Program-made: the position numbers and the translations under genes
Shown: in pieces, positions 1-64,000 of the stretch
Layout: the number at the start of each line of letters is the position of its first letter
Position numbering within the stretch: position 1 is the first letter of the stretch
Assembly (NCBI GenBank): GCA_903921785.1
Contig: CAIXRH010000337.1
Location: forward strand, 1-64,000
DNA: 64,000 bases
DNA from: an uncultured Pseudomonadota bacterium
GTDB lineage: Bacteria; Myxococcota_A; UBA796; SXON01
Direction: 5' to 3'
The notes under the pieces: generated by a model
Seen by the model: the letters and a program-made list of their open reading frames with translations, nothing else
What the model was told of the DNA's origin: nothing
Databases searched by the model: none

Positions 1-728
1 AGGCGCTCCGCCACGGCGCCGAGCTCTTCCGCGCTGAACGACGTGGGGAACCGGGTGGTGAGCTCGGTGAACGTGGCCTCGGCCTCGGTGCGCTTCTCCC
101 GGTCGAGCTGGTAGGCGGTGAGCCGCATCAGCGCCTGCTCGGCGTAGAAGCCGTCGTAGCGGCCGGCCATCGAGCGGAGCTGGGCCTCGGCGTCGTCGGC
201 CTTGCCGGCGTCGGCCAGGGCGGCGAACTTCTGGGCGTCCGTGGCGTAGGAGATCGCGTCCGTGCCCGCGCCCACGGCGCCGGAGGTCGCGGCCGTGGCG
301 GCCTCCTCCGGCTTGCCCGCGCGGCGCCAGGCCTCGGTGGCCTTCAGCCACGCCACCCGCTGCGCGGTGCCCGTGGACTCGCCGGCCACCTGCTCGTACC
401 GGCGGGCCCCTTCCGCGAGGTTCGCCATGAGCGTCTCGTCCGTCGTGTCGTCGGGGAGGACCATCTCCTGCCCCTGGCCCGCCTCGAACGACTGCCGCTT
501 GGGCATCTTGTAGTCGATCGCGGAGATCGCCCCGTACTGCTCTTCCCACACCGAGTGGCGCCAGGTGTTCCAGCTGCTGTAGGCGAACGCTCCGAGGAGG
601 ATCGCCGCGACGACGTAACCACCGTACTTCCCGTACTTGAGGAAGAACTCCGTCGTGGCGATCTGCGCCCGCAGGACGTAGTCCTGTTCAACGTCGGGCG
701 CGGGGCTGGGGGTCGGCGGTTGATCCAT
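1..728 (-). CDS. Tetratricopeptide-like membrane-anchored protein (YfgM-like), truncated by window start
   Basis: Own translation from ATG at 728: MDQPPTPSPAPDVEQDYVLRAQIATTEFFLKYGKYGGYVVAAILLGAFAYSSWNTWR..., one TM near the N-terminus then Ala-rich helical repeats; open to position 1. Not listed in the ORF track because it is open-ended. Confidence 0.7.
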   Translation of the reverse strand, partial: MDQPPTPSPAPDVEQDYVLRAQIATTEFFLKYGKYGGYVVAAILLGAFAYSSWNTWRHSVWEEQYGAISAIDYKMPKRQSFEAGQGQEMVLPDDTTDETLMANLAEGARRYEQVAGESTGTAQRVAWLKATEAWRRAGKPEEAATAATSGAVGAGTDAISYATDAQKFAALADAGKADDAEAQLRSMAGRYDGFYAEQALMRLTAYQLDREKRTEAEATFTELTTRFPTSFSAEELGAVAER

Positions 729-829
729 CGGGCGGGCCTTGCGGTCGCGCGCCCTAACGGGTCGTCGGCTGGGAAGCATCCCGACGCGCGTGGACCGGGG
801 CGTCAGACCGAACGATCGTCCCACCCGCT

Positions 830-1027
830 CGCCCGGCGAGGACGCGGCGCCGGGGGGGAGCGGGAATCGCGACGTCCCGAGGGGGGACATCGTGGCCTTT
901 GGCCTCCATAACCGTGCGCATCAGCCATGGGTCCTGCCGCCACGGACGACGGGCCCTCGGCAAGCTCGGCCCGCCGCCCACGACGTCACCCGCCCGGTCA
1001 CCTCACCCTCAACCATCGGCGAAGAAG
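830..1027. repeat. Intergenic hairpin/REP-like repeat copy, inverted relative to the copy at 6899-7169
   Basis: 930-1027 'tgggtcctgccgccacggacgacgggccctcggcaagctcggcccgccgcccacgacgtcacccgcccggtcacc...catcggcgaag' matches the reverse complement of about 6981-7078; 830-853 matches the reverse complement of the 28-bp repeat at 6899 and 7142. Confidence 0.7.
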
Positions 1028-1130
1028 GCAGAGACTTTCCCGCAACGCCGTGAAAGCGTCGTCGGCGTGCTCAACGGGCCCGCCTGGTGTCGCACGGACG
1101 GGCGAGGCACCCGTACCCGGACAAACCGTG

Positions 1131-2138
1131 TCACCCCCCCCGTTCTTCAAGCGCCGCCAACGCCCCCAGCGCGCGCAGCCAGAGCATCACCGCGCCGCCC
1201 AGGCTGGCGGCATCGACCCCCGGGAGCCGCAGGCGGATGACGGACAGGCCGACCTCTTCGGCGGCGTCGATCCAGCCGCCGCTGGTGTCGCCCGGGCCGC
1301 TCCACGACACCACGACCCGCTCGGGGCCGCCAGCACGCAGGAAGGTGGCCCAATCTTCGTCGTCCGCGCGTACGGCCACCGGCGCCGGGCGGGCCGGCGC
1401 GACGACGCTCGCCGGGGCCAAGCGCACCGCCTGCGCCCGCGCGGCCCACTCCGCGAGCGGGAGGAGCTCGGCCCCACCGGCCACGTGCACCACCGAGTCC
1501 CGTGCGCGCTCGGAGGCGAGGAGCCGCAGCCCACGGGCCAGGGACCAGGCGGGATTGTCGGCGAGCGGGCCGTCACAAAGTGTCGACATCGCGGCGGCGC
1601 CGTCGAGCGCGGCAGCCACGTCGAGCCCCGAGAGCGCCGCGGCGGTGAGCACGCCCGCCCCGAGGGGGCCCCGGGTCCCCTCCCCGGCCCAGGCGTCTTC
1701 GATCCAGCGCCCGCCCGACGGCGGGTCGATGGCCTCGCCGCTGGCGGGTCGTTTGCAGGCCACCGCCACCCGATGGCCAGCCGAGACCAGCGCGTCGACC
1801 GCCTCGTCCACCCACGCGGGCCCGACCAGCGCCACGGCCGGGCCGGGCGCCGCGCTGGGGCTGTCCACGCCCGGGATCGGCCGGGAGAGCGCCGGCGCCC
1901 AGAGGTTGGCCGCGCGCACGGCGCCGGGCTGACCGTAGAGCCGCACCTCGGCGGCGCCTTCGAACGCCGCCACGGCCTCGTTCACCGGCTCGAGCGCGGG
2001 CAGCGGGCCCGGCCAGCCTTCGGCGCGGACCCGCGCAAACCGGGGGGTGAGCGCGCCCACGTCCCCCCAACGCCGCCGTAAAAGCGAGCCGGAACCCCGG
2101 AACAGGCCGCCGAGGTCGACGATCACCGAGCGGGCCAC
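1131..2138 (-). CDS. Glucose-6-phosphate isomerase-like (SIS-fold) protein
   Basis: ORF with GTG start at 2138 (MARSVIVDLGG...) that avoids overlap with the neighbour ending at 2152; SIS/Pgi-like segments 'GPLGAGVLTAAALSGLDVAAALDGAAAM' and 'NPAWSLARGLRLL'. Weak family resemblance. Confidence 0.55.
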   Translation of the reverse strand: MARSVIVDLGGLFRGSGSLLRRRWGDVGALTPRFARVRAEGWPGPLPALEPVNEAVAAFEGAAEVRLYGQPGAVRAANLWAPALSRPIPGVDSPSAAPGPAVALVGPAWVDEAVDALVSAGHRVAVACKRPASGEAIDPPSGGRWIEDAWAGEGTRGPLGAGVLTAAALSGLDVAAALDGAAAMSTLCDGPLADNPAWSLARGLRLLASERARDSVVHVAGGAELLPLAEWAARAQAVRLAPASVVAPARPAPVAVRADDEDWATFLRAGGPERVVVSWSGPGDTSGGWIDAAEEVGLSVIRLRLPGVDAASLGGAVMLWLRALGALAALEERGG

Positions 2139-2151
2139 GACCGGCCTCCGG

Positions 2152-3801
2152 CTACTCGCACGCGGCGAGGTTGACCACCGCCGGGCGACCCGCCGCGGGG
2201 AAGCGGACATCCTTCGTGGTCTGGCAGCTCTTGCCGTCGGTACCGACGAGCTTCATGGTGTGCACGCCCTCGCTGACCTGCATCGAGAGCGGGAGCGGAC
2301 CCATGTCGTTTCCGTCGATGAACACCGAGGCGCCGGTGGGGCCAAAGACGTTGAGGATGCCGCTGGCGATCTCCGGCGCGAGCCGGAAGGGCACCGACAT
2401 CTGCTCCACGCTGATGTTCACGTCGCTCGTCTCGGTCTTGTGGCCGGCGAGGGAGACCTTCACCTTGTGCTTGCCGTACGGCAGGTCCACCGTGACCGGC
2501 GCGGCGCCGCGCGCCTTGTCGTCGACGGTGACCTGCGCCCCCGGAGGATCACTGTTGATGGTGAGCTTTCCGGTGGACGCGTCCGCCGTGGCGGCTCCCC
2601 AGGGGTTCGCCGAAGTGGTGGACGCCGCGCCCGACGGCGGGGCGGACGGGGTTGCGGCCCCCCAGGGCGACGCCGGGGACGGCGTGGCCGAGCCGGTAGG
2701 CGTGGTGGGCGGCGGCTTCGTGGGCGTGACGGCCGCGGTGGGCGGCGGCTTCGTCGGCGTGGCGGCCGAGGTCGGCGTGGCTGCGGTCGGCGTGGCCGAA
2801 GTCGGCGTGGCCGAAGCGGGCGTCACCGCCGGCGGCGGCGTGATGGCGGCCGTGGGCTCCACGGGCGGCGCTTCGACCGGCGGCGGCTCGACCGGCGGCG
2901 GCTCCACGGGCGGAGGGGCGGGCGGCGGGGTGACCTTCTCCGGCGCCGCGGCGCTGGCGACGGGTTTGACGGGCTCCGCGTGATCGGGCTTCTTCTGCGA
3001 CTGCCACCAGAAGAACCCACCGCCGATGAGCAAAACGGCGCCAATGCCGATGATCCCGATGAGGCCGAGGCCGATGCCGGCGGCGGCCGGGGCGACGTTG
3101 CTCCCGCCGCCCTCCTTCTCTTTCTCGCGCGCGGGCGGCCGGGGCGTGGCCATCGGCACGGTGGCGAGGTTCTCGTCGCCGTTGGGGAAGTCGAGCTCGT
3201 CCATCCCCGCGGGGGGCGCGACCGCTACGGGGCGCGTCGGCGCGTCGACCACCGGCGCGGGCGGGGCGACCGGCGCCACCACCGGCGCAGGCGGGCGGGC
3301 GACGGGCAGCTCTTCGGCGACGACGGCCGCTTCGGGCGGCGGGCGGCGCACCACCGGGGTCGCCGACGGACGGATCGGCTCGGGCGCCACTTCACGGAGC
3401 GCCTCCTCGGTGGGCGTGCTCGACACCGGCTCGATCGCGGGGAGCGCGTGGGCCAGGATGGGGCGGGCCGCCGGGAGGTCCTCGCCGCGGGCGGGGGCGG
3501 AGGGGGCGTCGAACGCCGAGACCTCAGGTGCAGGCGCCGCGACGGGCGTGACGGCCTTCGCCGCCTGGGCCGCCTGCATCTTCGCCATGCGGATGAGGGT
3601 GGGCTCCGGCGCGTCGAACGCGTCCCACTGGGGGGGCGAGTCCATCGTCTCGGGGGGCAAGGACGGCGCGGACGCGAGGGTCGGCATCGGCGGCGCCTTC
3701 GGCGGCGTGGGCGCGGCCTGGGCCAAAAGCGGAGAACCGTCCTGGAAACAGAACTCCACCCAGTCTTCGTAGGCGTTCTTGCAGAGCGGACAGGCCTTCA
3801 T
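2152..3801 (-). CDS. Zinc-ribbon / PEGA-domain membrane protein
   Basis: N-terminal MKACPLCKNAYEDWVEFCFQDGSPL (Cys ribbon), central TM (GIGLGLIGIIGIGAVLLIGGGFFWW), Pro/Thr low-complexity linker, C-terminal PEGA-like 'GKLTINSDPPGAQVTVDDKARGAAPVTVDLPYGKHKVKVSLAGHK'. Confidence 0.88.
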   Translation of the reverse strand: MKACPLCKNAYEDWVEFCFQDGSPLLAQAAPTPPKAPPMPTLASAPSLPPETMDSPPQWDAFDAPEPTLIRMAKMQAAQAAKAVTPVAAPAPEVSAFDAPSAPARGEDLPAARPILAHALPAIEPVSSTPTEEALREVAPEPIRPSATPVVRRPPPEAAVVAEELPVARPPAPVVAPVAPPAPVVDAPTRPVAVAPPAGMDELDFPNGDENLATVPMATPRPPAREKEKEGGGSNVAPAAAGIGLGLIGIIGIGAVLLIGGGFFWWQSQKKPDHAEPVKPVASAAAPEKVTPPPAPPPVEPPPVEPPPVEAPPVEPTAAITPPPAVTPASATPTSATPTAATPTSAATPTKPPPTAAVTPTKPPPTTPTGSATPSPASPWGAATPSAPPSGAASTTSANPWGAATADASTGKLTINSDPPGAQVTVDDKARGAAPVTVDLPYGKHKVKVSLAGHKTETSDVNISVEQMSVPFRLAPEIASGILNVFGPTGASVFIDGNDMGPLPLSMQVSEGVHTMKLVGTDGKSCQTTKDVRFPAAGRPAVVNLAACE

Positions 3802-3857
3802 CGCGTGGACCGGGGGCGGAGGAGCGGGAGCTTACCGGATCGGCGGCGGTTCTGCAT

Positions 3858-5003
3858 CTACCCGCCCCCGTACGAACGCTTGAGGTGCCTCGCGATGACC
3901 ACCCGCTGCACCTGGTTGGTGCCCTCGACGATCTGCATCACCTTGGCGTCGCGCATGAGGCGTTCGACCGGGTATTCCCGGGTGTAGCCCGCGCCGCCGA
4001 GGACCTGCACCGCGTCGGTGGAGACCTTCATCGCGGCGTCAGTGGCCGCGCACTTCGCCATCGCCGCGATGGGGGTGTACGCGAGGTCCTGGTCGCGGAG
4101 CCAGGCGGCCTTGTGCACGAGGAGGCGCGCGGTCTCGACCTGGATCGCCATGTCCGCGAGCATGAAGCCCACGCCCTGGAAGTCGATGATCGCGGTGTCG
4201 AACTGCTTGCGGACACAGGCGTAGTTCGCCGCGCAGTCCAGCGCGGCCTGGGCGAGGCCCACGCTGGTGGCGCCGATGGTGATGCGCCCGGAGTCGAGCG
4301 CGCTCATCGCCACCCGGAAGCCGTCGCCTTCGGGGCCGAGGCGGTTGGCGGCGGGGATGCGGGCGTTCTCGAAGAGCAGCTCCACCGTGGGGCTGGCGCG
4401 CAGCCCCATCTTTTCTTCTTTCTTGCCGTAGGAGAGCCCAGGCGTGCCCTTCTCGACCAGGAACGCGCTCACGCCCTTGGGGCCGGGGCCGCCCGTGCGC
4501 GCCATGACGACGTACACGTCGGCGTAGCCGCCGTGGGTGATCCAGAACTTCGAGCCGTTGAGCACGTATTCGTCGCCCTCGCGGACGGCACTGCAGCGCA
4601 GCGAGGCCGCGTCGGACCCGGAGCCGACCTCGGAGAGCGCAAAGCCGCCGAGGTACTCGGCGCTGGCGAGCTTCGGGAGGAAGCGGGTGCGTTGTTCGTC
4701 GTTGCCGAACTTGGTGAGGATGATCTGCGGCAGGCCGCTGACCGCCACACACACCGCCCAGCTCGGCGCCACCTTGGCGATCTCTTCGAGCACGAGGCAG
4801 TATTCGACGTAGCCGAGGCCGAGGCCGCCCCAGGCTTCGGGGGTCGGGATTCCGCAGAGCCCGGCCTCGCCGAGCTTTCGGAAGATCTCCGGGCGGAACG
4901 TCTCCGTTTCGTCGTCGATCTTCACGGTGGGGCCAATCGCGTCCTGGGCCGCCGCGCGGGCGGCCTCCACGAGGGCCTGCTGCTCGTCGGTGAGGCGGAA
5001 CAT
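3858..5003 (-). CDS. Acyl-CoA dehydrogenase
   Basis: Full-length: FRLTDEQQALVEAARAA..., GFALSEVGSGSDAASL, KFWITHGGYADVYVVMART, QVLGGAGYTREYPVERLMRDAKVMQIVEGTNQVQR with catalytic Glu context. Confidence 0.97.
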   Translation of the reverse strand: MFRLTDEQQALVEAARAAAQDAIGPTVKIDDETETFRPEIFRKLGEAGLCGIPTPEAWGGLGLGYVEYCLVLEEIAKVAPSWAVCVAVSGLPQIILTKFGNDEQRTRFLPKLASAEYLGGFALSEVGSGSDAASLRCSAVREGDEYVLNGSKFWITHGGYADVYVVMARTGGPGPKGVSAFLVEKGTPGLSYGKKEEKMGLRASPTVELLFENARIPAANRLGPEGDGFRVAMSALDSGRITIGATSVGLAQAALDCAANYACVRKQFDTAIIDFQGVGFMLADMAIQVETARLLVHKAAWLRDQDLAYTPIAAMAKCAATDAAMKVSTDAVQVLGGAGYTREYPVERLMRDAKVMQIVEGTNQVQRVVIARHLKRSYGGG

Positions 5004-5074
5004 GACGACGTCTCCGGAGCGGCGGCCGGTAACCAGGATCCGGGCCCGGCGCCGAACGTTCGACGCGCCCCGGA

Positions 5075-5422
5075 CTACTCCTTGTCAGGCTCGGCGGTCC
5101 CCTCACCGGGGCTGGCGGGCTCCGCCTCGGGCTCCACGCCGGCGGCGCGAAGCGCGGCCTCGGCGGCCTTGAGCTTCTCCTCGAGCTCCGCGAGCCGGCC
5201 CACGCCGCGAACGAGGCCCGGATGGTCGATCTCGCCGGCTTCCACGAGCTGGCGGACCTCCTTGCCGAGCTTGGCGAACATCTGGTCGCGATCGGCGCGG
5301 AGCTGGCGGAGCACCAGCAGCTCCCGACCGTAGCGGGCGGCCTTTCCAGCCTCGACCTGGGCGCGGGAAAGGAGCTTGCCGAGCAGGTCGCCCAGCTCGC
5401 CTCCCGGGGGTTTCTCGGCCAT
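5075..5422 (-). CDS. Conserved coiled-coil hypothetical protein
   Basis: ORF MAEKPPGGELGDLLGKLLSRAQVEAGKAARYGRELLVLRQLRADRDQMFAKLGKEVRQLVE..., fits the gap between neighbours on the same strand. Confidence 0.7.
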   Translation of the reverse strand: MAEKPPGGELGDLLGKLLSRAQVEAGKAARYGRELLVLRQLRADRDQMFAKLGKEVRQLVEAGEIDHPGLVRGVGRLAELEEKLKAAEAALRAAGVEPEAEPASPGEGTAEPDKE

Positions 5423-5624
5423 GGACAGTCTCCTCGGGGCGCCGCTATCTCGGGACAGCCGGGCGTGCCGGCTCCCTCCGGTCGCCGTCGCCCTCCCTAC
5501 GGGCTCGCGCGTTCGCGCTCGGTGCCGGCGCCGCGCGCGCCGGCACGGGCCTCGCCTGGGGCGCCCGAACCACGGCCGCGGCGTGCCGGCGCGGCCCCCC
5601 GCCGGTCCGGCTCACGCGCGGGGA

Positions 5625-5667
5625 CAAAAACGAAGCCGCCCGCCGAGGATTTCTCCAAGGCGGGCGG
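5625..5667 (-). terminator. Intrinsic terminator downstream of tRNA-Ala
   Basis: Minus-strand CCGCCCGCC-TTGGAGAAATCCTC-GGCGGGCGG followed by CTTCGTTTTTGT. Confidence 0.8.
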
Positions 5668-5680
5668 TCGTTGTCCGAGG

Positions 5681-5757
5681 TGGTGGAGCTGAGGGGGCTC
5701 GAACCCCTGACCCCCAGAATGCCATTCTGGTGCTCTCCCAAACTGAGCTACAGCCCC
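5681..5757 (-). tRNA. tRNA-Ala (anticodon GGC), CCA encoded
   Basis: Minus strand GGGGCTGTAGCTCAGTTTGGGAGAGCACCAGAATGGCATTCTGGGGGTCAGGGGTTCGAGCCCCCTCAGCTCCACCA folds as a complete cloverleaf; anticodon loop ATGGCAT. Confidence 0.96.
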
Positions 5758-5769
5758 GGGACGCGCCGC

Positions 5770-5798
5770 CTACTATGCTTGCCCCCCAGGGGCGTCAA
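5770..5798 (-). promoter_or_regulatory. Sigma70-type promoter for tRNA-Ala
   Basis: Minus strand TTGACG - 17 nt - TAGTAG, ending about 13 nt upstream of the tRNA 5' end. Confidence 0.6.
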
Positions 5799-5885
5799 GG
5801 GCGCGCGGGCGATCTTGTCGTCGGGGCCGCGCGGAGGCCCCGTCCGTCCCCTGCCGCGCGCGGCCGACCGGTTAGCCGGGAAGCC

Positions 5886-6893
5886 ATGATCCTCGTCACC
5901 GGCGCCACCGGCCGCCTCGGCAACCAGGTCGTGCGGGTGCTCCGCTCGGTCGGCCTCGATGTCCGCTGCCTCGTCCGCAAGGGCAGTGAGTACTTCTGGC
6001 TCAACGACACGGGCGCCGCCTACTTCTTCGGAGATCTGCGCGATCCCACCAGCCTCAGCCGCGCCCTCAACGGCGTGCAGTACGTGGTGGCGGCGCACGG
6101 CGTGTGGGTCGAGCACACCGACAACGACCACAAGCGGGTGAACGCCGAGGGGTCGATCGCGCTCTTCGAAGCGGCGAAGGCGCGCGGTGTGCAGCACGTG
6201 GTCTACGTGAGCTGCGCGGGCGTGGCCACGGGCGGGGAGGTCCCCGCTTTCTCCAGCAAGCGCGCGGCCGAGGAGGCGCTGGTTGCCAGCGGACTGAGCC
6301 ACACCATCCTCCGGCCCGGCTTGTTCGTCGCCAACTTCGCGGACCTCGCCCGGCGCGTCGAGAAGAACGGCAACGTCTTCCTTCCCGGCCGCGCCGAAGC
6401 GCGCGTCAGCCCGATCCACACCCGCGACCTCGCGCTGATGTGCCTCGCGTCCCTCGATCTTCCGGCGGTGAAGGACCGGATCGTCGAGGTCGGTGGTGCG
6501 GAGGCGATGACCGTGGGGGAGGCCTTCTCGCGGATGTGCCGGGCCAACGGTCTGCCCGAGGCCTCCTGGAAGCTCCCCGCCACGGGCCTCCGTGCGCTGG
6601 GGCGGCTGGCCCGACCGCTCGGTCGCCGGTGGACCAACCGCGCCGACGAGATCGCCGTGGAGTACAGCACCGACAGCGCGGTGGACGGCGCCGAGATGGC
6701 TCGGCTCTTCGGCATTCCCCTCACCTCCTTTGACGAAGCCGCCCGCGCCGCGTTCGCCGAGCGCCACCCGAGCGAAGACCCCACGGCGCGCGAAGAGAAG
6801 GTCGTTCACCGGCAGTTCACCGCCACGATCTACGAGCCGGGGGTCATCCGTTGGGAGGACCTGCCCGACGGACCGCCGCCGCGCCGGGACTGA
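5886..6893 (+). CDS. NAD(P)-binding SDR/NmrA-like epimerase family protein
   Basis: MILVTGATGRLGNQVVRVLRSVGLDVRCLVR... Rossmann GxxGxxG motif, ...GSIALFEAAKARGVQHVVYVSCAG. Confidence 0.92.
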   Translation: MILVTGATGRLGNQVVRVLRSVGLDVRCLVRKGSEYFWLNDTGAAYFFGDLRDPTSLSRALNGVQYVVAAHGVWVEHTDNDHKRVNAEGSIALFEAAKARGVQHVVYVSCAGVATGGEVPAFSSKRAAEEALVASGLSHTILRPGLFVANFADLARRVEKNGNVFLPGRAEARVSPIHTRDLALMCLASLDLPAVKDRIVEVGGAEAMTVGEAFSRMCRANGLPEASWKLPATGLRALGRLARPLGRRWTNRADEIAVEYSTDSAVDGAEMARLFGIPLTSFDEAARAAFAERHPSEDPTAREEKVVHRQFTATIYEPGVIRWEDLPDGPPPRRD

Positions 6894-6898
6894 GCGGT

Positions 6899-7169
6899 CG
6901 GGCGCCGCGTCCTCGCCGGGCGCGCCCGTGCAGCAAACCCATGCCGACTTCACGACGCCGAGCGAAGATTCCGTGGTTTTTCGCCGACGATTCAGGGCGC
7001 GCTGACCTGGCGGGTGACGCCACGGACGGTGGGCCGAGCTTGCCGAGGTCCCGCCGTCCGTGGCGGCAGGACCCAGCGCCTACGCCGACGGTCCCGGCGG
7101 CCGAGCGCGCCGGGGCCTCGACGCCGTGAATCCTGCATCTCCGGGCGCCGCGTCCTCGCCGGGCGCGCC
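6899..7169. repeat. Composite intergenic repeat: two 28-bp identical direct repeats flanking a hairpin
   Basis: cgggcgccgcgtcctcgccgggcgcgcc is identical at 6899-6926 and 7142-7169; hairpin 7019-7064 with perfect 11-bp arms GCCACGGACGG / CCGTCCGTGGC. Confidence 0.8.
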
Positions 7170-7215
7170 GGGGATCCCCGCCGGTCAGCGCGTTCCTCGG
7201 CTACACTCACAAACG

Positions 7216-8856
7216 ATGCGCTTCCCGTTCGCGATGCTCCTGCTCACGGCCTGCCCGATCGTGGCCGAGCCCACCGCGGACTCCGCCTGCCCTCCCGGGA
7301 ACGCCCGTTGCCACCAGCCCGACGACTGCTCCTCGGGAGACCCTGACTTTCGCGAGTGGTACCCCGACGCGGACGCGGACGGCTACGGCGACGACGCCTC
7401 CGCCCGCACCGGCTGCTCCGCCCGCGACGGCGAGACCGAGACCGCCGGCGACTGCGCGGACGACGACCCGACCATCCACCCCGGCGCGAACGACGTCTGC
7501 GCCGATGGCGTGGATCAGGACTGCGACGGCCGCGACCCCCGCTGCTCCATGGCCGGCGAGCTCTCCCTGGCCGACGCGGACGCCAAGATCCTCGGCGCAA
7601 CCAGCATGATGATGGCCGAGTATATGGACGTGGGCGACGTCAACGACGACGGCTTCGCCGACGTGGCGGCGAACACCATGTACGCCGACGCGATGCAGGG
7701 CGGGGGCGCGATCGTCTTCGGCCCGGTGAGCGGGACACACCCCCTGAGCGAGGTCGGCGCCCGCATCCTCAGCAGCCGCGCCACCACCAGCGCGGGCCGC
7801 TCCGTCGCCGTGGCCGACGTCAACGGCGACGGGATCGACGACATCGCCCTCGGCGCCGCCGACGAGACCTGCATGGAGTGGGTCCTCTTCGGCCCCATCA
7901 CCGGGGACGTGAAGCTCGCCGACGCGGACGTCACCCGCTCCGGCACCTGGGACACCGAGGTCGGCCACGGCTCCGACCTCGCGGACGTCACCGGCGACGG
8001 GGTGGTGGACCTCATCATCGGCGCCTACGAAGACGACACCAAGGGTGTGGACGCGGGGGCCGTCTTCGTGGAGCACGGGCCCGTGGCGCTCGGGACGTCC
8101 ACGGTCAACGCCGAGGCCGATCAGCGGTTCTACGGAGAGGCCGGGGGGGCCTACGCCGGTCGGTACGTGCGCGCCGGGGAGGACGTCAACGGCGATGGCA
8201 TCGGCGACCTCCTCCTCGCCGCGCCCTACGCCTCCGACGGCGCGCCCACCTCCGGCGCGGCCTACCTCGTCTACGGCGGCGGAACCGGCGACGTGGGCCT
8301 CGCCCAGGCCGACGCGAAGTACGCTGGGGAAGACGCTGGCGACTACGCGGGCGAGGGCCTCGCCCTCGGCGACGTCAGCGGCGACGGCCTCACGGACATC
8401 CTCCTCGGCGGCTACGACTCCAGCGCCGGCGTCTACACCGGCGCCGCCTACGTGGTCTACGGTCCCGGCACGAGCACCGCCTCCCTCGCCAACGCCGACG
8501 TCATCCTCCGCGGCGACGCCCGAAACGAGCAGTTCGGCCTCGCCCTCTCCGGGAAGGACGTCGACGGCGACGGCGTCGGCGACCTGCTGGTCGGTGCCCG
8601 CGGCGAGGTCGGCGCCGCCCGGCTCAGCGGCGCCGCATCCTTGTTCTATGGCCCCATCCTCGGCGGCCTCGACGCCTCCACGCCCGACCTCCACCTCCTC
8701 GGCGACGTCGCAAACGCCTCGGCCGGCGCATCGGTAGACTCCGCCGACCTCGACGCCGACGGCCTCCCCGACCTGCTCGTCGGGGCTCCCACGGATCGCG
8801 ATGGCGGGAGCAGCGCAGGGGCGATCTACGTGGTCTACGGGGTGACCCGGCCGTAG
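7216..8856 (+). CDS. Lipoprotein with MopE-like metal-binding motif and FG-GAP (integrin alpha-like) repeats
   Basis: Lipoprotein-type start MRFPFAMLLLTACP; 'WYPDADADGYGDDAS...AGDCADDDPTIHPGANDVCADGVDQDCDG'; multiple 'GDVNDDGFADVAAN', 'ADVNGDGIDDIALGA', 'GEDVNGDGIGDLLLAAP' blades. Confidence 0.92.
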   Translation: MRFPFAMLLLTACPIVAEPTADSACPPGNARCHQPDDCSSGDPDFREWYPDADADGYGDDASARTGCSARDGETETAGDCADDDPTIHPGANDVCADGVDQDCDGRDPRCSMAGELSLADADAKILGATSMMMAEYMDVGDVNDDGFADVAANTMYADAMQGGGAIVFGPVSGTHPLSEVGARILSSRATTSAGRSVAVADVNGDGIDDIALGAADETCMEWVLFGPITGDVKLADADVTRSGTWDTEVGHGSDLADVTGDGVVDLIIGAYEDDTKGVDAGAVFVEHGPVALGTSTVNAEADQRFYGEAGGAYAGRYVRAGEDVNGDGIGDLLLAAPYASDGAPTSGAAYLVYGGGTGDVGLAQADAKYAGEDAGDYAGEGLALGDVSGDGLTDILLGGYDSSAGVYTGAAYVVYGPGTSTASLANADVILRGDARNEQFGLALSGKDVDGDGVGDLLVGARGEVGAARLSGAASLFYGPILGGLDASTPDLHLLGDVANASAGASVDSADLDADGLPDLLVGAPTDRDGGSSAGAIYVVYGVTRP

Positions 8857-9067
8857 GGCCCCTCCCTTCCGAATTGCACCACGGAGGACACGGAGAGATG
8901 ACGGAACCGCGTCCGATTCGGCTCCACCACCGCCGCGATGGGGTCCCCGGGAGGGCTCAGACCGAGCGTACGCGCGAACCGGCCGAGCACGTGTCCACGG
9001 GCAGGCCCATCAAGCGGTCCCAAACGACGACAAAAAGGCGCCGCTGACGCCGGTCATGGCTGGACCA

Positions 9068-9108
9068 CTTGGGCTCGCGAGGGTGGAGGAGGGCTGGGAG
9101 GGGGAACC
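9068..9108 (+). repeat. Post-stop intergenic repeat, copy A
   Basis: cttgggctcgcgagggtggaggagggctgggagggggaacc, a few bp 3' of the minus-strand stop at 9113. Confidence 0.7.
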
Positions 9109-9112
9109 CTCG

Positions 9113-11668
9113 CTAAGCCCGCGCCTCCGACCACCCCGCGCCGGGCGAGACCAGACCGTCGGCACCCGCGACGAGCACCTCGGTCCGCACCACCCGCGTA
9201 CTTGAAGGGAGACCGAGCAACTTCACGTAATCCTTGGCCTTTCCGGGCTTCGCGTCCACCACGCCGAGGCCCAACTCCACGACCCCGTCGTCCCGAACCC
9301 TCAGGTGACGGATCATGCCGCGCACGTCGATCGTGAGCAGGCCCGACTTTGACTTCCGGGCGATCTTGAGCTCGGTGGTCTCGAGGAGCGACCAGGCGGC
9401 GGCGCGGAGCACGTCCACGTCCATCCCGGAGATGAGCTGGTACTCCCAGCCGATCACCTCGCCCATGAGCGCGTTGGCCTTCAGTGGCACCTCGATCCCG
9501 CCGAGCACGAGGAAGCCGGCCGGGGCCGTCTCGCGGAGGGCCGCCGTGAACGCCGCGACATCCCGGCGAGCGCTCAAACGAACGTCGAGGTACTCGGCGA
9601 GGCTCTCTTCGCCGCTCGGAAGCGCGCTGGAGAAGTCGATGCGCGGGTGGGGGTGGAAGCCCTGCGTGTACGCGATGGGCGCCTCCACACGCCGAAGCGC
9701 GCGGACCCACACGTTCTGCCACTCCAGGTGGCCGAGGAACCGCGCTTCGCCGATACGACCGATCCGGAACCGCAGCCGCTGCACGGCCTCCGGCTCCTTG
9801 GTGACCGTGACCGTCGGCCGCACCCACGCCGCCTCGTCCTTCCGGCCTTCGATGGCGCCGCGGAGCATCGACGCGCAGAGCTCGCGCTCCACGTCGATCA
9901 CCCCGCACTTGTGGCACTTCTTCTGGCGGCAGTCCGGCGCGTGCTGGAGCTGCATCGCCCGCTCCCAGTCCGCGACGAACCACTCCTTGGGGATGTGGAT
10001 GTCGATGTGGTCCCAGGGCAGGCGCTCGTCGAGCGCGCGCTCACGGAGCGCGTTCTTCACGTCGAAGTTCGTCTTCTCGATGGCGCGCTGCCAGGCGCCG
10101 AAGTTGAGGTGTTCGCCCCAGGCGTCCATGCGCGCGCCTTCTTGCCAGGCGGCCTCGATGAGGTCGGCGGCGCGGCGATCACTGCGGGAGACGAGCCCTT
10201 CGAGGAAGGTCTCCTCCGGGTGGTGGCGGCCGAACTTGATGCTCTTCATGGTGCGGATGCGGTCGAGGAGCAGCGCCTGCTTTCGCTCGGTCTCCCCGAT
10301 GTCGATCTGCTCGGCCCACTGGAACGGAGTGAACGGCTTGGGCACGAAGGTGCTCACGCCGGTGTGCACCATGGCCTGGGAATTCTTCTTCTTGCCAGCC
10401 CACAAGGTGCGGCGGCAGAGGTCGGCGATGGCGACGACGTCTTCGTCACGCTCGGTGGGCAGGCCGATCATGAAGTAGGTCTTCACGTGATCCCAGCCCT
10501 TGTCGTAGGCGGCCGAGGCCATCTCGATGAGCTCTTCGTCCGGAATCCACTTGTTGATCACCGCGCGCAGCCGGGGCGTCGCCGCCTCGGGCGCGAACGT
10601 GAGGCCGGTGCGCCGGGTGGTCGCGGCCATGTCCGCGAGGTCCACCGAGAAGCTGTCCAGCCGCAACGACGGTAACGACACCGTGACCTTCGTCTCCGCC
10701 GCGACCTGCGCCGTGCGCGCGACGAGCCCCCGGACGTGGGAGTGGTCGCAGGTGGAGAGCGAAACGAGCGACACCTCGTCGTAGCCGGTGGCCGCGAGCG
10801 TGCGCCGCATCAGCGACTCCACGTCGTCGATCGAGCGTTCCCGCACGGGGCGCGTGGTCATCCCCGCCTGGCAGAACCGGCAGCCCTGGGTGCAGCCGCG
10901 CAGCACCTCAAGAGAGACCCGGTCGTGCACCTGCTCGGTGTAGGGCACGAGGTAGTTCACCGGGAACTGCTCGGCCGTGAGCTTCTTCGCGGTGCGCTTG
11001 CGGATCTTCGGGGCGTCCAACGGGGGGCGGATGGAGCCGTCCGCGAGGGTCTCCATCGGGTACAGTGAGGGCACGTAGACGCCCTCGATCGCCGCGAGCG
11101 CCTGCAGGCGGGCCTCGCGCCCGGAGACGCTGCGGAAGACCTCGGCGATCTCGATCACCACGTCCTCTCCGTCGCCGATGACGAAGAAGTCCATGAACGG
11201 GGCGAGCGGCTCGGGGTTGAACACCGACGGCCCCCCGGCGAAGACGAGCGGGTGCCCCTCCCTGCGGTTGGCGGCGCGGATGGGCATCCCCGCGAGGTCG
11301 ATCATGTTCACGATGTTGGTGAACGTGAGCTCGGATTGCAGGGTGAAGCCGAGGCCGTCGAAGTGGTGCAGCTCGTCCTTGCTCTCGAGCGCGAAGAGGT
11401 GATGTCCGCCTTCGCGCAGGGCCTTCTCCATGTCCGCCGCGGGCGCGTACACCCGCTCGGCCCACACGTCCGGGAGGCGGTTGAGGATGGCGTAGAGGAT
11501 GTGGAGGCCGAGGTTGCCAAGCCCCAGATCGTACAGGTCCGGGAAGGCGAGCGCGAGGCGCACCTTGGAGCCCGGCTTGAAGCTGCGGTTGAGCTCGGTG
11601 CCGAGGTAGCGGCTGGGACGCTCCACGCGGGCGAGGATGTCGTCGGAGAGGACCCGGGAGAGGTTCAT
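9113..11668 (-). CDS. TIGR03960-type B12-binding/radical SAM protein with C-terminal DUF2344-like domain
   Basis: Radical SAM CxxxCxxC in 'LEVLRGCTQGCRFCQAGMTTRP'; 'APDCRQKKCHKCGVID'; C-terminal 'RLRFRIGRIGEARFLGHLEWQNVWVRALRRVEAPIAYTQGFHPHPRIDFSSALPSGEES'. Confidence 0.92.
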   Translation of the reverse strand: MNLSRVLSDDILARVERPSRYLGTELNRSFKPGSKVRLALAFPDLYDLGLGNLGLHILYAILNRLPDVWAERVYAPAADMEKALREGGHHLFALESKDELHHFDGLGFTLQSELTFTNIVNMIDLAGMPIRAANRREGHPLVFAGGPSVFNPEPLAPFMDFFVIGDGEDVVIEIAEVFRSVSGREARLQALAAIEGVYVPSLYPMETLADGSIRPPLDAPKIRKRTAKKLTAEQFPVNYLVPYTEQVHDRVSLEVLRGCTQGCRFCQAGMTTRPVRERSIDDVESLMRRTLAATGYDEVSLVSLSTCDHSHVRGLVARTAQVAAETKVTVSLPSLRLDSFSVDLADMAATTRRTGLTFAPEAATPRLRAVINKWIPDEELIEMASAAYDKGWDHVKTYFMIGLPTERDEDVVAIADLCRRTLWAGKKKNSQAMVHTGVSTFVPKPFTPFQWAEQIDIGETERKQALLLDRIRTMKSIKFGRHHPEETFLEGLVSRSDRRAADLIEAAWQEGARMDAWGEHLNFGAWQRAIEKTNFDVKNALRERALDERLPWDHIDIHIPKEWFVADWERAMQLQHAPDCRQKKCHKCGVIDVERELCASMLRGAIEGRKDEAAWVRPTVTVTKEPEAVQRLRFRIGRIGEARFLGHLEWQNVWVRALRRVEAPIAYTQGFHPHPRIDFSSALPSGEESLAEYLDVRLSARRDVAAFTAALRETAPAGFLVLGGIEVPLKANALMGEVIGWEYQLISGMDVDVLRAAAWSLLETTELKIARKSKSGLLTIDVRGMIRHLRVRDDGVVELGLGVVDAKPGKAKDYVKLLGLPSSTRVVRTEVLVAGADGLVSPGAGWSEARA

Positions 11669-11738
11669 GGTCGGCGGCTATTGCACGAGGCCCCGAGGGG
11701 CACGCGCGGACCGCGTGCGTTCTGGATAGCCCGTACCC

Positions 11739-13235
11739 ATGCCCACCTTGGGGGAGAGCATCGCGCGCCGCCGGGTCTTCTGGACCCTGGTGGTGCTCGT
11801 CGTCGCGCCCACCGTCGCGCTGTTCGCCTATGGGCTCGCCGGCCTCAAGGACCGCGCCGACGCGGAGGAGGGCCGGCTCCACGAACGGTACGCGTTGCAG
11901 GCCCGCGAGCTGGAGTCCGCGCTGCTCGCCCGGCTCGGCGAAGAGGACGACCACCTCCGGCGCACCCTGTCCGCGACCCCGCCCGACGCGCTCGACCTCG
12001 CCATCGCCACCTACGGGCAGCAGAGCGGGGTGGTGAACAACGTCTGGAAGCTCGACGATCCCACCCTGCCCCCCGAGGTGGTCCCCGCCGCCACCCGCCT
12101 CACCGAGGCCTCGCCGGTCACGGTGCTGCCCCGCCGCGATGAGGGCGATCTCGCGGTGAGCCGGGTGAAGGAGGGGCTCGTGGTCGCCTACCGCCTCGAT
12201 GCCCGGGTGGTCGACGCCGTGGCGCTCCCCGAGCTGGTCGGTCGGCTCTTCCCCAACGAGCGGGCCCGATACCACCTCCGCGCGGCGGCCGGAGATGCGG
12301 CCGGCGCCCCTGTCTCGTTCGAGGGGCTCCGTCGCCGCATGGCGAGCACGCTCCTCGAAGACGAACCCTTCGTCACCCGGCCGTTGGGGCCGCCGCTCTC
12401 GCACTGGCGCATCGAGGTGACCGAGCCCGACGTCTCCGAGGCGACGGTCCCCGGGCTCCGGGCCACGATGATCGTGCTCTTCGCGATCACCGTCGTCGGC
12501 GTGATCCTCATGGGCCGGGCGGTGGTGCAGCAGACCCGGCTCTCCCGCCTCCAGACCGACTTCGTCTCCAACGTGAGCCACGAGCTGCGCACTCCGCTGA
12601 CCTCCATCCGCCTCTTCGTGGAGACGCTCCAGAGCGGCCGGGTGAAGGACCCCGAGAAGGTCGCGGAGTGCCTGGCGATCATCGCCGGCGAGACCGACCG
12701 CCTCTCCCGGAAGATCGAGCGGGTGCTCACCTGGGCCCGCATGGAGGCGGGCCGCCGGGTCTACGAGCTGCGCCCGGTGTCGCCCCAGGAGATCGTCGAC
12801 CTCACCCGCTCTGCCTTCCGCGCCTACGACCTGGAGCATGTCACCGAGTTCACCGTGGATGTCGCGGCGGAACTGCCGCTCGTCACCGCCGATCCCGACG
12901 CGATCGTCGAGGCGCTGCTGAACCTCCTCGGCAACGCCCGGAAGTACGGTGGGCCGGACGTGCACATCCGGCTGCGGGCCGTCCATGAACCCCCGGGCGT
13001 GCGCTTCGTCGTGGAGGACGACGGGCCGGGAATCCCCCTCTTCGAGCAGCGTCGGGTGTTCGAGAAGTTCTACCGCTCCGACGGCCTCCTCTCCCGGCGC
13101 TCCGAGGGCAGCGGCCTGGGGCTGGCGATCGTGGCCGGCATCGTGACCGCTCACAAGGGCCGGGTTGGCCTCGAATCGGTGGAGCGGACGGGGTCGCGGT
13201 TCACCATCTGGCTTCCGCCGTCTACAACGGCTTGA
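11739..13235 (+). CDS. Sensor histidine kinase
   Basis: Two TMs flanking a sensor region; H-box 'NVSHELRTPLTSIRLFVETL', N-box 'LLNLLGNARKYG', 'VEDDGPGIP', 'GSGLGLAIVAGIV'. Confidence 0.95.
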   Translation: MPTLGESIARRRVFWTLVVLVVAPTVALFAYGLAGLKDRADAEEGRLHERYALQARELESALLARLGEEDDHLRRTLSATPPDALDLAIATYGQQSGVVNNVWKLDDPTLPPEVVPAATRLTEASPVTVLPRRDEGDLAVSRVKEGLVVAYRLDARVVDAVALPELVGRLFPNERARYHLRAAAGDAAGAPVSFEGLRRRMASTLLEDEPFVTRPLGPPLSHWRIEVTEPDVSEATVPGLRATMIVLFAITVVGVILMGRAVVQQTRLSRLQTDFVSNVSHELRTPLTSIRLFVETLQSGRVKDPEKVAECLAIIAGETDRLSRKIERVLTWARMEAGRRVYELRPVSPQEIVDLTRSAFRAYDLEHVTEFTVDVAAELPLVTADPDAIVEALLNLLGNARKYGGPDVHIRLRAVHEPPGVRFVVEDDGPGIPLFEQRRVFEKFYRSDGLLSRRSEGSGLGLAIVAGIVTAHKGRVGLESVERTGSRFTIWLPPSTTA

Positions 13236-13261
13236 CAGGTCTACGGCGGCTGACCGATACT
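13232..13261 (+). promoter_or_regulatory. Sigma70-type promoter for the Thr/Asp-rich lipoprotein
   Basis: TTGACA - 18 nt - GATACT, followed by GAGGAG ribosome binding site and ATG at 13283; the -35 box overlaps the kinase stop codon. Confidence 0.55.
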
Positions 13262-13282
13262 GCGCCCTCCTGAGGAGACTCC

Positions 13283-13993
13283 ATGCGCTACCCCATCCTG
13301 GCCCTGCTCGCGCTCGCCGCCTGCGCCGTCGAATCCGATCCCTGCGGTCCCACCATGGGCCGGGCGGACGACGGAAACTGCTACCCGCTCGACCTCGGTG
13401 GCGACACCGGCTCCGGCAGCGACACCGACACGGCCGCGGACACCGGTGACACCGACATGGACACCGACACCGACACCAACACGGATACGAGCACGGACAC
13501 CGGCACCGACACCGGGAAGGACACCGGCACCGACACCGGGAAGGACACCGGCACCGACACTGGCGTGGACACCGGGAAGGACACCGCCATCGACACGGGC
13601 ACCGACACCGCCGTCGACACGGGCACCACCTCCGGCGGCACCGCCACGTTCGAGGGCAACTACGCCGCGATGGGCACCGTCACCTCTTCCGCGGTGTGCC
13701 TCTTCTCGGTGTACGACGAAGCCGACCTCGACGCTTCCGGGAACCCGGATGTGGCCGGCGGCGCGGTCGCGCTCGGCAACACCCCGTTCACCTGCCCGAC
13801 CGCTTCGGGCTCGCCGGTCGCGTTCTCGGTCACCGCGAGCATCGGCACCTCCACGTCCGTGGGCCTCTCGGTCACCATCGATCCCGACGGCGACCCCACC
13901 ACGTTCGACGCGATGGCCGGCTCCGCGAAGAACAACCCCTGGGCCGTCTCCGACGGCGCCACGGTGACGGGGCTCCAGATCAAGACGATGTAG
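13283..13993 (+). CDS. Lipoprotein with Thr/Asp/Gly tandem-repeat linker
   Basis: MRYPILALLALAACAVESDPCGPTMGRADDGNCYPLDLGGDTGSGSDTDTAADTGDTDMDTDTDTNTDTSTDTGTDTGKDTGTDTGKDT...; strong ribosome binding site and promoter. Confidence 0.9.
   Translation: MRYPILALLALAACAVESDPCGPTMGRADDGNCYPLDLGGDTGSGSDTDTAADTGDTDMDTDTDTNTDTSTDTGTDTGKDTGTDTGKDTGTDTGVDTGKDTAIDTGTDTAVDTGTTSGGTATFEGNYAAMGTVTSSAVCLFSVYDEADLDASGNPDVAGGAVALGNTPFTCPTASGSPVAFSVTASIGTSTSVGLSVTIDPDGDPTTFDAMAGSAKNNPWAVSDGATVTGLQIKTM
13419..13631 (+). repeat. In-frame tandem repeats encoding (D-T-G/D-T-D)n
   Basis: Repeated 'gacaccggcaccgacaccgggaag' 24-mers and 6-mer derivatives in the lipoprotein. Confidence 0.85.
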
Positions 13994-13996
13994 GGC

Positions 13997-14290
13997 GTGT
14001 TCGCGCTCCTCTGGCTCGCATGCACGCCGGCGCCCCCTGGGCCGGCGGCCGCTGGTTCGCCGTCGGCGGCGCTCGCGGTGCGCGTGTCGGAGGTGCAGAC
14101 AAAGGCCGCAGACGTGGCCGCGCGCGCCAATGATCTCGGCGCGCGATTCGACGCGTTGCGGACCGCCGCGCCCGAGGCGCGGGCGGCGCAGGTGGCGGCG
14201 CTTCGCGAGGAGGCGGCGGCACTTCAGACCCTGGCAAGGGAGTCCCAGGCCGAGGTGAAGGCCGTGGAGGCCTCCGCTCAGGTCTGGTGA
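13997..14290 (+). CDS. Small putative lipoprotein
   Basis: GTG-start ORF MFALLWLACTPAPPGPAAAGSPSAALAVRVSEVQTKAADVAARANDL...; 3' end overlaps the convergent gene by 13 bp. Confidence 0.6.
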   Translation: MFALLWLACTPAPPGPAAAGSPSAALAVRVSEVQTKAADVAARANDLGARFDALRTAAPEARAAQVAALREEAAALQTLARESQAEVKAVEASAQVW

Positions 14291-16005
14291 CGACGCCGCG
14301 CGCGGAGCGCCAGTCCGGCGCCGATCGCGAGGAGGCCGGCGTTGGCCGCACCGCTCCCGCAGCCGCACCCTCCCGCGCCAACGGCGTCGGGAGCGTCGGG
14401 ATCGGTGCCGAGCACCCACTCCTCCCCGTTGGTGAAGCCGTCGCCGTCGAGATCGCCGGCGGCGTCGTCGTGCGCGGGGTCGAGTCCGTGGGCGCGCTCC
14501 CAGTCGTCGCCCATGCCGTCGTGATCGTCGTCGACCGGCAGCACCAGGTCGAGGCCGTCGAGCACGTCGCCGTGGTTGACGAGGAGGACGCCCGCGGCGT
14601 CCGCCGAGCGGGCGGCTTCGTACCAGGTCGTGGCATAGCCGGGATCTCCCGGGCAATACCAGTAGAAGGCGGCGTCCACCGTCACGGTGGTCGCGTCGAC
14701 GCCCCGAATGGTGTAGGCGCCGTCCCGGTCGGTCGTCGCCGTCCACTGACGTTGGGCGCCGGTCGTCTCCACGGCCTCCACGCGCGCGCCGTACACCGGC
14801 TCGCCCCGGTCGTCGGTGACGGTGCCGGAGAGCACGGCGCCACGCTCCAGCGGGAGCTCCAGGTCCGTGGCGCCATCTACCTGGAAAACCAGGGGCTCAC
14901 CCGTTCCATCCACGATGAAGCCGGAGGTGAAGCCGGCGTCCTGCCCGTAGACGTAGACGTAGTAGTTTCCAGCATATAGCCCGCCGATGCTCACCTCCCC
15001 CTCAGGGGTGAGCTGGTCGCCGCGGCCGACGGTGTAGGTGTCGTTGTAGACGAGCACCGACACGCCATCGAACGACCCCTCCCCTAGGGCCTGGAGCGTG
15101 AGGCGGCTCTCGGTGGGCAGCGAGACGTCCACGGTCGCGTCCGCGCCTTCGTCGGGCACGGGGTAGCTGCCGCCCGGGCGGTCGCTTCCGGGGTAATACG
15201 TGGTCGCCAGCCCGGGTGACGACGCCCAGACCACCACGTCTCCAGGCGGGAGCCCATCGGCAGCGTAGGCGCCGTCGAGCCCCACCGTCTCCGTGAGGAT
15301 CTGTTGGGAGGAGTAGACGTAGACCTGCCCCTCGGCGACCGCGCCGTCGGGGCCGGAGATGACGCCGGAGACCCGGATGCCGTCGAGCAGCGCGACGTCG
15401 CCGACGTCGGTCTCGACCCCGGCGGCGAACGAGCCCCGCTCGCTCTCGCCCTCCGTGTAGCTCGGCCCAGCGTATTGCCGTGGCCAGCCCGAACCCTCCA
15501 CGGACACGTAGAACGCGGAGCCGGCGGCCTCCGCGTCGAGGCCAGAGATCGCGAAGCGCCCGTCGTCGTCCGTGGTGTCGTTGCGCTCGATGAGCCCGGT
15601 CCGCGGCTCGGCGCCGTACGCGGTCACCCGCATACCACCGATCGGCGTCCCCGCGAGATCCACCACCCTGCCGGTCACCGACGCGCCGGTCTCCAGCGCC
15701 TCGTCCACCCCGGCGACGACGCTGGACTCCGCCGGGAGCTGCACGACCTCGGCCGAGCAGGTGTCCCAGGCGCCGCCGTAGAACCGGTCGCCGTGGGGAT
15801 CGTAGTTCGGGGGCAGAAAACGCAGCCGGTAGCCGCCGGGCGGCAACCCCTGGAGGGTCCACTCGCCGCCGCTGCGGGTCGTCGCCGCCGCGTAGTTGAA
15901 GCGCACGTCGTACGCGTACACCGTCGCCCCGACGATCGGCTGACCGTCGGCGCCGGTGAGCGTGCCCGAGAGCTCAGCCGCGAACGCGGCTGCCAGCCAG
16001 ATCAC
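14278..16005 (-). CDS. Secreted carboxypeptidase-regulatory-like/Ig-fold repeat protein with MYXO-CTERM-like tail
   Basis: Signal peptide MIWLAAAFAAELSGTLTGADGQPIVGATVYAYD; repeated CarboxypepD_reg-like modules; C-terminus GGCGCGSGAANAGLLAIGAGLALRARRRHQT. Confidence 0.9.
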   Translation of the reverse strand: MIWLAAAFAAELSGTLTGADGQPIVGATVYAYDVRFNYAAATTRSGGEWTLQGLPPGGYRLRFLPPNYDPHGDRFYGGAWDTCSAEVVQLPAESSVVAGVDEALETGASVTGRVVDLAGTPIGGMRVTAYGAEPRTGLIERNDTTDDDGRFAISGLDAEAAGSAFYVSVEGSGWPRQYAGPSYTEGESERGSFAAGVETDVGDVALLDGIRVSGVISGPDGAVAEGQVYVYSSQQILTETVGLDGAYAADGLPPGDVVVWASSPGLATTYYPGSDRPGGSYPVPDEGADATVDVSLPTESRLTLQALGEGSFDGVSVLVYNDTYTVGRGDQLTPEGEVSIGGLYAGNYYVYVYGQDAGFTSGFIVDGTGEPLVFQVDGATDLELPLERGAVLSGTVTDDRGEPVYGARVEAVETTGAQRQWTATTDRDGAYTIRGVDATTVTVDAAFYWYCPGDPGYATTWYEAARSADAAGVLLVNHGDVLDGLDLVLPVDDDHDGMGDDWERAHGLDPAHDDAAGDLDGDGFTNGEEWVLGTDPDAPDAVGAGGCGCGSGAANAGLLAIGAGLALRARRRHQT

Positions 16006-16750
16006 GCGGCGCCTCCCGGGGGCCGACGCCCGCCTTGGTGAGCCGGCGGAGCACGCCGGAGTCCCCCTCTTCGTCCACCTCGACGGTGATCGCCGCGCGG
16101 TCCAGCTTGAACCAGTCGATCACGGCGAGGATCCCCTCCCCGTAGCCGCTGGTCGCGGTGGAGACGAGCACGAGCGTGTCCGGAGAGGCGACGTGTTGGC
16201 GAACCCAGGCCTCCGCCGCGTCGATCCCCACGGGGCGCGCGCGCACAGGGTCCCACACCGTGAGCGCGACGCCGAGCGCAGCGCAGGCCAGCGGCAGCGG
16301 CGTGCCCGGCACGATCAGGCCGAGCAGCGAGAACGCGAGGATCACCGAGAAGGCCCACTCGTGCGGCCGTCGCACGTCGAGCGCCAGCGCCACGATCCGC
16401 CGAATCGGCCGCCGGACCGGCTCGCCGACGATGAGCGTCCACGCGGCGGCCCTCGGCCAGCCGCCCCCGCCGGAGCGCAGCGCTACGGCGACCAGCGCCG
16501 CCAGGAGCGCCGCCGGCCGACCGACACCGGGCAGCGCCCATCCGAGCGCACCCGCCACGACGGCGACGAGCGCGGCGGCGAGCGCGTCCCGGTTCGCGGG
16601 CACCCGCGCGGGGTGACCGAAGACCCGGACCGGCACGCCGAGATCGCGAAGCCGAGCCTCCAACGCGGTCACTCCGCTTCGGGCGCGGGCGCCCACCAAG
16701 AGCGGAGGGCTGGAGGCGGCGGGCGGCGCTGCGGCAGATACGACGGACAT
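15974..16750 (-). CDS. Integral membrane hypothetical protein
   Basis: [45 protein letters not shown]... with several TMs and a hydrophilic C-terminus 'DTLVLVSTATSGYGEGILAVIDWFKLDRAAITVEVDEEG'. Confidence 0.75.
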   Translation of the reverse strand: MSVVSAAAPPAASSPPLLVGARARSGVTALEARLRDLGVPVRVFGHPARVPANRDALAAALVAVVAGALGWALPGVGRPAALLAALVAVALRSGGGGWPRAAAWTLIVGEPVRRPIRRIVALALDVRRPHEWAFSVILAFSLLGLIVPGTPLPLACAALGVALTVWDPVRARPVGIDAAEAWVRQHVASPDTLVLVSTATSGYGEGILAVIDWFKLDRAAITVEVDEEGDSGVLRRLTKAGVGPREAPRDLAGSRVRG

Positions 16751-16838
16751 CGGATGCCCGTAAGCATACCCCGGCGCCGCGCGACCTTGCCGAACGGGGT
16801 GCAACCCCGTAGGATTGCGCCGCAGCGAGGGTCATCGG

Positions 16839-17603
16839 ATGCGTTTCCGCGGAAAGGAATACACGGGCAAGGGGCAGGTCATCGCCATCGTCGACAGCGG
16901 CGTGGACGTTCGCGACCCCCGATTGGCCAAGGCGAGCCTCACCGGCTGGAACATCTCGCTCAACGCTACCGCCCACGCGTTGTTGGCCTCCGACTTCGCG
17001 GATGAGAACGGGCACGGCACCGAGATCGCCGCTGCGGTGCACGCGGTCGCCCCCGAAGCGCAGCTGATGTGCATCAAGATCATGGACGCGAAGCTGCGCA
17101 CCAGCGCCGACCTGATGGCGGCCGCCATCGAGACCGCCGCGCGCAACGGCGCCTCCGTCATCAACCTCTCGCTCGGTACGCCGAACATGGGCAAGGCGCT
17201 CCTGTTGCGCGACTGCTGCGCGTTGGCGGTGGAGCGCGGCGCGGTGGTGATCGCCGCCGCTCACCCGAAGGGAGAGCGGGCCTACCCGGCGGACCTCCCC
17301 GAGGCCGTGGGTGTCGCCAGCCACCCGGACTGTCCGGCGGAGAAGTTCTACTACTTCGCGCCGCACCGCTTCCCCGCCCGGCAGTGGGGCGCGCTCTCCG
17401 GCAAGTTCCTCGGCCACGGGTACACCGCGGTGGCGGCCGGGCAGGAGCGCGGCGCGTACAAGGGCTCGGGGCTCGCCACGGCGAACCTCAGCGCCCGCAT
17501 GGCCTGCCTCCGGGAAGCCCTCCCCGGTGAGCCGCCGGTGAACGTGATCGAGCATCTCCGCCAGATCGCGCTCACGCCGGTGCCCGAGATCGGGTACGCC
17601 TGA
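16839..17603 (+). CDS. S8 subtilisin-like fold protein, catalytic Ser apparently replaced
   Basis: MRFRGKEYTGKGQVIAIVDSGVDVRD (Asp motif), ENGHGTEIAAAVHAVAPEAQLMCIKIMD (His motif), KGSGLATANLSARMA where GTSxA is expected; no signal peptide. Confidence 0.88.
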   Translation: MRFRGKEYTGKGQVIAIVDSGVDVRDPRLAKASLTGWNISLNATAHALLASDFADENGHGTEIAAAVHAVAPEAQLMCIKIMDAKLRTSADLMAAAIETAARNGASVINLSLGTPNMGKALLLRDCCALAVERGAVVIAAAHPKGERAYPADLPEAVGVASHPDCPAEKFYYFAPHRFPARQWGALSGKFLGHGYTAVAAGQERGAYKGSGLATANLSARMACLREALPGEPPVNVIEHLRQIALTPVPEIGYA

Positions 17604-17604
17604 G

Positions 17605-19059
17605 GTGCTCTGGCTCGTCGCCACCGCGGCCGCGAGCCCGATGGAGTTCTATGGCTTCGGGGCCCGGAAGATGGGCCGAGGCGGCGGCGGCGTGGCCCTC
17701 TCCGAGGGCGCGGAGTCGATCCTCCAGAACCCCGCCGCGCTCGCCGGGCAGCGGTACCCCCAGGCCTCCCTCGGCTACGTGGACGTAGGCACCGAGTTCA
17801 CGCCCATCCCCGACGTGTACTGGGACACCAACCGCGACGGGCTGGTCGACGACGAAGACCCCCCGCTGGACGTCGGCCCGCACATCGATCCCGTGCGTGG
17901 CTTCATGCTCGGCGTCACCCGGCCGATCGGCCCGATGTTCTCCTTCGGCCTCGGCCTGTTCCTGCCGACGGACCGGCTGATCCGCCTGCAGACCTTCGAG
18001 CCCCAGCTCCCGACCTACTTCCTGTACCAGAACCGGGCTCAACGCTACGAGCTGGCGATCGGGGCGGGCGTACGTCCCATCTGGGGACTCTCGATCGGCG
18101 GCGGCTTCCAGATGATCCCGCGCGCGAGCTACTCCATCGACGCCACGATGGACCTGACCGTCTCCGGCGCCCAGTCCGGCGACACCGAGGCGGGCGATGT
18201 GGTGGGCGTGGCGCTCGACGTCCATGACATGTCGCTGGACCTCCAGCCCGGCTTCGCCCCGATCGTGGCGCTGCACTGGGACGCCGGCCAGGCGATCCCG
18301 GCGCTCGACGGCCTGCAGATCGGCGGCTCCTGGCGCGGCGAGGCCGGCCTGCCGGTGGACGTCGACATCAACCTCCAGGTCAACGCCCGCTCCGCCGACA
18401 TGGGCGACCTGGATCCGGTGGTGCTCCCCTTGTACCTGGGGATCAGCCTCGGGGTGTTCGACCACTACACCCCCGAGCAGCTCAACCTCGGCGCCGCCTA
18501 CACCATCGCCCACACCGCCACCATCACCGCCGATGTGAAGCGCACGGCGTGGGACCAGATGACGCCGAGCATCGCGCGCGTCACCCACCTCACGGTCAAT
18601 GGCGCCGGGATCGAGATCCCCGATGGCGAAGCCGGGGACGGGAACCCGTTCGACGTGGTGCTCCGGCCGACCTGGTCGCCTCGCCTCGGGGTGGAGGTGG
18701 CGATGCCGCGGTTCAAGCTGTGGCCCCGCTTCGGGGAGTGGGAGATCGACGTTCGCGGCGGCGTCGGCTTCGAGCCGACCCCGCTGGTGAGCCAGTCCAC
18801 GGACACCGCGCTCCTCGACGGTGACCGCACGCTGTTCGCCCTCGGCCTCGGCTTCGAGCACGACGACCCGTTCCGCACCGAGGGCAACGAACGACGGATG
18901 CGCCTCGACGGCTTCTTCCAGTACCACATCGTGCAGTCCGGCTCACTCGATCGGGGAGACCCGGGCACCCCCACGGCGGGTTATTCGGTGGACGGGTCGC
19001 CGATCCCCATCGGCGGGCACCTCCTGGCCGCCGGCGTGCAGTGGGGTCTCGAGTACTGA
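17605..19059 (+). CDS. OmpP1/FadL-family outer membrane protein
   Basis: GTG start MLWLVATAAASPMEFYGFGARKMGRGGGGVALSEGAESILQNPAALAG..., beta-barrel alternation, C-terminal ...GVQWGLEY. Confidence 0.85.
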   Translation: MLWLVATAAASPMEFYGFGARKMGRGGGGVALSEGAESILQNPAALAGQRYPQASLGYVDVGTEFTPIPDVYWDTNRDGLVDDEDPPLDVGPHIDPVRGFMLGVTRPIGPMFSFGLGLFLPTDRLIRLQTFEPQLPTYFLYQNRAQRYELAIGAGVRPIWGLSIGGGFQMIPRASYSIDATMDLTVSGAQSGDTEAGDVVGVALDVHDMSLDLQPGFAPIVALHWDAGQAIPALDGLQIGGSWRGEAGLPVDVDINLQVNARSADMGDLDPVVLPLYLGISLGVFDHYTPEQLNLGAAYTIAHTATITADVKRTAWDQMTPSIARVTHLTVNGAGIEIPDGEAGDGNPFDVVLRPTWSPRLGVEVAMPRFKLWPRFGEWEIDVRGGVGFEPTPLVSQSTDTALLDGDRTLFALGLGFEHDDPFRTEGNERRMRLDGFFQYHIVQSGSLDRGDPGTPTAGYSVDGSPIPIGGHLLAAGVQWGLEY

Positions 19060-20432
19060 TGAGCGGATCTGTCTCCGAACTCTGCGGCTGGGCAGCCGCC
19101 CTCACTCCCTCGCAGCTCCCGCCCGACGTGGCTCGGGCCGCGCGGCTGCAACACCTCGGCCTGGCCGGGGCGTCGCGGCGCCTCGCTCCCCTGCCCTCGC
19201 GCGCCGCCTGCGGCAGCGGACCGGCCGGAGAGCTCGCCGCGTTCCTCCTCTATCACTTCGACGACTCGCTGCTGGGCGGGCGTGTCAGCGCCGCCGCCCT
19301 GCCGCTGGCCTGGGCGGGACCGTCCGGCACCACCGACGAGCTGATCGCGGCCACGGTCGCCGCGAACGAAGTGGCGGGCCGCGTGGGCCTCGCCGGCTCC
19401 CTGGGCCGCGGCCCCGGAGAGGTCGACGTGCGCCCGCTCCGCGCCGGCGCCGCCGTGATGCGCGCCCGGCTGGAGCATGCCAGCGCCGCCGCCATGACCG
19501 CCGCCGTGGAAGCCGCCCTGGAGTCTTCGGCGCCGGTGCCGCTCGGCGAGGTCGCCACGGCGGCCGGGGCGGCGCGGATCGCGGGAGAAATCCTCGGTGG
19601 AGGCGGTATCGGCGGGGCGAACCCGGCGCGGATCGAGGCCTGGGGCGGCGCCGGAAACGTCTGGTTCACCCGCACGCTCACCTGTCCGCGGTTCCCGGGC
19701 TCTCCCGGGGCGAACGTGGCGCTCGACGCGCTGGACGTGATCCTCGGTCGGCACCTCAAGGCCGCCGAGAAGCGCCTGCGCGCCGATCAGGTCGAGCGGG
19801 TCGATGTGCGGGTGAGCTTCGCGTCGGCGGTCTGCGCCAAGGCCACGGAGGGGCTCACTCCGCCGGCGCTCGGGGCGTGGTCGCTGGCCGAGGCCCTCTC
19901 GCTGCTGCTGGTGCACCACGAGCTCGGGCCCGAGTGGCTGGAGAGCGGCGCGTCCGGGGAGAAGGCGGAGGAGGTCGCGGCGCTCGCCAGCCGCGTCACG
20001 ATCACCCCCGACTGGAAGCTCTCGGCCCGGCGGCTGCGGGTGCTCGCGCAGGCGCTCGGCCCGGTGCTGGGGCCGGTCGGCGTGGCCAAGCTGCTCCGGT
20101 CGGCGCGGCCACACCTCGGCGGCGAGCTCGACGCCGACCAGCTCGTGCCCCTGTTCCGCGAGCGGCCGTGGGAGGCGCTCACCGGCCTCCGCAAGCGCGG
20201 CGGGCTCGACGCGTGCGACCTTGTCTCGGCGCGCTGCTACCCCGCCGAGGTGAAGCTCTACACCACCCGCGGCGGCTGGTGGCCCGAGCGCCGCAACACC
20301 CCCACGGGCATCGCCGAGGGACTCGAGGGCGCCGCGCGCGCCCGCTTCGGGAACGAAGCCGCGGCCGAGTCGCTGCTCGCCGCCCGGGGCGACAAGCCCG
20401 CGGCCGAGTGGATCGCGGAGCTGCGCGCATGA
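19059..20432 (+). CDS. MmgE/PrpD-like family protein
   Basis: ATGA overlap with the previous stop; 'SELCGWAAALTPSQLPPDVARAARLQHLGLAG...'; 'FPGSPGANVALDALDVILGRHLKAAEKRLRADQVERVDVRVSF'. Confidence 0.65.
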   Translation: MSGSVSELCGWAAALTPSQLPPDVARAARLQHLGLAGASRRLAPLPSRAACGSGPAGELAAFLLYHFDDSLLGGRVSAAALPLAWAGPSGTTDELIAATVAANEVAGRVGLAGSLGRGPGEVDVRPLRAGAAVMRARLEHASAAAMTAAVEAALESSAPVPLGEVATAAGAARIAGEILGGGGIGGANPARIEAWGGAGNVWFTRTLTCPRFPGSPGANVALDALDVILGRHLKAAEKRLRADQVERVDVRVSFASAVCAKATEGLTPPALGAWSLAEALSLLLVHHELGPEWLESGASGEKAEEVAALASRVTITPDWKLSARRLRVLAQALGPVLGPVGVAKLLRSARPHLGGELDADQLVPLFRERPWEALTGLRKRGGLDACDLVSARCYPAEVKLYTTRGGWWPERRNTPTGIAEGLEGAARARFGNEAAAESLLAARGDKPAAEWIAELRA

Positions 20433-20926
20433 TCGCCACCTTGCATGTGCTCAACCTCCTCGCCGGCACCATCCACGGCGGCGCGCTGCTCGTGTTCGCG
20501 CTGCTGCTGAACTTCCGGAAGGCCATCCCCCACGTGAAGACGTGGGACGTGGTGCGGGTGTACCGCGCCTTTGGCGCCGGCATCGGCCTCTCCCTGGGCG
20601 CCTTCGTGCCCACCGAGCTCTACCGGCACATCCTCGGGATGAACGCGGGGGCGAAGCTGCCGCAGGCCCTGGCCCTGCGCTGGGACAGCACGGACCACAG
20701 CTTCAACTCTGCGAAGATGATCCTGCTCTTCGTGCTGTGGGTCTCCTACATCCACCTCGAGGTGTGGACCATCGAGCCCACCCGCCGGCTGGACAAGGAC
20801 GGCAAGGTCACCGACGTGGCGGCCTACGAAGCGGCCACCAACCGGATCGCCCGGCAGTTGGCGTTCAACGCGGTGGTCTTCGCCACGCTCCTCTCGCTCG
20901 GCGCGCTCACCCAGGGCTGGATGTGA
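20429..20926 (+). CDS. Integral membrane protein, 4 TM
   Basis: MIATLHVLNLLAGTIHGGALLVFALLLNFRKAIPHVKTWDVVRVYRAFGAGIGLSLGAFVPTELYRHILG...; overlaps the upstream stop by 4 nt. Confidence 0.85.
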   Translation: MIATLHVLNLLAGTIHGGALLVFALLLNFRKAIPHVKTWDVVRVYRAFGAGIGLSLGAFVPTELYRHILGMNAGAKLPQALALRWDSTDHSFNSAKMILLFVLWVSYIHLEVWTIEPTRRLDKDGKVTDVAAYEAATNRIARQLAFNAVVFATLLSLGALTQGWM

Positions 20927-21066
20927 TCCACCCCCAGGAGATGGCGCCGTGGCACGTCGGGGAGTGGGTCTTCTTCGTGGCCGCGAACCTCATCATCATC
21001 TACTTCTGTGCACCCAAGGTGCTGGTGGATGTGCGGAAGTGGCTCGGGGGGCGGAAGGCGGTCTGA
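20923..21066 (+). CDS. Small single-TM protein (47 aa)
   Basis: GTGA overlap start (alternative ATG at 20941): VIHPQEMAPWHVGEWVFFVAANLIIIYFCAPKVLVDVRKWLGGRKAV. Confidence 0.6.
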   Translation: MIHPQEMAPWHVGEWVFFVAANLIIIYFCAPKVLVDVRKWLGGRKAV

Positions 21067-21450
21067 GCGGGAAAGGCCGGGAAGAAGCTGGCGCCGAGGG
21101 GCCCCTGCGTCGAGCGGCGCGCCGACCGAGGTCGGCGACGTCCACGCCTCGGCCGTTCCCTGCGTTCGTCGCTTCGTTTGCAGAACGGCACGGAGCCCGC
21201 GTTGCCCGGTCCCGGGAACCCGGGGTAGAGGCCGCCGCCAGAGGACTCCCATGCTCTCCCGAATTCCTCTCACACCCGTTCGCGGGGTGGATGCGCCTTC
21301 TGTCGTGTTCGTGGGCTCGGGCGTGAAGCCCGCGTGGACGCCTGCCGAACGTTTCGCACCGGTGCTGTCGCGTGCGGTGTTTCGTACGCGGTGGCTCGAC
21401 TCGTACGCGACGCCCTGCCACGCCCACGGCCGATCGTTCTGAGTTCGGTC

Positions 21451-22920
21451 ATGCCCGACGCCGCGATTCGCCCGGTCATCGAACACATCCACGCCGCATC
21501 GCGCGCGTTGCGGTCGCGGGAGCTCCGGGAGTCCCTCCGGCACATCGGCAGCGAGGACGCGGCGCTGCTCCGCCGGGCGATCCTGCGGGTCACCGCCTTC
21601 GTCGACGACTCGATCTCCAACCCGGTCCTCGGCTCCCTCTTCGCGCGCACGGCCGAGGACCCGGTGAACGCCCTGGCCGCCGCGCTCGCCGAAGCCTACG
21701 GCGTGGCTCGCACCTACCCGGGCACCACCGGCACCACGGGGCTCAACGTGCCCGCGGTGCTGACGCTCGCCCACGAAGGCGAGACCATCGCGGTCGCCCG
21801 GGATTGTCACGTGTCCGTCATCGGGGCGCTCTGCCTCTCGGGCGCCACGCCGGTGTACCTGGAACCGCCGTTCGACGCGGCGCGCGGGCTGATGCTCCCG
21901 CCGACGCCCGCGGAGGTCGCCGCCTTGCTCAACGCGAACCCTGCCGTGAGGGCCCTCGTGGTGACGATGCCGACCTACCACGGGCTGATGGGGGACGTGG
22001 CCGGGGTGGTCGCCGAGTGCCACCGACGGGGGGTGCTCGCCATGGTGGACGAAGCGCACGGCCCTCACTACCGCTTCCTCCGGGCCCTCGGGTACCCCGT
22101 ATGCGCGGAAGACGCCGGCGCCGACGTGGTGACGCAGTCCACCCACAAGGTGCTCTCGGCGCTGAGCCAGGCTTCGCTGCTCCACTTCAACAACCTCGGG
22201 CTGGTGATGCGCTACGAGGAGTTCCAGTCGATGGGCTTCCAGTCCACGTCGTTTTCGTACCCCCTGTTGATGTCGATCGAGCAGGCCATCGAGCGCATCA
22301 CCTCCCAGGGGCACGACGACTGGCTCGCGGCGCTCGACCTCGCGGCGCGGCTCGGCCACATGGCGGGGCGGATCGAGGGCGTCACCGTCCTGGGCGAAAA
22401 CGTCATCGATGGCGTGCGCGTCGTCGGGCGAGACCGCTGCCGCGTCACCCTGGATGTGCGCGGCACGGGCTGGACGGGGTACGCGCTCGCCCGCGCCCTG
22501 GCGGAGCGGGGCAACGTCGTGGAGATGGCGACGCAGGACCTGCTGCTCTTGCTCGTGAGCCCCAGCGTGTCGGAGATGCAGGTGGACACGACGATCGCGG
22601 ACCTGCTCGACATCCTGCATGACGACGTCCCGCCCCATCCGGACCCGGCCTTGCTGGTGCCGCCGCCGCTGCCGGAGCAGGTGCTCACCCCCCGGCAGGC
22701 CACCCTGTCGCGAGCCCGGATCCGGGTGCCGCGGCGGGAGGCCGTCGGCCGCGTGAGCGCCGAGACCATCGGCGCGTACCCGCCGGGGCAGGCGATCTTC
22801 GTGCCCGGGGAGCGGATCCACGCCGAAGGGGTGGAGTTCCTGGAGGGGGTCGTCGCCAGCGGCGGGCACCTCAAGCGGGTCCACGACGACGACTTTCAGA
22901 CGATCGAGGTGCTCGCGTGA
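21451..22920 (+). CDS. Orn/Lys/Arg decarboxylase-family PLP enzyme
   Basis: Start MPDAAIRPVIEHIH; 'TYPGTTGTTGLNVPAVLTLAHEGETIAVARDCHVSVIGALCLSGATPVYLEP', 'MVDEAHGPHYRF', PLP-Lys 'VVTQSTHKVLSALSQASLLHF'. Confidence 0.9.
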   Translation: MPDAAIRPVIEHIHAASRALRSRELRESLRHIGSEDAALLRRAILRVTAFVDDSISNPVLGSLFARTAEDPVNALAAALAEAYGVARTYPGTTGTTGLNVPAVLTLAHEGETIAVARDCHVSVIGALCLSGATPVYLEPPFDAARGLMLPPTPAEVAALLNANPAVRALVVTMPTYHGLMGDVAGVVAECHRRGVLAMVDEAHGPHYRFLRALGYPVCAEDAGADVVTQSTHKVLSALSQASLLHFNNLGLVMRYEEFQSMGFQSTSFSYPLLMSIEQAIERITSQGHDDWLAALDLAARLGHMAGRIEGVTVLGENVIDGVRVVGRDRCRVTLDVRGTGWTGYALARALAERGNVVEMATQDLLLLLVSPSVSEMQVDTTIADLLDILHDDVPPHPDPALLVPPPLPEQVLTPRQATLSRARIRVPRREAVGRVSAETIGAYPPGQAIFVPGERIHAEGVEFLEGVVASGGHLKRVHDDDFQTIEVLA

Positions 22921-23264
22921 AAATCCCGCCGGTCGTCGTCATCCTCGCCTGCGCCGCGCTCAGCACGCTCACGGACACCCTCGGCACGCTCTACTGGGAG
23001 TCCCGCTCCGGGCTCACGCTCGGCGCGACGATCGTGCTCGCCCCGTTGGTCTTCGTCCTCTTCGGGTGGGTGGGCGCGAACCAGGGGCTCGCGACGGCCT
23101 CCGGCTACACCAACTCGCTCATCGTGGCCGGGCCGATCCTCGTGGGGCTGCTCCTCCGGCGGGAGTTGGCGCAGGTGTCGGCGTTGCAGCTCGTCGGCCT
23201 CGGCCTCATCTTCGTGGGGATCGGGATGGTGGCGCTGTTCCGCCCCGCTGTCGCTACGCCTTGA
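22917..23264 (+). CDS. Small 4-TM EamA/SMR-like transporter
   Basis: GTGA overlap with the decarboxylase; VKIPPVVVILACAALSTLTDTLGTLYWESRSGLTLGATIVLAPLVFVLFGWVGANQGLATASGYTNSLIVAGPILVGLLLRRE... Confidence 0.85.
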   Translation: MKIPPVVVILACAALSTLTDTLGTLYWESRSGLTLGATIVLAPLVFVLFGWVGANQGLATASGYTNSLIVAGPILVGLLLRRELAQVSALQLVGLGLIFVGIGMVALFRPAVATP

Positions 23265-23500
23265 GGCCCAGCGCCCACGAAGGGCCCGGCGGGCACGACG
23301 GTGAACCCGCCGGGCGCCCGGGACTTCGCGCGGGTCCACCCGGCGTCGGCGATCGGAGCGGCGGCGTCCCCCACGACGGCGGGCGTATCGGAGCCGCACG
23401 CGAGGAGGAGAAGGAGCATGCGCCCAGCATGACCGCTCCCGCGCGCGACGGGTTCCCGAATCGATCGTTTTCGCGACGGTCGGTTCTTCGGTCTGCCCTG

Positions 23501-23552
23501 CCCTCCCGGCCCGACCCCACCCTCGCGAGCCAGGACCAACGTCGGCGCCCGC
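23501..23552 (-). repeat. Post-stop intergenic repeat, copy B
   Basis: ccctcccggcccgaccccaccctcgcgagccaggaccaacgtcggcgcccgcg; reverse complement of the copy A/C/E consensus. Confidence 0.75.
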
Positions 23553-23565
23553 GATAGGCGAAGGC

Positions 23566-24501
23566 ATGGCCACGCGAGCGGTCCTGGCCCCCGCAGTCTT
23601 CCCGGTGCTCCGCGGCGGTGTTGGCGTGGGGCTCGTTCCGTTCCTCCTGGACGCGCTCCCCCGGCTCGACGCGTGGCGGCCGCCCGGCACCCTCCGTCGC
23701 CAGGTCCTGTGGTCGGTGGCGGCGACCGGCGAGCGTGTCCTCGCGCTGGACCTCTCCCCGGGCGACGCGCTGCCCGAAGGCGCGACCGCCTGGGCCTGCG
23801 GGGACACGACCTGGACCGAAGGCCACGTCCAGGGCGGGGCGTTCGTGGCCGACCGCACCGCTCCCCTGGGCTGGCGCGGCCTGCCGCCCCCGCGGGGCCT
23901 CGGCGGCGAACCGGAGATCGCCGCCGCCGACCTTGGTCCCCTCACCCTCGCTGCGCAGTCCTGGCTGGGCGCCCCGGTGGACGACGAAGTCCGGCTCGTC
24001 CCCCCCGATCCGGCGTGGCCGGCGCGGTTCGCGGCGCTCCGGGCCGAGGTGCAGGCCCGCCTCGGGCCGGACCGGTTGGGACGCATTGAACACTACGGCA
24101 GCACCGCCGTGCCGGGGCTCGCCGCGAAGCCGGTCGTGGACCTGCTTTTGGAGATCGCCGACCTCCCCTCCGCGCGTCGCGCCATCTTCGCAACCTTCAC
24201 CCGGGAGAACGAGGAGGTCTGGGCCGACGGCGACCACGTCCTCGTCGTCCTCCGCGCGTCGGGCGCGGGCACGCGGGTGGCCCATCTGCACTTCGCCCCG
24301 GCGGGGCACCGGATCTGGGAGGGCGTCGCCTTCCGCGACCGCCTCCGCGCCGACCCCGCCCTCGCCGCGCGCTACCTCGCCCTGAAGCGCGCCCTCGCCG
24401 CCGCGCACCCCCACGACCGCGAAGCCTACACCGACGGCAAGACGGCGTTCGTGGCGGGGGCGGCCCAAGCGGCACCCGACCCCAAGGAACCGCCCCGGTG
24501 A
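23566..24501 (+). CDS. GrpB-family protein with N-terminal extension
   Basis: 'VRLVPPDPAWPARFAALRAEVQARLGPDRLGRIEHYGSTAVPGLAAKPVVDLLLEI...' GrpB/UPF0157 core; 'VAFRDRLRADPALAARYLALKRALAAAHPHDREAYTDGKTAFV'. Confidence 0.9.
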   Translation: MATRAVLAPAVFPVLRGGVGVGLVPFLLDALPRLDAWRPPGTLRRQVLWSVAATGERVLALDLSPGDALPEGATAWACGDTTWTEGHVQGGAFVADRTAPLGWRGLPPPRGLGGEPEIAAADLGPLTLAAQSWLGAPVDDEVRLVPPDPAWPARFAALRAEVQARLGPDRLGRIEHYGSTAVPGLAAKPVVDLLLEIADLPSARRAIFATFTRENEEVWADGDHVLVVLRASGAGTRVAHLHFAPAGHRIWEGVAFRDRLRADPALAARYLALKRALAAAHPHDREAYTDGKTAFVAGAAQAAPDPKEPPR

Positions 24502-24658
24502 CCTCGTCACCCCCGGCGTTCTTTGGCCCGCGACGCCTACGACCCCAAGGAACCGCCCGGGTGACCGGGTCACCCCCCGGGTTCCTTGGCCTCCGACGCG
24601 CCACGACCCCAAGGAATCGCCCGGGTGACCTCGTCACCCCCGGCGTTCCTTGGCCTCA
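24478..24658. repeat. Three tandem 63-64 bp palindromic units
   Basis: Units begin 24478, 24541, 24605: gaccccaaggaaccgcc(c)gggtgacc(t/g)(c/g)gtcaccccc..g(g/c)gttccttggcc; each is an inverted repeat CCAAGGAACC...GGTGACC/GGTCACC...GGTTCCTTGG. Confidence 0.92.
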
Positions 24659-24673
24659 GCGCTGTCGCCAAAG

Positions 24674-24866
24674 GGGAGCTCCACCACGGAGCACACGGAG
24701 GACACGGAGAGCACGGAGGACGCCGGGAGGAGGACCTGACCCCGGGAGACGGTGGCCCCTCGTCACCGCGGGCGCGTAGCAGACGGTGGCCGCCGGCCAC
24801 GAACAGCTCGGCGATCGTGCCTCCTCCCCCCTCTTCTCCGTGCGCTCCGTGCCCGCTGTGGTGACC
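24674..24866. repeat. MITE-like element with CCACGGAG...-type terminal inverted repeats
   Basis: 'ccaccacggagcacacggaggacacggagagcacggagg' at the left end and 'cttctccgtgcgctccgtgcccgctgtggtg' at the right end are imperfect inverted repeats; a solo end occurs at 8876-8900 'caccacggaggacacggagag'. Confidence 0.6.
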
Positions 24867-24899
24867 CTGCCCCATCCGTCGGGCTACCCTGTACGGACG

Positions 24900-25286
24900 A
24901 TGTCGACCGCCGAGCCGCTGCCCCCGCTCACCGAGGCCGACGTACCGGCGTGGGTGCGGCTGCGGCGCGACAAGGCGGGGGAGCCGTACCTCGTGGTCGC
25001 GTGGTGGCCGAGGCTCACGCGGCTCACCCTCCCGACCCGTAAGCGGCCGACGGGCCACGGATGGGAGCTGCGTGGCCAAGGGAGTATGGCGTTCGTCCTG
25101 CTCGGGCTCTCGGGCCAGCTTCCCTGGTTGGTGCAACAGATGCCGGGAACGCCGTGGTGGTTGTCCATCCCGGCCGGCTTCCCGGTCGTCGTTGGTTCGT
25201 TGAGTGTCTTCACGGAGATGTTCGCGCTCGACCGCGCGCAGGCCCGGATCCACGCCGCCCGTGGCCGCCGCCCCGCCGGCGGCTGA
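24900..25286 (+). CDS. Hypothetical protein with one or two hydrophobic segments
   Basis: MSTAEPLPPLTEADVPAWVRLRRDKAGEPYLVVAWWPRLTRLTLPTRKRPTGHGWELRGQGSMAFVLLGLSGQLPWLVQ... Confidence 0.6.
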   Translation: MSTAEPLPPLTEADVPAWVRLRRDKAGEPYLVVAWWPRLTRLTLPTRKRPTGHGWELRGQGSMAFVLLGLSGQLPWLVQQMPGTPWWLSIPAGFPVVVGSLSVFTEMFALDRAQARIHAARGRRPAGG

Positions 25287-25457
25287 GCCGCGCCCTCGCC
25301 CTTCTCGCCCCGGCGGCGCCTCGACCGCCGACGGTGGCGGGTCGGCACGGCGGTCCACCCGCGCCGCTCCTTCGACCTCGTTCGTGTCCTTCGTCAGTAG
25401 AGCGTCAGGTGCGGCCGTCGTCGCGCACCGCGGGGCCCCGGCGCGGTCGGAGGCGGC

Positions 25458-26726
25458 ATGCTCGCCAGCTTCGTCGTCGCGCTGCTGCTCCTCGTGCGTG
25501 TCGCCCTCGCCTGCTGCGGCGCCGACGTTGACCGCGAAGAACGCCAGGCCCACGCGCCGCTCGTCGCCATCGGCGTGGTGGTGGACGTGGAGGTGGTCGA
25601 CGAGGGCGACCCCACGGACCGCTTCTACACCCCCACCGTCTACGAGTCGGTGCGCGTGACCCGCGTGCTCAAGGGGCAGCTCGATCGCCCGGGACTGCGC
25701 ATCCGGACCTGGGTCCCGACCTGGGGCTCGTGCATGAGCGCGCGCGTCGTTCCCGTGGGGCGAGAGGTCTATGTGCTCGTCGCGCCGGATGAGACCGGGA
25801 CCGTCACCCTCGGCGCCTGCACCGGCGACGTCGGGGAGACCGCCTGGCGCGACGACCTCGAGGCCCTCGCGCAGCTCCACCCCGAGACCGCCGGGCACTT
25901 CCCCGGCCTCGACCTCCCCGAACCCGCGACCACCCGCACTCCCCTCCCCGTCCGCGACGGCCTCCGCGCACGCGTCCGCCGCGGCGGCGCCCTCGCGGAT
26001 GCACAGCTCCTGGCCGCCCCAGCGCCCTCCGGCACCGTCGCCGCCCTGGTGGAGGACGACGGGCTCTACTTCCGCGAGGAGCTCCCCCTCGGCGACCTGC
26101 AGCCGGTGACCGCCGCGGTCACCCCGGTCCGCCTCGGCGCCGACCTCTACTGGCGCGCGGGGGTCCCGTTCGCGGACCCCAGCCACCCGATCGACGCGCC
26201 CGGGCTCGTCGTCCACGCGCCGCTGCCGGCCAGCGCGCTCGCCGACCGGTGGCGCGAACGCCCCCCGCCGGAGGAGCGCGGGCCGGCGTCTCCGGGCAGG
26301 TGGCTCCGGCCCGCGGCACCCTTGACGCTCTACGACCGCACCGGCGCCCGGCTGGTGACCGGCGCGGCCGAGGACATGCTGGTCCAGGACCCCGGCGGGA
26401 GCGCCTGGCGGGAAGTCGGGGTCTCCACGGTCCAACTCCAAGGGCGCGCGTGGGTGCGAGGGGCGATCGCGGACGGCGAGGGCGTCGGCATCGGCATGCT
26501 GATCGGCTCCGCCCACCTCCGCGAAGTGAGCCTCCACCCCGGAGACACCCTCTACGACCCCGGCACGGGCGTGGCGTTCGCCACCGCCGACTACAGCAGC
26601 GTGGTGGAGCTCTCCCACGAAGACGGGCGCCTCCTCGTCGCCAGGCACCACCTCGGCCGCTGGTGGATCGGCGAGGTGGAGCGAGCGCCCGCCGCACCCG
26701 TCCCCGCGCCGGACGATCCGAGCTGA
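25458..26726 (+). CDS. Secreted hypothetical protein
   Basis: Signal peptide MLASFVVALLLLVRVALACCGADVD...; uninterrupted 422-aa ORF. Confidence 0.75.
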   Translation: MLASFVVALLLLVRVALACCGADVDREERQAHAPLVAIGVVVDVEVVDEGDPTDRFYTPTVYESVRVTRVLKGQLDRPGLRIRTWVPTWGSCMSARVVPVGREVYVLVAPDETGTVTLGACTGDVGETAWRDDLEALAQLHPETAGHFPGLDLPEPATTRTPLPVRDGLRARVRRGGALADAQLLAAPAPSGTVAALVEDDGLYFREELPLGDLQPVTAAVTPVRLGADLYWRAGVPFADPSHPIDAPGLVVHAPLPASALADRWRERPPPEERGPASPGRWLRPAAPLTLYDRTGARLVTGAAEDMLVQDPGGSAWREVGVSTVQLQGRAWVRGAIADGEGVGIGMLIGSAHLREVSLHPGDTLYDPGTGVAFATADYSSVVELSHEDGRLLVARHHLGRWWIGEVERAPAAPVPAPDDPS

Positions 26727-26770
26727 CGACTCACGGTGGCCCCGCCGCCGGCGCGTTTCGCTGTCGGCGT

Positions 26771-28822
26771 TCACCCCTCGACGGCGGAGACCTCGAACGC
26801 CGCCACCACCTGGCCGCGCCCCTTCACGGTGAGGTCGCCGCGGGGCTCCGCGCGTACGCCCGCGCCCGCGGCCTCCACGGCCTGCGCCGTCGCGAGCACC
26901 GCGCCGGGGGTACAACGCCCCTCCAGGCGGCTCGCCACGTTCACCGTGTCCCCGATGACCGTGTACTCCATCCGCTGCACCGAACCGAGGTTTCCCGCGA
27001 CCGGCTCGCCGTACGACACGCCCACCCGCACGGCGAAGGGCTCCACCCGGGGGCGCTCCGGCTGGGCGTTGAGCGCGAGGATGGCCCCCTGCATCTGGAG
27101 GCCGCACCGAAGGGCCCGCCGCGCCGGGGGTTCGAGCCCTGGGCCTTCGAGGAAGACCACCATCATCCCGTCGCCGATGCGCTTGTCGAGGATGCCCGCG
27201 GTGTCCTCCACGATCTGATCCATCGCGGCGAAGTACCAGTTGAGGAAGGCCACCGCGACCTCGGGCTCCACCTGCTCCGACCAGGGCGTGAAGCCGACGA
27301 CGTCGCTGAAGAGCACCGCGGCCCGCCGCCGCTCGCCGCCGAGGGCGAGCGCCGCGCCCGGCTCCTCCCGGATCCGGTCGACGACGGAGCGAGGGAGGTA
27401 CTGGGAGATCTTCTGGTTGAGCAGGAGCGCGGCTTCGATCGCCGACCGCTCCCGCCGCAGCCGGTCCACGAGGTTGGCGCGGGCGAGGGCGAGCCCCACC
27501 AGGTTGCCCACCTGCTGGAGCATCTGGTGGTCGCGGGGGCCGAGCGCGGAGTCGGCGTGCACCTGGTCCACGACGAGGAGCCCGAGCGGGCCGTCGGGGC
27601 CGCGCACCGGCACCGCCACGAAGGCCGTGCTGCCCATGCGGTCGAGGAGCGCCTGATTCTCGGCGTTGACCTGAGCGCGGAACGCCGCGACGTCCGCGAC
27701 GAGCGCCCCGGACTCGCTGTGCAGCAGGTTGGCGAAGAGCCGCTCGTCCTTCCGCACCACGGTGACGGAGAGCGAGAGGCCGCGGAGAAGGGTGAGGCCG
27801 TCGGCGTCGAAGCCGGCGCCGCCGCCGAAGCGCAGGCGCCCCGTGGGCGCGTCCACCCGCAAAAACATCGCCCGGTCGTAGCCGAGGGTGTTGCGAATGG
27901 CGTTGAGGGCGGTGTCCACCAGGCCCTCCGGGGACATCTCCCGGCGGGTCGCGAGGTCTACCTGCTCCAGGAGGAGGCGCTCGCGGTTGCGAGCGAGGTT
28001 CTCGTCGAGGAGGGTCTTGGCGGCGGTGAGCTGGTCGCGCTGGTCGTGGCCGGCGGCGGTGAGCTGCCGCTGGAGGACGACCACCTCCGCGGCCAGGGCG
28101 GCGGCCGTCCCGACGGCGGTGAGGATCGTGGCCGGGGCGCCGAGGCCCCCGAAGGCGGCGAGGGCGGCGGTGGCCACGCCTCCGCCGAACGCCACCCACG
28201 GGAGGAGCCCCTGGCCGAACAGCGGCGCGACCCACTCCACCCGGTACTCGCAGACCGTGTCCCCTTCGTGGATGCACCGGGGATGGGTGAGCTTCCCCAT
28301 CGGGAGCCCGAACGCCTGAGGAATGCCCGCGAGGCCCCCCTGCCGGTTGAGGCAGAACAGCGGATCGTCGGTGTGGCCACGCTCCACCTGGAACTGCATG
28401 ACCACGTGGCGCTTGCCGGACTCCACCAGCTTCCAGCGGGTGATCCGCGAGAGGTCGGCGTACTCGGTCATCCGCGCGTAGACCATTCCGGGAGAGCCGA
28501 GGGCACGGAGCACGGGGTAGGTCGGGCCGAGCACCTCGGGGTCGACGAGCACGAGGCCGGCCCGGTAGGTGATGAGCGGGTCCTTGCTCTGCTCCACCAT
28601 GGCTCGGGAGAGGATCAGGAGCTGCCGCGTGGACAACCACTGCTGGGGGTCGCGGAGGCGCTCCAGCGGCGTGTCGGTGCGGGCCACCAAGGCGCGGAGC
28701 GCCTCCTCTCCGAAGCGCCCCGAGAAGAACCGCAGCATGGGCTCCACGAGCCGCGTGCTGAAGACCAGCTCGTCGTCGCGGCGGGCCTCGGCGACGCGGG
28801 CGCTGGTGAGGGGCTCGGTCAC
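26771..28822 (-). CDS. Class III adenylate cyclase with N-terminal V4R-like sensor, membrane segment and GAF domain
   Basis: GTG start at 28822 (VTEPLTSARVAEARRDDELVFSTRLVEPMLRFF...); catalytic 'AAVLFSDVVGFTPWSEQV', 'ILDKRIGDGMMVVF', 'VRVGVSYGEPVAGNLGSVQRMEYTVIGDTVNVASRLE'; N-terminal 'KLTHPRCIHEGDTVCEYRVEWV'. Confidence 0.93.
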   Translation of the reverse strand: MTEPLTSARVAEARRDDELVFSTRLVEPMLRFFSGRFGEEALRALVARTDTPLERLRDPQQWLSTRQLLILSRAMVEQSKDPLITYRAGLVLVDPEVLGPTYPVLRALGSPGMVYARMTEYADLSRITRWKLVESGKRHVVMQFQVERGHTDDPLFCLNRQGGLAGIPQAFGLPMGKLTHPRCIHEGDTVCEYRVEWVAPLFGQGLLPWVAFGGGVATAALAAFGGLGAPATILTAVGTAAALAAEVVVLQRQLTAAGHDQRDQLTAAKTLLDENLARNRERLLLEQVDLATRREMSPEGLVDTALNAIRNTLGYDRAMFLRVDAPTGRLRFGGGAGFDADGLTLLRGLSLSVTVVRKDERLFANLLHSESGALVADVAAFRAQVNAENQALLDRMGSTAFVAVPVRGPDGPLGLLVVDQVHADSALGPRDHQMLQQVGNLVGLALARANLVDRLRRERSAIEAALLLNQKISQYLPRSVVDRIREEPGAALALGGERRRAAVLFSDVVGFTPWSEQVEPEVAVAFLNWYFAAMDQIVEDTAGILDKRIGDGMMVVFLEGPGLEPPARRALRCGLQMQGAILALNAQPERPRVEPFAVRVGVSYGEPVAGNLGSVQRMEYTVIGDTVNVASRLEGRCTPGAVLATAQAVEAAGAGVRAEPRGDLTVKGRGQVVAAFEVSAVEG

Positions 28823-29955
28823 TGGCTCCCCACGACCATGTTCGAGAGGCGGGTCGCGGTGATCCGCGCGAGGTTGAGCAGGAGCTGGCGTTCCACCTCG
28901 GGCGCCCGGGTGCGGAGCTCGTCGAGCACCCGGCGACGGAGCACGAGCAGCCGCCCCCGGGTGCGCGCGGTGATCGTCGCCGAGCGGCGACCGCTGGCGA
29001 TGAAGAAGCCGACCTCGCCGACCACGTCGCCCTTGCGGAGCTGAGCCACGACCCGCTCTTCCCGCGTGACGGTGAACTCGCCGTCGAGGATCACGAACAG
29101 CTCGCGTTCGTTGAGGTCTTCGCGGGTGACGGTGCCGCCGGGGGCCACCTCGATCACGAAGCCGGCGCCGGTGATGGTGCGCACCTGGGCGTCGTCGAGG
29201 TCGTCGAAGACCTGGGGTCGGAGGGGGTGGGCGAGGAGCGCGGCCTGCACGCCGGCCCACACCTCGCCTTCGTCCACCTCCAGGGCGCCGCTGAGGCCGA
29301 GCTCGGCCTCCACGACGGCGGTGGTCTCGGCCGTGCCGGCGCCGAAGCGCGCGCGGGCCAGGGAGGTGAGCGGCGAGGCCATGGCGCGGAGGTGGGGGAC
29401 GTCGTCCACCACGAGCACCAGCGGACACCGGAGCCCGTCCGCGGTGGCGATGAGCTCGGCGCCGTAGGGTCGGTAGCCGAGGCGGCGGTAGCCGGCGACG
29501 AGCCCGGGGGCGCAGTAGGCGAAAGAGACCCGGACGCCGTCCTTGGTGGCGAGCTCGAACGCGGCGCGGGCGAGGGCCGGCATGATGAGCTTCCCGCGGA
29601 GCTGCCGCCGGACCATCAGGCGGCTCGCCTCCGCCATCGGCAGCGCCAGGAGCGCGCGCGCCTCGGTGATCCCGTACTTTCGCGCCGCGGGTTCGGGGAC
29701 CGCGCCGGTCGGCCAGCGGTCGACCCGCAGGGTGCCCGTCACGTCGGCGGGGCTGCCGGTGTAGAGCAGCGTCACGGAGGGGTCGTCTTCGTCCGGGTCA
29801 CGGATCCAGCCGCGCGCGTGGTCGGCGCCCGGGACGGTCTTGCCGAGCTCCCGCACGTAGACATCGTAGCGGAAACGCCAGATCCCCTCGCGCTCCGCCG
29901 CGGTGGTGGCCGCGCGGACGGTCTCCAGCTCCAGGAGCCAGTCGACAAGGCTCAT
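28819..29955 (-). CDS. Acyltransferase (FeeM/LuxI-like GNAT) fused to C-terminal cyclic-nucleotide-binding domain
   Basis: MSLVDWLLELETVRAATTAAEREGIWRFRYDVYVRELGKTV...'MAEASRLMVRRQLRGKLIMPALARAAFELATKDGVRVSFAYCAPGLVAGYRRLGYRPYG'; C-terminal 'LFVILDGEFTVTREERVVAQLRKGDVVGEVGFFIASGRRSATITARTRGRLLVL'. Confidence 0.88.
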   Translation of the reverse strand: MSLVDWLLELETVRAATTAAEREGIWRFRYDVYVRELGKTVPGADHARGWIRDPDEDDPSVTLLYTGSPADVTGTLRVDRWPTGAVPEPAARKYGITEARALLALPMAEASRLMVRRQLRGKLIMPALARAAFELATKDGVRVSFAYCAPGLVAGYRRLGYRPYGAELIATADGLRCPLVLVVDDVPHLRAMASPLTSLARARFGAGTAETTAVVEAELGLSGALEVDEGEVWAGVQAALLAHPLRPQVFDDLDDAQVRTITGAGFVIEVAPGGTVTREDLNERELFVILDGEFTVTREERVVAQLRKGDVVGEVGFFIASGRRSATITARTRGRLLVLRRRVLDELRTRAPEVERQLLLNLARITATRLSNMVVGSQ

Positions 29956-30761
29956 GCGGAGCCGGGCGCGTCGCCGGTGGCGAAGAACACGACGACGACC
30001 CCGAACGGCTGCTCCGCGGCGGGCAGGGCGGCGAGCGCGCCGAGCTCCTTCGCGAGCCCGATCGCCTCGGCGTCGCCGACCTGGATCGCCTTGAACCGGG
30101 TGGTGATGTCGAGGAAGGCGCCGAGCCCGAGCTCGGCGGAGGTGACCGCCACCGTGTGGAGGCGCACGCGGGTGAACCCCGCCTGCTGGAGCAGCCGGGG
30201 CAGCTTGCGGCCGACGTGGCGGTCGCCGCCCCGCGCCTTCTGGGCCTCGAGCGCCCGCGCGGTGAGGCGGCTGAACGCCGCAGGCGCCGGGTCCACCGCG
30301 AGGAAGCCGTCGTCGATGTCCATGACGCAGACGCGGCCGCCGGGTCGGAGCACCCGCCGCACCTCCGCGAGGGCGTCCCCCGGGTGGCTCAGGTGCTGGA
30401 AGACGAGGCGGCTGTAGACGAAGTCGACGCTCGCGTTCGGCAGGCCGGTGCCGTAGGCGCTGCCCTCCTGGAAGTCTACGTTCGGGTGGACGGGCGCCAC
30501 CACCGCGCGGGCGGCGGCGAGCAGCTCGGCGCTGGTGTCGATCCCCACGGCCTCGCCGGAGAGGTCGCTCAGCGGGCCGGTGATGAACCCCGGGCCGCAG
30601 CCGAGCTCGAGCACACGCTGTCCGGCGCGGAGGCCGAACGCCTGGAGCTGGGCCAGCTCGGCGTCGAGCAAGACGGTGGCCTGCTTCTGGAGCCGCTGGA
30701 GCTCGGCGGCTCGGTCGACGTCCCCGAACAGGTCGTAGTGGTACGAGCGGGCGATGTGCAT
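29952..30761 (-). CDS. SAM-dependent methyltransferase
   Basis: 'LRAGQRVLELGCGPGFITGPLSDLSGEAVGIDTSAELL', 'EVRRVLRPGGRVCVMDIDDG'. Confidence 0.93.
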   Translation of the reverse strand: MHIARSYHYDLFGDVDRAAELQRLQKQATVLLDAELAQLQAFGLRAGQRVLELGCGPGFITGPLSDLSGEAVGIDTSAELLAAARAVVAPVHPNVDFQEGSAYGTGLPNASVDFVYSRLVFQHLSHPGDALAEVRRVLRPGGRVCVMDIDDGFLAVDPAPAAFSRLTARALEAQKARGGDRHVGRKLPRLLQQAGFTRVRLHTVAVTSAELGLGAFLDITTRFKAIQVGDAEAIGLAKELGALAALPAAEQPFGVVVVFFATGDAPGSA

Positions 30762-31037
30762 TTCCGGTCCTGGACTCCGTCAACCTACGGATCCCCAGCA
30801 TAGCGCATGCCGTCGGCGCACCCGAGGGTCTGCGGCGTTCCCGCGCCGAGGTCCGCCCTTCGCATCGCCGTCTAGGAGCGTATTTCCTTGATCTCGGCGG
30901 AGTATGCCGGAGCGGAAGGGCCCGGTGCCCACCACGACCGGCGGGTGCGCCTGACGCGTGGGTTCCCGCGGCCGGGGCGCGCACCGCTCGCGGCGGCGGT
31001 CCCGTTCGGGGGCGCCGCGAGCGCGCGGCGGCGCCTC

Positions 31038-31088
31038 GCCGACGTGGGTCTTGGCTCGCGAGGGTGGGGAAGGGCCGGGAGGGGGGAC
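31038..31088 (+). repeat. Post-stop intergenic repeat, copy C
   Basis: gccgacgtgggtcttggctcgcgagggtggggaagggccgggaggggggac. Confidence 0.75.
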
Positions 31089-31125
31089 AAAATTAACGGC
31101 TCGATCTACCTGGGCCGTCCTCCCC

Positions 31126-31401
31126 TCAGGCAACCTCCGCCGGGCCACCCATCGCCCGCAGCCCCGCCGCGATGCGCTCGGCGGTCGGTGCGCAGAGTTC
31201 GGACGAAACGGGGAGCGCCGGACCTCCACCCGAGCGTCGTTCGAGCGTGCCTGCGTAGACGACCGCGACGCTGCCGAGCTCGACCTCCGACCGGACGATC
31301 GTCCCGTCGCGCTCCTCCAGCTCCACGAAGTGCCGGGACACGATGCGCACCACCCACCCATCCCGGTGGCGCGAGACTTGCGGGCGAAGCAGCGTGAACA
31401 A
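31126..31401 (-). CDS. Hypothetical protein (91 aa)
   Basis: MFTLLRPQVSRHRDGWVVRIVSRHFVELEERDGTIVRSEVELGSVAVVYAGT..., fits downstream of the efflux operon. Confidence 0.6.
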   Translation of the reverse strand: MFTLLRPQVSRHRDGWVVRIVSRHFVELEERDGTIVRSEVELGSVAVVYAGTLERRSGGGPALPVSSELCAPTAERIAAGLRAMGGPAEVA

Positions 31402-31416
31402 GGTCGTTCCCCTCCC

Positions 31417-32646
31417 CTACTCGTACCGCAGCGCCTCGACCGGGTCCAGCCGCGACGCCCGCCAGGCCGGGTAGATGCCGAAGGTGAGCCCGATGACCGA
31501 GGAGAAGATCAGGCCCAACGCCACGGACCACGGCTCCACCTGGAACGGCCACGGGGTGACCCACTTCGTGACCGCCCAGCTCCCCACCCCGAGCAGGCCG
31601 AGCGCGCCGACGAGGCCGAAGGTGGCGCCAACCAGGGTGATCGCCAGGGTCTCCGACAGGAATTGGCTGAGAATGTCGCGTTGGGAGGCGCCGACTGCGC
31701 GGCGGACGCCGATCTCCCGGGTGCGCTCGACCACGGTGACCAGCATGATGTTCATGATGTTGATGCCGCCGACGATCATCGAGAAGACCGTCGTGAGGTA
31801 CAAAAGCGCCTTGATCGTGAACATCACCAGCTCTTCGGTGCTGGAGTCGTCGCTCACGCCCTCGAGCTCCCAGCTCTTCACCGAGCGGTCACTCATGAGG
31901 ATCACGTCGATGACCGAGCTCGTGGCGAGCATGTAGTCCTTCACCAACCCCTGGATCTCCGCGGGCACGGCCACGCGGACGATGATCGAGGATGGGCGGC
32001 GGCTGGGGTCGAAGTCCAGCGCGTAGGTCTTGGCAGGGAAGATGATCCGCTGGTTCCAGCTCCACGGTCCGCCGGGGCCCATCTCCGGCTTCTTCTCCAG
32101 CACCCCGACGATGACGTAGGGGTGCCCCTCCACCCGCACGGTGTCCCCGGGCTCCACATTCCCGTCGAGCGCGCTGGCGCCCACGAGCACCACCCGGGCG
32201 CCGCTCTCGAACTCGCTGCCCGCGAGCTTCCGGCCCTTGCCGAGGCGGAGCTTGAAGACATCGAGCGCCGTGGGGTCCACCCCGATGGTGAACGGGTTGT
32301 AGGGTTTGCCCTTGTATTCTGCCTGCCGGTCGCGCATCCCGTAGGCGGCGGTGACCTGACTGCCAGGGGCGATGAGCGTGGAGCCCGAGATCGCGGCCTG
32401 GTCCTCGTGGGTGAGCCGGCGCGCGTCGGGGCGGTTCTGGAGCTGCTGCCAGTCGTTCGAGGCGGTGATCACGTCCTGGTCGGTCGCCTGGGCGCTCGCG
32501 TCACGGAGCACCGCCTGCCCCACCTCGAGGATGCTCGCCATGATGACGAGGCTGCCGACGCCGACGACGATCCCGGACACGGTGAGGAGGAACCGGACCT
32601 TCTGGCTCCGGAACATCTCCCAGGCGGTGGCGAGCGCGGAGAACAT
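31417..32646 (-). CDS. MacB-like ABC transporter permease
   Basis: MFSALATAWEMFRSQKVRFLLTVSGIVVGVGSLVIMAS...; 'IVGGINIMNIMLVTVVERTREIGVRRAVGASQRDILSQFLSETLAIT', 'YPAWRASRLDPVEALRYE'. Confidence 0.94.
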   Translation of the reverse strand: MFSALATAWEMFRSQKVRFLLTVSGIVVGVGSLVIMASILEVGQAVLRDASAQATDQDVITASNDWQQLQNRPDARRLTHEDQAAISGSTLIAPGSQVTAAYGMRDRQAEYKGKPYNPFTIGVDPTALDVFKLRLGKGRKLAGSEFESGARVVLVGASALDGNVEPGDTVRVEGHPYVIVGVLEKKPEMGPGGPWSWNQRIIFPAKTYALDFDPSRRPSSIIVRVAVPAEIQGLVKDYMLATSSVIDVILMSDRSVKSWELEGVSDDSSTEELVMFTIKALLYLTTVFSMIVGGINIMNIMLVTVVERTREIGVRRAVGASQRDILSQFLSETLAITLVGATFGLVGALGLLGVGSWAVTKWVTPWPFQVEPWSVALGLIFSSVIGLTFGIYPAWRASRLDPVEALRYE

Positions 32647-33881
32647 CAGCGCCTCAGGCACTCGACGGGGTCGAGCCGCGAGGCCCGCCACGCCGGGACA
32701 GCGCCGAAGAACAAGCCGATCGCCCCGGTGACGCCGAGCGCGAGCGAGAGGCCGAGCACGCTGTAGCTGCTCACCCAGCTCTCCTGGAAGTGCCCGATGA
32801 GGGTGTTGGCGGCGAGGGTCGTGAGCACGCCCACCCCCGCGCCGAGGAGCCCCCCGGTGAGCGAGAGCACCAGCGCTTCGAGGAGGAACTGGGTGAGGAT
32901 CGCCCGCTGGGTGGCGCCGAGCGCGCGACGGATGCCGATCTCCCGCACCCGCTCGGTGACCGACACCAGCATGATGTTCATCACCCCGATGCCGCCCGCG
33001 ATGAGGCTGATCCCGGCGATGAGCGCCACGATGAGGTCGAGCACCAGGAAGAAGGTGTAGAACTGCTGAAGGAAGCTGGAGAAGTCGAGCGAGCGGAAGT
33101 CCTCGACGCCGTTGTGGTTGGTGAGCAGCGCGGCGTTGGCCATGGCCACCGCGGTGCCGTTCTGGGTGGCGTCGGTGGTGCGGCCGACGAAGAACCGCGC
33201 GTTCTCCGGGCGACCGTCACGCTGCTCGGCGGTGAGCACCGGGAGGAAGACGCTGTCTTCCCAGGAGAAGCCGAAGTTCACCCCCATCATCTCCCGCCGC
33301 TCCAGCACCCCGACGATCACGTAGGGGCGACGCCCCACCTGGAGCGTCTTGCCGAGCAGCTCCCCGGGCGCGGCTTCCGGGAAGAGCTTCTCGGCGAGCG
33401 GCGTGGTGATCACCACCACCCGGTCGCGCGCGGCCCCGTCGGCGTCGGTGACGACGCGGCCGACCGACACGCCCCAGCCGAGCATCTCGAGCACCCCCTC
33501 GCTCACCCCCACCACGTCGGCCTTCTGGCGATTGTCGGCGGTAGCCCAAACGGACTCGCTGCCGTAGGTCGCCTCCGACGCCACCGCCGCCACGTAGGGC
33601 ACCTGCTTGAGCGCGGCGAGGTCGGCGTCGGTGAAGCCCTGGTCGTACCTCGCGAGGTCCCGCGCGCTCGGGGACTCCGACTCGCTGGGGATCCACAGGA
33701 CCATCTTCATCCCACCCACCCGCTCGATGGCGGAAGCGAGCGTCTTCTGCCCGGACTCGGCGAGGGAGAGCATCACCACGATGGAGAACGTGCCGATCGT
33801 GACCGACAACATCGTGAGCAGCGTGCGGAAGAGGTTCCCCCGCAACGTCCGGATCGCGAGTCGGGCGGTCTCCCAGATCAC
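32646..33881 (-). CDS. MacB-like ABC transporter permease
   Basis: 'RTLRGNLFRTLLTMLSVTIGTFSIVVMLSLAESGQKTLA', 'GGIGVMNIMLVSVTERVREIGIRRALGATQRAILTQFLLEALVLSL', 'VPAWRASRLDPVECLRR'; ATGA overlap with the next gene. Confidence 0.94.
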   Translation of the reverse strand: MIWETARLAIRTLRGNLFRTLLTMLSVTIGTFSIVVMLSLAESGQKTLASAIERVGGMKMVLWIPSESESPSARDLARYDQGFTDADLAALKQVPYVAAVASEATYGSESVWATADNRQKADVVGVSEGVLEMLGWGVSVGRVVTDADGAARDRVVVITTPLAEKLFPEAAPGELLGKTLQVGRRPYVIVGVLERREMMGVNFGFSWEDSVFLPVLTAEQRDGRPENARFFVGRTTDATQNGTAVAMANAALLTNHNGVEDFRSLDFSSFLQQFYTFFLVLDLIVALIAGISLIAGGIGVMNIMLVSVTERVREIGIRRALGATQRAILTQFLLEALVLSLTGGLLGAGVGVLTTLAANTLIGHFQESWVSSYSVLGLSLALGVTGAIGLFFGAVPAWRASRLDPVECLRR

Positions 33882-33882
33882 G

Positions 33883-34959
33883 TCAGTTCATCTTCTCGCT
33901 GAGGTCCTTGACCTGCCCGAGGGCGTAGTACTTCTGCCCCTCGTTGAGCCCGGAGGTGATCTCCACCTCCCGCTCGCCGCGGTGGCCCACGCCGACCTCG
34001 GTCTTCTTCTTCTCCTTCTTCCCGGCCGCCTCCTCGATGATCCACACGTAGGAGTTGCCCTCCTCTTCGAAGACGGCCTCCGCCGGGACCTTGAGCACCG
34101 CCGGCCAGTCGCCGGCCTTGATGCGCACCTCGGCGGTCATGCCCGGCTTGATCTCCACGTCGGCCTTGGTCGGATCGACCTCCACCTTCACGGTGAAGAC
34201 GTCGATGCCGCGGCTGGTGTCGGTGTGGCCGGCGGCGGCGATCTGCTTCACCACGCCGGGCACCTCCTTGCCCGGGTAGGCGTCCAGGAGGATGCGCGCG
34301 GCCTGGTCCATCTTCACCTTCGCGACGTCGACCTGGTTCAGATCGATCTCCAGGATCAACTTGTCGACCTGGGCGATGGTGAGCTGGGACTCCCCGTTGA
34401 CCAGCGAGGTGACGCCCGCGGTGACGACCTCGCCCGGCTCCACGTTGCGGGTGATCACCACGCCGTCGATCGGCGAGGCGATGTGGGTGTAGTCGAGCTG
34501 GTCCTGGGCGGCGCGGAGCTGCACCCGCTGCCCCTCGATCGCCACCTTCGCGAGCTCCACCTCCCGCTTCGCCTGGTCGTACTCGGCCTCGGAGATGCCT
34601 CGGGTGGCGAGCGCGGCTTCTTTCCGCTTGCGGTCCACCTCGGCGTTCTCCGCCTGGAGTACGGCGGTGCGCAGCGAGATGCGCCGGCCCTCGACCTCGC
34701 GGGCGTACTCGGTGTCGACGACGTCGTAGAGCGCGTCGCCCTTCTTCACCGCCTGCCCTTCTTCCACGTAGACGTTCTGGATCTCCCCGGAGACCTTGGA
34801 CTTGATGTCCACGTCGAAGCGGGGGGTGATCTTCCCGGCTTCGCTCACCTCGTCCACGAGGTCGCCGCGGGTGGCGGTCTTCACGAGGTTGTCATCGACG
34901 GGTTCGCCGCCGCCGCCGCCGAAGCTGCAGGCGGCGAGGAGGAGGAGGAGGGCGGTCAT
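33883..34959 (-). CDS. RND/MacA-type periplasmic adaptor (HlyD family) lipoprotein
   Basis: MTALLLLLAACSFGGGGG...; 'FDVDIKSKVSGEIQNVYVEEGQAVKKGDALYDVV', 'DYTHIASPIDGVVITRNVEPGEVV'. Confidence 0.93.
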   Translation of the reverse strand: MTALLLLLAACSFGGGGGEPVDDNLVKTATRGDLVDEVSEAGKITPRFDVDIKSKVSGEIQNVYVEEGQAVKKGDALYDVVDTEYAREVEGRRISLRTAVLQAENAEVDRKRKEAALATRGISEAEYDQAKREVELAKVAIEGQRVQLRAAQDQLDYTHIASPIDGVVITRNVEPGEVVTAGVTSLVNGESQLTIAQVDKLILEIDLNQVDVAKVKMDQAARILLDAYPGKEVPGVVKQIAAAGHTDTSRGIDVFTVKVEVDPTKADVEIKPGMTAEVRIKAGDWPAVLKVPAEAVFEEEGNSYVWIIEEAAGKKEKKKTEVGVGHRGEREVEITSGLNEGQKYYALGQVKDLSEKMN

Positions 34960-36250
34960 CGGGGGGCTCCGAGGGGGTCGTCGCCGAGCAGCCAGCGCAG
35001 GTCGCACTCCGCGGTGGCGAGCTGCACGCGCAGGCTCGCCCCCTGGGTGGAGGCGCTGCGGAACGCGGACTGGGCGTCGAAGAGTTCGAGGACGGTCGCG
35101 GACCCCTGGGCGTAGAGGTCGCGGACGATCTGGAGGTTGTCGCGGGCGAGGGCCACCTGCTTGTCGGAGAGCGGCACCCGCTCCCGAAGCTCCCGCACCC
35201 GGGCGGCGGCCTGACGGATGTCGGCGGCGATGCTGTCCTTCTCCGCGAGGGCGGAGGCGTCCACCTGGGCGGCGGCGAGCTTCGCCGCGGCGACGGAGTC
35301 GTGGGTCTTGCCGAGGTCGAAGACGTTCCAGGAGAGCTGGAGGCCGGCGCTGGCGTCGAGGGCGGGGCGGAGGTCATCGGCGGTGAAGGCGCCGAAGGCG
35401 CTGTCGTCGGTGGGGCCGGCGCTCGCACCGCCGGCGCCGGCGGTGGCGAAGACGCTCACGCTCGGGAGGGTGGCGCTGCGCGCGGCGCGGATCGCCGCCT
35501 CGGCCGCGGCGGCTTCGTCGTCTTTGCGTTGCAGCTCCGGCCGCTTCTCCCCCGCGTTCTCGGGCAGCGCGACGGCCCCCGAGGCGGGCTCGGGCGCGAC
35601 GTCGGTGAGCACCACCGCGTCGCCCTGGAGGTGGAGGAGCCGGATGAGGTCCTGCTGCGACTGGTACAGCTCCGACTTCTCGGAGACGAGGGCGTCCTGC
35701 TGGGCGTAGAGCTCAACCGTGGACCGGTTCACGTCGATCCCCGCGGCCAACCCCGCCTTCGCCTTGGCGGAGATGATGTCGAGGCCCTCCTGCGTGAGCG
35801 CGAGGCCCTCCTCGGTGGCGGCGATCTGCAGCTCGTAGCCGCGGATGGTCCAATAGGCGGTGTAGGCGGCGCGGACGAGCTGCCGCTCGGTGATCGTGCG
35901 GTCGGTGGTGGCGATGCGGGATGCGGCGTCGGCGCGGTCGATGGAGGCCTGGATGGCCCCGCCGGCGTAGAGCGGCACGGTGAGGCGCGCGCGGGCGTCC
36001 CAGTCGGCGCTGGCGACGCCGATCGTGTCTTCGTTCCAGGGCTTCTGGACGCCGGCCGCGCCGTCTCCAGAGACGCCGAGGGCGAGGGTGGCGCGATCGA
36101 GCCGGGCGCGGTGCGCGTCGATCTGGGCGATGGACTCGGCGAGGACGGCGCTCTCGCGGTCGGGGTTACGCTCGACGACCATGCGGACGGCGTCGGCGAG
36201 GCTCAGCTCGGGGACGTCCGCGGCGTCGGCGAGGGCGGCGAGGAGGAGGA

Positions 36251-36254
<4 letters not shown>
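34956..36254 (-). CDS. TolC-family outer membrane efflux protein
   Basis: 'PELSLADAVRMVVERNPDRESAVLAESIAQIDAHRARL' plus 'RQAAARVRELRERVPLSDKQVALARDNLQIVRDLYAQGSATVLELFDAQSAF'. Confidence 0.93.
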
Positions 36255-36994
<740 letters not shown>

Positions 36995-37100
36995 CGGAGG
37001 ATCGCTCGAGGACCCCGGGCATACACCGGGATCCCGGCGTCCGCTACTGGCGCCTCCGGCCGTTGCCGTTTCGTGACGCCGCGGGGGTAGGGGGGAGCGT

Positions 37101-37120
37101 TCCGGCCGCGGGCGCCGACG
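37101..37120 (+). repeat. Partial copy (distal module) of the post-stop repeat
   Basis: tccggccgcgggcgccgacg, shared with the distal half of copies B and D. Confidence 0.35.
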
Positions 37121-37135
37121 CGCCCGGGGTGCGCG

Positions 37136-38896
37136 TCAGGGCGGCGTCGGCGACGCCTCGGGCATCGGCGCCCCGCGGATGCAGGTGGGGCTGAGCGGGA
37201 AATACTCACATCGCGGCGCGTAGACGTGGGTCACACGGGCCTTTCCGACGGTGGCCGTGCTGGCGTCGTCGCCATCGCCGGCGCCGCCCTCGGTGAACGA
37301 GGTGTACTCCGTGAAGCGCAGGGCGAACTCGGGATCGGCCGCGAGCTTGAGGTAGTGGATCTCGTCGAAGTCGACGATGTAGTCCGCCCCCAGGTCGTGC
37401 ACGAGGACCGTGGCGTCGTCCACGGTCGTGGTCTCGGTGAGCCAGTGGAAGCCCACGCCCGGGGTGCGCCACGCGAGCCGCTGGGCCTCCGGGCGCTCCA
37501 CCCCCATCGTGAGCTTCCCGCGGCGCTCCAGCTCCCCGAGCATGAACCCGCGGATCTCCGAGCGGTAGCCGAGGAGCGAGGGGGCCTTCCACGAGTCGAC
37601 CATCCGATCGTTGGCGAGGAGCACCAGCTGCCGCCACCCGGTGTAGGTGCCGAGGAGGAGCAGCGCGACGCCCAGCCAACGCCACGCTCCGCGGCTGCGG
37701 AGGAGCAGGAGCATACACGTCGCCACGATGAACAACGACGGGATGCCGTGGCGGCTGCCGAAGACCCACGAGGCGCCGTAGACCTTGTGCACCGTGTGCA
37801 GCGAGAGCATCAGCCCGATCGCCGAAGCCGTGATGAACGCCGCGCCGGGGCCGGCGGGGCTGCGGAGGAACCGGAGGAGCAGCCGCCACTGGCGAGCGCG
37901 GAGCGCGAGCAGCGGCAGCGCCAGGACCACCGCGTGGATGAACGCGCCGTGCAGGTGGTAGTAGGAGGCGCTGTTGTCGAAGATCCAGAACGCCCCTTGG
38001 AACCCCGAGGCGATCGCGGTGAGGCGCCCGATGAGACCCTCGTCCGGCGCCATGACGGGCACCTCGGAGAGCGCGCTCGGCGCCCGGGCGAGGTCGAACC
38101 GGATGTAGGTCTGCAGGGTAGGCGACGGGAGGAAGGTGCCGACCCACGCTTCGTAGGCGTGCCACGTCCCGAACGCGACCAGGCCGGCGCCGAGCGCGAA
38201 CGCCACCGCCGCCCGCGGGCGCCGCCCGGCGGCGAACGGCACGCACATCGCCGCGGCGATCCCGACCACGATGAACTGGCTGCGCACCAGCAGCAGCAGG
38301 ATGAGCCAGGCGCCGAATTCCAGCCCCGCCACCAACCCGAGCCGCCGCCAGAGGGCCGGCCCGCGCAGCATGCACCCAAAGAGCAGGATAAACGCCATGC
38401 CCTCCGTGTAGGGGGCCGACGTTGCCTTCGCGAGCTCGGAGGTGAGCGCCGTGACGAGCGCGAAGACGTGCCCGCCGTGGAGCGTCTGCGGGATGGGCAG
38501 CGGCGCGAGTGAGATTCGCGGGGCCAGCCGCCGGCCGAGCACCCAGGCGAACGCGACGATCGCCACCCAGGCGACCGTGGGCAACCACACCCCGACCACC
38601 TCGAGCGGCGCCACCTTCGCCACCATGCCGTACACGAACGGCCACACCGGGTACACCGGGGTGGGGTACGGGAAGTGCGGGAAACCCTGGTGGAAGATGG
38701 ACAGGTCGGTGGAGAGTCCGTTTCCGTCCCGCACGTTTCGGGCGATGTTGCTGTAGTACCCCCCGTCGGCACCGAAGTCGCGCACGTAGAGCGACAACAT
38801 CAGCCGAGGCACGGCGATCGCGAGCATCACGACCCCGAAGGCGGTGCGGATCGGGTCGCGACGGAGCTCAGACCACAAGCGGGTGACGCGGGACAT
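37136..38896 (-). CDS. GT39/ArnT-like polytopic membrane protein
   Basis: 586 aa with about 10 TMs; 'VRDFGADGGYYSNIARNVRDGNGLSTD' first-loop acidic motif typical of GT-C enzymes. Confidence 0.8.
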   Translation of the reverse strand: MSRVTRLWSELRRDPIRTAFGVVMLAIAVPRLMLSLYVRDFGADGGYYSNIARNVRDGNGLSTDLSIFHQGFPHFPYPTPVYPVWPFVYGMVAKVAPLEVVGVWLPTVAWVAIVAFAWVLGRRLAPRISLAPLPIPQTLHGGHVFALVTALTSELAKATSAPYTEGMAFILLFGCMLRGPALWRRLGLVAGLEFGAWLILLLLVRSQFIVVGIAAAMCVPFAAGRRPRAAVAFALGAGLVAFGTWHAYEAWVGTFLPSPTLQTYIRFDLARAPSALSEVPVMAPDEGLIGRLTAIASGFQGAFWIFDNSASYYHLHGAFIHAVVLALPLLALRARQWRLLLRFLRSPAGPGAAFITASAIGLMLSLHTVHKVYGASWVFGSRHGIPSLFIVATCMLLLLRSRGAWRWLGVALLLLGTYTGWRQLVLLANDRMVDSWKAPSLLGYRSEIRGFMLGELERRGKLTMGVERPEAQRLAWRTPGVGFHWLTETTTVDDATVLVHDLGADYIVDFDEIHYLKLAADPEFALRFTEYTSFTEGGAGDGDDASTATVGKARVTHVYAPRCEYFPLSPTCIRGAPMPEASPTPP

Positions 38897-39032
38897 TGGG
38901 CGCGGGGCTAATCGGTCGACGCATCGGGAGCGAGCCCAAGCGCGCCTTCGGCGCGGGGCTTCGCGTGCTCCCCGCCCGACCTCCGCGGCGCCGGGCGGGG
39001 CCGCCAGCGCGGCGCCGCCCTGCCGGCTCGGA

Positions 39033-39632
39033 CTACAGCTTCTCGGCGTTCTCGGCGAGGTACTTCGCGACGCCCGCCGGATCGGCCTTCATGCCGGCCT
39101 TGCCCTTGTTCCAGCCGGCCGGGCAGACCTCGCCGTGCTCTTCGGTGAACTGGAGCGCGTCGACCATGCGGAGCATCTCGTCGATGTTGCGGCCGAGCGG
39201 GAGGTCGTTGACGACCTGGTGGCGCACGACGCCGGTGCGGTCGATGAGGAAGGAGCCGCGGAAGGCCACGCCGCCGGCCGCCTCCACGTCGTAGGCCTTG
39301 CAGATCTCGTGCTTGATGTCCGCGACGAGCGGATAGCCCACGGGGCCGATGCCGCCGGCGTTCACGGCGGTGTTCTTCCACGCGAGGTGCGTCCACTCCG
39401 AGTCGATCGAGCAGCCGATCACCTTGACCCCGCGGGACTTGAAGTCGGCGAGGCGATGGTCGAACGCGATGAGCTCGGACGGGCACACGAAGGTGAAGTC
39501 GAGCGGGTAGAAGAACAGGACGGCGTACTTGCCCTTGATGTGCTTCGCGAAGTTCATCTCCGCGATCTCGTTGTCGCCGTAGACGGCGTTGGCGGTGAAG
39601 TCAGGGGCGGGCTTGCCGACGAGGACGGACAT
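39033..39632 (-). CDS. Typical 2-Cys peroxiredoxin (AhpC/TSA)
   Basis: MSVLVGKPAPDFTANAVYG..., 'FYPLDFTFVCPSELIAFDHRL', C-terminal 'HGEVCPAGWNKGKAGMKADPAGVAKYLAENAEKL'. Confidence 0.96.
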   Translation of the reverse strand: MSVLVGKPAPDFTANAVYGDNEIAEMNFAKHIKGKYAVLFFYPLDFTFVCPSELIAFDHRLADFKSRGVKVIGCSIDSEWTHLAWKNTAVNAGGIGPVGYPLVADIKHEICKAYDVEAAGGVAFRGSFLIDRTGVVRHQVVNDLPLGRNIDEMLRMVDALQFTEEHGEVCPAGWNKGKAGMKADPAGVAKYLAENAEKL

Positions 39633-39745
39633 CGATCACTCCAGGGAGAAGAAGCGGCGACGCGCCGCGGCGCCAAGGTAAGCGCGATCCGGCCGCGGTC
39701 TACCCCTTCGGGCGGCGCCGGAGGTCGGGCAGAGGGTGGATGCCA

Positions 39746-39808
39746 CGGCCGCGGGCGCCGACGCGGCTCATGGCTCGCGACGGTTGAGGAGGGCCGGGAC
39801 GGGGAACG
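39746..39808 (+). repeat. Post-stop intergenic repeat, copy D
   Basis: cggccgcgggcgccgacgcggctcatggctcgcgacggttgaggagggccgggacggggaac. Confidence 0.7.
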
Positions 39809-39818
39809 CCCCTCGTCC

Positions 39819-41381
39819 CTACTTCGGGGCCGGGGGCGCGACGTAGCGATGCACGCGCAGCCGCTCGCTGGTGTTCGTCCTCGGGAAACGGGCTTCGAAC
39901 TCCTGGGTGAACTCGGGCGACCAGTAGACGTCGCTCTTGGTCTCGGCGATGAACCACACCCGCTGACCGGGCTCGAGCTTGGCGAGGAGCGCGTCGATCC
40001 GGGACCACTTGTCGTAGATCCGGGCGCCGAAGTACTCGTCGCGATGCTTGCTGAAGGAGGTGAAGTTGCCGCTCTCGGTGAGGCGCTGGCGGAGGATGCC
40101 GTCGGTGCGACCCAGGTAATAGTCCGAGACCCACGGGTTGCTGGTGAGCACGAGGTCCCCGGGGAGGAGCTCGGCGCGCAGAGCGAGGAGCTCGTCCTTC
40201 ACCTCCACGTGTCCCTCCCGGGACCTCTCGGGAAACAGGTAGGCGGTGGGGTAGGCGCGGCGGAGCCGATCGGGGACGCCCCAGGCGATCCCCAGGGCGG
40301 AGGTGTAGATCCCGAGGCTCACCAGCGCCGCCCGCCGCACGAACGGGCGCGACGCGGGATCGCGGATCGCCCCGACGAGGCTCACGACCCCCTGGGCCAC
40401 CAGGAGCGCGTAGAGCGGGAGGAGGAACAGGACCATCCGGTGTCCCGTGTGCACCAGGAGCGCCGCGATGCAGACGAGCGTCACCGCGAAGGTGACCGGG
40501 ATGAACCTACGCGCCCGCTCCTCGTGGCGGAGCAGCACGAACGCGCCGACCGCGGCGAGCCACATCGTCCCGGGGAGCATCCCGTCGACGTTGAGCGTGT
40601 GCCAGAAGATCCGCTCCGGGGAGAGCGAGAAGTCCAGGAAGCGGGGGGGCAGCCCCGCCTCCACGATGATCGCCTTGAGCGCGTGCGGCGGCTTCACGGC
40701 CACGGCCACCGCGCTGAGCATCAACCCCGCCAGGGCCAGCCACTCCGCCCGCCCGAATGGCACCTTCGCCCGAACCGCCGCCCACCGCTGACGAACCGGG
40801 CCCGCCTCGATACACAGCAGCGCCACCGCGACCGCCGGTACGAACGCGGCCGCGCCCCGTTCGCACTGGAGCCCCAGCGCGGCCGCCACCACCGCGAGAA
40901 TCCGCTGCCGCCGCTCCCCGCCCACGAAGCCCCGCCACGCCGCCGCGGCCCCCCACGTGCAGAAGAAGGTGAGCGGCCCGTACATGCGCGGGCTGGTCGC
41001 GTACATCACCATGTCCGGGCTTACCGCCACCAAGGCGCAGGCCACGAGGCCCGCGGACTCCGAACGCAGCGCTCGCCGACCGAGATCGAACGTGAAGAAG
41101 AGCGTTCCCAGGGCGGCCGCGAGCGCGGGAAGCGTGATCCCGAGGGTGCCCGTGCCGAAGATCGCGGTGGACGCCGCGAGCGCGTAGTGGGCGAGGTACG
41201 CCCGATCGTAGACCTGCTGCGAGGGGAGCAGCGGCACGCCATGGGCGCGGATGGCGCTCGCCGCGAGGATCGAGATCCCCTCGTCGGTGGTGATGCTCCG
41301 CAGCAAGAACGCATCGGCGAGCCAGCCCACCGCCGCGACCGCCAGCAGGGCAAGGAGCAGGCGGAAAGAGAGGCGACTCAC
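39819..41381 (-). CDS. GT39/ArnT-like polytopic glycosyltransferase
   Basis: GTG start VSRLSFRLLLALLAVAAVGWLADAFLLRSITTDEGISILAAS... (upstream ATG 41411 possible); about 10 TMs, 'ITTDEG' motif. Confidence 0.82.
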   Translation of the reverse strand: MSRLSFRLLLALLAVAAVGWLADAFLLRSITTDEGISILAASAIRAHGVPLLPSQQVYDRAYLAHYALAASTAIFGTGTLGITLPALAAALGTLFFTFDLGRRALRSESAGLVACALVAVSPDMVMYATSPRMYGPLTFFCTWGAAAAWRGFVGGERRQRILAVVAAALGLQCERGAAAFVPAVAVALLCIEAGPVRQRWAAVRAKVPFGRAEWLALAGLMLSAVAVAVKPPHALKAIIVEAGLPPRFLDFSLSPERIFWHTLNVDGMLPGTMWLAAVGAFVLLRHEERARRFIPVTFAVTLVCIAALLVHTGHRMVLFLLPLYALLVAQGVVSLVGAIRDPASRPFVRRAALVSLGIYTSALGIAWGVPDRLRRAYPTAYLFPERSREGHVEVKDELLALRAELLPGDLVLTSNPWVSDYYLGRTDGILRQRLTESGNFTSFSKHRDEYFGARIYDKWSRIDALLAKLEPGQRVWFIAETKSDVYWSPEFTQEFEARFPRTNTSERLRVHRYVAPPAPK

Positions 41382-41440
41382 GGGAGGCTCCGGCCGGGGC
41401 TGGTATCCCACGGTCCCGCGGCTCGCCCGGGAGGGCCGTC

Positions 41441-42418
41441 GTGAGGGCGAAGCTGCTGCGCGGCGCCCTCGCCGTGCTCGTCTCCTGTGCGCTCCTCGGG
41501 CTGGTGCTCGCGAAGCTCGACACCCGCACCGCCTGGGAACGAATCCTCGGCGCCGATCTCGGCTGGATCGGGGTCTCCGCGCTGCTCTCCGCAGGCGTGC
41601 TCGTGCTCCGGGGGCTCCGCTTCTCGGCGCTCATGCAGCGCCCGGACCCGGGCGCGGCCACCGCGGCGGTGGCGGGGCAGGGCTTCCTCACCCGCGTCAC
41701 GCCTTTTCGCCTCGGCGAGCTGGTGATGCCCTACGTGCTCGGCCGCTACGCCGACGAAGACGCCGCCCACACCCTCGTCGCGCTCTTGCTGGTCCGCCTC
41801 GTGGACCTCTGCCTCATCGCCGGCGCCGGCGCGATCGCCGCGATGGCGTTCTCGGGGCCCAGTGAGTCGTGGCGCGGCGTGGCGGTTTTGCTGGTGGTGG
41901 CGCTCTCCGCGCTCCTGCTCACCTTCCGGACGTGGATGCGCCTTGGCATTGGGCTGGCGGCGTGGGGGGTCAAGCGCCTGGGGCTCACCCGCGTCGCGAT
42001 GGTGGCGCGCATCGTGGCGCGGCTGGAGGGGATGTCCACCAGCATGGCTCGCCTCACCCGGCGGCAGCAGCTGGCCGTCGCGGGGTGGTCGCTCGCGATC
42101 TTCGTGGTGCAGACCGTGCTCCTCGGCACGCTGCCCCGGGCGTTCGGGGTGCAGCTCGCGCCGCTTCAGCTCCTCGTCGGCGCGTCGGCCGCGCAGATCG
42201 GCGCGGCATTGCCGGTGGCGAGCGTGGGCTCGATCGGCACGCTGGAGGCCGCCTGGGTGGCCGGGTTCATGTGGGTCGGGGTGAGCCAGGACGACGCGGT
42301 GTTCACCGCGATCGCGGCGCAGGTGCTCACCCTGGCGTATTCGGCCGCGTTCGCCGCGGTCGCCTGGATCTACCTGGACCGTCGGGGTCCCTCCCCCACC
42401 GCGTCGCCGCCGCGTTAG
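41441..42418 (+). CDS. Lysylphosphatidylglycerol synthase TM / AglD-like (UPF0104) flippase-type membrane protein
   Basis: GTG start VRAKLLRGALAVLVSCALLGLVLAKLDTRTAWERILGADLGWIGVSALLSAGVLVLRGLRFSALMQ...GQGFLTRVTPFRLGELVMPYVLGR. Confidence 0.88.
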   Translation: MRAKLLRGALAVLVSCALLGLVLAKLDTRTAWERILGADLGWIGVSALLSAGVLVLRGLRFSALMQRPDPGAATAAVAGQGFLTRVTPFRLGELVMPYVLGRYADEDAAHTLVALLLVRLVDLCLIAGAGAIAAMAFSGPSESWRGVAVLLVVALSALLLTFRTWMRLGIGLAAWGVKRLGLTRVAMVARIVARLEGMSTSMARLTRRQQLAVAGWSLAIFVVQTVLLGTLPRAFGVQLAPLQLLVGASAAQIGAALPVASVGSIGTLEAAWVAGFMWVGVSQDDAVFTAIAAQVLTLAYSAAFAAVAWIYLDRRGPSPTASPPR

Positions 42419-42435
42419 CCGGCGCACGGAGCTTC

Positions 42436-43494
42436 ATGGCGACGGATCCTCCCCTCCCCGCGCTTCCTCCCGGCGATGCCGTGACGGAGGACGCGCGTCC
42501 GTACCTCTCCGTCGTGATCCCCGTCTTCGACGAGGAGCCCAACATCCCGGGGCTCTACGCGGAGATCACCGCCGCGCTCGCGGCGATGACCCGCCCGTAC
42601 GAGGTGATCGCGATCGACGACGGCAGCCGCGACGGCTCGTTCGCCGCCCTCGCGGCCCTCGCCGAGCGGGACCCCCGCTGGCGCATCGTCCGCTTCCGCA
42701 AGAACTTCGGGCAGACCCCGGCGTTCACCGCGGGCTTCGACCTGTCGCTCGGCGAGTGGATCGTCACCCTCGACGCCGACCTGCAGAACGACCCCGCCGA
42801 CATCCCCATGCTCCTGGCCAAGGCCGAAGAAGGGTACGACGTGGTGAGCGGCTGGCGGGTGCGGCGGAAGGACACGATGATCGCCCGTAAGCTTCCCTCG
42901 AAGGTGGCGAACTGGCTCATCGCCCACGTCACCGGCGTCACCTTGCACGACTACGGGTGTTCGCTGAAGGTGTACCACACGGAGGTGGTGAAGAACGTGC
43001 GGCTCTACGGGGAGCTGCACCGGTTCGTCCCCGCGGTGGCGAGCAGCATGGGCATCCGCCTGGTGGAGGTGCCGGTGAACCACCGGCCCCGAGAGCTCGG
43101 CACCTCGAAGTACACCGGCTTCGTCAAGACGATCTCCCGCGCCACCAAGGTCTTCCTCGACCTGCTGATGGTGCGGTTCCTGCTCAGCTACTCCACGCGC
43201 CCGCTGCACATCTTCGGCACCCTCGGGCTCAGCTCGTCGGGGATCGGGTTCCTGCTCGGCCTGCGGCTCACCTACGAGAAGCTCGTCCTCGACGAGACCC
43301 TCAGCAACCGCCCGTTGTTGACCCTGGCGGTTTTGCTCATCATCGTCGGCGTACAATTCCTCAGCATGGGGCTCCTCGGGGAGCTGGTGGTGCGCACCTA
43401 CCACGAGACCCAGAACAAGCCGATCTACGCGATCCGCACCCTCGTGCAGGCGGCCGCGCCCGGCCGTACGCCGCTCCGTCGCACCGGGCACTGA
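42436..43494 (+). CDS. GT2 family polyprenyl-phosphate glycosyltransferase
   Basis: 'YLSVVIPVFDEEPNIPGLYAEI', 'IAIDDGSRDGSF', 'VTLDADLQNDPADI', two C-terminal TMs. Confidence 0.96.
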   Translation: MATDPPLPALPPGDAVTEDARPYLSVVIPVFDEEPNIPGLYAEITAALAAMTRPYEVIAIDDGSRDGSFAALAALAERDPRWRIVRFRKNFGQTPAFTAGFDLSLGEWIVTLDADLQNDPADIPMLLAKAEEGYDVVSGWRVRRKDTMIARKLPSKVANWLIAHVTGVTLHDYGCSLKVYHTEVVKNVRLYGELHRFVPAVASSMGIRLVEVPVNHRPRELGTSKYTGFVKTISRATKVFLDLLMVRFLLSYSTRPLHIFGTLGLSSSGIGFLLGLRLTYEKLVLDETLSNRPLLTLAVLLIIVGVQFLSMGLLGELVVRTYHETQNKPIYAIRTLVQAAAPGRTPLRRTGH

Positions 43495-43495
43495 C

Positions 43496-44242
43496 GTGGA
43501 TCGCACCGCCTACGACCGCTACTTCGCCCTCGAAGAGCGCCACTTCTGGCGGGTGGCGCGGCGGAAGCTGGTGCTGGAGCTGCTGGAGCAACACCGCCCC
43601 GGGCCCGGGCCTCTCCGCATCCTCGACGTGGGCGGCGCCTGCTCGCTCATCCCCCGGGAGATGCAGCGCTTCGGCCCGGTCACGGTCATCGAGCCGGACG
43701 CGGCCACGGTGGAGTTCTCCCGCCGCGAGCTGGGGCTCGACGTGCGGTGCGGCGGCCTCCCGGACAAGCTCCCGGTCGAAGGCCCGTTCGACGTGATCAC
43801 CATGCTCGACGTGCTGGAGCACATCGACGACGACGCGGGCGCGCTGCGGGCGATCCGCCCGCTCCTCCGCCCGGGCGGGCTGCTCCTGCTCACCGTGCCG
43901 GCGCTGCCGGTCTTGTGGAGCTCCCACGACGTGTCGGTGCACCACAAGCGGCGTTACCTCCGCCCCGGCTTCCGCTCGTTGATCGAGGACAACGGCTTCG
44001 TGGTGAACCGCCTGTCGTACCACACGAGCCTGCTCCTCCCGGTGCTCGCTCCGCAGCGCATCGCGGACCGGTGGAAGGGCATCGATCCCCACGCCGAGTA
44101 CAACGTCAAACCGCCGCCCGCCCCGGTAAACCGGGCGTTCGCGGCGGTGATGTCGGTGGAGGCCAGTTTGTTCCGCCGAATGGACCTGCCGATCGGCTCT
44201 TCGCTCGTCGCCGTGGCCACCCCCGGCCCCGTCGGGAGCTAG
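43496..44242 (+). CDS. Class I SAM-dependent methyltransferase
   Basis: VDRTAYDRYFALEERHFWRVARRKLVLELLEQ..., 'LRILDVGGACSLIPREMQRFGPVTVIEPD', 'FDVITMLDVLEHIDDDAGALRAIRPLLRPGGLLLLTVPA'. Confidence 0.92.
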   Translation: MDRTAYDRYFALEERHFWRVARRKLVLELLEQHRPGPGPLRILDVGGACSLIPREMQRFGPVTVIEPDAATVEFSRRELGLDVRCGGLPDKLPVEGPFDVITMLDVLEHIDDDAGALRAIRPLLRPGGLLLLTVPALPVLWSSHDVSVHHKRRYLRPGFRSLIEDNGFVVNRLSYHTSLLLPVLAPQRIADRWKGIDPHAEYNVKPPPAPVNRAFAAVMSVEASLFRRMDLPIGSSLVAVATPGPVGS

Positions 44243-44250
44243 GCCCGGCG

Positions 44251-45672
44251 ATGGTCTTCACGTCGTGGGTCTTCGTCGGGTTCTTCGCGGTGGTGTACCC
44301 CGTCTATCTGGGCTTGCAGCGCCACTTCCGCGCCCAGAACCTGTTCCTGCTCGTCGTGAGCTGCATCTTCTACGGCTACTGGGATTGGCGCTTCCTCGCC
44401 CTCCTCGGCGGCTCCACCGTGGTGGACTACACCCTCGCCCGCTGGATCGACGCCACCGAGGAGCCCCGGGCGCGCAAGCGGCTGGTCACCGCCTCGATCC
44501 TGATGAACCTCGGGGTCCTCGGGCTGTTCAAGTACTTCAACTTCTTCGCAGACAGCGCGGTGGCGCTCCTGGACACGCTCGGGTTCTCGTCCACGTGGAC
44601 GCCGATCCGGGTGATCCTCCCCGTGGGCGTGTCGTTCTACACGTTCCAGGCGCTCAGCTACACGATCGAGGTCTACCGGAAGAACCTGAAGGCCACGCGC
44701 AGCTTCGTGGAGTTCGCGGTCTACGTGACCTTCTTCCCGCAGCTCGTGGCCGGGCCCATCGAGCGGTCCACGCACCTCCTGCCCCAGGTGCAGACCCCGC
44801 GGGTGGTGCGGCTCCCCGAGGTGAACGCCGGGTTGTCCCTGATCCTCTGGGGCTTCTTCAAGAAGCTGGTGATCGCCGACAACGTGGCGCGGGTGGCCAA
44901 CGAGGTCTTCGACCACCACCGGAGCTACGAGGGGCTCGACCTCGTGCTCGGCGTCCTGGCGTTCACCCTCCAGATCTACTGCGACTTCTCCGCCTACACC
45001 GACATCGCCCGGGGCCTCGCGAAGCTGCTCGGCTTCGACCTGATGCTCAACTTCCGTATCCCCTACCTGGCGCTGAGCCCGAGCGACTTCTGGCAGCGCT
45101 GGCACATCTCCCTGTCGGGGTGGCTCCGCGATTACCTGTACATTCCCCTGGGCGGCAACCAGGGTGGCGCGTGGCTCACCTACCGCAACCTCGCCATCAC
45201 CATGCTCCTGGGCGGGCTCTGGCACGGCGCCTCCTGGAACTTCGTGCTCTGGGGCTCGTTCCACGGGGCGATCCTCATCGTGTACCGCGCGCTGGGCGCG
45301 GCCCCGGAGCGCGAGCCGACCCCGGTGTCCGTGGGGGGGCACCTCCGCCGCTTCGCGCAGCTCGGGGTGATGTTCACGCTGACCAACATCGGCTGGGTGC
45401 TCTTCCGGGCCACCACCGTCGCGCAGATCGCCTGGTTCTTCACCCACTCCGGCGTGCGGACCTCGGGTCACACCCCCGGCTTCGCCGCCGACCTCGCGCT
45501 GGCCGCCGCGCCGCTCCTGCTCGTGGACCTCGCCCAGGCCCTCCGGGGTGACCTCGCCGTGCTCGCGCGCCTGCCCACGCCCGCCCGGGCCCTGGTGATC
45601 GGGCTGCTCCTCGTCGGGCTCACCGCCTTCGGGGTGCGCACCACCTCCGAATTCATCTACTTCCAGTTCTGA
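44251..45672 (+). CDS. MBOAT-family O-acyltransferase (AlgI/DltB-like)
   Basis: MVFTSWVFVGFFAVVYPVYLGLQRHFRAQNLFLLVVSCIFYGYWDWRFLALL...'LPVGVSFYTFQALSYTIEVYR', 'QIYCDFSAYTDIARG', 'FWQRWHISLSGWLRDYLYIPLGGN', 'LLGGLWHGASWNFVLWG'. Confidence 0.97.
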   Translation: MVFTSWVFVGFFAVVYPVYLGLQRHFRAQNLFLLVVSCIFYGYWDWRFLALLGGSTVVDYTLARWIDATEEPRARKRLVTASILMNLGVLGLFKYFNFFADSAVALLDTLGFSSTWTPIRVILPVGVSFYTFQALSYTIEVYRKNLKATRSFVEFAVYVTFFPQLVAGPIERSTHLLPQVQTPRVVRLPEVNAGLSLILWGFFKKLVIADNVARVANEVFDHHRSYEGLDLVLGVLAFTLQIYCDFSAYTDIARGLAKLLGFDLMLNFRIPYLALSPSDFWQRWHISLSGWLRDYLYIPLGGNQGGAWLTYRNLAITMLLGGLWHGASWNFVLWGSFHGAILIVYRALGAAPEREPTPVSVGGHLRRFAQLGVMFTLTNIGWVLFRATTVAQIAWFFTHSGVRTSGHTPGFAADLALAAAPLLLVDLAQALRGDLAVLARLPTPARALVIGLLLVGLTAFGVRTTSEFIYFQF

Positions 45673-45684
45673 CCTGCCCTGACC

Positions 45685-46728
45685 ATGGCCAACCCCTTCC
45701 GCCTCCCCACCGAGTCGACGCCGCCCACCACGGCGAGCGCGATGGTGCGCGCCGCGCTCGGAGCGCTCGGGGTGCTCGTGCTGGCGAACCTCGCGGCGGG
45801 GCCGTTCCTCGCGCAGGCCACGCCGAACGAAGGCTACCGGCTCATCGCCGAGAAGTGGCGCCTCGTGGAGGCGCAGACCGCCCCGGTGGACTGGCTGCTC
45901 CTCGGCGACTCCAGCTGCAACCAGGGCCTCGACCCCGCCGGGTTCCGCGCGGCGGGCCTCGGCTCCGCGCTGAACCTCTGCACCATCGGTGACCTGCTCA
46001 CGCTCAACGACGCGTGGATGCTCGACAGCGTCATCGCCCACGCTGGGCCTCCTCGACGCGGCGTGGTGGTGACCCATGTCTACGACATGTGGCACCGCGC
46101 GCCGAACCCCTCGCTACTGGGAAAGGTACCCTTGCCCTGGGGCTTCTGGGCGCAGGGCGCCGCGGCGATCAAGCTGCGCCCCGAGCAGCAGTGGCGGGTC
46201 CTCCTCGCGCGCTACGCGCCGCTGTACGAAGAGAGCGCCAGCCTCGCAACGGCGCTCCGGGCGGGCCCCGGGGCGTGGAGCCCCGGGCCGGTCACCGACG
46301 CGGCCGGGTTCAAGGCGGAGGTGGAGGCGAACCCCGAGGCGGTGGCGAAGGACGTCCGCGCCCACCAGGCCTTCGTGGCGAAGGCGCACTTCAAGCTGTC
46401 GGCGGCGAACGAAGCCGGCCTCGAAGCGCTGCTCACCGCGGCCGACGCGCGCGGCTTCGACGTGTACCTGGTGAACAGCCCGCTCATCGAGGGCCTCGAC
46501 GCGGACCCCGCGTTCACCGGGTACTACGCCGACGTTGTCGCCAGCCTGCAGGCGCACGTGGCCGGCCACCGCCGCGCCCACCTCCTGCTCGCGGCGCCGA
46601 TGACCTTCCCGGCCGCCGAGATGGTGAACGCGGACCACCTCACGGTGGCGGGCGCGGAGCGGTTCACGGCGCGGGTGATCGACGAGATCGGGCGATCCGC
46701 GGCGGACGGCGCCGGTCAGCCGCGGTAG
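45685..46728 (+). CDS. SGNH/AlgX-like accessory protein of the MBOAT
   Basis: N-terminal TM then 'PVDWLLLGDSSCNQGLDPAGF' (GDS-like), directly downstream of the MBOAT. Confidence 0.75.
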   Translation: MANPFRLPTESTPPTTASAMVRAALGALGVLVLANLAAGPFLAQATPNEGYRLIAEKWRLVEAQTAPVDWLLLGDSSCNQGLDPAGFRAAGLGSALNLCTIGDLLTLNDAWMLDSVIAHAGPPRRGVVVTHVYDMWHRAPNPSLLGKVPLPWGFWAQGAAAIKLRPEQQWRVLLARYAPLYEESASLATALRAGPGAWSPGPVTDAAGFKAEVEANPEAVAKDVRAHQAFVAKAHFKLSAANEAGLEALLTAADARGFDVYLVNSPLIEGLDADPAFTGYYADVVASLQAHVAGHRRAHLLLAAPMTFPAAEMVNADHLTVAGAERFTARVIDEIGRSAADGAGQPR

Positions 46729-46737
46729 GAGCCGCGC

Positions 46738-47721
46738 ATGGCGGTCATCGTCACCGGGGCGGCGGGGTTCATCGGGATGCACGTGGCGGAGCGGCTGCTC
46801 GCGCGCGGGGAGTCCGTCGTCGGGGTAGACAGCTTCAACGCCTACTACGACCCGACGCTGAAGGAAGCCCGCGCCGCGCGCCTCGTGGCGCACCCGGCGT
46901 TCCGGCTCGTCCGCCTGGACATCGCGGACGCGCCGGCCTTGCAGGACGTCTTCGCCGAAGCGCGCGCCGACCGGGTGGTCCACCTCGCCGCACAGGCGGG
47001 CGTACGGTACTCGATCGAGCAGCCCTTCGCGTACGAAGCGGCCAACCTCAAGGGACACCTCTCGGTCCTCGAAGCGTGCCGGCGCACCGCCGGGCTCCGG
47101 CACCTCGTGTACGCCTCCTCCAGCTCGGTGTACGGCGACCGCCCGCTCGGCGACCGTGGCTTCGCCGAGGCCGACCCCGTGGACGCGCCCGTGTCGCTCT
47201 ACGCGGCGACCAAGCGCGCGGGGGAGCTGATGAGCGCGTCGTACGCCCACCTCTACGGGATCCCCCAGAGCGGCCTGCGCTTCTTCACGGTGTACGGCCC
47301 GTGGGGGCGCCCGGACATGGCGTACTACTCGTTCACCGACAAGCTCCTCGCGGGCCAGTCCATCCCGGTCTTCGGCGCGGGGCAGATGGCGCGCGACTTC
47401 ACCTACGTGGACGACGTGGTGGACGGCGTGCTCGGCGTGCTCGACCAGCCGCCGCCGTCCCGCGAGCCGCGGATCCTCAACCTCGGCGGGAACCACCCCC
47501 ACGGGCTCCTGGAGATGATCCAGCTCCTCGAAGCGGCGGTCGGGGTGCCGGCGCGGATGGAGCTCCTCCCGATGCAGGCGGGGGATGTGTCTTCCACCTA
47601 CGCCGACATCTCCCGAATTCAGGCGCTCAGCGGCTACGCGCCGAAGGTGCCGCTCGCGGAGGGGCTGCGGCGGTTCGTGGCGTGGCGGAGAGGGTACGGG
47701 GAGCGGCTCGGCCGCGGCTGA
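46738..47721 (+). CDS. NAD-dependent sugar epimerase/dehydratase (UDP-glucuronate 4-epimerase-like)
   Basis: MAVIVTGAAGFIGMHVAERLLARGESVVGVDSFNAYYDPTLKEARAARL...'HLAAQAGVRYSIEQPFAYEAANLKGHLSVLEACR', 'SLYAATKRAGELM'. Confidence 0.96.
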   Translation: MAVIVTGAAGFIGMHVAERLLARGESVVGVDSFNAYYDPTLKEARAARLVAHPAFRLVRLDIADAPALQDVFAEARADRVVHLAAQAGVRYSIEQPFAYEAANLKGHLSVLEACRRTAGLRHLVYASSSSVYGDRPLGDRGFAEADPVDAPVSLYAATKRAGELMSASYAHLYGIPQSGLRFFTVYGPWGRPDMAYYSFTDKLLAGQSIPVFGAGQMARDFTYVDDVVDGVLGVLDQPPPSREPRILNLGGNHPHGLLEMIQLLEAAVGVPARMELLPMQAGDVSSTYADISRIQALSGYAPKVPLAEGLRRFVAWRRGYGERLGRG

Positions 47722-47729
47722 GCCAGCCA

Positions 47730-47780
47730 GCGACGTTGGTCCTGGCTCGCGACGGTGAAGACGGGCCGGGAGGGGGGACC
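47730..47780 (+). repeat. Post-stop intergenic repeat, copy E
   Basis: gcgacgttggtcctggctcgcgacggtgaagacgggccgggaggggggacc. Confidence 0.75.
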
Positions 47781-47785
47781 CTGAT

Positions 47786-48544
47786 CTACACCTTGATTGG
47801 CCCCTCCAACCTCCCCTCCACGAACTGACGCACCACCGGATTGTCGGTCGTGCGTACGTCGTCGGGGGTGCCCTCGAAGATGACCTGCCCTTCGAAGAGC
47901 ATGGCGATCTTGTCGGCGATGTGGAGCGTGGCCTGCATGTCGTGGCTGATCACGAGGCTGGTGAGGCCGGGGGTGCTGTCCTGGGTGCCGCGGATCAGCT
48001 CGTCCACGTGGGCGGTCATGATCGGGTCGAGGCCGGTGGTCGGCTCGTCGTAGAGGAGGAACTCCGGCTTTCGCACCAGCGCCCGCGCCACCGCCGCGCG
48101 TTTGCGCATGCCGCCGGAGAGCTGGTGGGGGTCCTTGTGGCCGTGCTCCAACAGGCCCACGCTCGCGAGCGCAGCGTCGACCCGGGCCTTGAGCTCCTTC
48201 TCCTTGAGCCGCTCGTGCTCCCTGAGCGGAAACGCGATGTTCTCGTAGATGGTCATCGAGTCGAAGAGGGCGGCGTTCTGGAAGACCATCCCGAAGCGGT
48301 TGCGCATCTTCAAGAGCGCGCTGTCCCCCAGCTTCGTCATGTCCTGCCCGCCGAGGAGGATGTTCCCGGAGTCGGGGCGGAGCAGACCCATGAGGATCTT
48401 CAGGAGCACCGACTTTCCGGTACCCGAGCGGCCGATGACCACCGTGATCTTCCCGCGGGGAATCTCCAGGTTCACCCCTCGGAGCACCTCCTGGGCGCCG
48501 AAGCGCTTCTTGAGGTCGACGAGCTGGATCGCGCCGTCGTCCAT
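47786..48544 (-). CDS. MlaF-like ABC transporter ATP-binding protein
   Basis: MDDGAIQLVDLKKRFGAQEVLRGVNLEIPRGKITVVIGRSGTGKSVLLKILMGLLRPDSG...LSGGMRKRAAVARALVRKPEFLLYDEPTTGLDPIM. Confidence 0.95.
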   Translation of the reverse strand: MDDGAIQLVDLKKRFGAQEVLRGVNLEIPRGKITVVIGRSGTGKSVLLKILMGLLRPDSGNILLGGQDMTKLGDSALLKMRNRFGMVFQNAALFDSMTIYENIAFPLREHERLKEKELKARVDAALASVGLLEHGHKDPHQLSGGMRKRAAVARALVRKPEFLLYDEPTTGLDPIMTAHVDELIRGTQDSTPGLTSLVISHDMQATLHIADKIAMLFEGQVIFEGTPDDVRTTDNPVVRQFVEGRLEGPIKV

Positions 48545-48546
48545 GC

Positions 48547-49353
48547 TCAGATCCGATTGACGCTGAGCGGCGCCATGATCACGGTGACGAAGTAGTCGAC
48601 GACCAGGATCGCGACGCCCGCCGCCACGACCGCCTTGGTCGTGGCCTGCCCGACGCCCTCCGCGCCGCCCTTTGCGTGGTACCCGCGCCAACAGCCGACG
48701 CTGGCGACGATGAACCCGAAGAGCGCCGACTTGAGCATGCCGCCCCAGATGTCGTCGGGGTCGACGAACCAGGCCATGCGGTCGAAGAACGGGCCAGGGT
48801 TCACCTGCAGGACGTGGGTGGCGACCCAGGAGACCCCGAGGGCGCCGACGCCGTCGAAGGCGGCGCACAAGATGGGCATCATCAGGATCGTGGCCCCGAT
48901 CCGCGGGGCGGCGAGGTACTGGATGGGGTCGATCGCCATGGACTCCAGCGCGTCGATCTGCTCGGTGACCCGCATGGTGCCGAGCTCCGCCGCCATCGCC
49001 GAGCCCACCCGCCCGTTGACCATCAGGCTGGTGAGCACCGGGCCGAGCTCGCGGGTGAGCGCTAGCACCACGGTGCTGCCGATGAGGCCGCGGGCGCCGA
49101 ACTTGCCGAAGGCGAAGTCGCTCTGCACCGCGAAGACCATCCCGGTGAACGCCCCGGTGATGAGCACGATCGAGAGCGACTGGTTGCCGACGAAGTACAT
49201 CTGCTTGATCAAGAGCCGCAGGCGGTACGGCGGCCGGAGGATGCCCCACAACGCCCACGCCGTGAACTTCGTGTAGCTGCCGAAGTCGTTGACCACGCCG
49301 AGCACGGCCGCGCCGAGGCTCTCGACGACGTTCAGCGGGCGCTCCCCGCTCAC
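48547..49353 (-). CDS. MlaE-family ABC permease
   Basis: 'KQMYFVGNQSLSIVLITGAFTGMVFAVQSDFAFGKFGARGLIGSTVVLALTRELGPVLTSLMVNGRVGSAMAAELGTMRVTEQIDALESM'. Confidence 0.96.
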   Translation of the reverse strand: MSGERPLNVVESLGAAVLGVVNDFGSYTKFTAWALWGILRPPYRLRLLIKQMYFVGNQSLSIVLITGAFTGMVFAVQSDFAFGKFGARGLIGSTVVLALTRELGPVLTSLMVNGRVGSAMAAELGTMRVTEQIDALESMAIDPIQYLAAPRIGATILMMPILCAAFDGVGALGVSWVATHVLQVNPGPFFDRMAWFVDPDDIWGGMLKSALFGFIVASVGCWRGYHAKGGAEGVGQATTKAVVAAGVAILVVDYFVTVIMAPLSVNRI

Positions 49354-49375
49354 CAGGAGGTCCGGGCGGGGAGGC

Positions 49376-50317
<942 letters not shown>

Positions 50318-50368
50318 GGGGCGCGGATTAGCCGTGGCGAAAGGGTGGCGCCAGATTAGCCGCGCCCG

Positions 50369-50665
50369 ATGGACCTCACCGGCAAGCAGAAAGCGTTCCT
50401 CCGTGGGCTCGCCCACGACCTCGACCCCGTCGTCTTCGTGGGGAAGGAAGGCGCCTCCGAGGCCGTCATCCGCAAGACCCACCTCGAGCTGGAGGCCCAC
50501 GAGCTCATCAAGGTGCGCGTGGGCGACGGCGCCGAAGAAGATGGCGACACGATCGTGGCCGCCCTCCTCGCCGGCACCGGCGCGGCGCTGGCCCAGCGGA
50601 TCGGCCACGTGGCGGTGCTGTACCGGCGTAAGCGGAAGCAGGCCAAGCTGATCCTCCCGAAGTAG
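50369..50665 (+). CDS. yhbY: YhbY/CRM-domain RNA-binding protein
   Basis: [98 protein letters not shown]. Confidence 0.95.
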
Positions 50666-50669
50666 CCGC

Positions 50670-51425
50670 GTGGCGGGCGGCGACGCGGAACCGGGGGGCG
50701 CGGGCGGCCCTGAAGCGAACGGCGAGCCCGGCGCAGACGGCGCCGCGGCCGCACCTGCGCCCGCCCCGAGCCCCTCCCCCCTCCCCTCCCCGCCAACCTC
50801 TCTCGCCACCAAGCTCAAGAACATCCTCGGCGGCCTCCTCGCCACCGTGGGGCCGCTCCTCGTCTACTACGCCTTCGATTGGACCCTCGGGCTCAAGCCG
50901 GCGATCGTGGCGTGCGCCGTCTTCTCCATCGGCGAGGTCGCCTGGCGGCTCTGGCACAAGGAGCCGATCACGCTCTTGTTCAAGGTCACCGCCACGACCA
51001 CGGTCGGCTTCGGCGTCCTCGACATCCTCCTCGCGAGCCCCCGCTTCTTCAGCTACGAAGCCAGCATCACCAACGCCATGTTCGGCCTTTGGTTCGCATG
51101 GCTGATGGTGAAGAGCCCGGGCCCCTTCGTGGACGAGGTCGTTCGGCAGCGCCCCGAGGTGCTCGAACGGATGGGCCCCGCGGGGCGCATCCGCCTGGAG
51201 GGGCTGATGCGGGTGCTCCTGGCGATGGTCGTCGCCTACCACGCGGTCACCGCCGCGGCGTACCTATGGATTGCGGCCCACTACTCGGTGGAGCGCGCCA
51301 TGGACATCCGGGTGATCTTCGGCAACGCCTCGCTCGTGCCGTTCATGGCGCTGGTGTACTTCGGCCTCCAGCCCGCCTATCGGTGGGCTTTGCGCTTCGG
51401 CTGGGTGGCGGCGCCCCCTCGCTGA
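50670..51425 (+). CDS. Septation protein A / inner membrane-spanning YciB-like protein
   Basis: '[94 protein letters not shown]'; Pro/Ala-rich N-terminal extension. Confidence 0.75.
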
Positions 51426-51441
51426 GGGCTATCGTCTGCGG

Positions 51442-52980
51442 ATGCTGCTCCTCCTCGCCGCCGCCTGCTCCACCGCGACCGACCCCGACACCGCGCCGGC
51501 GGCCTGCGTGCCCGGGGAGATCGTCGTCACGCCCGCGGTGCTGGACTTCGGGGCGGTCTACGTGGGAGAGAGCGCTGCGGAGGTCGTACATCTCGACGTC
51601 ACCGGCGACTGCCCGTGGGACTACGCCGTCACGGTCGACCCGGGCGACCCGACCCTCGCGTTGACCCCTGGGAGCAACGGCACGGTCGAGCCCGACCCCC
51701 CGGTCGACCTCGACCTCACCTGGACCCCCACCGCGCCTGGCCCCCTCGAAGCCACGCTCACCGTCACCGGCGAGACCGGCGCGGCCACCGTCACGCTCTC
51801 CGGCGAGGCGGCGTTCGCCCCCTCCCTCACCGTCTCGCCGAGCCCGGTCGACATCCCCGACGTACTCGCGGGCTGCGCCGACACCGTCGCCCTCTCGCTC
51901 ACCGCGGGCGCAGGCGGCGCCACCATCACCGCGCTCACCCTCGACGCCGACGCCGGCTTCACGCTCGACCTCGACGAGGCCACCCACGGGTCCCTCCCCT
52001 GGACCCTCACCGCGGACGAGACCCGCACCGTGGGGCTGAGCTTCGCGGCGGACGCCGTCGGCGCTGCCGGCATCGGTACCCTCACGATCGACAGCGACGA
52101 CCCCGCCGCGCCCACCCAGAACGTCGAGCTGTCCGCATCCAGCGTCGCCCCGGAGGCGGTGAGCGTGTCCCGCACGTGGGACCGTCCGGTGGACGTGCTC
52201 GTCGCCCTCGACACCACCGCGAGCATGCACGACTCCAGTCGCCTCGACGCGATCGACGCCGCCTGGCCCGACCTCGTGGACGCCCTCCTCGCCTCCGGCC
52301 GCGACTACCACCTCGCCCTGGTCGCCAACGCGGACGGCTGCGTGGTCGGCAGCCGCCCCTGGGTCTCCTCCGCGAACAGCGCCGAAGCGCAGGTGGCGCA
52401 GCTCCGCGAGATGGTGGCCGGGGCCGGCGACAGCGGCGACACCTTGTTCGACGCGGTCCTCGCCGCGACCGATCCCGCCGCCGTCGGCGCGGGCGGCTGC
52501 AACGACGGGCTCGTGCGCGCCGGCGCCACGCTCGCCGTGCTCGGCATCACCGACGGCCTGGACGCGTCGAACAACGGCTGGGTGGACTTCGTGCACACGC
52601 TCGGCACCCGCGTGAGCGACGGCGCGTCGGTGCGGGTGGCCGCGCTCGGCGGCGACTGGCCGAGCGGCTGCGAGGACGTGGCGGCGGCCGAGGGCTGGTA
52701 CGAAGCGACGATGAGCGTCGGCGCCGGGGCGTTCTTCTCGGTGTGCGCGGACTTCGCGACCACGTTTCCGGACGCCGCGGCCGTGCTCCCGGAGCCCACG
52801 GACACCGCGTTCGTCCTGGAGGACCCCGCGCTCGCCGGCACCATCACCGTGGACATCGACGGCGCCCCGACCGCCGACTGGACCTACGACGACGCCACCG
52901 CGACGGTCGCCCTCACCGTCAGCCCGGCTTCGGGGGCGGTGGTGACGGTGAGCTACCTCCCGGACGAATGCACGGAATAA
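51442..52980 (+). CDS. Lipoprotein with choice-of-anchor-D-like Ig repeats and VWA-like domain
   Basis: MLLLLAAACSTATDPDTAP...; 'VTPAVLDFGAVYVGESAAEVVHLDVTGD' repeats; 'RPVDVLVALDTTASMHDSSRLDAIDAAWPDLVDAL' MIDAS-like. Confidence 0.85.
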   Translation: MLLLLAAACSTATDPDTAPAACVPGEIVVTPAVLDFGAVYVGESAAEVVHLDVTGDCPWDYAVTVDPGDPTLALTPGSNGTVEPDPPVDLDLTWTPTAPGPLEATLTVTGETGAATVTLSGEAAFAPSLTVSPSPVDIPDVLAGCADTVALSLTAGAGGATITALTLDADAGFTLDLDEATHGSLPWTLTADETRTVGLSFAADAVGAAGIGTLTIDSDDPAAPTQNVELSASSVAPEAVSVSRTWDRPVDVLVALDTTASMHDSSRLDAIDAAWPDLVDALLASGRDYHLALVANADGCVVGSRPWVSSANSAEAQVAQLREMVAGAGDSGDTLFDAVLAATDPAAVGAGGCNDGLVRAGATLAVLGITDGLDASNNGWVDFVHTLGTRVSDGASVRVAALGGDWPSGCEDVAAAEGWYEATMSVGAGAFFSVCADFATTFPDAAAVLPEPTDTAFVLEDPALAGTITVDIDGAPTADWTYDDATATVALTVSPASGAVVTVSYLPDECTE

Positions 52981-53125
52981 GCGCACGGGTTCGCGAATCT
53001 CTCGGTCAAAGCACAGATTGCCAAAGGGCTGGTGGCGCGAGACCGGCTTGCCGGCCCGGCCCGTTCGGCGGTCGAGGAGCCGCTGGGGCGAGAATAGGGC
53101 GGGTTGAACTCAGGGCCGAACCGGC

Positions 53126-53812
53126 TCACGGAGCGACCGCGCACCCCGCCCCGGCCGCCGCGCGGGTGAACCGCACCTTGCTGCGCGCCGGGTCCTGCTT
53201 CAGCGCCGGGTTCTGGATGAACAGCCGGTTGGAAGCGCCCAGCGTACGCTGGCGCATCCCCTCGATGCGCACCGTGCCCTCGATCACGTCCGCGGTGACC
53301 TTCGAGAGGTCGAACCACAGGTCCTGCGCCTGGGCCTGGTACACGTCCACGCGGCCGAAGATGGGAATCTTCAGCTGCACCGTGGCGGCCGGTGTGCCGT
53401 CGCGGTCCCAGTCGATCACGGAGGGGGCATCGAGCGTCTCCGGGAAGGCGCCACGCGCGGGGTCCCAGCCGACGGCGACGAAGCCGACGTGCATCCGCGC
53501 GACCACGCCCGGGTCGCCCGTGACGTAGCTCACGTCGTAGTCGCGATCCGGGATGGAGTCGACGAACGCCTTGGGAAACGACGTGGACGCCAACGAGGGC
53601 TTGGACTCGGCCCGGAAGGCGCAGGCATCGTGGTGGACGCGGAACCCCTCGCCCTTCGGCGTGATGGTCGCCACCATCCACTGGTAGGTGTGCACGTCCG
53701 TCTTCCCGAGCACCGGAATCTTCGCCGACGTGACCACCTCCATCGTGGCCGCCCACGTGCCCGTGAGGTCCACGGGCGGGGCGGCGGCGGCGAGGGCGAG
53801 GGCGATCAGCAC
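53126..53812 (-). CDS. Secreted hypothetical protein
   Basis: Signal peptide MLIALALAAAAPPVDLTGTWAATMEVVTSAKIPVLGKTDVHTYQWMVATITPKGEGFRV... Confidence 0.8.
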   Translation of the reverse strand: MLIALALAAAAPPVDLTGTWAATMEVVTSAKIPVLGKTDVHTYQWMVATITPKGEGFRVHHDACAFRAESKPSLASTSFPKAFVDSIPDRDYDVSYVTGDPGVVARMHVGFVAVGWDPARGAFPETLDAPSVIDWDRDGTPAATVQLKIPIFGRVDVYQAQAQDLWFDLSKVTADVIEGTVRIEGMRQRTLGASNRLFIQNPALKQDPARSKVRFTRAAAGAGCAVAP

Positions 53813-53836
53813 AGGGGGAGTGTAGTCACGCGAGCG

Positions 53837-54859
53837 TCAGTGGACCTCGATCTCCATCCACAGGATGGAGCCGGGGATGTAGGCCGTTTCGGTGGCCAGC
53901 TCGCGATCCTTCGGGTTCGCGTAGCGGATCGGGCAGTAGGCGGAGTCCGCCAACGCCTCGCTCAGGAAGACCAGCGGCGACGCCCCCTGGGTGAGGTAAT
54001 CGCCCATGTTGTCGTCAAACGCGAGGTCGAGGTCCTCCATGTCCAGGACGAAGCCGTCGAGGTTCACGAGGTCCACGTGCGGCACGTCGAGCGTGACCTC
54101 GTAGGTGTTGTCCCACTGGGCGCTGGCGTCGAAGCCGCGGATGGAGACGGGCTCGCCCCCCGACGTCATCTGGTAGGGAAACAAGTCCGGATCCGGCGGC
54201 ACGTCCCCCTTGAGGAGCTCTGGCCCGTACTCGTCCACCGCCTCCAGGATGTCGTTGACCGTGGTCACCGCTTCGTCCGCGGCGACGAGATCGGGGTCCG
54301 GGTACAGGTCGGTGACGACGTCGAGAAGCTCTTCGAGCGCGTCGGCGACGTCCAAAAGCCAATCGGGGATGTTGCCGTCCCAATCCCAAGGCGCGCCGCC
54401 GTACCCCGGGATCACATCCTCGGTGATCCACGGGCGGAACAGGATGTGCAGCGAGACGGTGGTATCGGTGAGCGAGGCGCGCTTGGAGACGCCGCAGGCC
54501 GGCGACGTCTGCGCCGAGCCCTCAGCCGCTCCGGCGGAATTGGTGGCGGTCACCGTGCACACGAGCGATTCCCCCGGGCGGATGGAGTCGGGGCGGAGCT
54601 TCAACGACTCCCCCTCGCCGAGGTCCCGTTTCCGCGTGGCGTTGCGCCAGCTCATGACCGTCTCGCCGTCCCCTAGACCCGACACCGACGCGGTGCAGGT
54701 GACCGTGTCGTCCACATGCGGGGACTCCGGGCTGATCCGGACCCGTTCGACCGTGGGAGGAGCGCCGAAGAGCGCCCCCACACCGGTCTCCGAGCCACAG
54801 CCGGACACGACCAAAAACAGCGCAAAACATCGAGGAGCAAACGGACTGGCGTTGGACAT
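53837..54859 (-). CDS. Putative lipoprotein with Ig-like domain
   Basis: MSNASPFAPRCFALFLVVSGCGSETGVGALFGAPPTVERVRISPESPHVDDTVTCTASVSG..., lipobox VSGC. Confidence 0.8.
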   Translation of the reverse strand: MSNASPFAPRCFALFLVVSGCGSETGVGALFGAPPTVERVRISPESPHVDDTVTCTASVSGLGDGETVMSWRNATRKRDLGEGESLKLRPDSIRPGESLVCTVTATNSAGAAEGSAQTSPACGVSKRASLTDTTVSLHILFRPWITEDVIPGYGGAPWDWDGNIPDWLLDVADALEELLDVVTDLYPDPDLVAADEAVTTVNDILEAVDEYGPELLKGDVPPDPDLFPYQMTSGGEPVSIRGFDASAQWDNTYEVTLDVPHVDLVNLDGFVLDMEDLDLAFDDNMGDYLTQGASPLVFLSEALADSAYCPIRYANPKDRELATETAYIPGSILWMEIEVH

Positions 54860-54934
54860 ACGCCGCCCATACCACGGCGTGGACCTGTCAGGGGTTCGGC
54901 GGGTGCGCGGGGGGAGTTTCCCCCCGGCACATCC

Positions 54935-56785
54935 CTACTTGTCCTTCGGCTTGTCGCCCGAGGTCTCGATGAGCTTGACGGGCGCCTGCACCGCGCCATC
55001 CGAACGCTCCGCGACCACGAAGTCGACCCGGCGGTTCTTCGCCTGGTCGTCCTTGGTCTTCTCCTTCACCAGCGGCTTGCTCTCGCCGTAGCCGATGGCC
55101 TCCAGGCGCCCCGCGGCCACGCCCTTGCTGGCGAGGTAGTCGCGGACCGCTTCGGCGCGGCCCTGGGAGAGCTTCTGGTTGTCGGTGGCGGAGCCGCGCG
55201 AGTCGGTGTTGCCCTCGATGCGCACCTTGGTGAGCTCCGGGTGGTCGCGGAGGACCTCGGCCACCTCGTCGAGGAGCCCGAAGCTCTCCGGCTTGATGAC
55301 CGTCTTGCCGGTCTCGAAGTACACCGAGTCCTTGATCTCGATCTTCTCCGCCTTCAGGGCCGCCTTCGCGGGCACCATCTCGAGCTTCAGCGTGGCCGAG
55401 CCGTCCTTCTGGACGGTCACCTTCGCGTGGGCGGGGCGGTACCCCTCCGCGTGCCCGACGAGCTCGTAGTCGCCCGGGCGGACGGGCACGCTGCCCGCTT
55501 CCCGCTCGGGGACGTCGCGCGGGCCCTTCGCGGCCCACTTCGCGCCCGCGACCGGCTTGCCCGCCTTGTCCACGAGCTCCACGGCGAGCGCGCCCCGCGG
55601 CGCGGGCACCTGGACCTCCACCACGAAGTCCCCGCCCGCGGGGACCGTGGCCGCCGTGCTCGTGCCCAGCGCCGACACCGTGACGGCGCCCGCCGGGAGC
55701 GAGAGCGTGTCGGCGGGGGCGTGCGTCGCGGCGTCGCCGGAGACCGTCCACGGGGCGTCGCTGACGGGGAAGCCGTCGGTGTCGACCACCTTCACGGTGA
55801 CCTTGGCCAGCTCGGCGCAGCCGTCCTGATCGGCGTAGCCGTCCACGTCCTCCGGGGCGTCCACGCAGGCGTCGTTCGCGTCGGGGACGCCGTCCTTGTC
55901 ACGGTCGGGCGGTGCGGCCGGGCCGAGCGGGTCCCACCCCACGGTGAGGACGGCGCGGAACGCGGGCGCGGTGATCGCGTCATCGAGCCCGGCGCCAATC
56001 GCCGGGTGCACCAGGATGCCGCGGCGCTCGCCGAAGCGGGTCCAGCCGCCCAGGAGGAGCTCCGAGGGCCGCGAGCGGGCGTTGGCGAAGTCGGAGAGCA
56101 CGCCGCTGGTGTAGGCCTCGGCCTCCACGCCGGAGCGGTCGGAGAGGTGGTAGGCGAGGCCCGCCTGGAGCTCCGCGCGCGTGCCCCAGGTGGCCTGATC
56201 CATCACCACCTCGGGCGCGAAGTCCGCGCCCAGGCTCACCACGGCGTCGAGCTTGTCGCCGAGGTTGGCGTCGGCGCTCACGGTGAGGCCGCCGCCGAGG
56301 TCGGCGGTGCCCAGGGCGCCGCCGACCGTGGAGCTGGGGAGCAGCGCCCGCCCGGAGACCGCGAGGCCCACGGGCGAGGTGTCCGGATCGAGCACCTTGA
56401 TCTTCCCGTCGATCGTGATGTCGCCGAGGCCGGTGGCGTCGTCCTCCCGGCCGCCGAAGCTGCGCAGGAGCACGGGGATGTCCACGCCGAGGCGGACCCG
56501 ATCCTTGGTGTAGGTGCCGATGGCATCGAGCTGCACGAGGCTGCCGACGATGGTCTCGGTGTCTCCGTTCCAGTACGTATACTTGAGCGGATCGAGGGTG
56601 TACGAGAGCACCCCGCGGGCGGCGAGGGTCTCGGCGCCGAGGTCGGTGTCCACCGCGCGGAGGAACTCGTGCGAGTCCATCGAGGGGCGGAACGTCTGGG
56701 CGTTCATGCGGGGGGTGGAGCCGTCCGGGATCGGATCGGCGGCGGACGCGGCGGCGGCGAGGAGGAGCAGCATGGAGGGTTCCAC
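54935..56785 (-). CDS. OmpA-family outer membrane protein
   Basis: C-terminal OmpA domain 'SVYFETGKTVIKPESFGLLDEVAEVLRDHPELTKVRIEGNTDSRGSATDNQKLSQGRAEAVRDYLASKGVAAGRLEAIGYGESKPL', central Ca-binding 'PPDRDKDGVPDANDACVDAPEDVDGYADQDGC'. Confidence 0.94.
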   Translation of the reverse strand: MEPSMLLLLAAAASAADPIPDGSTPRMNAQTFRPSMDSHEFLRAVDTDLGAETLAARGVLSYTLDPLKYTYWNGDTETIVGSLVQLDAIGTYTKDRVRLGVDIPVLLRSFGGREDDATGLGDITIDGKIKVLDPDTSPVGLAVSGRALLPSSTVGGALGTADLGGGLTVSADANLGDKLDAVVSLGADFAPEVVMDQATWGTRAELQAGLAYHLSDRSGVEAEAYTSGVLSDFANARSRPSELLLGGWTRFGERRGILVHPAIGAGLDDAITAPAFRAVLTVGWDPLGPAAPPDRDKDGVPDANDACVDAPEDVDGYADQDGCAELAKVTVKVVDTDGFPVSDAPWTVSGDAATHAPADTLSLPAGAVTVSALGTSTAATVPAGGDFVVEVQVPAPRGALAVELVDKAGKPVAGAKWAAKGPRDVPEREAGSVPVRPGDYELVGHAEGYRPAHAKVTVQKDGSATLKLEMVPAKAALKAEKIEIKDSVYFETGKTVIKPESFGLLDEVAEVLRDHPELTKVRIEGNTDSRGSATDNQKLSQGRAEAVRDYLASKGVAAGRLEAIGYGESKPLVKEKTKDDQAKNRRVDFVVAERSDGAVQAPVKLIETSGDKPKDK

Positions 56786-56798
56786 AGGTCAGGCCGGA

Positions 56799-59700
56799 CT
56801 AGGAGCGCCGACGGCTGCGAAGCAGCGCCGCGGCGGCGAGGAGGGGGAGCGCGGCCGCGGGGCCGCCGGAGGTGGAGCAACCCCCGTGGTAGTAGCCGTC
56901 GGGCAGGTCGGCGGCGGAGAGCGGATCGCTGCCGGCGTCCACCTCCACGCCATCGGGCGCCCCATCCCCGTCGGTGTCTTCCAGCGTCGGGTCGGTGCCG
57001 GTGTCGTTCACCTCGGCCCCGTCGGTGAGCCCGTCGCCGTCGGTGTCGGGGCTCCCGGGGTCGGTGCCGAGGTCGCCTTCTTCCGCGTCGGTGAGCCCGT
57101 CGCCGTCGGTGTCCACGTCGGCGACCGGCGCGTCGTCCGCACCGTCGAGCGGGTCGGTGCCCGCCCCGACTTCGTCGCCGTCGGAGACGCCGCCGTCGTC
57201 GGTGTCGGCGTCGAGCGGGTCGGTGCGGGTGTCGTTTACCTCGGCGCCGTCGGTGAGCCCGTCGCCATCGGTGTCGGGATTGGTCGGATCGGTGCCCAGG
57301 TCGGCCTCGGCGGCGTCCGTCAGCCCGTCGCCGTCGCTGTCGTCCGGCGCGGCCACGTCGTCGCTGCCGTCGAGCGGATCGGTGCCCGCCCCGACTTCGT
57401 CACCGTCGGAGACGCCGCCGTCGTCGGTGTCGTGGTCGTTCGGGTCGGTCTCGGTGGCGCCCACCGCGCCGTCGTGGTCCGCGTCCTCGGTGCCGTCGAG
57501 GAGGCCGTCGGTGTCGGAGTCCGGATCGAGGGGGTCGGTGGTCGTCGAGGGGTCGCTGTCGGGCACGAAGGCGGCGCCGGTGTCGTCGGACAGGGGCTCG
57601 GTGAGGCCGAGCTCCTGGCCGTCGCCGAGGCCGTCGCCGTCGGAGTCGAACGCGGTCGGGTCGGTCTCGCCCGCGCCGATCACGCCGTCGCCGTTGCTGT
57701 CTTCGTCGCCGTCGGAGAGGCCGTCGTCGTCGCTGTCGGCGTCGGCGGGGTCCGTGCCGAGGCCCGCCTCGACGGCGTCGGAGAGCCCGTCGCCGTCGGC
57801 GTCGTCGCCCACCACGGGCACGTCGTCGGACGCGTCGAGCGGATCGGTGCCGCGGCCCACCTCGGTGCCGTCGTCGATGGTGCCGCCGTCGGTGTCCGCG
57901 TTTTTGGGGTCGGTCTCGGTGGCGGCCACCGCCCCGTCCTGGTTCGCGTCCTCCACGCCGTCGGCGAGGGTGTCGCCGTCGCTGTCGGCGTGGCCGGGGT
58001 CGGTGGTGGTCGAGGGATCGGCGTCGGCCACGAAGACCGAAGCGTCGGTGCCCACGCCCTGCGGCGCCGTCAGCCCGAGCTCCTGCCCGTCGCCGAGCCC
58101 GTCGCCGTCGCTGTCGAACGCGGTGGGATCGGTCTCGCCCAGGCCCACGCTGCCGTCGTGATCGGCGTCCTCGACGCCGTCGAGGAGCCCGTCGTCGTCG
58201 GAGTCGTCGTCCTCGGGGTTGGTGCCGCCCAAGGCCTCGACGTCGTCGGTGAGGCCGTCGCCGTCGGTGTCCGCGACCGGCACGTCGTCGTTCGGGTCGA
58301 GCGGGTCGGTGCCGCGCCCGACCTCGGTGCCGTCGTCGATGGTGCCGCCGTCCGTGTCGAGGTTGTTCGGGTCGGTCTCGGTGGCGCCCACGGCGCCGTC
58401 GGCGTCCGCGTCCTCGGCGCTGTCGGAGAGGGTGTCCCCGTCGCTGTCGGCGTCGAGCGGGTCGGTGGTGGTGCCGGGGTCGAGGTCGGGCAGGAAGGTG
58501 CCACTGTCCGTGTCCGCGCCCTGCGCCGCGACGAGGCCGAGCTCCTGCCCGTCGCCCAGGCCGTCGCCGTCGCTGTCGAAGGTGCGGGGGTCGGTCTCGT
58601 CCGCGTCGACCACGCCGTCCTGGTCGGCGTCTTCTACGCCGTCGAGGAGCCCGTCGTCGTCACTGTCGTCGTCGGCCGGGTCGGTGCCGAGGGTGGCCTC
58701 GGTGGTGTCGAGGAGGCCGTCGCCATCGCTGTCGCCGGGGGCCACGTCGTCACTGGGGTCGAGCGGATCCGTGCCGCGGGTCACCTCGACGCCGTCATTC
58801 ACGCTGCCGCCGTCGGTGTCGGCCAGGCCGGGATCGGTCTCACTCGGGGCCACGACGCCGTCCTGATCGGCGTCCTCCACCCCGTCGTCGAGCTGGTCGC
58901 CGTCGGTATCCGCCACGGTGGGGTCCGTCGTGGTGAGCGGATCGGCGTCGGCGACGAACAACGAAGCGTCGGTGTCGGCGCCCTGGGCGGCGGTGAGGCC
59001 GGACTCGAGGCCGTCGCTCAGCCCGTCGCCGTCGGTGTCCCAGGCGGTCGGGTCGGTCTCGGTGCTGTCCACCACCCCGTCCAGGTCGGCGTCTTCGGTG
59101 CCGTCGAGGAGCCCATCGTCGTCGGAGTCGTCGTCGAGCGAGTCGGTGGCGCCGGCCAGCTCGGTGGCGGTGAGCAGGCCGTCGTCGTCGTCGTCGGTGT
59201 CGAGGTAGTTGGCGACGCCGTCGCCGTCGGTGTCGTCGTTGGTGGAGTCGCCGTCGCCGTCGACGTCCTCCTCCGAGTCCAGGAGGCCGTCGCCGTCGGT
59301 GTCCGCGACCACGGTCCCGTCGAGGTACGTGAGGTCGGAGGCGATATCCGCCAGGGTGCAGGTGCCCGAGTCGTCGCACCCGGCGAGGTCCACCGAGAGG
59401 GAGCGTGCGTTGGAGGAGGTGCCCGCCATGAAGTACAGCGGCCCCGTGCCGACCTGCGCTTCGAGGTCGGCGAGGGAGATGGCGAAGTCGAGGAAGTAGT
59501 CGGCGGTGCCGTTGAACGACGTGCTCGCCGCCTTCACCTCCAGGTTTCCGGTGCCCGAGGTGTAGTCGATCGCGACGGGGTAGCCGGCGACGTCGGTCTC
59601 GGCCTGATCGGAAGGATCGCCGGTGGTGCCCGGCGAGGTGTTCTGGGCGAAGACGAGCTCCTCCCGGATGCCGTCCGCCATCAGCGCGTATTCGTACGCG

Positions 59701-60038
59701 CTGAAGTCGCCGTCCGTGTCGAAGAGCAGGCCCCAGCCGTAGGCGCGGAGGTTGGTGGACGACTGCAGCGGCGACGCGTCCAGGCGGAGGCGGACCATGA
59801 AGTCGGTGCCGTCGACGTAGACGAAGACCGCGGGGTCCGTCGTGTCGCCCACGATCTCCCGGCCGTTGTTCTGGCCGTCCCCGTAGATGTCGCCCATCCC
59901 CTGCCCGTCCTGGGCCAGGGCCACCCAGTCGGCGTCGGCGGGGAAGCTGGCGGCGCGCGCGACCGAGGGGGCAAAGCTCGCGAGCAGCAGGAGCATCGTG
60001 GGGGACCAGCGGCGGGGGCGACGGGCGGCGTTGAGCAT
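56799..60038 (-). CDS. Giant thrombospondin type 3 repeat surface protein with MYXO-CTERM-like tail
   Basis: Signal peptide [29 protein letters not shown]; >25 DxDxDGLxDxxE repeats; C-terminus [31 protein letters not shown]. Confidence 0.92.
57590..59000 (-). repeat. Higher-order tandem repeat of 154-156 codons inside the TSP3 protein
   Basis: Counted from 'GL(T/V)A(A/P)QG..TD' to the next occurrence: 154, 154 and 156 aa. Confidence 0.85.
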
Positions 60039-60166
60039 GGGGCTCCGGGGTTCACGAGCGCGCCCGAGGGCGGACGCGGCGCGCGCAGTACGATCGACAG
60101 GACCCTCTGGATACCTGAGCGGCGCAAATACGACCACGTCGACCTGGCGCGCTACGTCGGCGGAGC

Positions 60167-61528
60167 ATGCGCCGCGCTACCGCTCTCGCTTTTTTCTTCG
60201 CGCTGGGGAGCGCCGGGGCCGCCGCCTGGTGGGGCCCCCGCTACGCCTGGGATCACGGCGCGTCCCGCCGTTTCGGCGTGCACGACACCGTGGTCTTCGT
60301 GGTGCTCGACACCGTTCGCGCCGACCACAGCTCCCTCTGCGGCTACGACCGCGAGACGACGCCCACCCTGGCCGCCCTCGCCAAGGCCGGCGCCACCTAC
60401 ACCTGTCGTTCGTACGCCCCGGGCACCTGGACCGTCCCCAGCCACGCCAGCTTCTTCACCGGCGCCACGGTGCTCGAGCACGGCGCCCACGAGCTCCCCC
60501 GCCCCGACGGCGACGTGGCGACCGGCACCCACGTCCCCTGCGCGCCGCTCGACGGGAAGCTCCCGACCCTCGCCGAGACGATGAAGGCCAAGGGGTACCG
60601 CACGCTGATGGTCTCGCAGAACCCGGTGGTCACGGGTGCGATGGGGCTCACCCGCGGCTTCGACCACACCTTCACCGCGACCCAGTGGCACCAGACCCCC
60701 GGGGACGCCTGGCCCGAGCTGCTGGAAGCCCAGGTGCGCGAGGGCTTCCGCGGCGCGGATGAAAAGCTGTTCTTGTTCCTCAACATCGCCGAGGCGCACG
60801 GGCCATGGTGGGAGGCGCGCAAGGGCGAGCCGTTCCCCGGCCGTCGGCTCTGGTACAACCTCGCGAACCCCCACAACGCGTGGCGCCGTTGGTACGACGG
60901 GAACCCCTCGGAGGCGGAGAAGGCGCAGGTGACGAGCCGCCTGCACGACGCCTACGACCTCGGCGTTTGGCGCGCCGATCACGCCCTCGGGCTGGCCCTC
61001 GCCCGGCTCCGCGACCTGGGCGTCTGCGGCGACGACTGCCGGGTGGTCGTCGTGGGGGACCACGGGGAGATGCTCGGGGAGCACGACGCGATCGACCACG
61101 GTTTTGTGCCCTGGGAGGGCAACCAGCGGGTGCCGCTGCTCGTCGCCGGTCCGGACGCGCCCGCCGTCCCCGAGCCGGTGAGCGGCCGCGAGGTGTACGA
61201 TCTGCTCACGACAGGCGCCTTTCCCGCGGAACGAAAGAGCATCGAGGCCGCGTTCTGGCCCCACGCCGGTCGGTGGGAGCGCAGCAACCACCGGGCCTAC
61301 GGCTCCCGCGGGCTCATGTGGTGGAGCGGCGCGGAGAAGTGGACCTGGACCGACGCGACCTGGACGCACCATGACGTGGTCGCGGACCCCGGGGAGCGGA
61401 TCCCGCTCGGCGGAGAACCTCCTCCGGAGGCGCTGAAGGCGGCGGAAGCGGTCGCGGCGGTTCCGGACGCGCTGGGCACGGACCCCACGGTCACCGAGCT
61501 GCTCAAGGCGGCGGGGTACGTGGAATAG
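60167..61528 (+). CDS. Sulfatase/alkaline phosphatase-superfamily hydrolase
   Basis: '[70 protein letters not shown]', '[20 protein letters not shown]'. Confidence 0.92.
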
Positions 61529-61540
61529 GGGTAACCCCTT

Positions 61541-61630
61541 GTTCCCCCTCCCGGCCCGGCTACGCCTGGCCCACTCCGGGCGTCGCGAGCCCAATGTGGG
61601 CCAGCCCCGATGAGCGTCGGCGCACGCGGC
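61541..61630 (-). repeat. Post-stop intergenic repeat, copy F (with insertion)
   Basis: gttccccctcccggcccggctacgcctggcccactccgggcgtcgcgagcccaatg...gcgtcggcgcacgcgg, 12 bp after the sulfatase stop. Confidence 0.6.
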
Positions 61631-61731
61631 GGCGGCGCTCCCACCCATGCGGCCATTCTCCCCCCGGCGGTTCCTCGACCGCCCCACGTTCGCGGCCGAA
61701 CTGATACGTGTGCGCGGACGCGAGGTCCCCG

Positions 61732-64000
61732 ATGAAGCCGCCGCCGCCCCCGAACGAAGACCCCGTCCGGTCGCTCGATCATCACCAGCAGCCGTACGTG
61801 TACCCGAAGGGCTCCGGCGTCACAGACCCGGCGCTCGCCGCGGCGATCGCCTACGCCAGCGAGGTCTGTCCGCTGTACGGGATCTCCCCAGAGAGCCTGG
61901 CCACCCCGCTCGCCGCCGCGCCTTGCGCCTACGATCCCAAGGAGCCGGTGCGGTACCTCCACGACAAGGCGGCGCCGGAGGGGCCCGCGGTGGTGTTCCA
62001 GCGCCACGAGCTCGGCCTGCCCGTGCTCGGCGAAGGGCTGGCGGTGCTGGTGCGGTTGCGCGCGCAGGAGGCCCACGTCTTGGCCTCGTTCTCGGGCGAG
62101 CCGGCGAAGTACGCGGCGAAGCCGGTCGACGGCGCGGCGCTCAAGAAGGCGCTCGACCACCCGGTGGACTTTGTGATCGAGGCGCTGGGCACGCTCTACC
62201 CCAAGCTCACGGCGGGTACGAAGCCGACCCTGGTCTCGTCCCGGGCGTGCATCGCCCGCGCGCTGCCCGGGCGCGGGGGCCCGCCCGACCAGTGGCCCTG
62301 GTCCGACCTCCATCCGTTGCCGAAGGCGCTCGGCGCCGGCGGGGCCGCGGTCGCGATCGAGGTGGTGCTCACGGCGACGGAAGCACCGTTCTTGGGGGGC
62401 GCGCTGCGGGTCCGGGTGGCCCTCAGCCAGCACGCGGTCCTGAGCCTGGAGCTGCCGGCCTCGGGGGTCACGGTGAGCACCACCACCTATGGCTGGGACC
62501 CGGTCACCCGCGGCCTCGCCGGCCTCTCCCCCACGAGCAGCGCCGCGGCCCTCGACGCCGTGCGCGAGACCATCCCGCTGGACATCACCGCCACGGCCCC
62601 GCTCACCACCTCGCGGGTCTACAGCATCAACGTCAACGGCCCGATCGATCTCCCTGCTGCTCCGTACACCGACTCGATCCGAAGCGCGACGGGGGCGCGG
62701 CTGGCGGCGGTGGTGGCGGCGGACGCCGCGTTCGCCGCCATGGAGGACCTCGGGTTCACCCTCACGACGTACCTCCCGGGGCAGGTCGCCAACGGGCGCT
62801 GGCCGCTCCCGATCGACGGCAGCTGCGGGGCCGCGCCGGGCGTCACGGTGAATGTCACCGACTGGGCGTCGGTGCTCACCTTCGGCGCCCCGGCGAACAC
62901 CGCCTCCGGCGGCGTGGACCGGCGGGTGGTCTTCCACGAGGTCTTCGGCCACGTGGTGCTCCTGAACCGGGTCGGCCAGCTCAACCTCCCGTTCGCCCAT
63001 TCGTTCGGCGACGGCATCGCGGCGATCCTCGCCGATGTGGACATGGTGGATCGTGCCGACTTCCGCACCTTCCCGTTCACCCATCCCGCGGATGCGAACG
63101 TGTTCGACACCGGAGACGAATTCGCCCGCCGGCACGACCGCGTGCCGACGGCCGGGAAGAACTGGGGCTGGGGCGCGGGGATCCATCCGGCCGGCTTCAG
63201 CCTCGACGCCTACCGGGAAGAGCAGAAGCTCTCCTCAACGCTCTTCCGCCTCTACCGGGCGCTGGGCGGCGACTCGAGCAACGCGAGCGTCCGCCGCAAC
63301 GCCGCCCGGATCACCACCTGGCTCACCCTGAAGACCGCGGAGGGCCTGTCCACGGCGGCCCTCGCCGACACCCCGGAGCTGTTCGCGGGGGCGATGTTCG
63401 CCGCGGACGGCCAGGACTGGACGACGATGGGCTGGTACGGCGGCGCCTGGCACAAGGTGATCCGCTGGGCGTTCGAGAAGCAGGGGCTCTACACGTCGCC
63501 GGTCTCGGTGGAAACGGTCGGCCTCCCGCCTGCGGTCGACCTCTTCGTCGCCAACGCCAGGGGCGGCGAGTACGGGTACGCCTCGACGTGGAGCACGACC
63601 ACCGGGATCTGGAATCGGAAGGCCGCCGACGGCGGCACGACCCACCAGACGCCGGTGTATGGCGCCACCAACTACCTCTACGTGAAGCTTGGGAACCGCG
63701 GTGCGACCGCCGCGGCGGACGTGAAGGTCTCCGCCTGGCTCTCGACCAAGGCCGCCGCGAGCTTCCCCGGCGACTTCCTGGGGATCGGCAAGGTCTCGGG
63801 CTCCTCCAACATCGCGCTCACGCTCGGCGCGCCGATCGTGCCGGGCGGCGACCCCGGAACGGTGGTCGTCGGACCGTTCGCGTGGCGGCCAAAATCTTCG
63901 TACTTCCAGACGATCCTCGTCGCGGCGGAGCACGCCGACGATCGCTCGAACCTCGGGTCGTTCAGCGCCGCCGAGCCGATCTCGGTCGCCCGGCTGGTGC
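61732..64000 (+). CDS. Large putative metallopeptidase-like protein (HEXXXH), truncated by window end
   Basis: Own translation from ATG 61732: MKPPPPPNEDPVRSLDHHQQPYVYPKGSGVTDPALAAAIAYASEVCPLYGISPES...'RRVVFHEVFGHVVLLNRVGQLNLPFAHSFGDGIAAILADVDM'...; open to 64000, not in the ORF track. Confidence 0.8.
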   Translation, partial: MKPPPPPNEDPVRSLDHHQQPYVYPKGSGVTDPALAAAIAYASEVCPLYGISPESLATPLAAAPCAYDPKEPVRYLHDKAAPEGPAVVFQRHELGLPVLGEGLAVLVRLRAQEAHVLASFSGEPAKYAAKPVDGAALKKALDHPVDFVIEALGTLYPKLTAGTKPTLVSSRACIARALPGRGGPPDQWPWSDLHPLPKALGAGGAAVAIEVVLTATEAPFLGGALRVRVALSQHAVLSLELPASGVTVSTTTYGWDPVTRGLAGLSPTSSAAALDAVRETIPLDITATAPLTTSRVYSINVNGPIDLPAAPYTDSIRSATGARLAAVVAADAAFAAMEDLGFTLTTYLPGQVANGRWPLPIDGSCGAAPGVTVNVTDWASVLTFGAPANTASGGVDRRVVFHEVFGHVVLLNRVGQLNLPFAHSFGDGIAAILADVDMVDRADFRTFPFTHPADANVFDTGDEFARRHDRVPTAGKNWGWGAGIHPAGFSLDAYREEQKLSSTLFRLYRALGGDSSNASVRRNAARITTWLTLKTAEGLSTAALADTPELFAGAMFAADGQDWTTMGWYGGAWHKVIRWAFEKQGLYTSPVSVETVGLPPAVDLFVANARGGEYGYASTWSTTTGIWNRKAADGGTTHQTPVYGATNYLYVKLGNRGATAAADVKVSAWLSTKAAASFPGDFLGIGKVSGSSNIALTLGAPIVPGGDPGTVVVGPFAWRPKSSYFQTILVAAEHADDRSNLGSFSAAEPISVARLV

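Follow-up and report, generated by a model that had tools for sequence, protein, structure and literature searches.

The window analysed here is a stretch of 64,000 nucleotides from an uncultured freshwater bacterium that is probably related to the myxobacteria. On its minus strand three genes lie head-to-tail, joined by 4-nt overlaps. They encode a SAM-dependent methyltransferase (Methyltransf_11; 269 aa, positions 29952-30761), a FeeM-type N-acyl synthase with a C-terminal cyclic-nucleotide-binding (CNB) domain (378 aa, 28819-29955) and a sensor-GAF-class III nucleotidyl cyclase (683 aa, GTG start, 26771-28822). The methyltransferase/FeeM-CNB junction is an ATGA overlap at 29952-29955, the FeeM-CNB/cyclase junction a GTGA overlap at 28819-28822. 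All three genes were assigned from open reading frames and Pfam matches; nearest solved sequences and a subfamily tree were added for the methyltransferase and a residue alignment for the cyclase. A gap of 655 bp upstream of the methyltransferase is followed by an efflux-type operon on the same strand (31417-36994), which contains two MacB/FtsX permeases, an HlyD-type adaptor, an outer-membrane efflux protein and an ABC ATPase. This operon was considered as a conserved partner and rejected, since the neighbourhood table showed no MacB/HlyD/OEP/ABC genes close to the homologues. The gene downstream of the cyclase (25458-26726) is convergent. No plasmid relatives and no RNA element were found, and a promoter/terminator scan gave no usable signal. 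Further along lies the gene of an Orn/Lys/Arg decarboxylase-like protein (21334-22920), to which the family's other 21 genomes gave no match at E<=1e-30.

The N-terminal part of the middle protein (aa 25-181, 29413-29883) matches the Pfam FeeM profile PF21926 (5.4e-10; 39.7 bits, cut-off 27). PF21926 scores are moderate; among 31 homologues, 30 reach E<=0.01. With a profile built from the 31 FeeM domains, the best hits among solved proteins were BjaI-type autoinducer synthases (E=2.8e-6). Residues R29, E36, D45, R77, E109, S111 and R112 align with BjaI, so that the LuxI/FeeM catalytic set (RxR, D45, R77, E-x-S-R) is present; the E109-A-S-R112 motif (29620-29631) aligns with E-W-S-R of BjaI. 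The NCBIfam model of the exosortase-associated acyltransferase (TIGR03694) gave the window protein 16.4 bits, below its cut-off of 111.95. What sets the protein apart from FeeM and LuxI-type synthases such as BjaI is the C-terminal CNB domain. This domain (PF00027; aa 269-348, 28912-29151) was detected with 2.5e-12 and 47.1 bits against a cut-off of 27.5. Its phosphate-binding cassette GEVGFFIASGRRSA (aa 313-326, 28978-29019) is CRP-like (GEVGFF...RRSA) and includes Glu314 and Arg324. A Foldseek search with the predicted structure of the fusion, a low-confidence model with a mean pLDDT of 55, matched CNB/CRP folds in the C-terminal half.

The cyclase carries GAF (aa 298-446, 27485-27931) and Guanylate_cyc domains in Pfam. 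The catalytic domain (aa 501-673, 26804-27322) has the full class III residue set, with the two metal-binding Asp residues D507 and D551, the pair K547/D625, and N628/R632. In class III cyclases the Lys/Asp pair is typical of ATP use. Both the metal Asp residues and this pair are kept across the 10 nearest cyclase relatives, the Lys being missing only in the outgroup G328. The N-terminal sensor domain (aa ~21-200, 28223-28762) was assigned by profile comparison. It resembles PF12625, the AraC N-terminal domain, which matched 9 of 9 relatives; the window protein itself scored slightly below the PF12625 cut-off. V4R (PF02830) reached E=0.16 at best in two of nine relatives and did not match the window protein. 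The C183-x-H185...C191 cluster of the sensor domain aligned with H-NOX sensors at E=0.19, a chance-level significance. Behind the sensor domain lies a hydrophobic stretch (aa ~207-250), which may form a membrane hairpin. An AlphaFold model of the cyclase was set aside (pLDDT 46).

These results agree in most points with the first-pass annotation of the locus. The three overlapping minus-strand genes were confirmed as described, as were the FeeM/LuxI-type rather than Pat-type nature of the acyltransferase domain, the C-terminal cNMP cassette with its conserved Arg, the expected CAP_ED-like fold of that half in the low-confidence model, and an adenylate-type cyclase with metal Asp residues and a Lys/Asp pair. 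The "V4R-like Cys/His sensor segment" held in part: the Cys/His cluster is there, and the V4R label gives way to PF12625.

We surveyed 379 genomes of the phylum and matched the FeeM-CNB fusion in 35, mostly across both domains. The tree of the fusion has two large clades. In the window's clade of 11 rows, the acid at position 109, Glu314 and Arg324 are kept in every row. The acid is kept in that clade alone; it is absent from the second clade, and other clades lost E-x-S-R and/or the CRP-like cassette. CNB ligand residues are retained in cyclase-linked members. The ribose-binding Glu of the CNB is gone in family f18 and in two methyltransferase-fused proteins, and the f18 case indicates that the domain can be retained where cyclic-nucleotide binding is no longer evident. 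Of the 22 genomes in the window's family, 4 carry the fusion. A close cyclase orthologue accompanies it in each of these, compared with one of the 18 genomes without fusion; these genomes are related to each other, so the count is not independent evidence. Two further members, G210 and G295, carry a diverged cyclase orthologue. The window's genus is represented by ten more genomes, and fusion, cyclase and methyltransferase are absent from all of them.

Gene neighbourhoods were compared for each pair of partners. The cyclase adjoins FeeM-CNB in four genomes, namely the window genome (G000), G128, G195 and G225; in the last of these the fusion gene is interrupted by a contig break. Thus fusion homologues do lie near cyclases beyond the window. 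The genome of the window (7.5 Mb) contains only 6 class III cyclases and 16 CNB matches, so that chance adjacency of the two should be rare. Most fusion homologues have no neighbouring cyclase. In G088 the cyclase is unlinked to the fusion and has a 1023-aa PD40 beta-propeller protein as its neighbour. The cyclase of G097 is arranged likewise, in a genome that lacks the fusion. The PD40 protein adjoins the sensor-cyclase in two genomes (L099:7755-12890, L100:4817-9948). The methyltransferase adjoins FeeM-CNB in eight genomes (the window genome, G128, G225, G088, G157, G269, G195 and, downstream, G175); its reading frame in G088 holds an in-frame TGA. Moreover, four proteins, three in G195 and one in G230, are single FeeM-CNB-methyltransferase chains with the methyltransferase at the C-terminus. 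The methyltransferase is thus the steadier partner of the fusion than the cyclase, and adjacency and single chains together tie the two enzymes.

The methyltransferase also occurs with the sensor-cyclase alone. A member of the same subfamily lies directly beside a sensor-cyclase without FeeM-CNB in G210 and G295 (same family) and in G248, G253 and G258 (same class). Four of these genomes gave no FeeM match, and G258 a weak one below the cut-off. At these loci, in two families of the class, the methyltransferase is immediately upstream of the sensor-GAF-cyclase (L126:4098-6888, L127:4219-6922, L135, L136, L137), which looks like a separate signalling pair. Methyltransferase and cyclase can therefore work together without acylation, and the methyltransferase is not solely a tailoring enzyme for the acyl product of this cassette. 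Additional sensors were seen beside it: a sensor hybrid histidine kinase in G193, and in G175 a sensor-domain protein following a second methyltransferase copy. As each pairing recurs separately, the genes form a modular set. The "self-contained cassette" of the first-pass annotation was not sustained, given the fusions without cyclase and the pairs without fusion, and a fixed triplet was rejected with the cyclase adjacent in four genomes only.

Other neighbours of the fusion are metabolic. At L061:5023-9084 an acyl-AMP ligase, a fatty-acyl reductase-like protein and FeeM-CNB stand in a tight row. In family f24 (L072:7506-9942, L070, L076, L079) FeeM-CNB is followed, with short overlaps, by a haem-oxygenase-like iron enzyme (PF14518, as checked in L072) and then by a methyltransferase of the PEMT type; this set is a possible biosynthetic operon.

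Taking together the observed order and overlaps of the genes, their domain assignments, the residues for catalysis and ligand binding and the recurrence of each pair, we propose that the three-gene operon may be a cAMP-gated pathway for small-molecule N-acylation, with a methyltransferase and a co-transcribed source of cAMP. Judged from sequence, we give this reading a roughly even chance. The FeeM domain would use acyl-ACP or acyl-CoA as donor and acylate an acceptor, either an amine or an amino acid; the catalytic signature and the neighbourhoods at L061 and L072 point to small-molecule N-acylation. The CNB domain suggests allosteric control by a cyclic nucleotide, for which the adjoining cyclase is the obvious source. 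It would bind cAMP and thereby switch the acyl synthase on or off, while the sensor-GAF-cyclase would make cAMP in response to some ligand. The methyltransferase may act in the same pathway, on acceptor or product; being found with both FeeM-CNB and sensor-cyclase, it probably makes or modifies a molecule that they share. Acyl-signal synthases are generally held to be controlled by transcription and substrate supply. If the proposal is right, synthesis of an acyl small molecule would come under second-messenger control at the protein level and not via gene regulation.

One of the closest known designs is Pat (Rv0998, MSMEG_5458), the mycobacterial cAMP-GNAT, which likewise has an acyltransferase and a cAMP-binding domain in one chain and makes an allosteric logic plausible for the window fusion. 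In Pat the CNB is N-terminal (PMC8556138), whereas here it is C-terminal, a reversal pointed out in the first-pass annotation and borne out by the domain positions. The window protein might accordingly be read as a cAMP-regulated protein lysine acyltransferase with reversed domain order. A GNAT fold class and a CNB combined in one protein speak for this, and Pat is allosterically activated by cAMP (PMC8556138). However, the acyltransferase domain sides with FeeM and autoinducer synthases, and the solved proteins listed for its profile up to E=1 include no Pat. The small-molecule-type methyltransferase, fused or paired, and the metabolic neighbours also argue against it. The usual acetyl-CoA loop of acetyltransferases is Q/R-x-x-G-x-G/A; at its position the window protein reads QLRGKL. 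The Pat-like enzyme is therefore disfavoured and seems very unlikely. It is rather improbable, too, that the operon makes an aminolipid, with an OlsB-like FeeM domain producing a membrane lyso-aminolipid which the methyltransferase N-methylates under cAMP control. The nearest solved sequences of the methyltransferase, 3mgg and plant phosphoethanolamine N-methyltransferases, fit such a role, and a PEMT-type gene lies beside several fusion homologues. In G088 a lipid A-type acyltransferase is two genes from the fusion. Similarly, 24 of 31 FeeM domains have a sub-cut-off match to the ornithine N-acyltransferase OlsB (NF052554). In the window protein, however, this match scores 15.4 to 16 bits, far short of the 350 required, and the operon has no O-acyltransferase.

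A further alternative takes the operon as two functional pairs brought together by descent, methyltransferase with sensor-cyclase and FeeM-CNB apart, so that no allosteric link would join cyclase and CNB. The five genomes with methyltransferase-cyclase pairs and the cyclases of G088 and G097, unlinked to or without the fusion, are consistent with it. Against it, the methyltransferase and cyclase trees agree in grouping the pairs into a clade of their own, separate from the triplets (100/99 in either tree). In addition, FeeM-CNB is placed between methyltransferase and cyclase with 4-nt overlaps, the methyltransferase is fused to FeeM-CNB elsewhere, and cyclase-linked members keep the CNB ligand residues. 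We regard this explanation as unlikely.

Returning to the cAMP-gated N-acylation pathway, a bolder version would close a loop like that of LuxI/LuxR: a methylated N-acyl signal, made by FeeM and the methyltransferase, would act on the AraC-N/H-NOX-like sensor of the cyclase, which adjoins the seemingly membrane-embedded hydrophobic stretch, and the resulting cAMP on the CNB of the synthase. As in LuxI/LuxR autoinduction, an acyl-signal-type synthase is paired with a neighbour bearing a candidate small-molecule sensor domain; there the sensor is a transcription factor, whereas here it is a putative second-messenger-making enzyme and product sensing is hypothetical. The loop is a long shot. If true, the recurrence of the methyltransferase with sensor-cyclases and with the histidine kinase of G193 would mean that it makes the sensor's ligand. 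FeeM/BjaI-like enzymes start other lipid pathways as well (PMC10404671). TyzA of the tyz cluster in M. tuberculosis is an N-acyltransferase with FeeM and BjaI as nearest structures; the accessible sections of that report mention no CNB or cyclase, and its partner enzymes differ from the window operon (PMC10404671). A literature search, largely of papers outside subscription, returned no description of a FeeM or autoinducer/AHL synthase with a CNB; in the literature found, a FeeM-type synthase with built-in CNB is thus a previously undescribed fusion. Methyltransferase-FeeM-CNB, methyltransferase-cyclase, the full triplet and the one-chain FeeM-CNB-methyltransferase are ready constructs for testing. 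The window genome holds another candidate cAMP module, in which two CNB domains and a class III cyclase lie within 2.4 kb (G000:C349:1920-4308; L003, L004).
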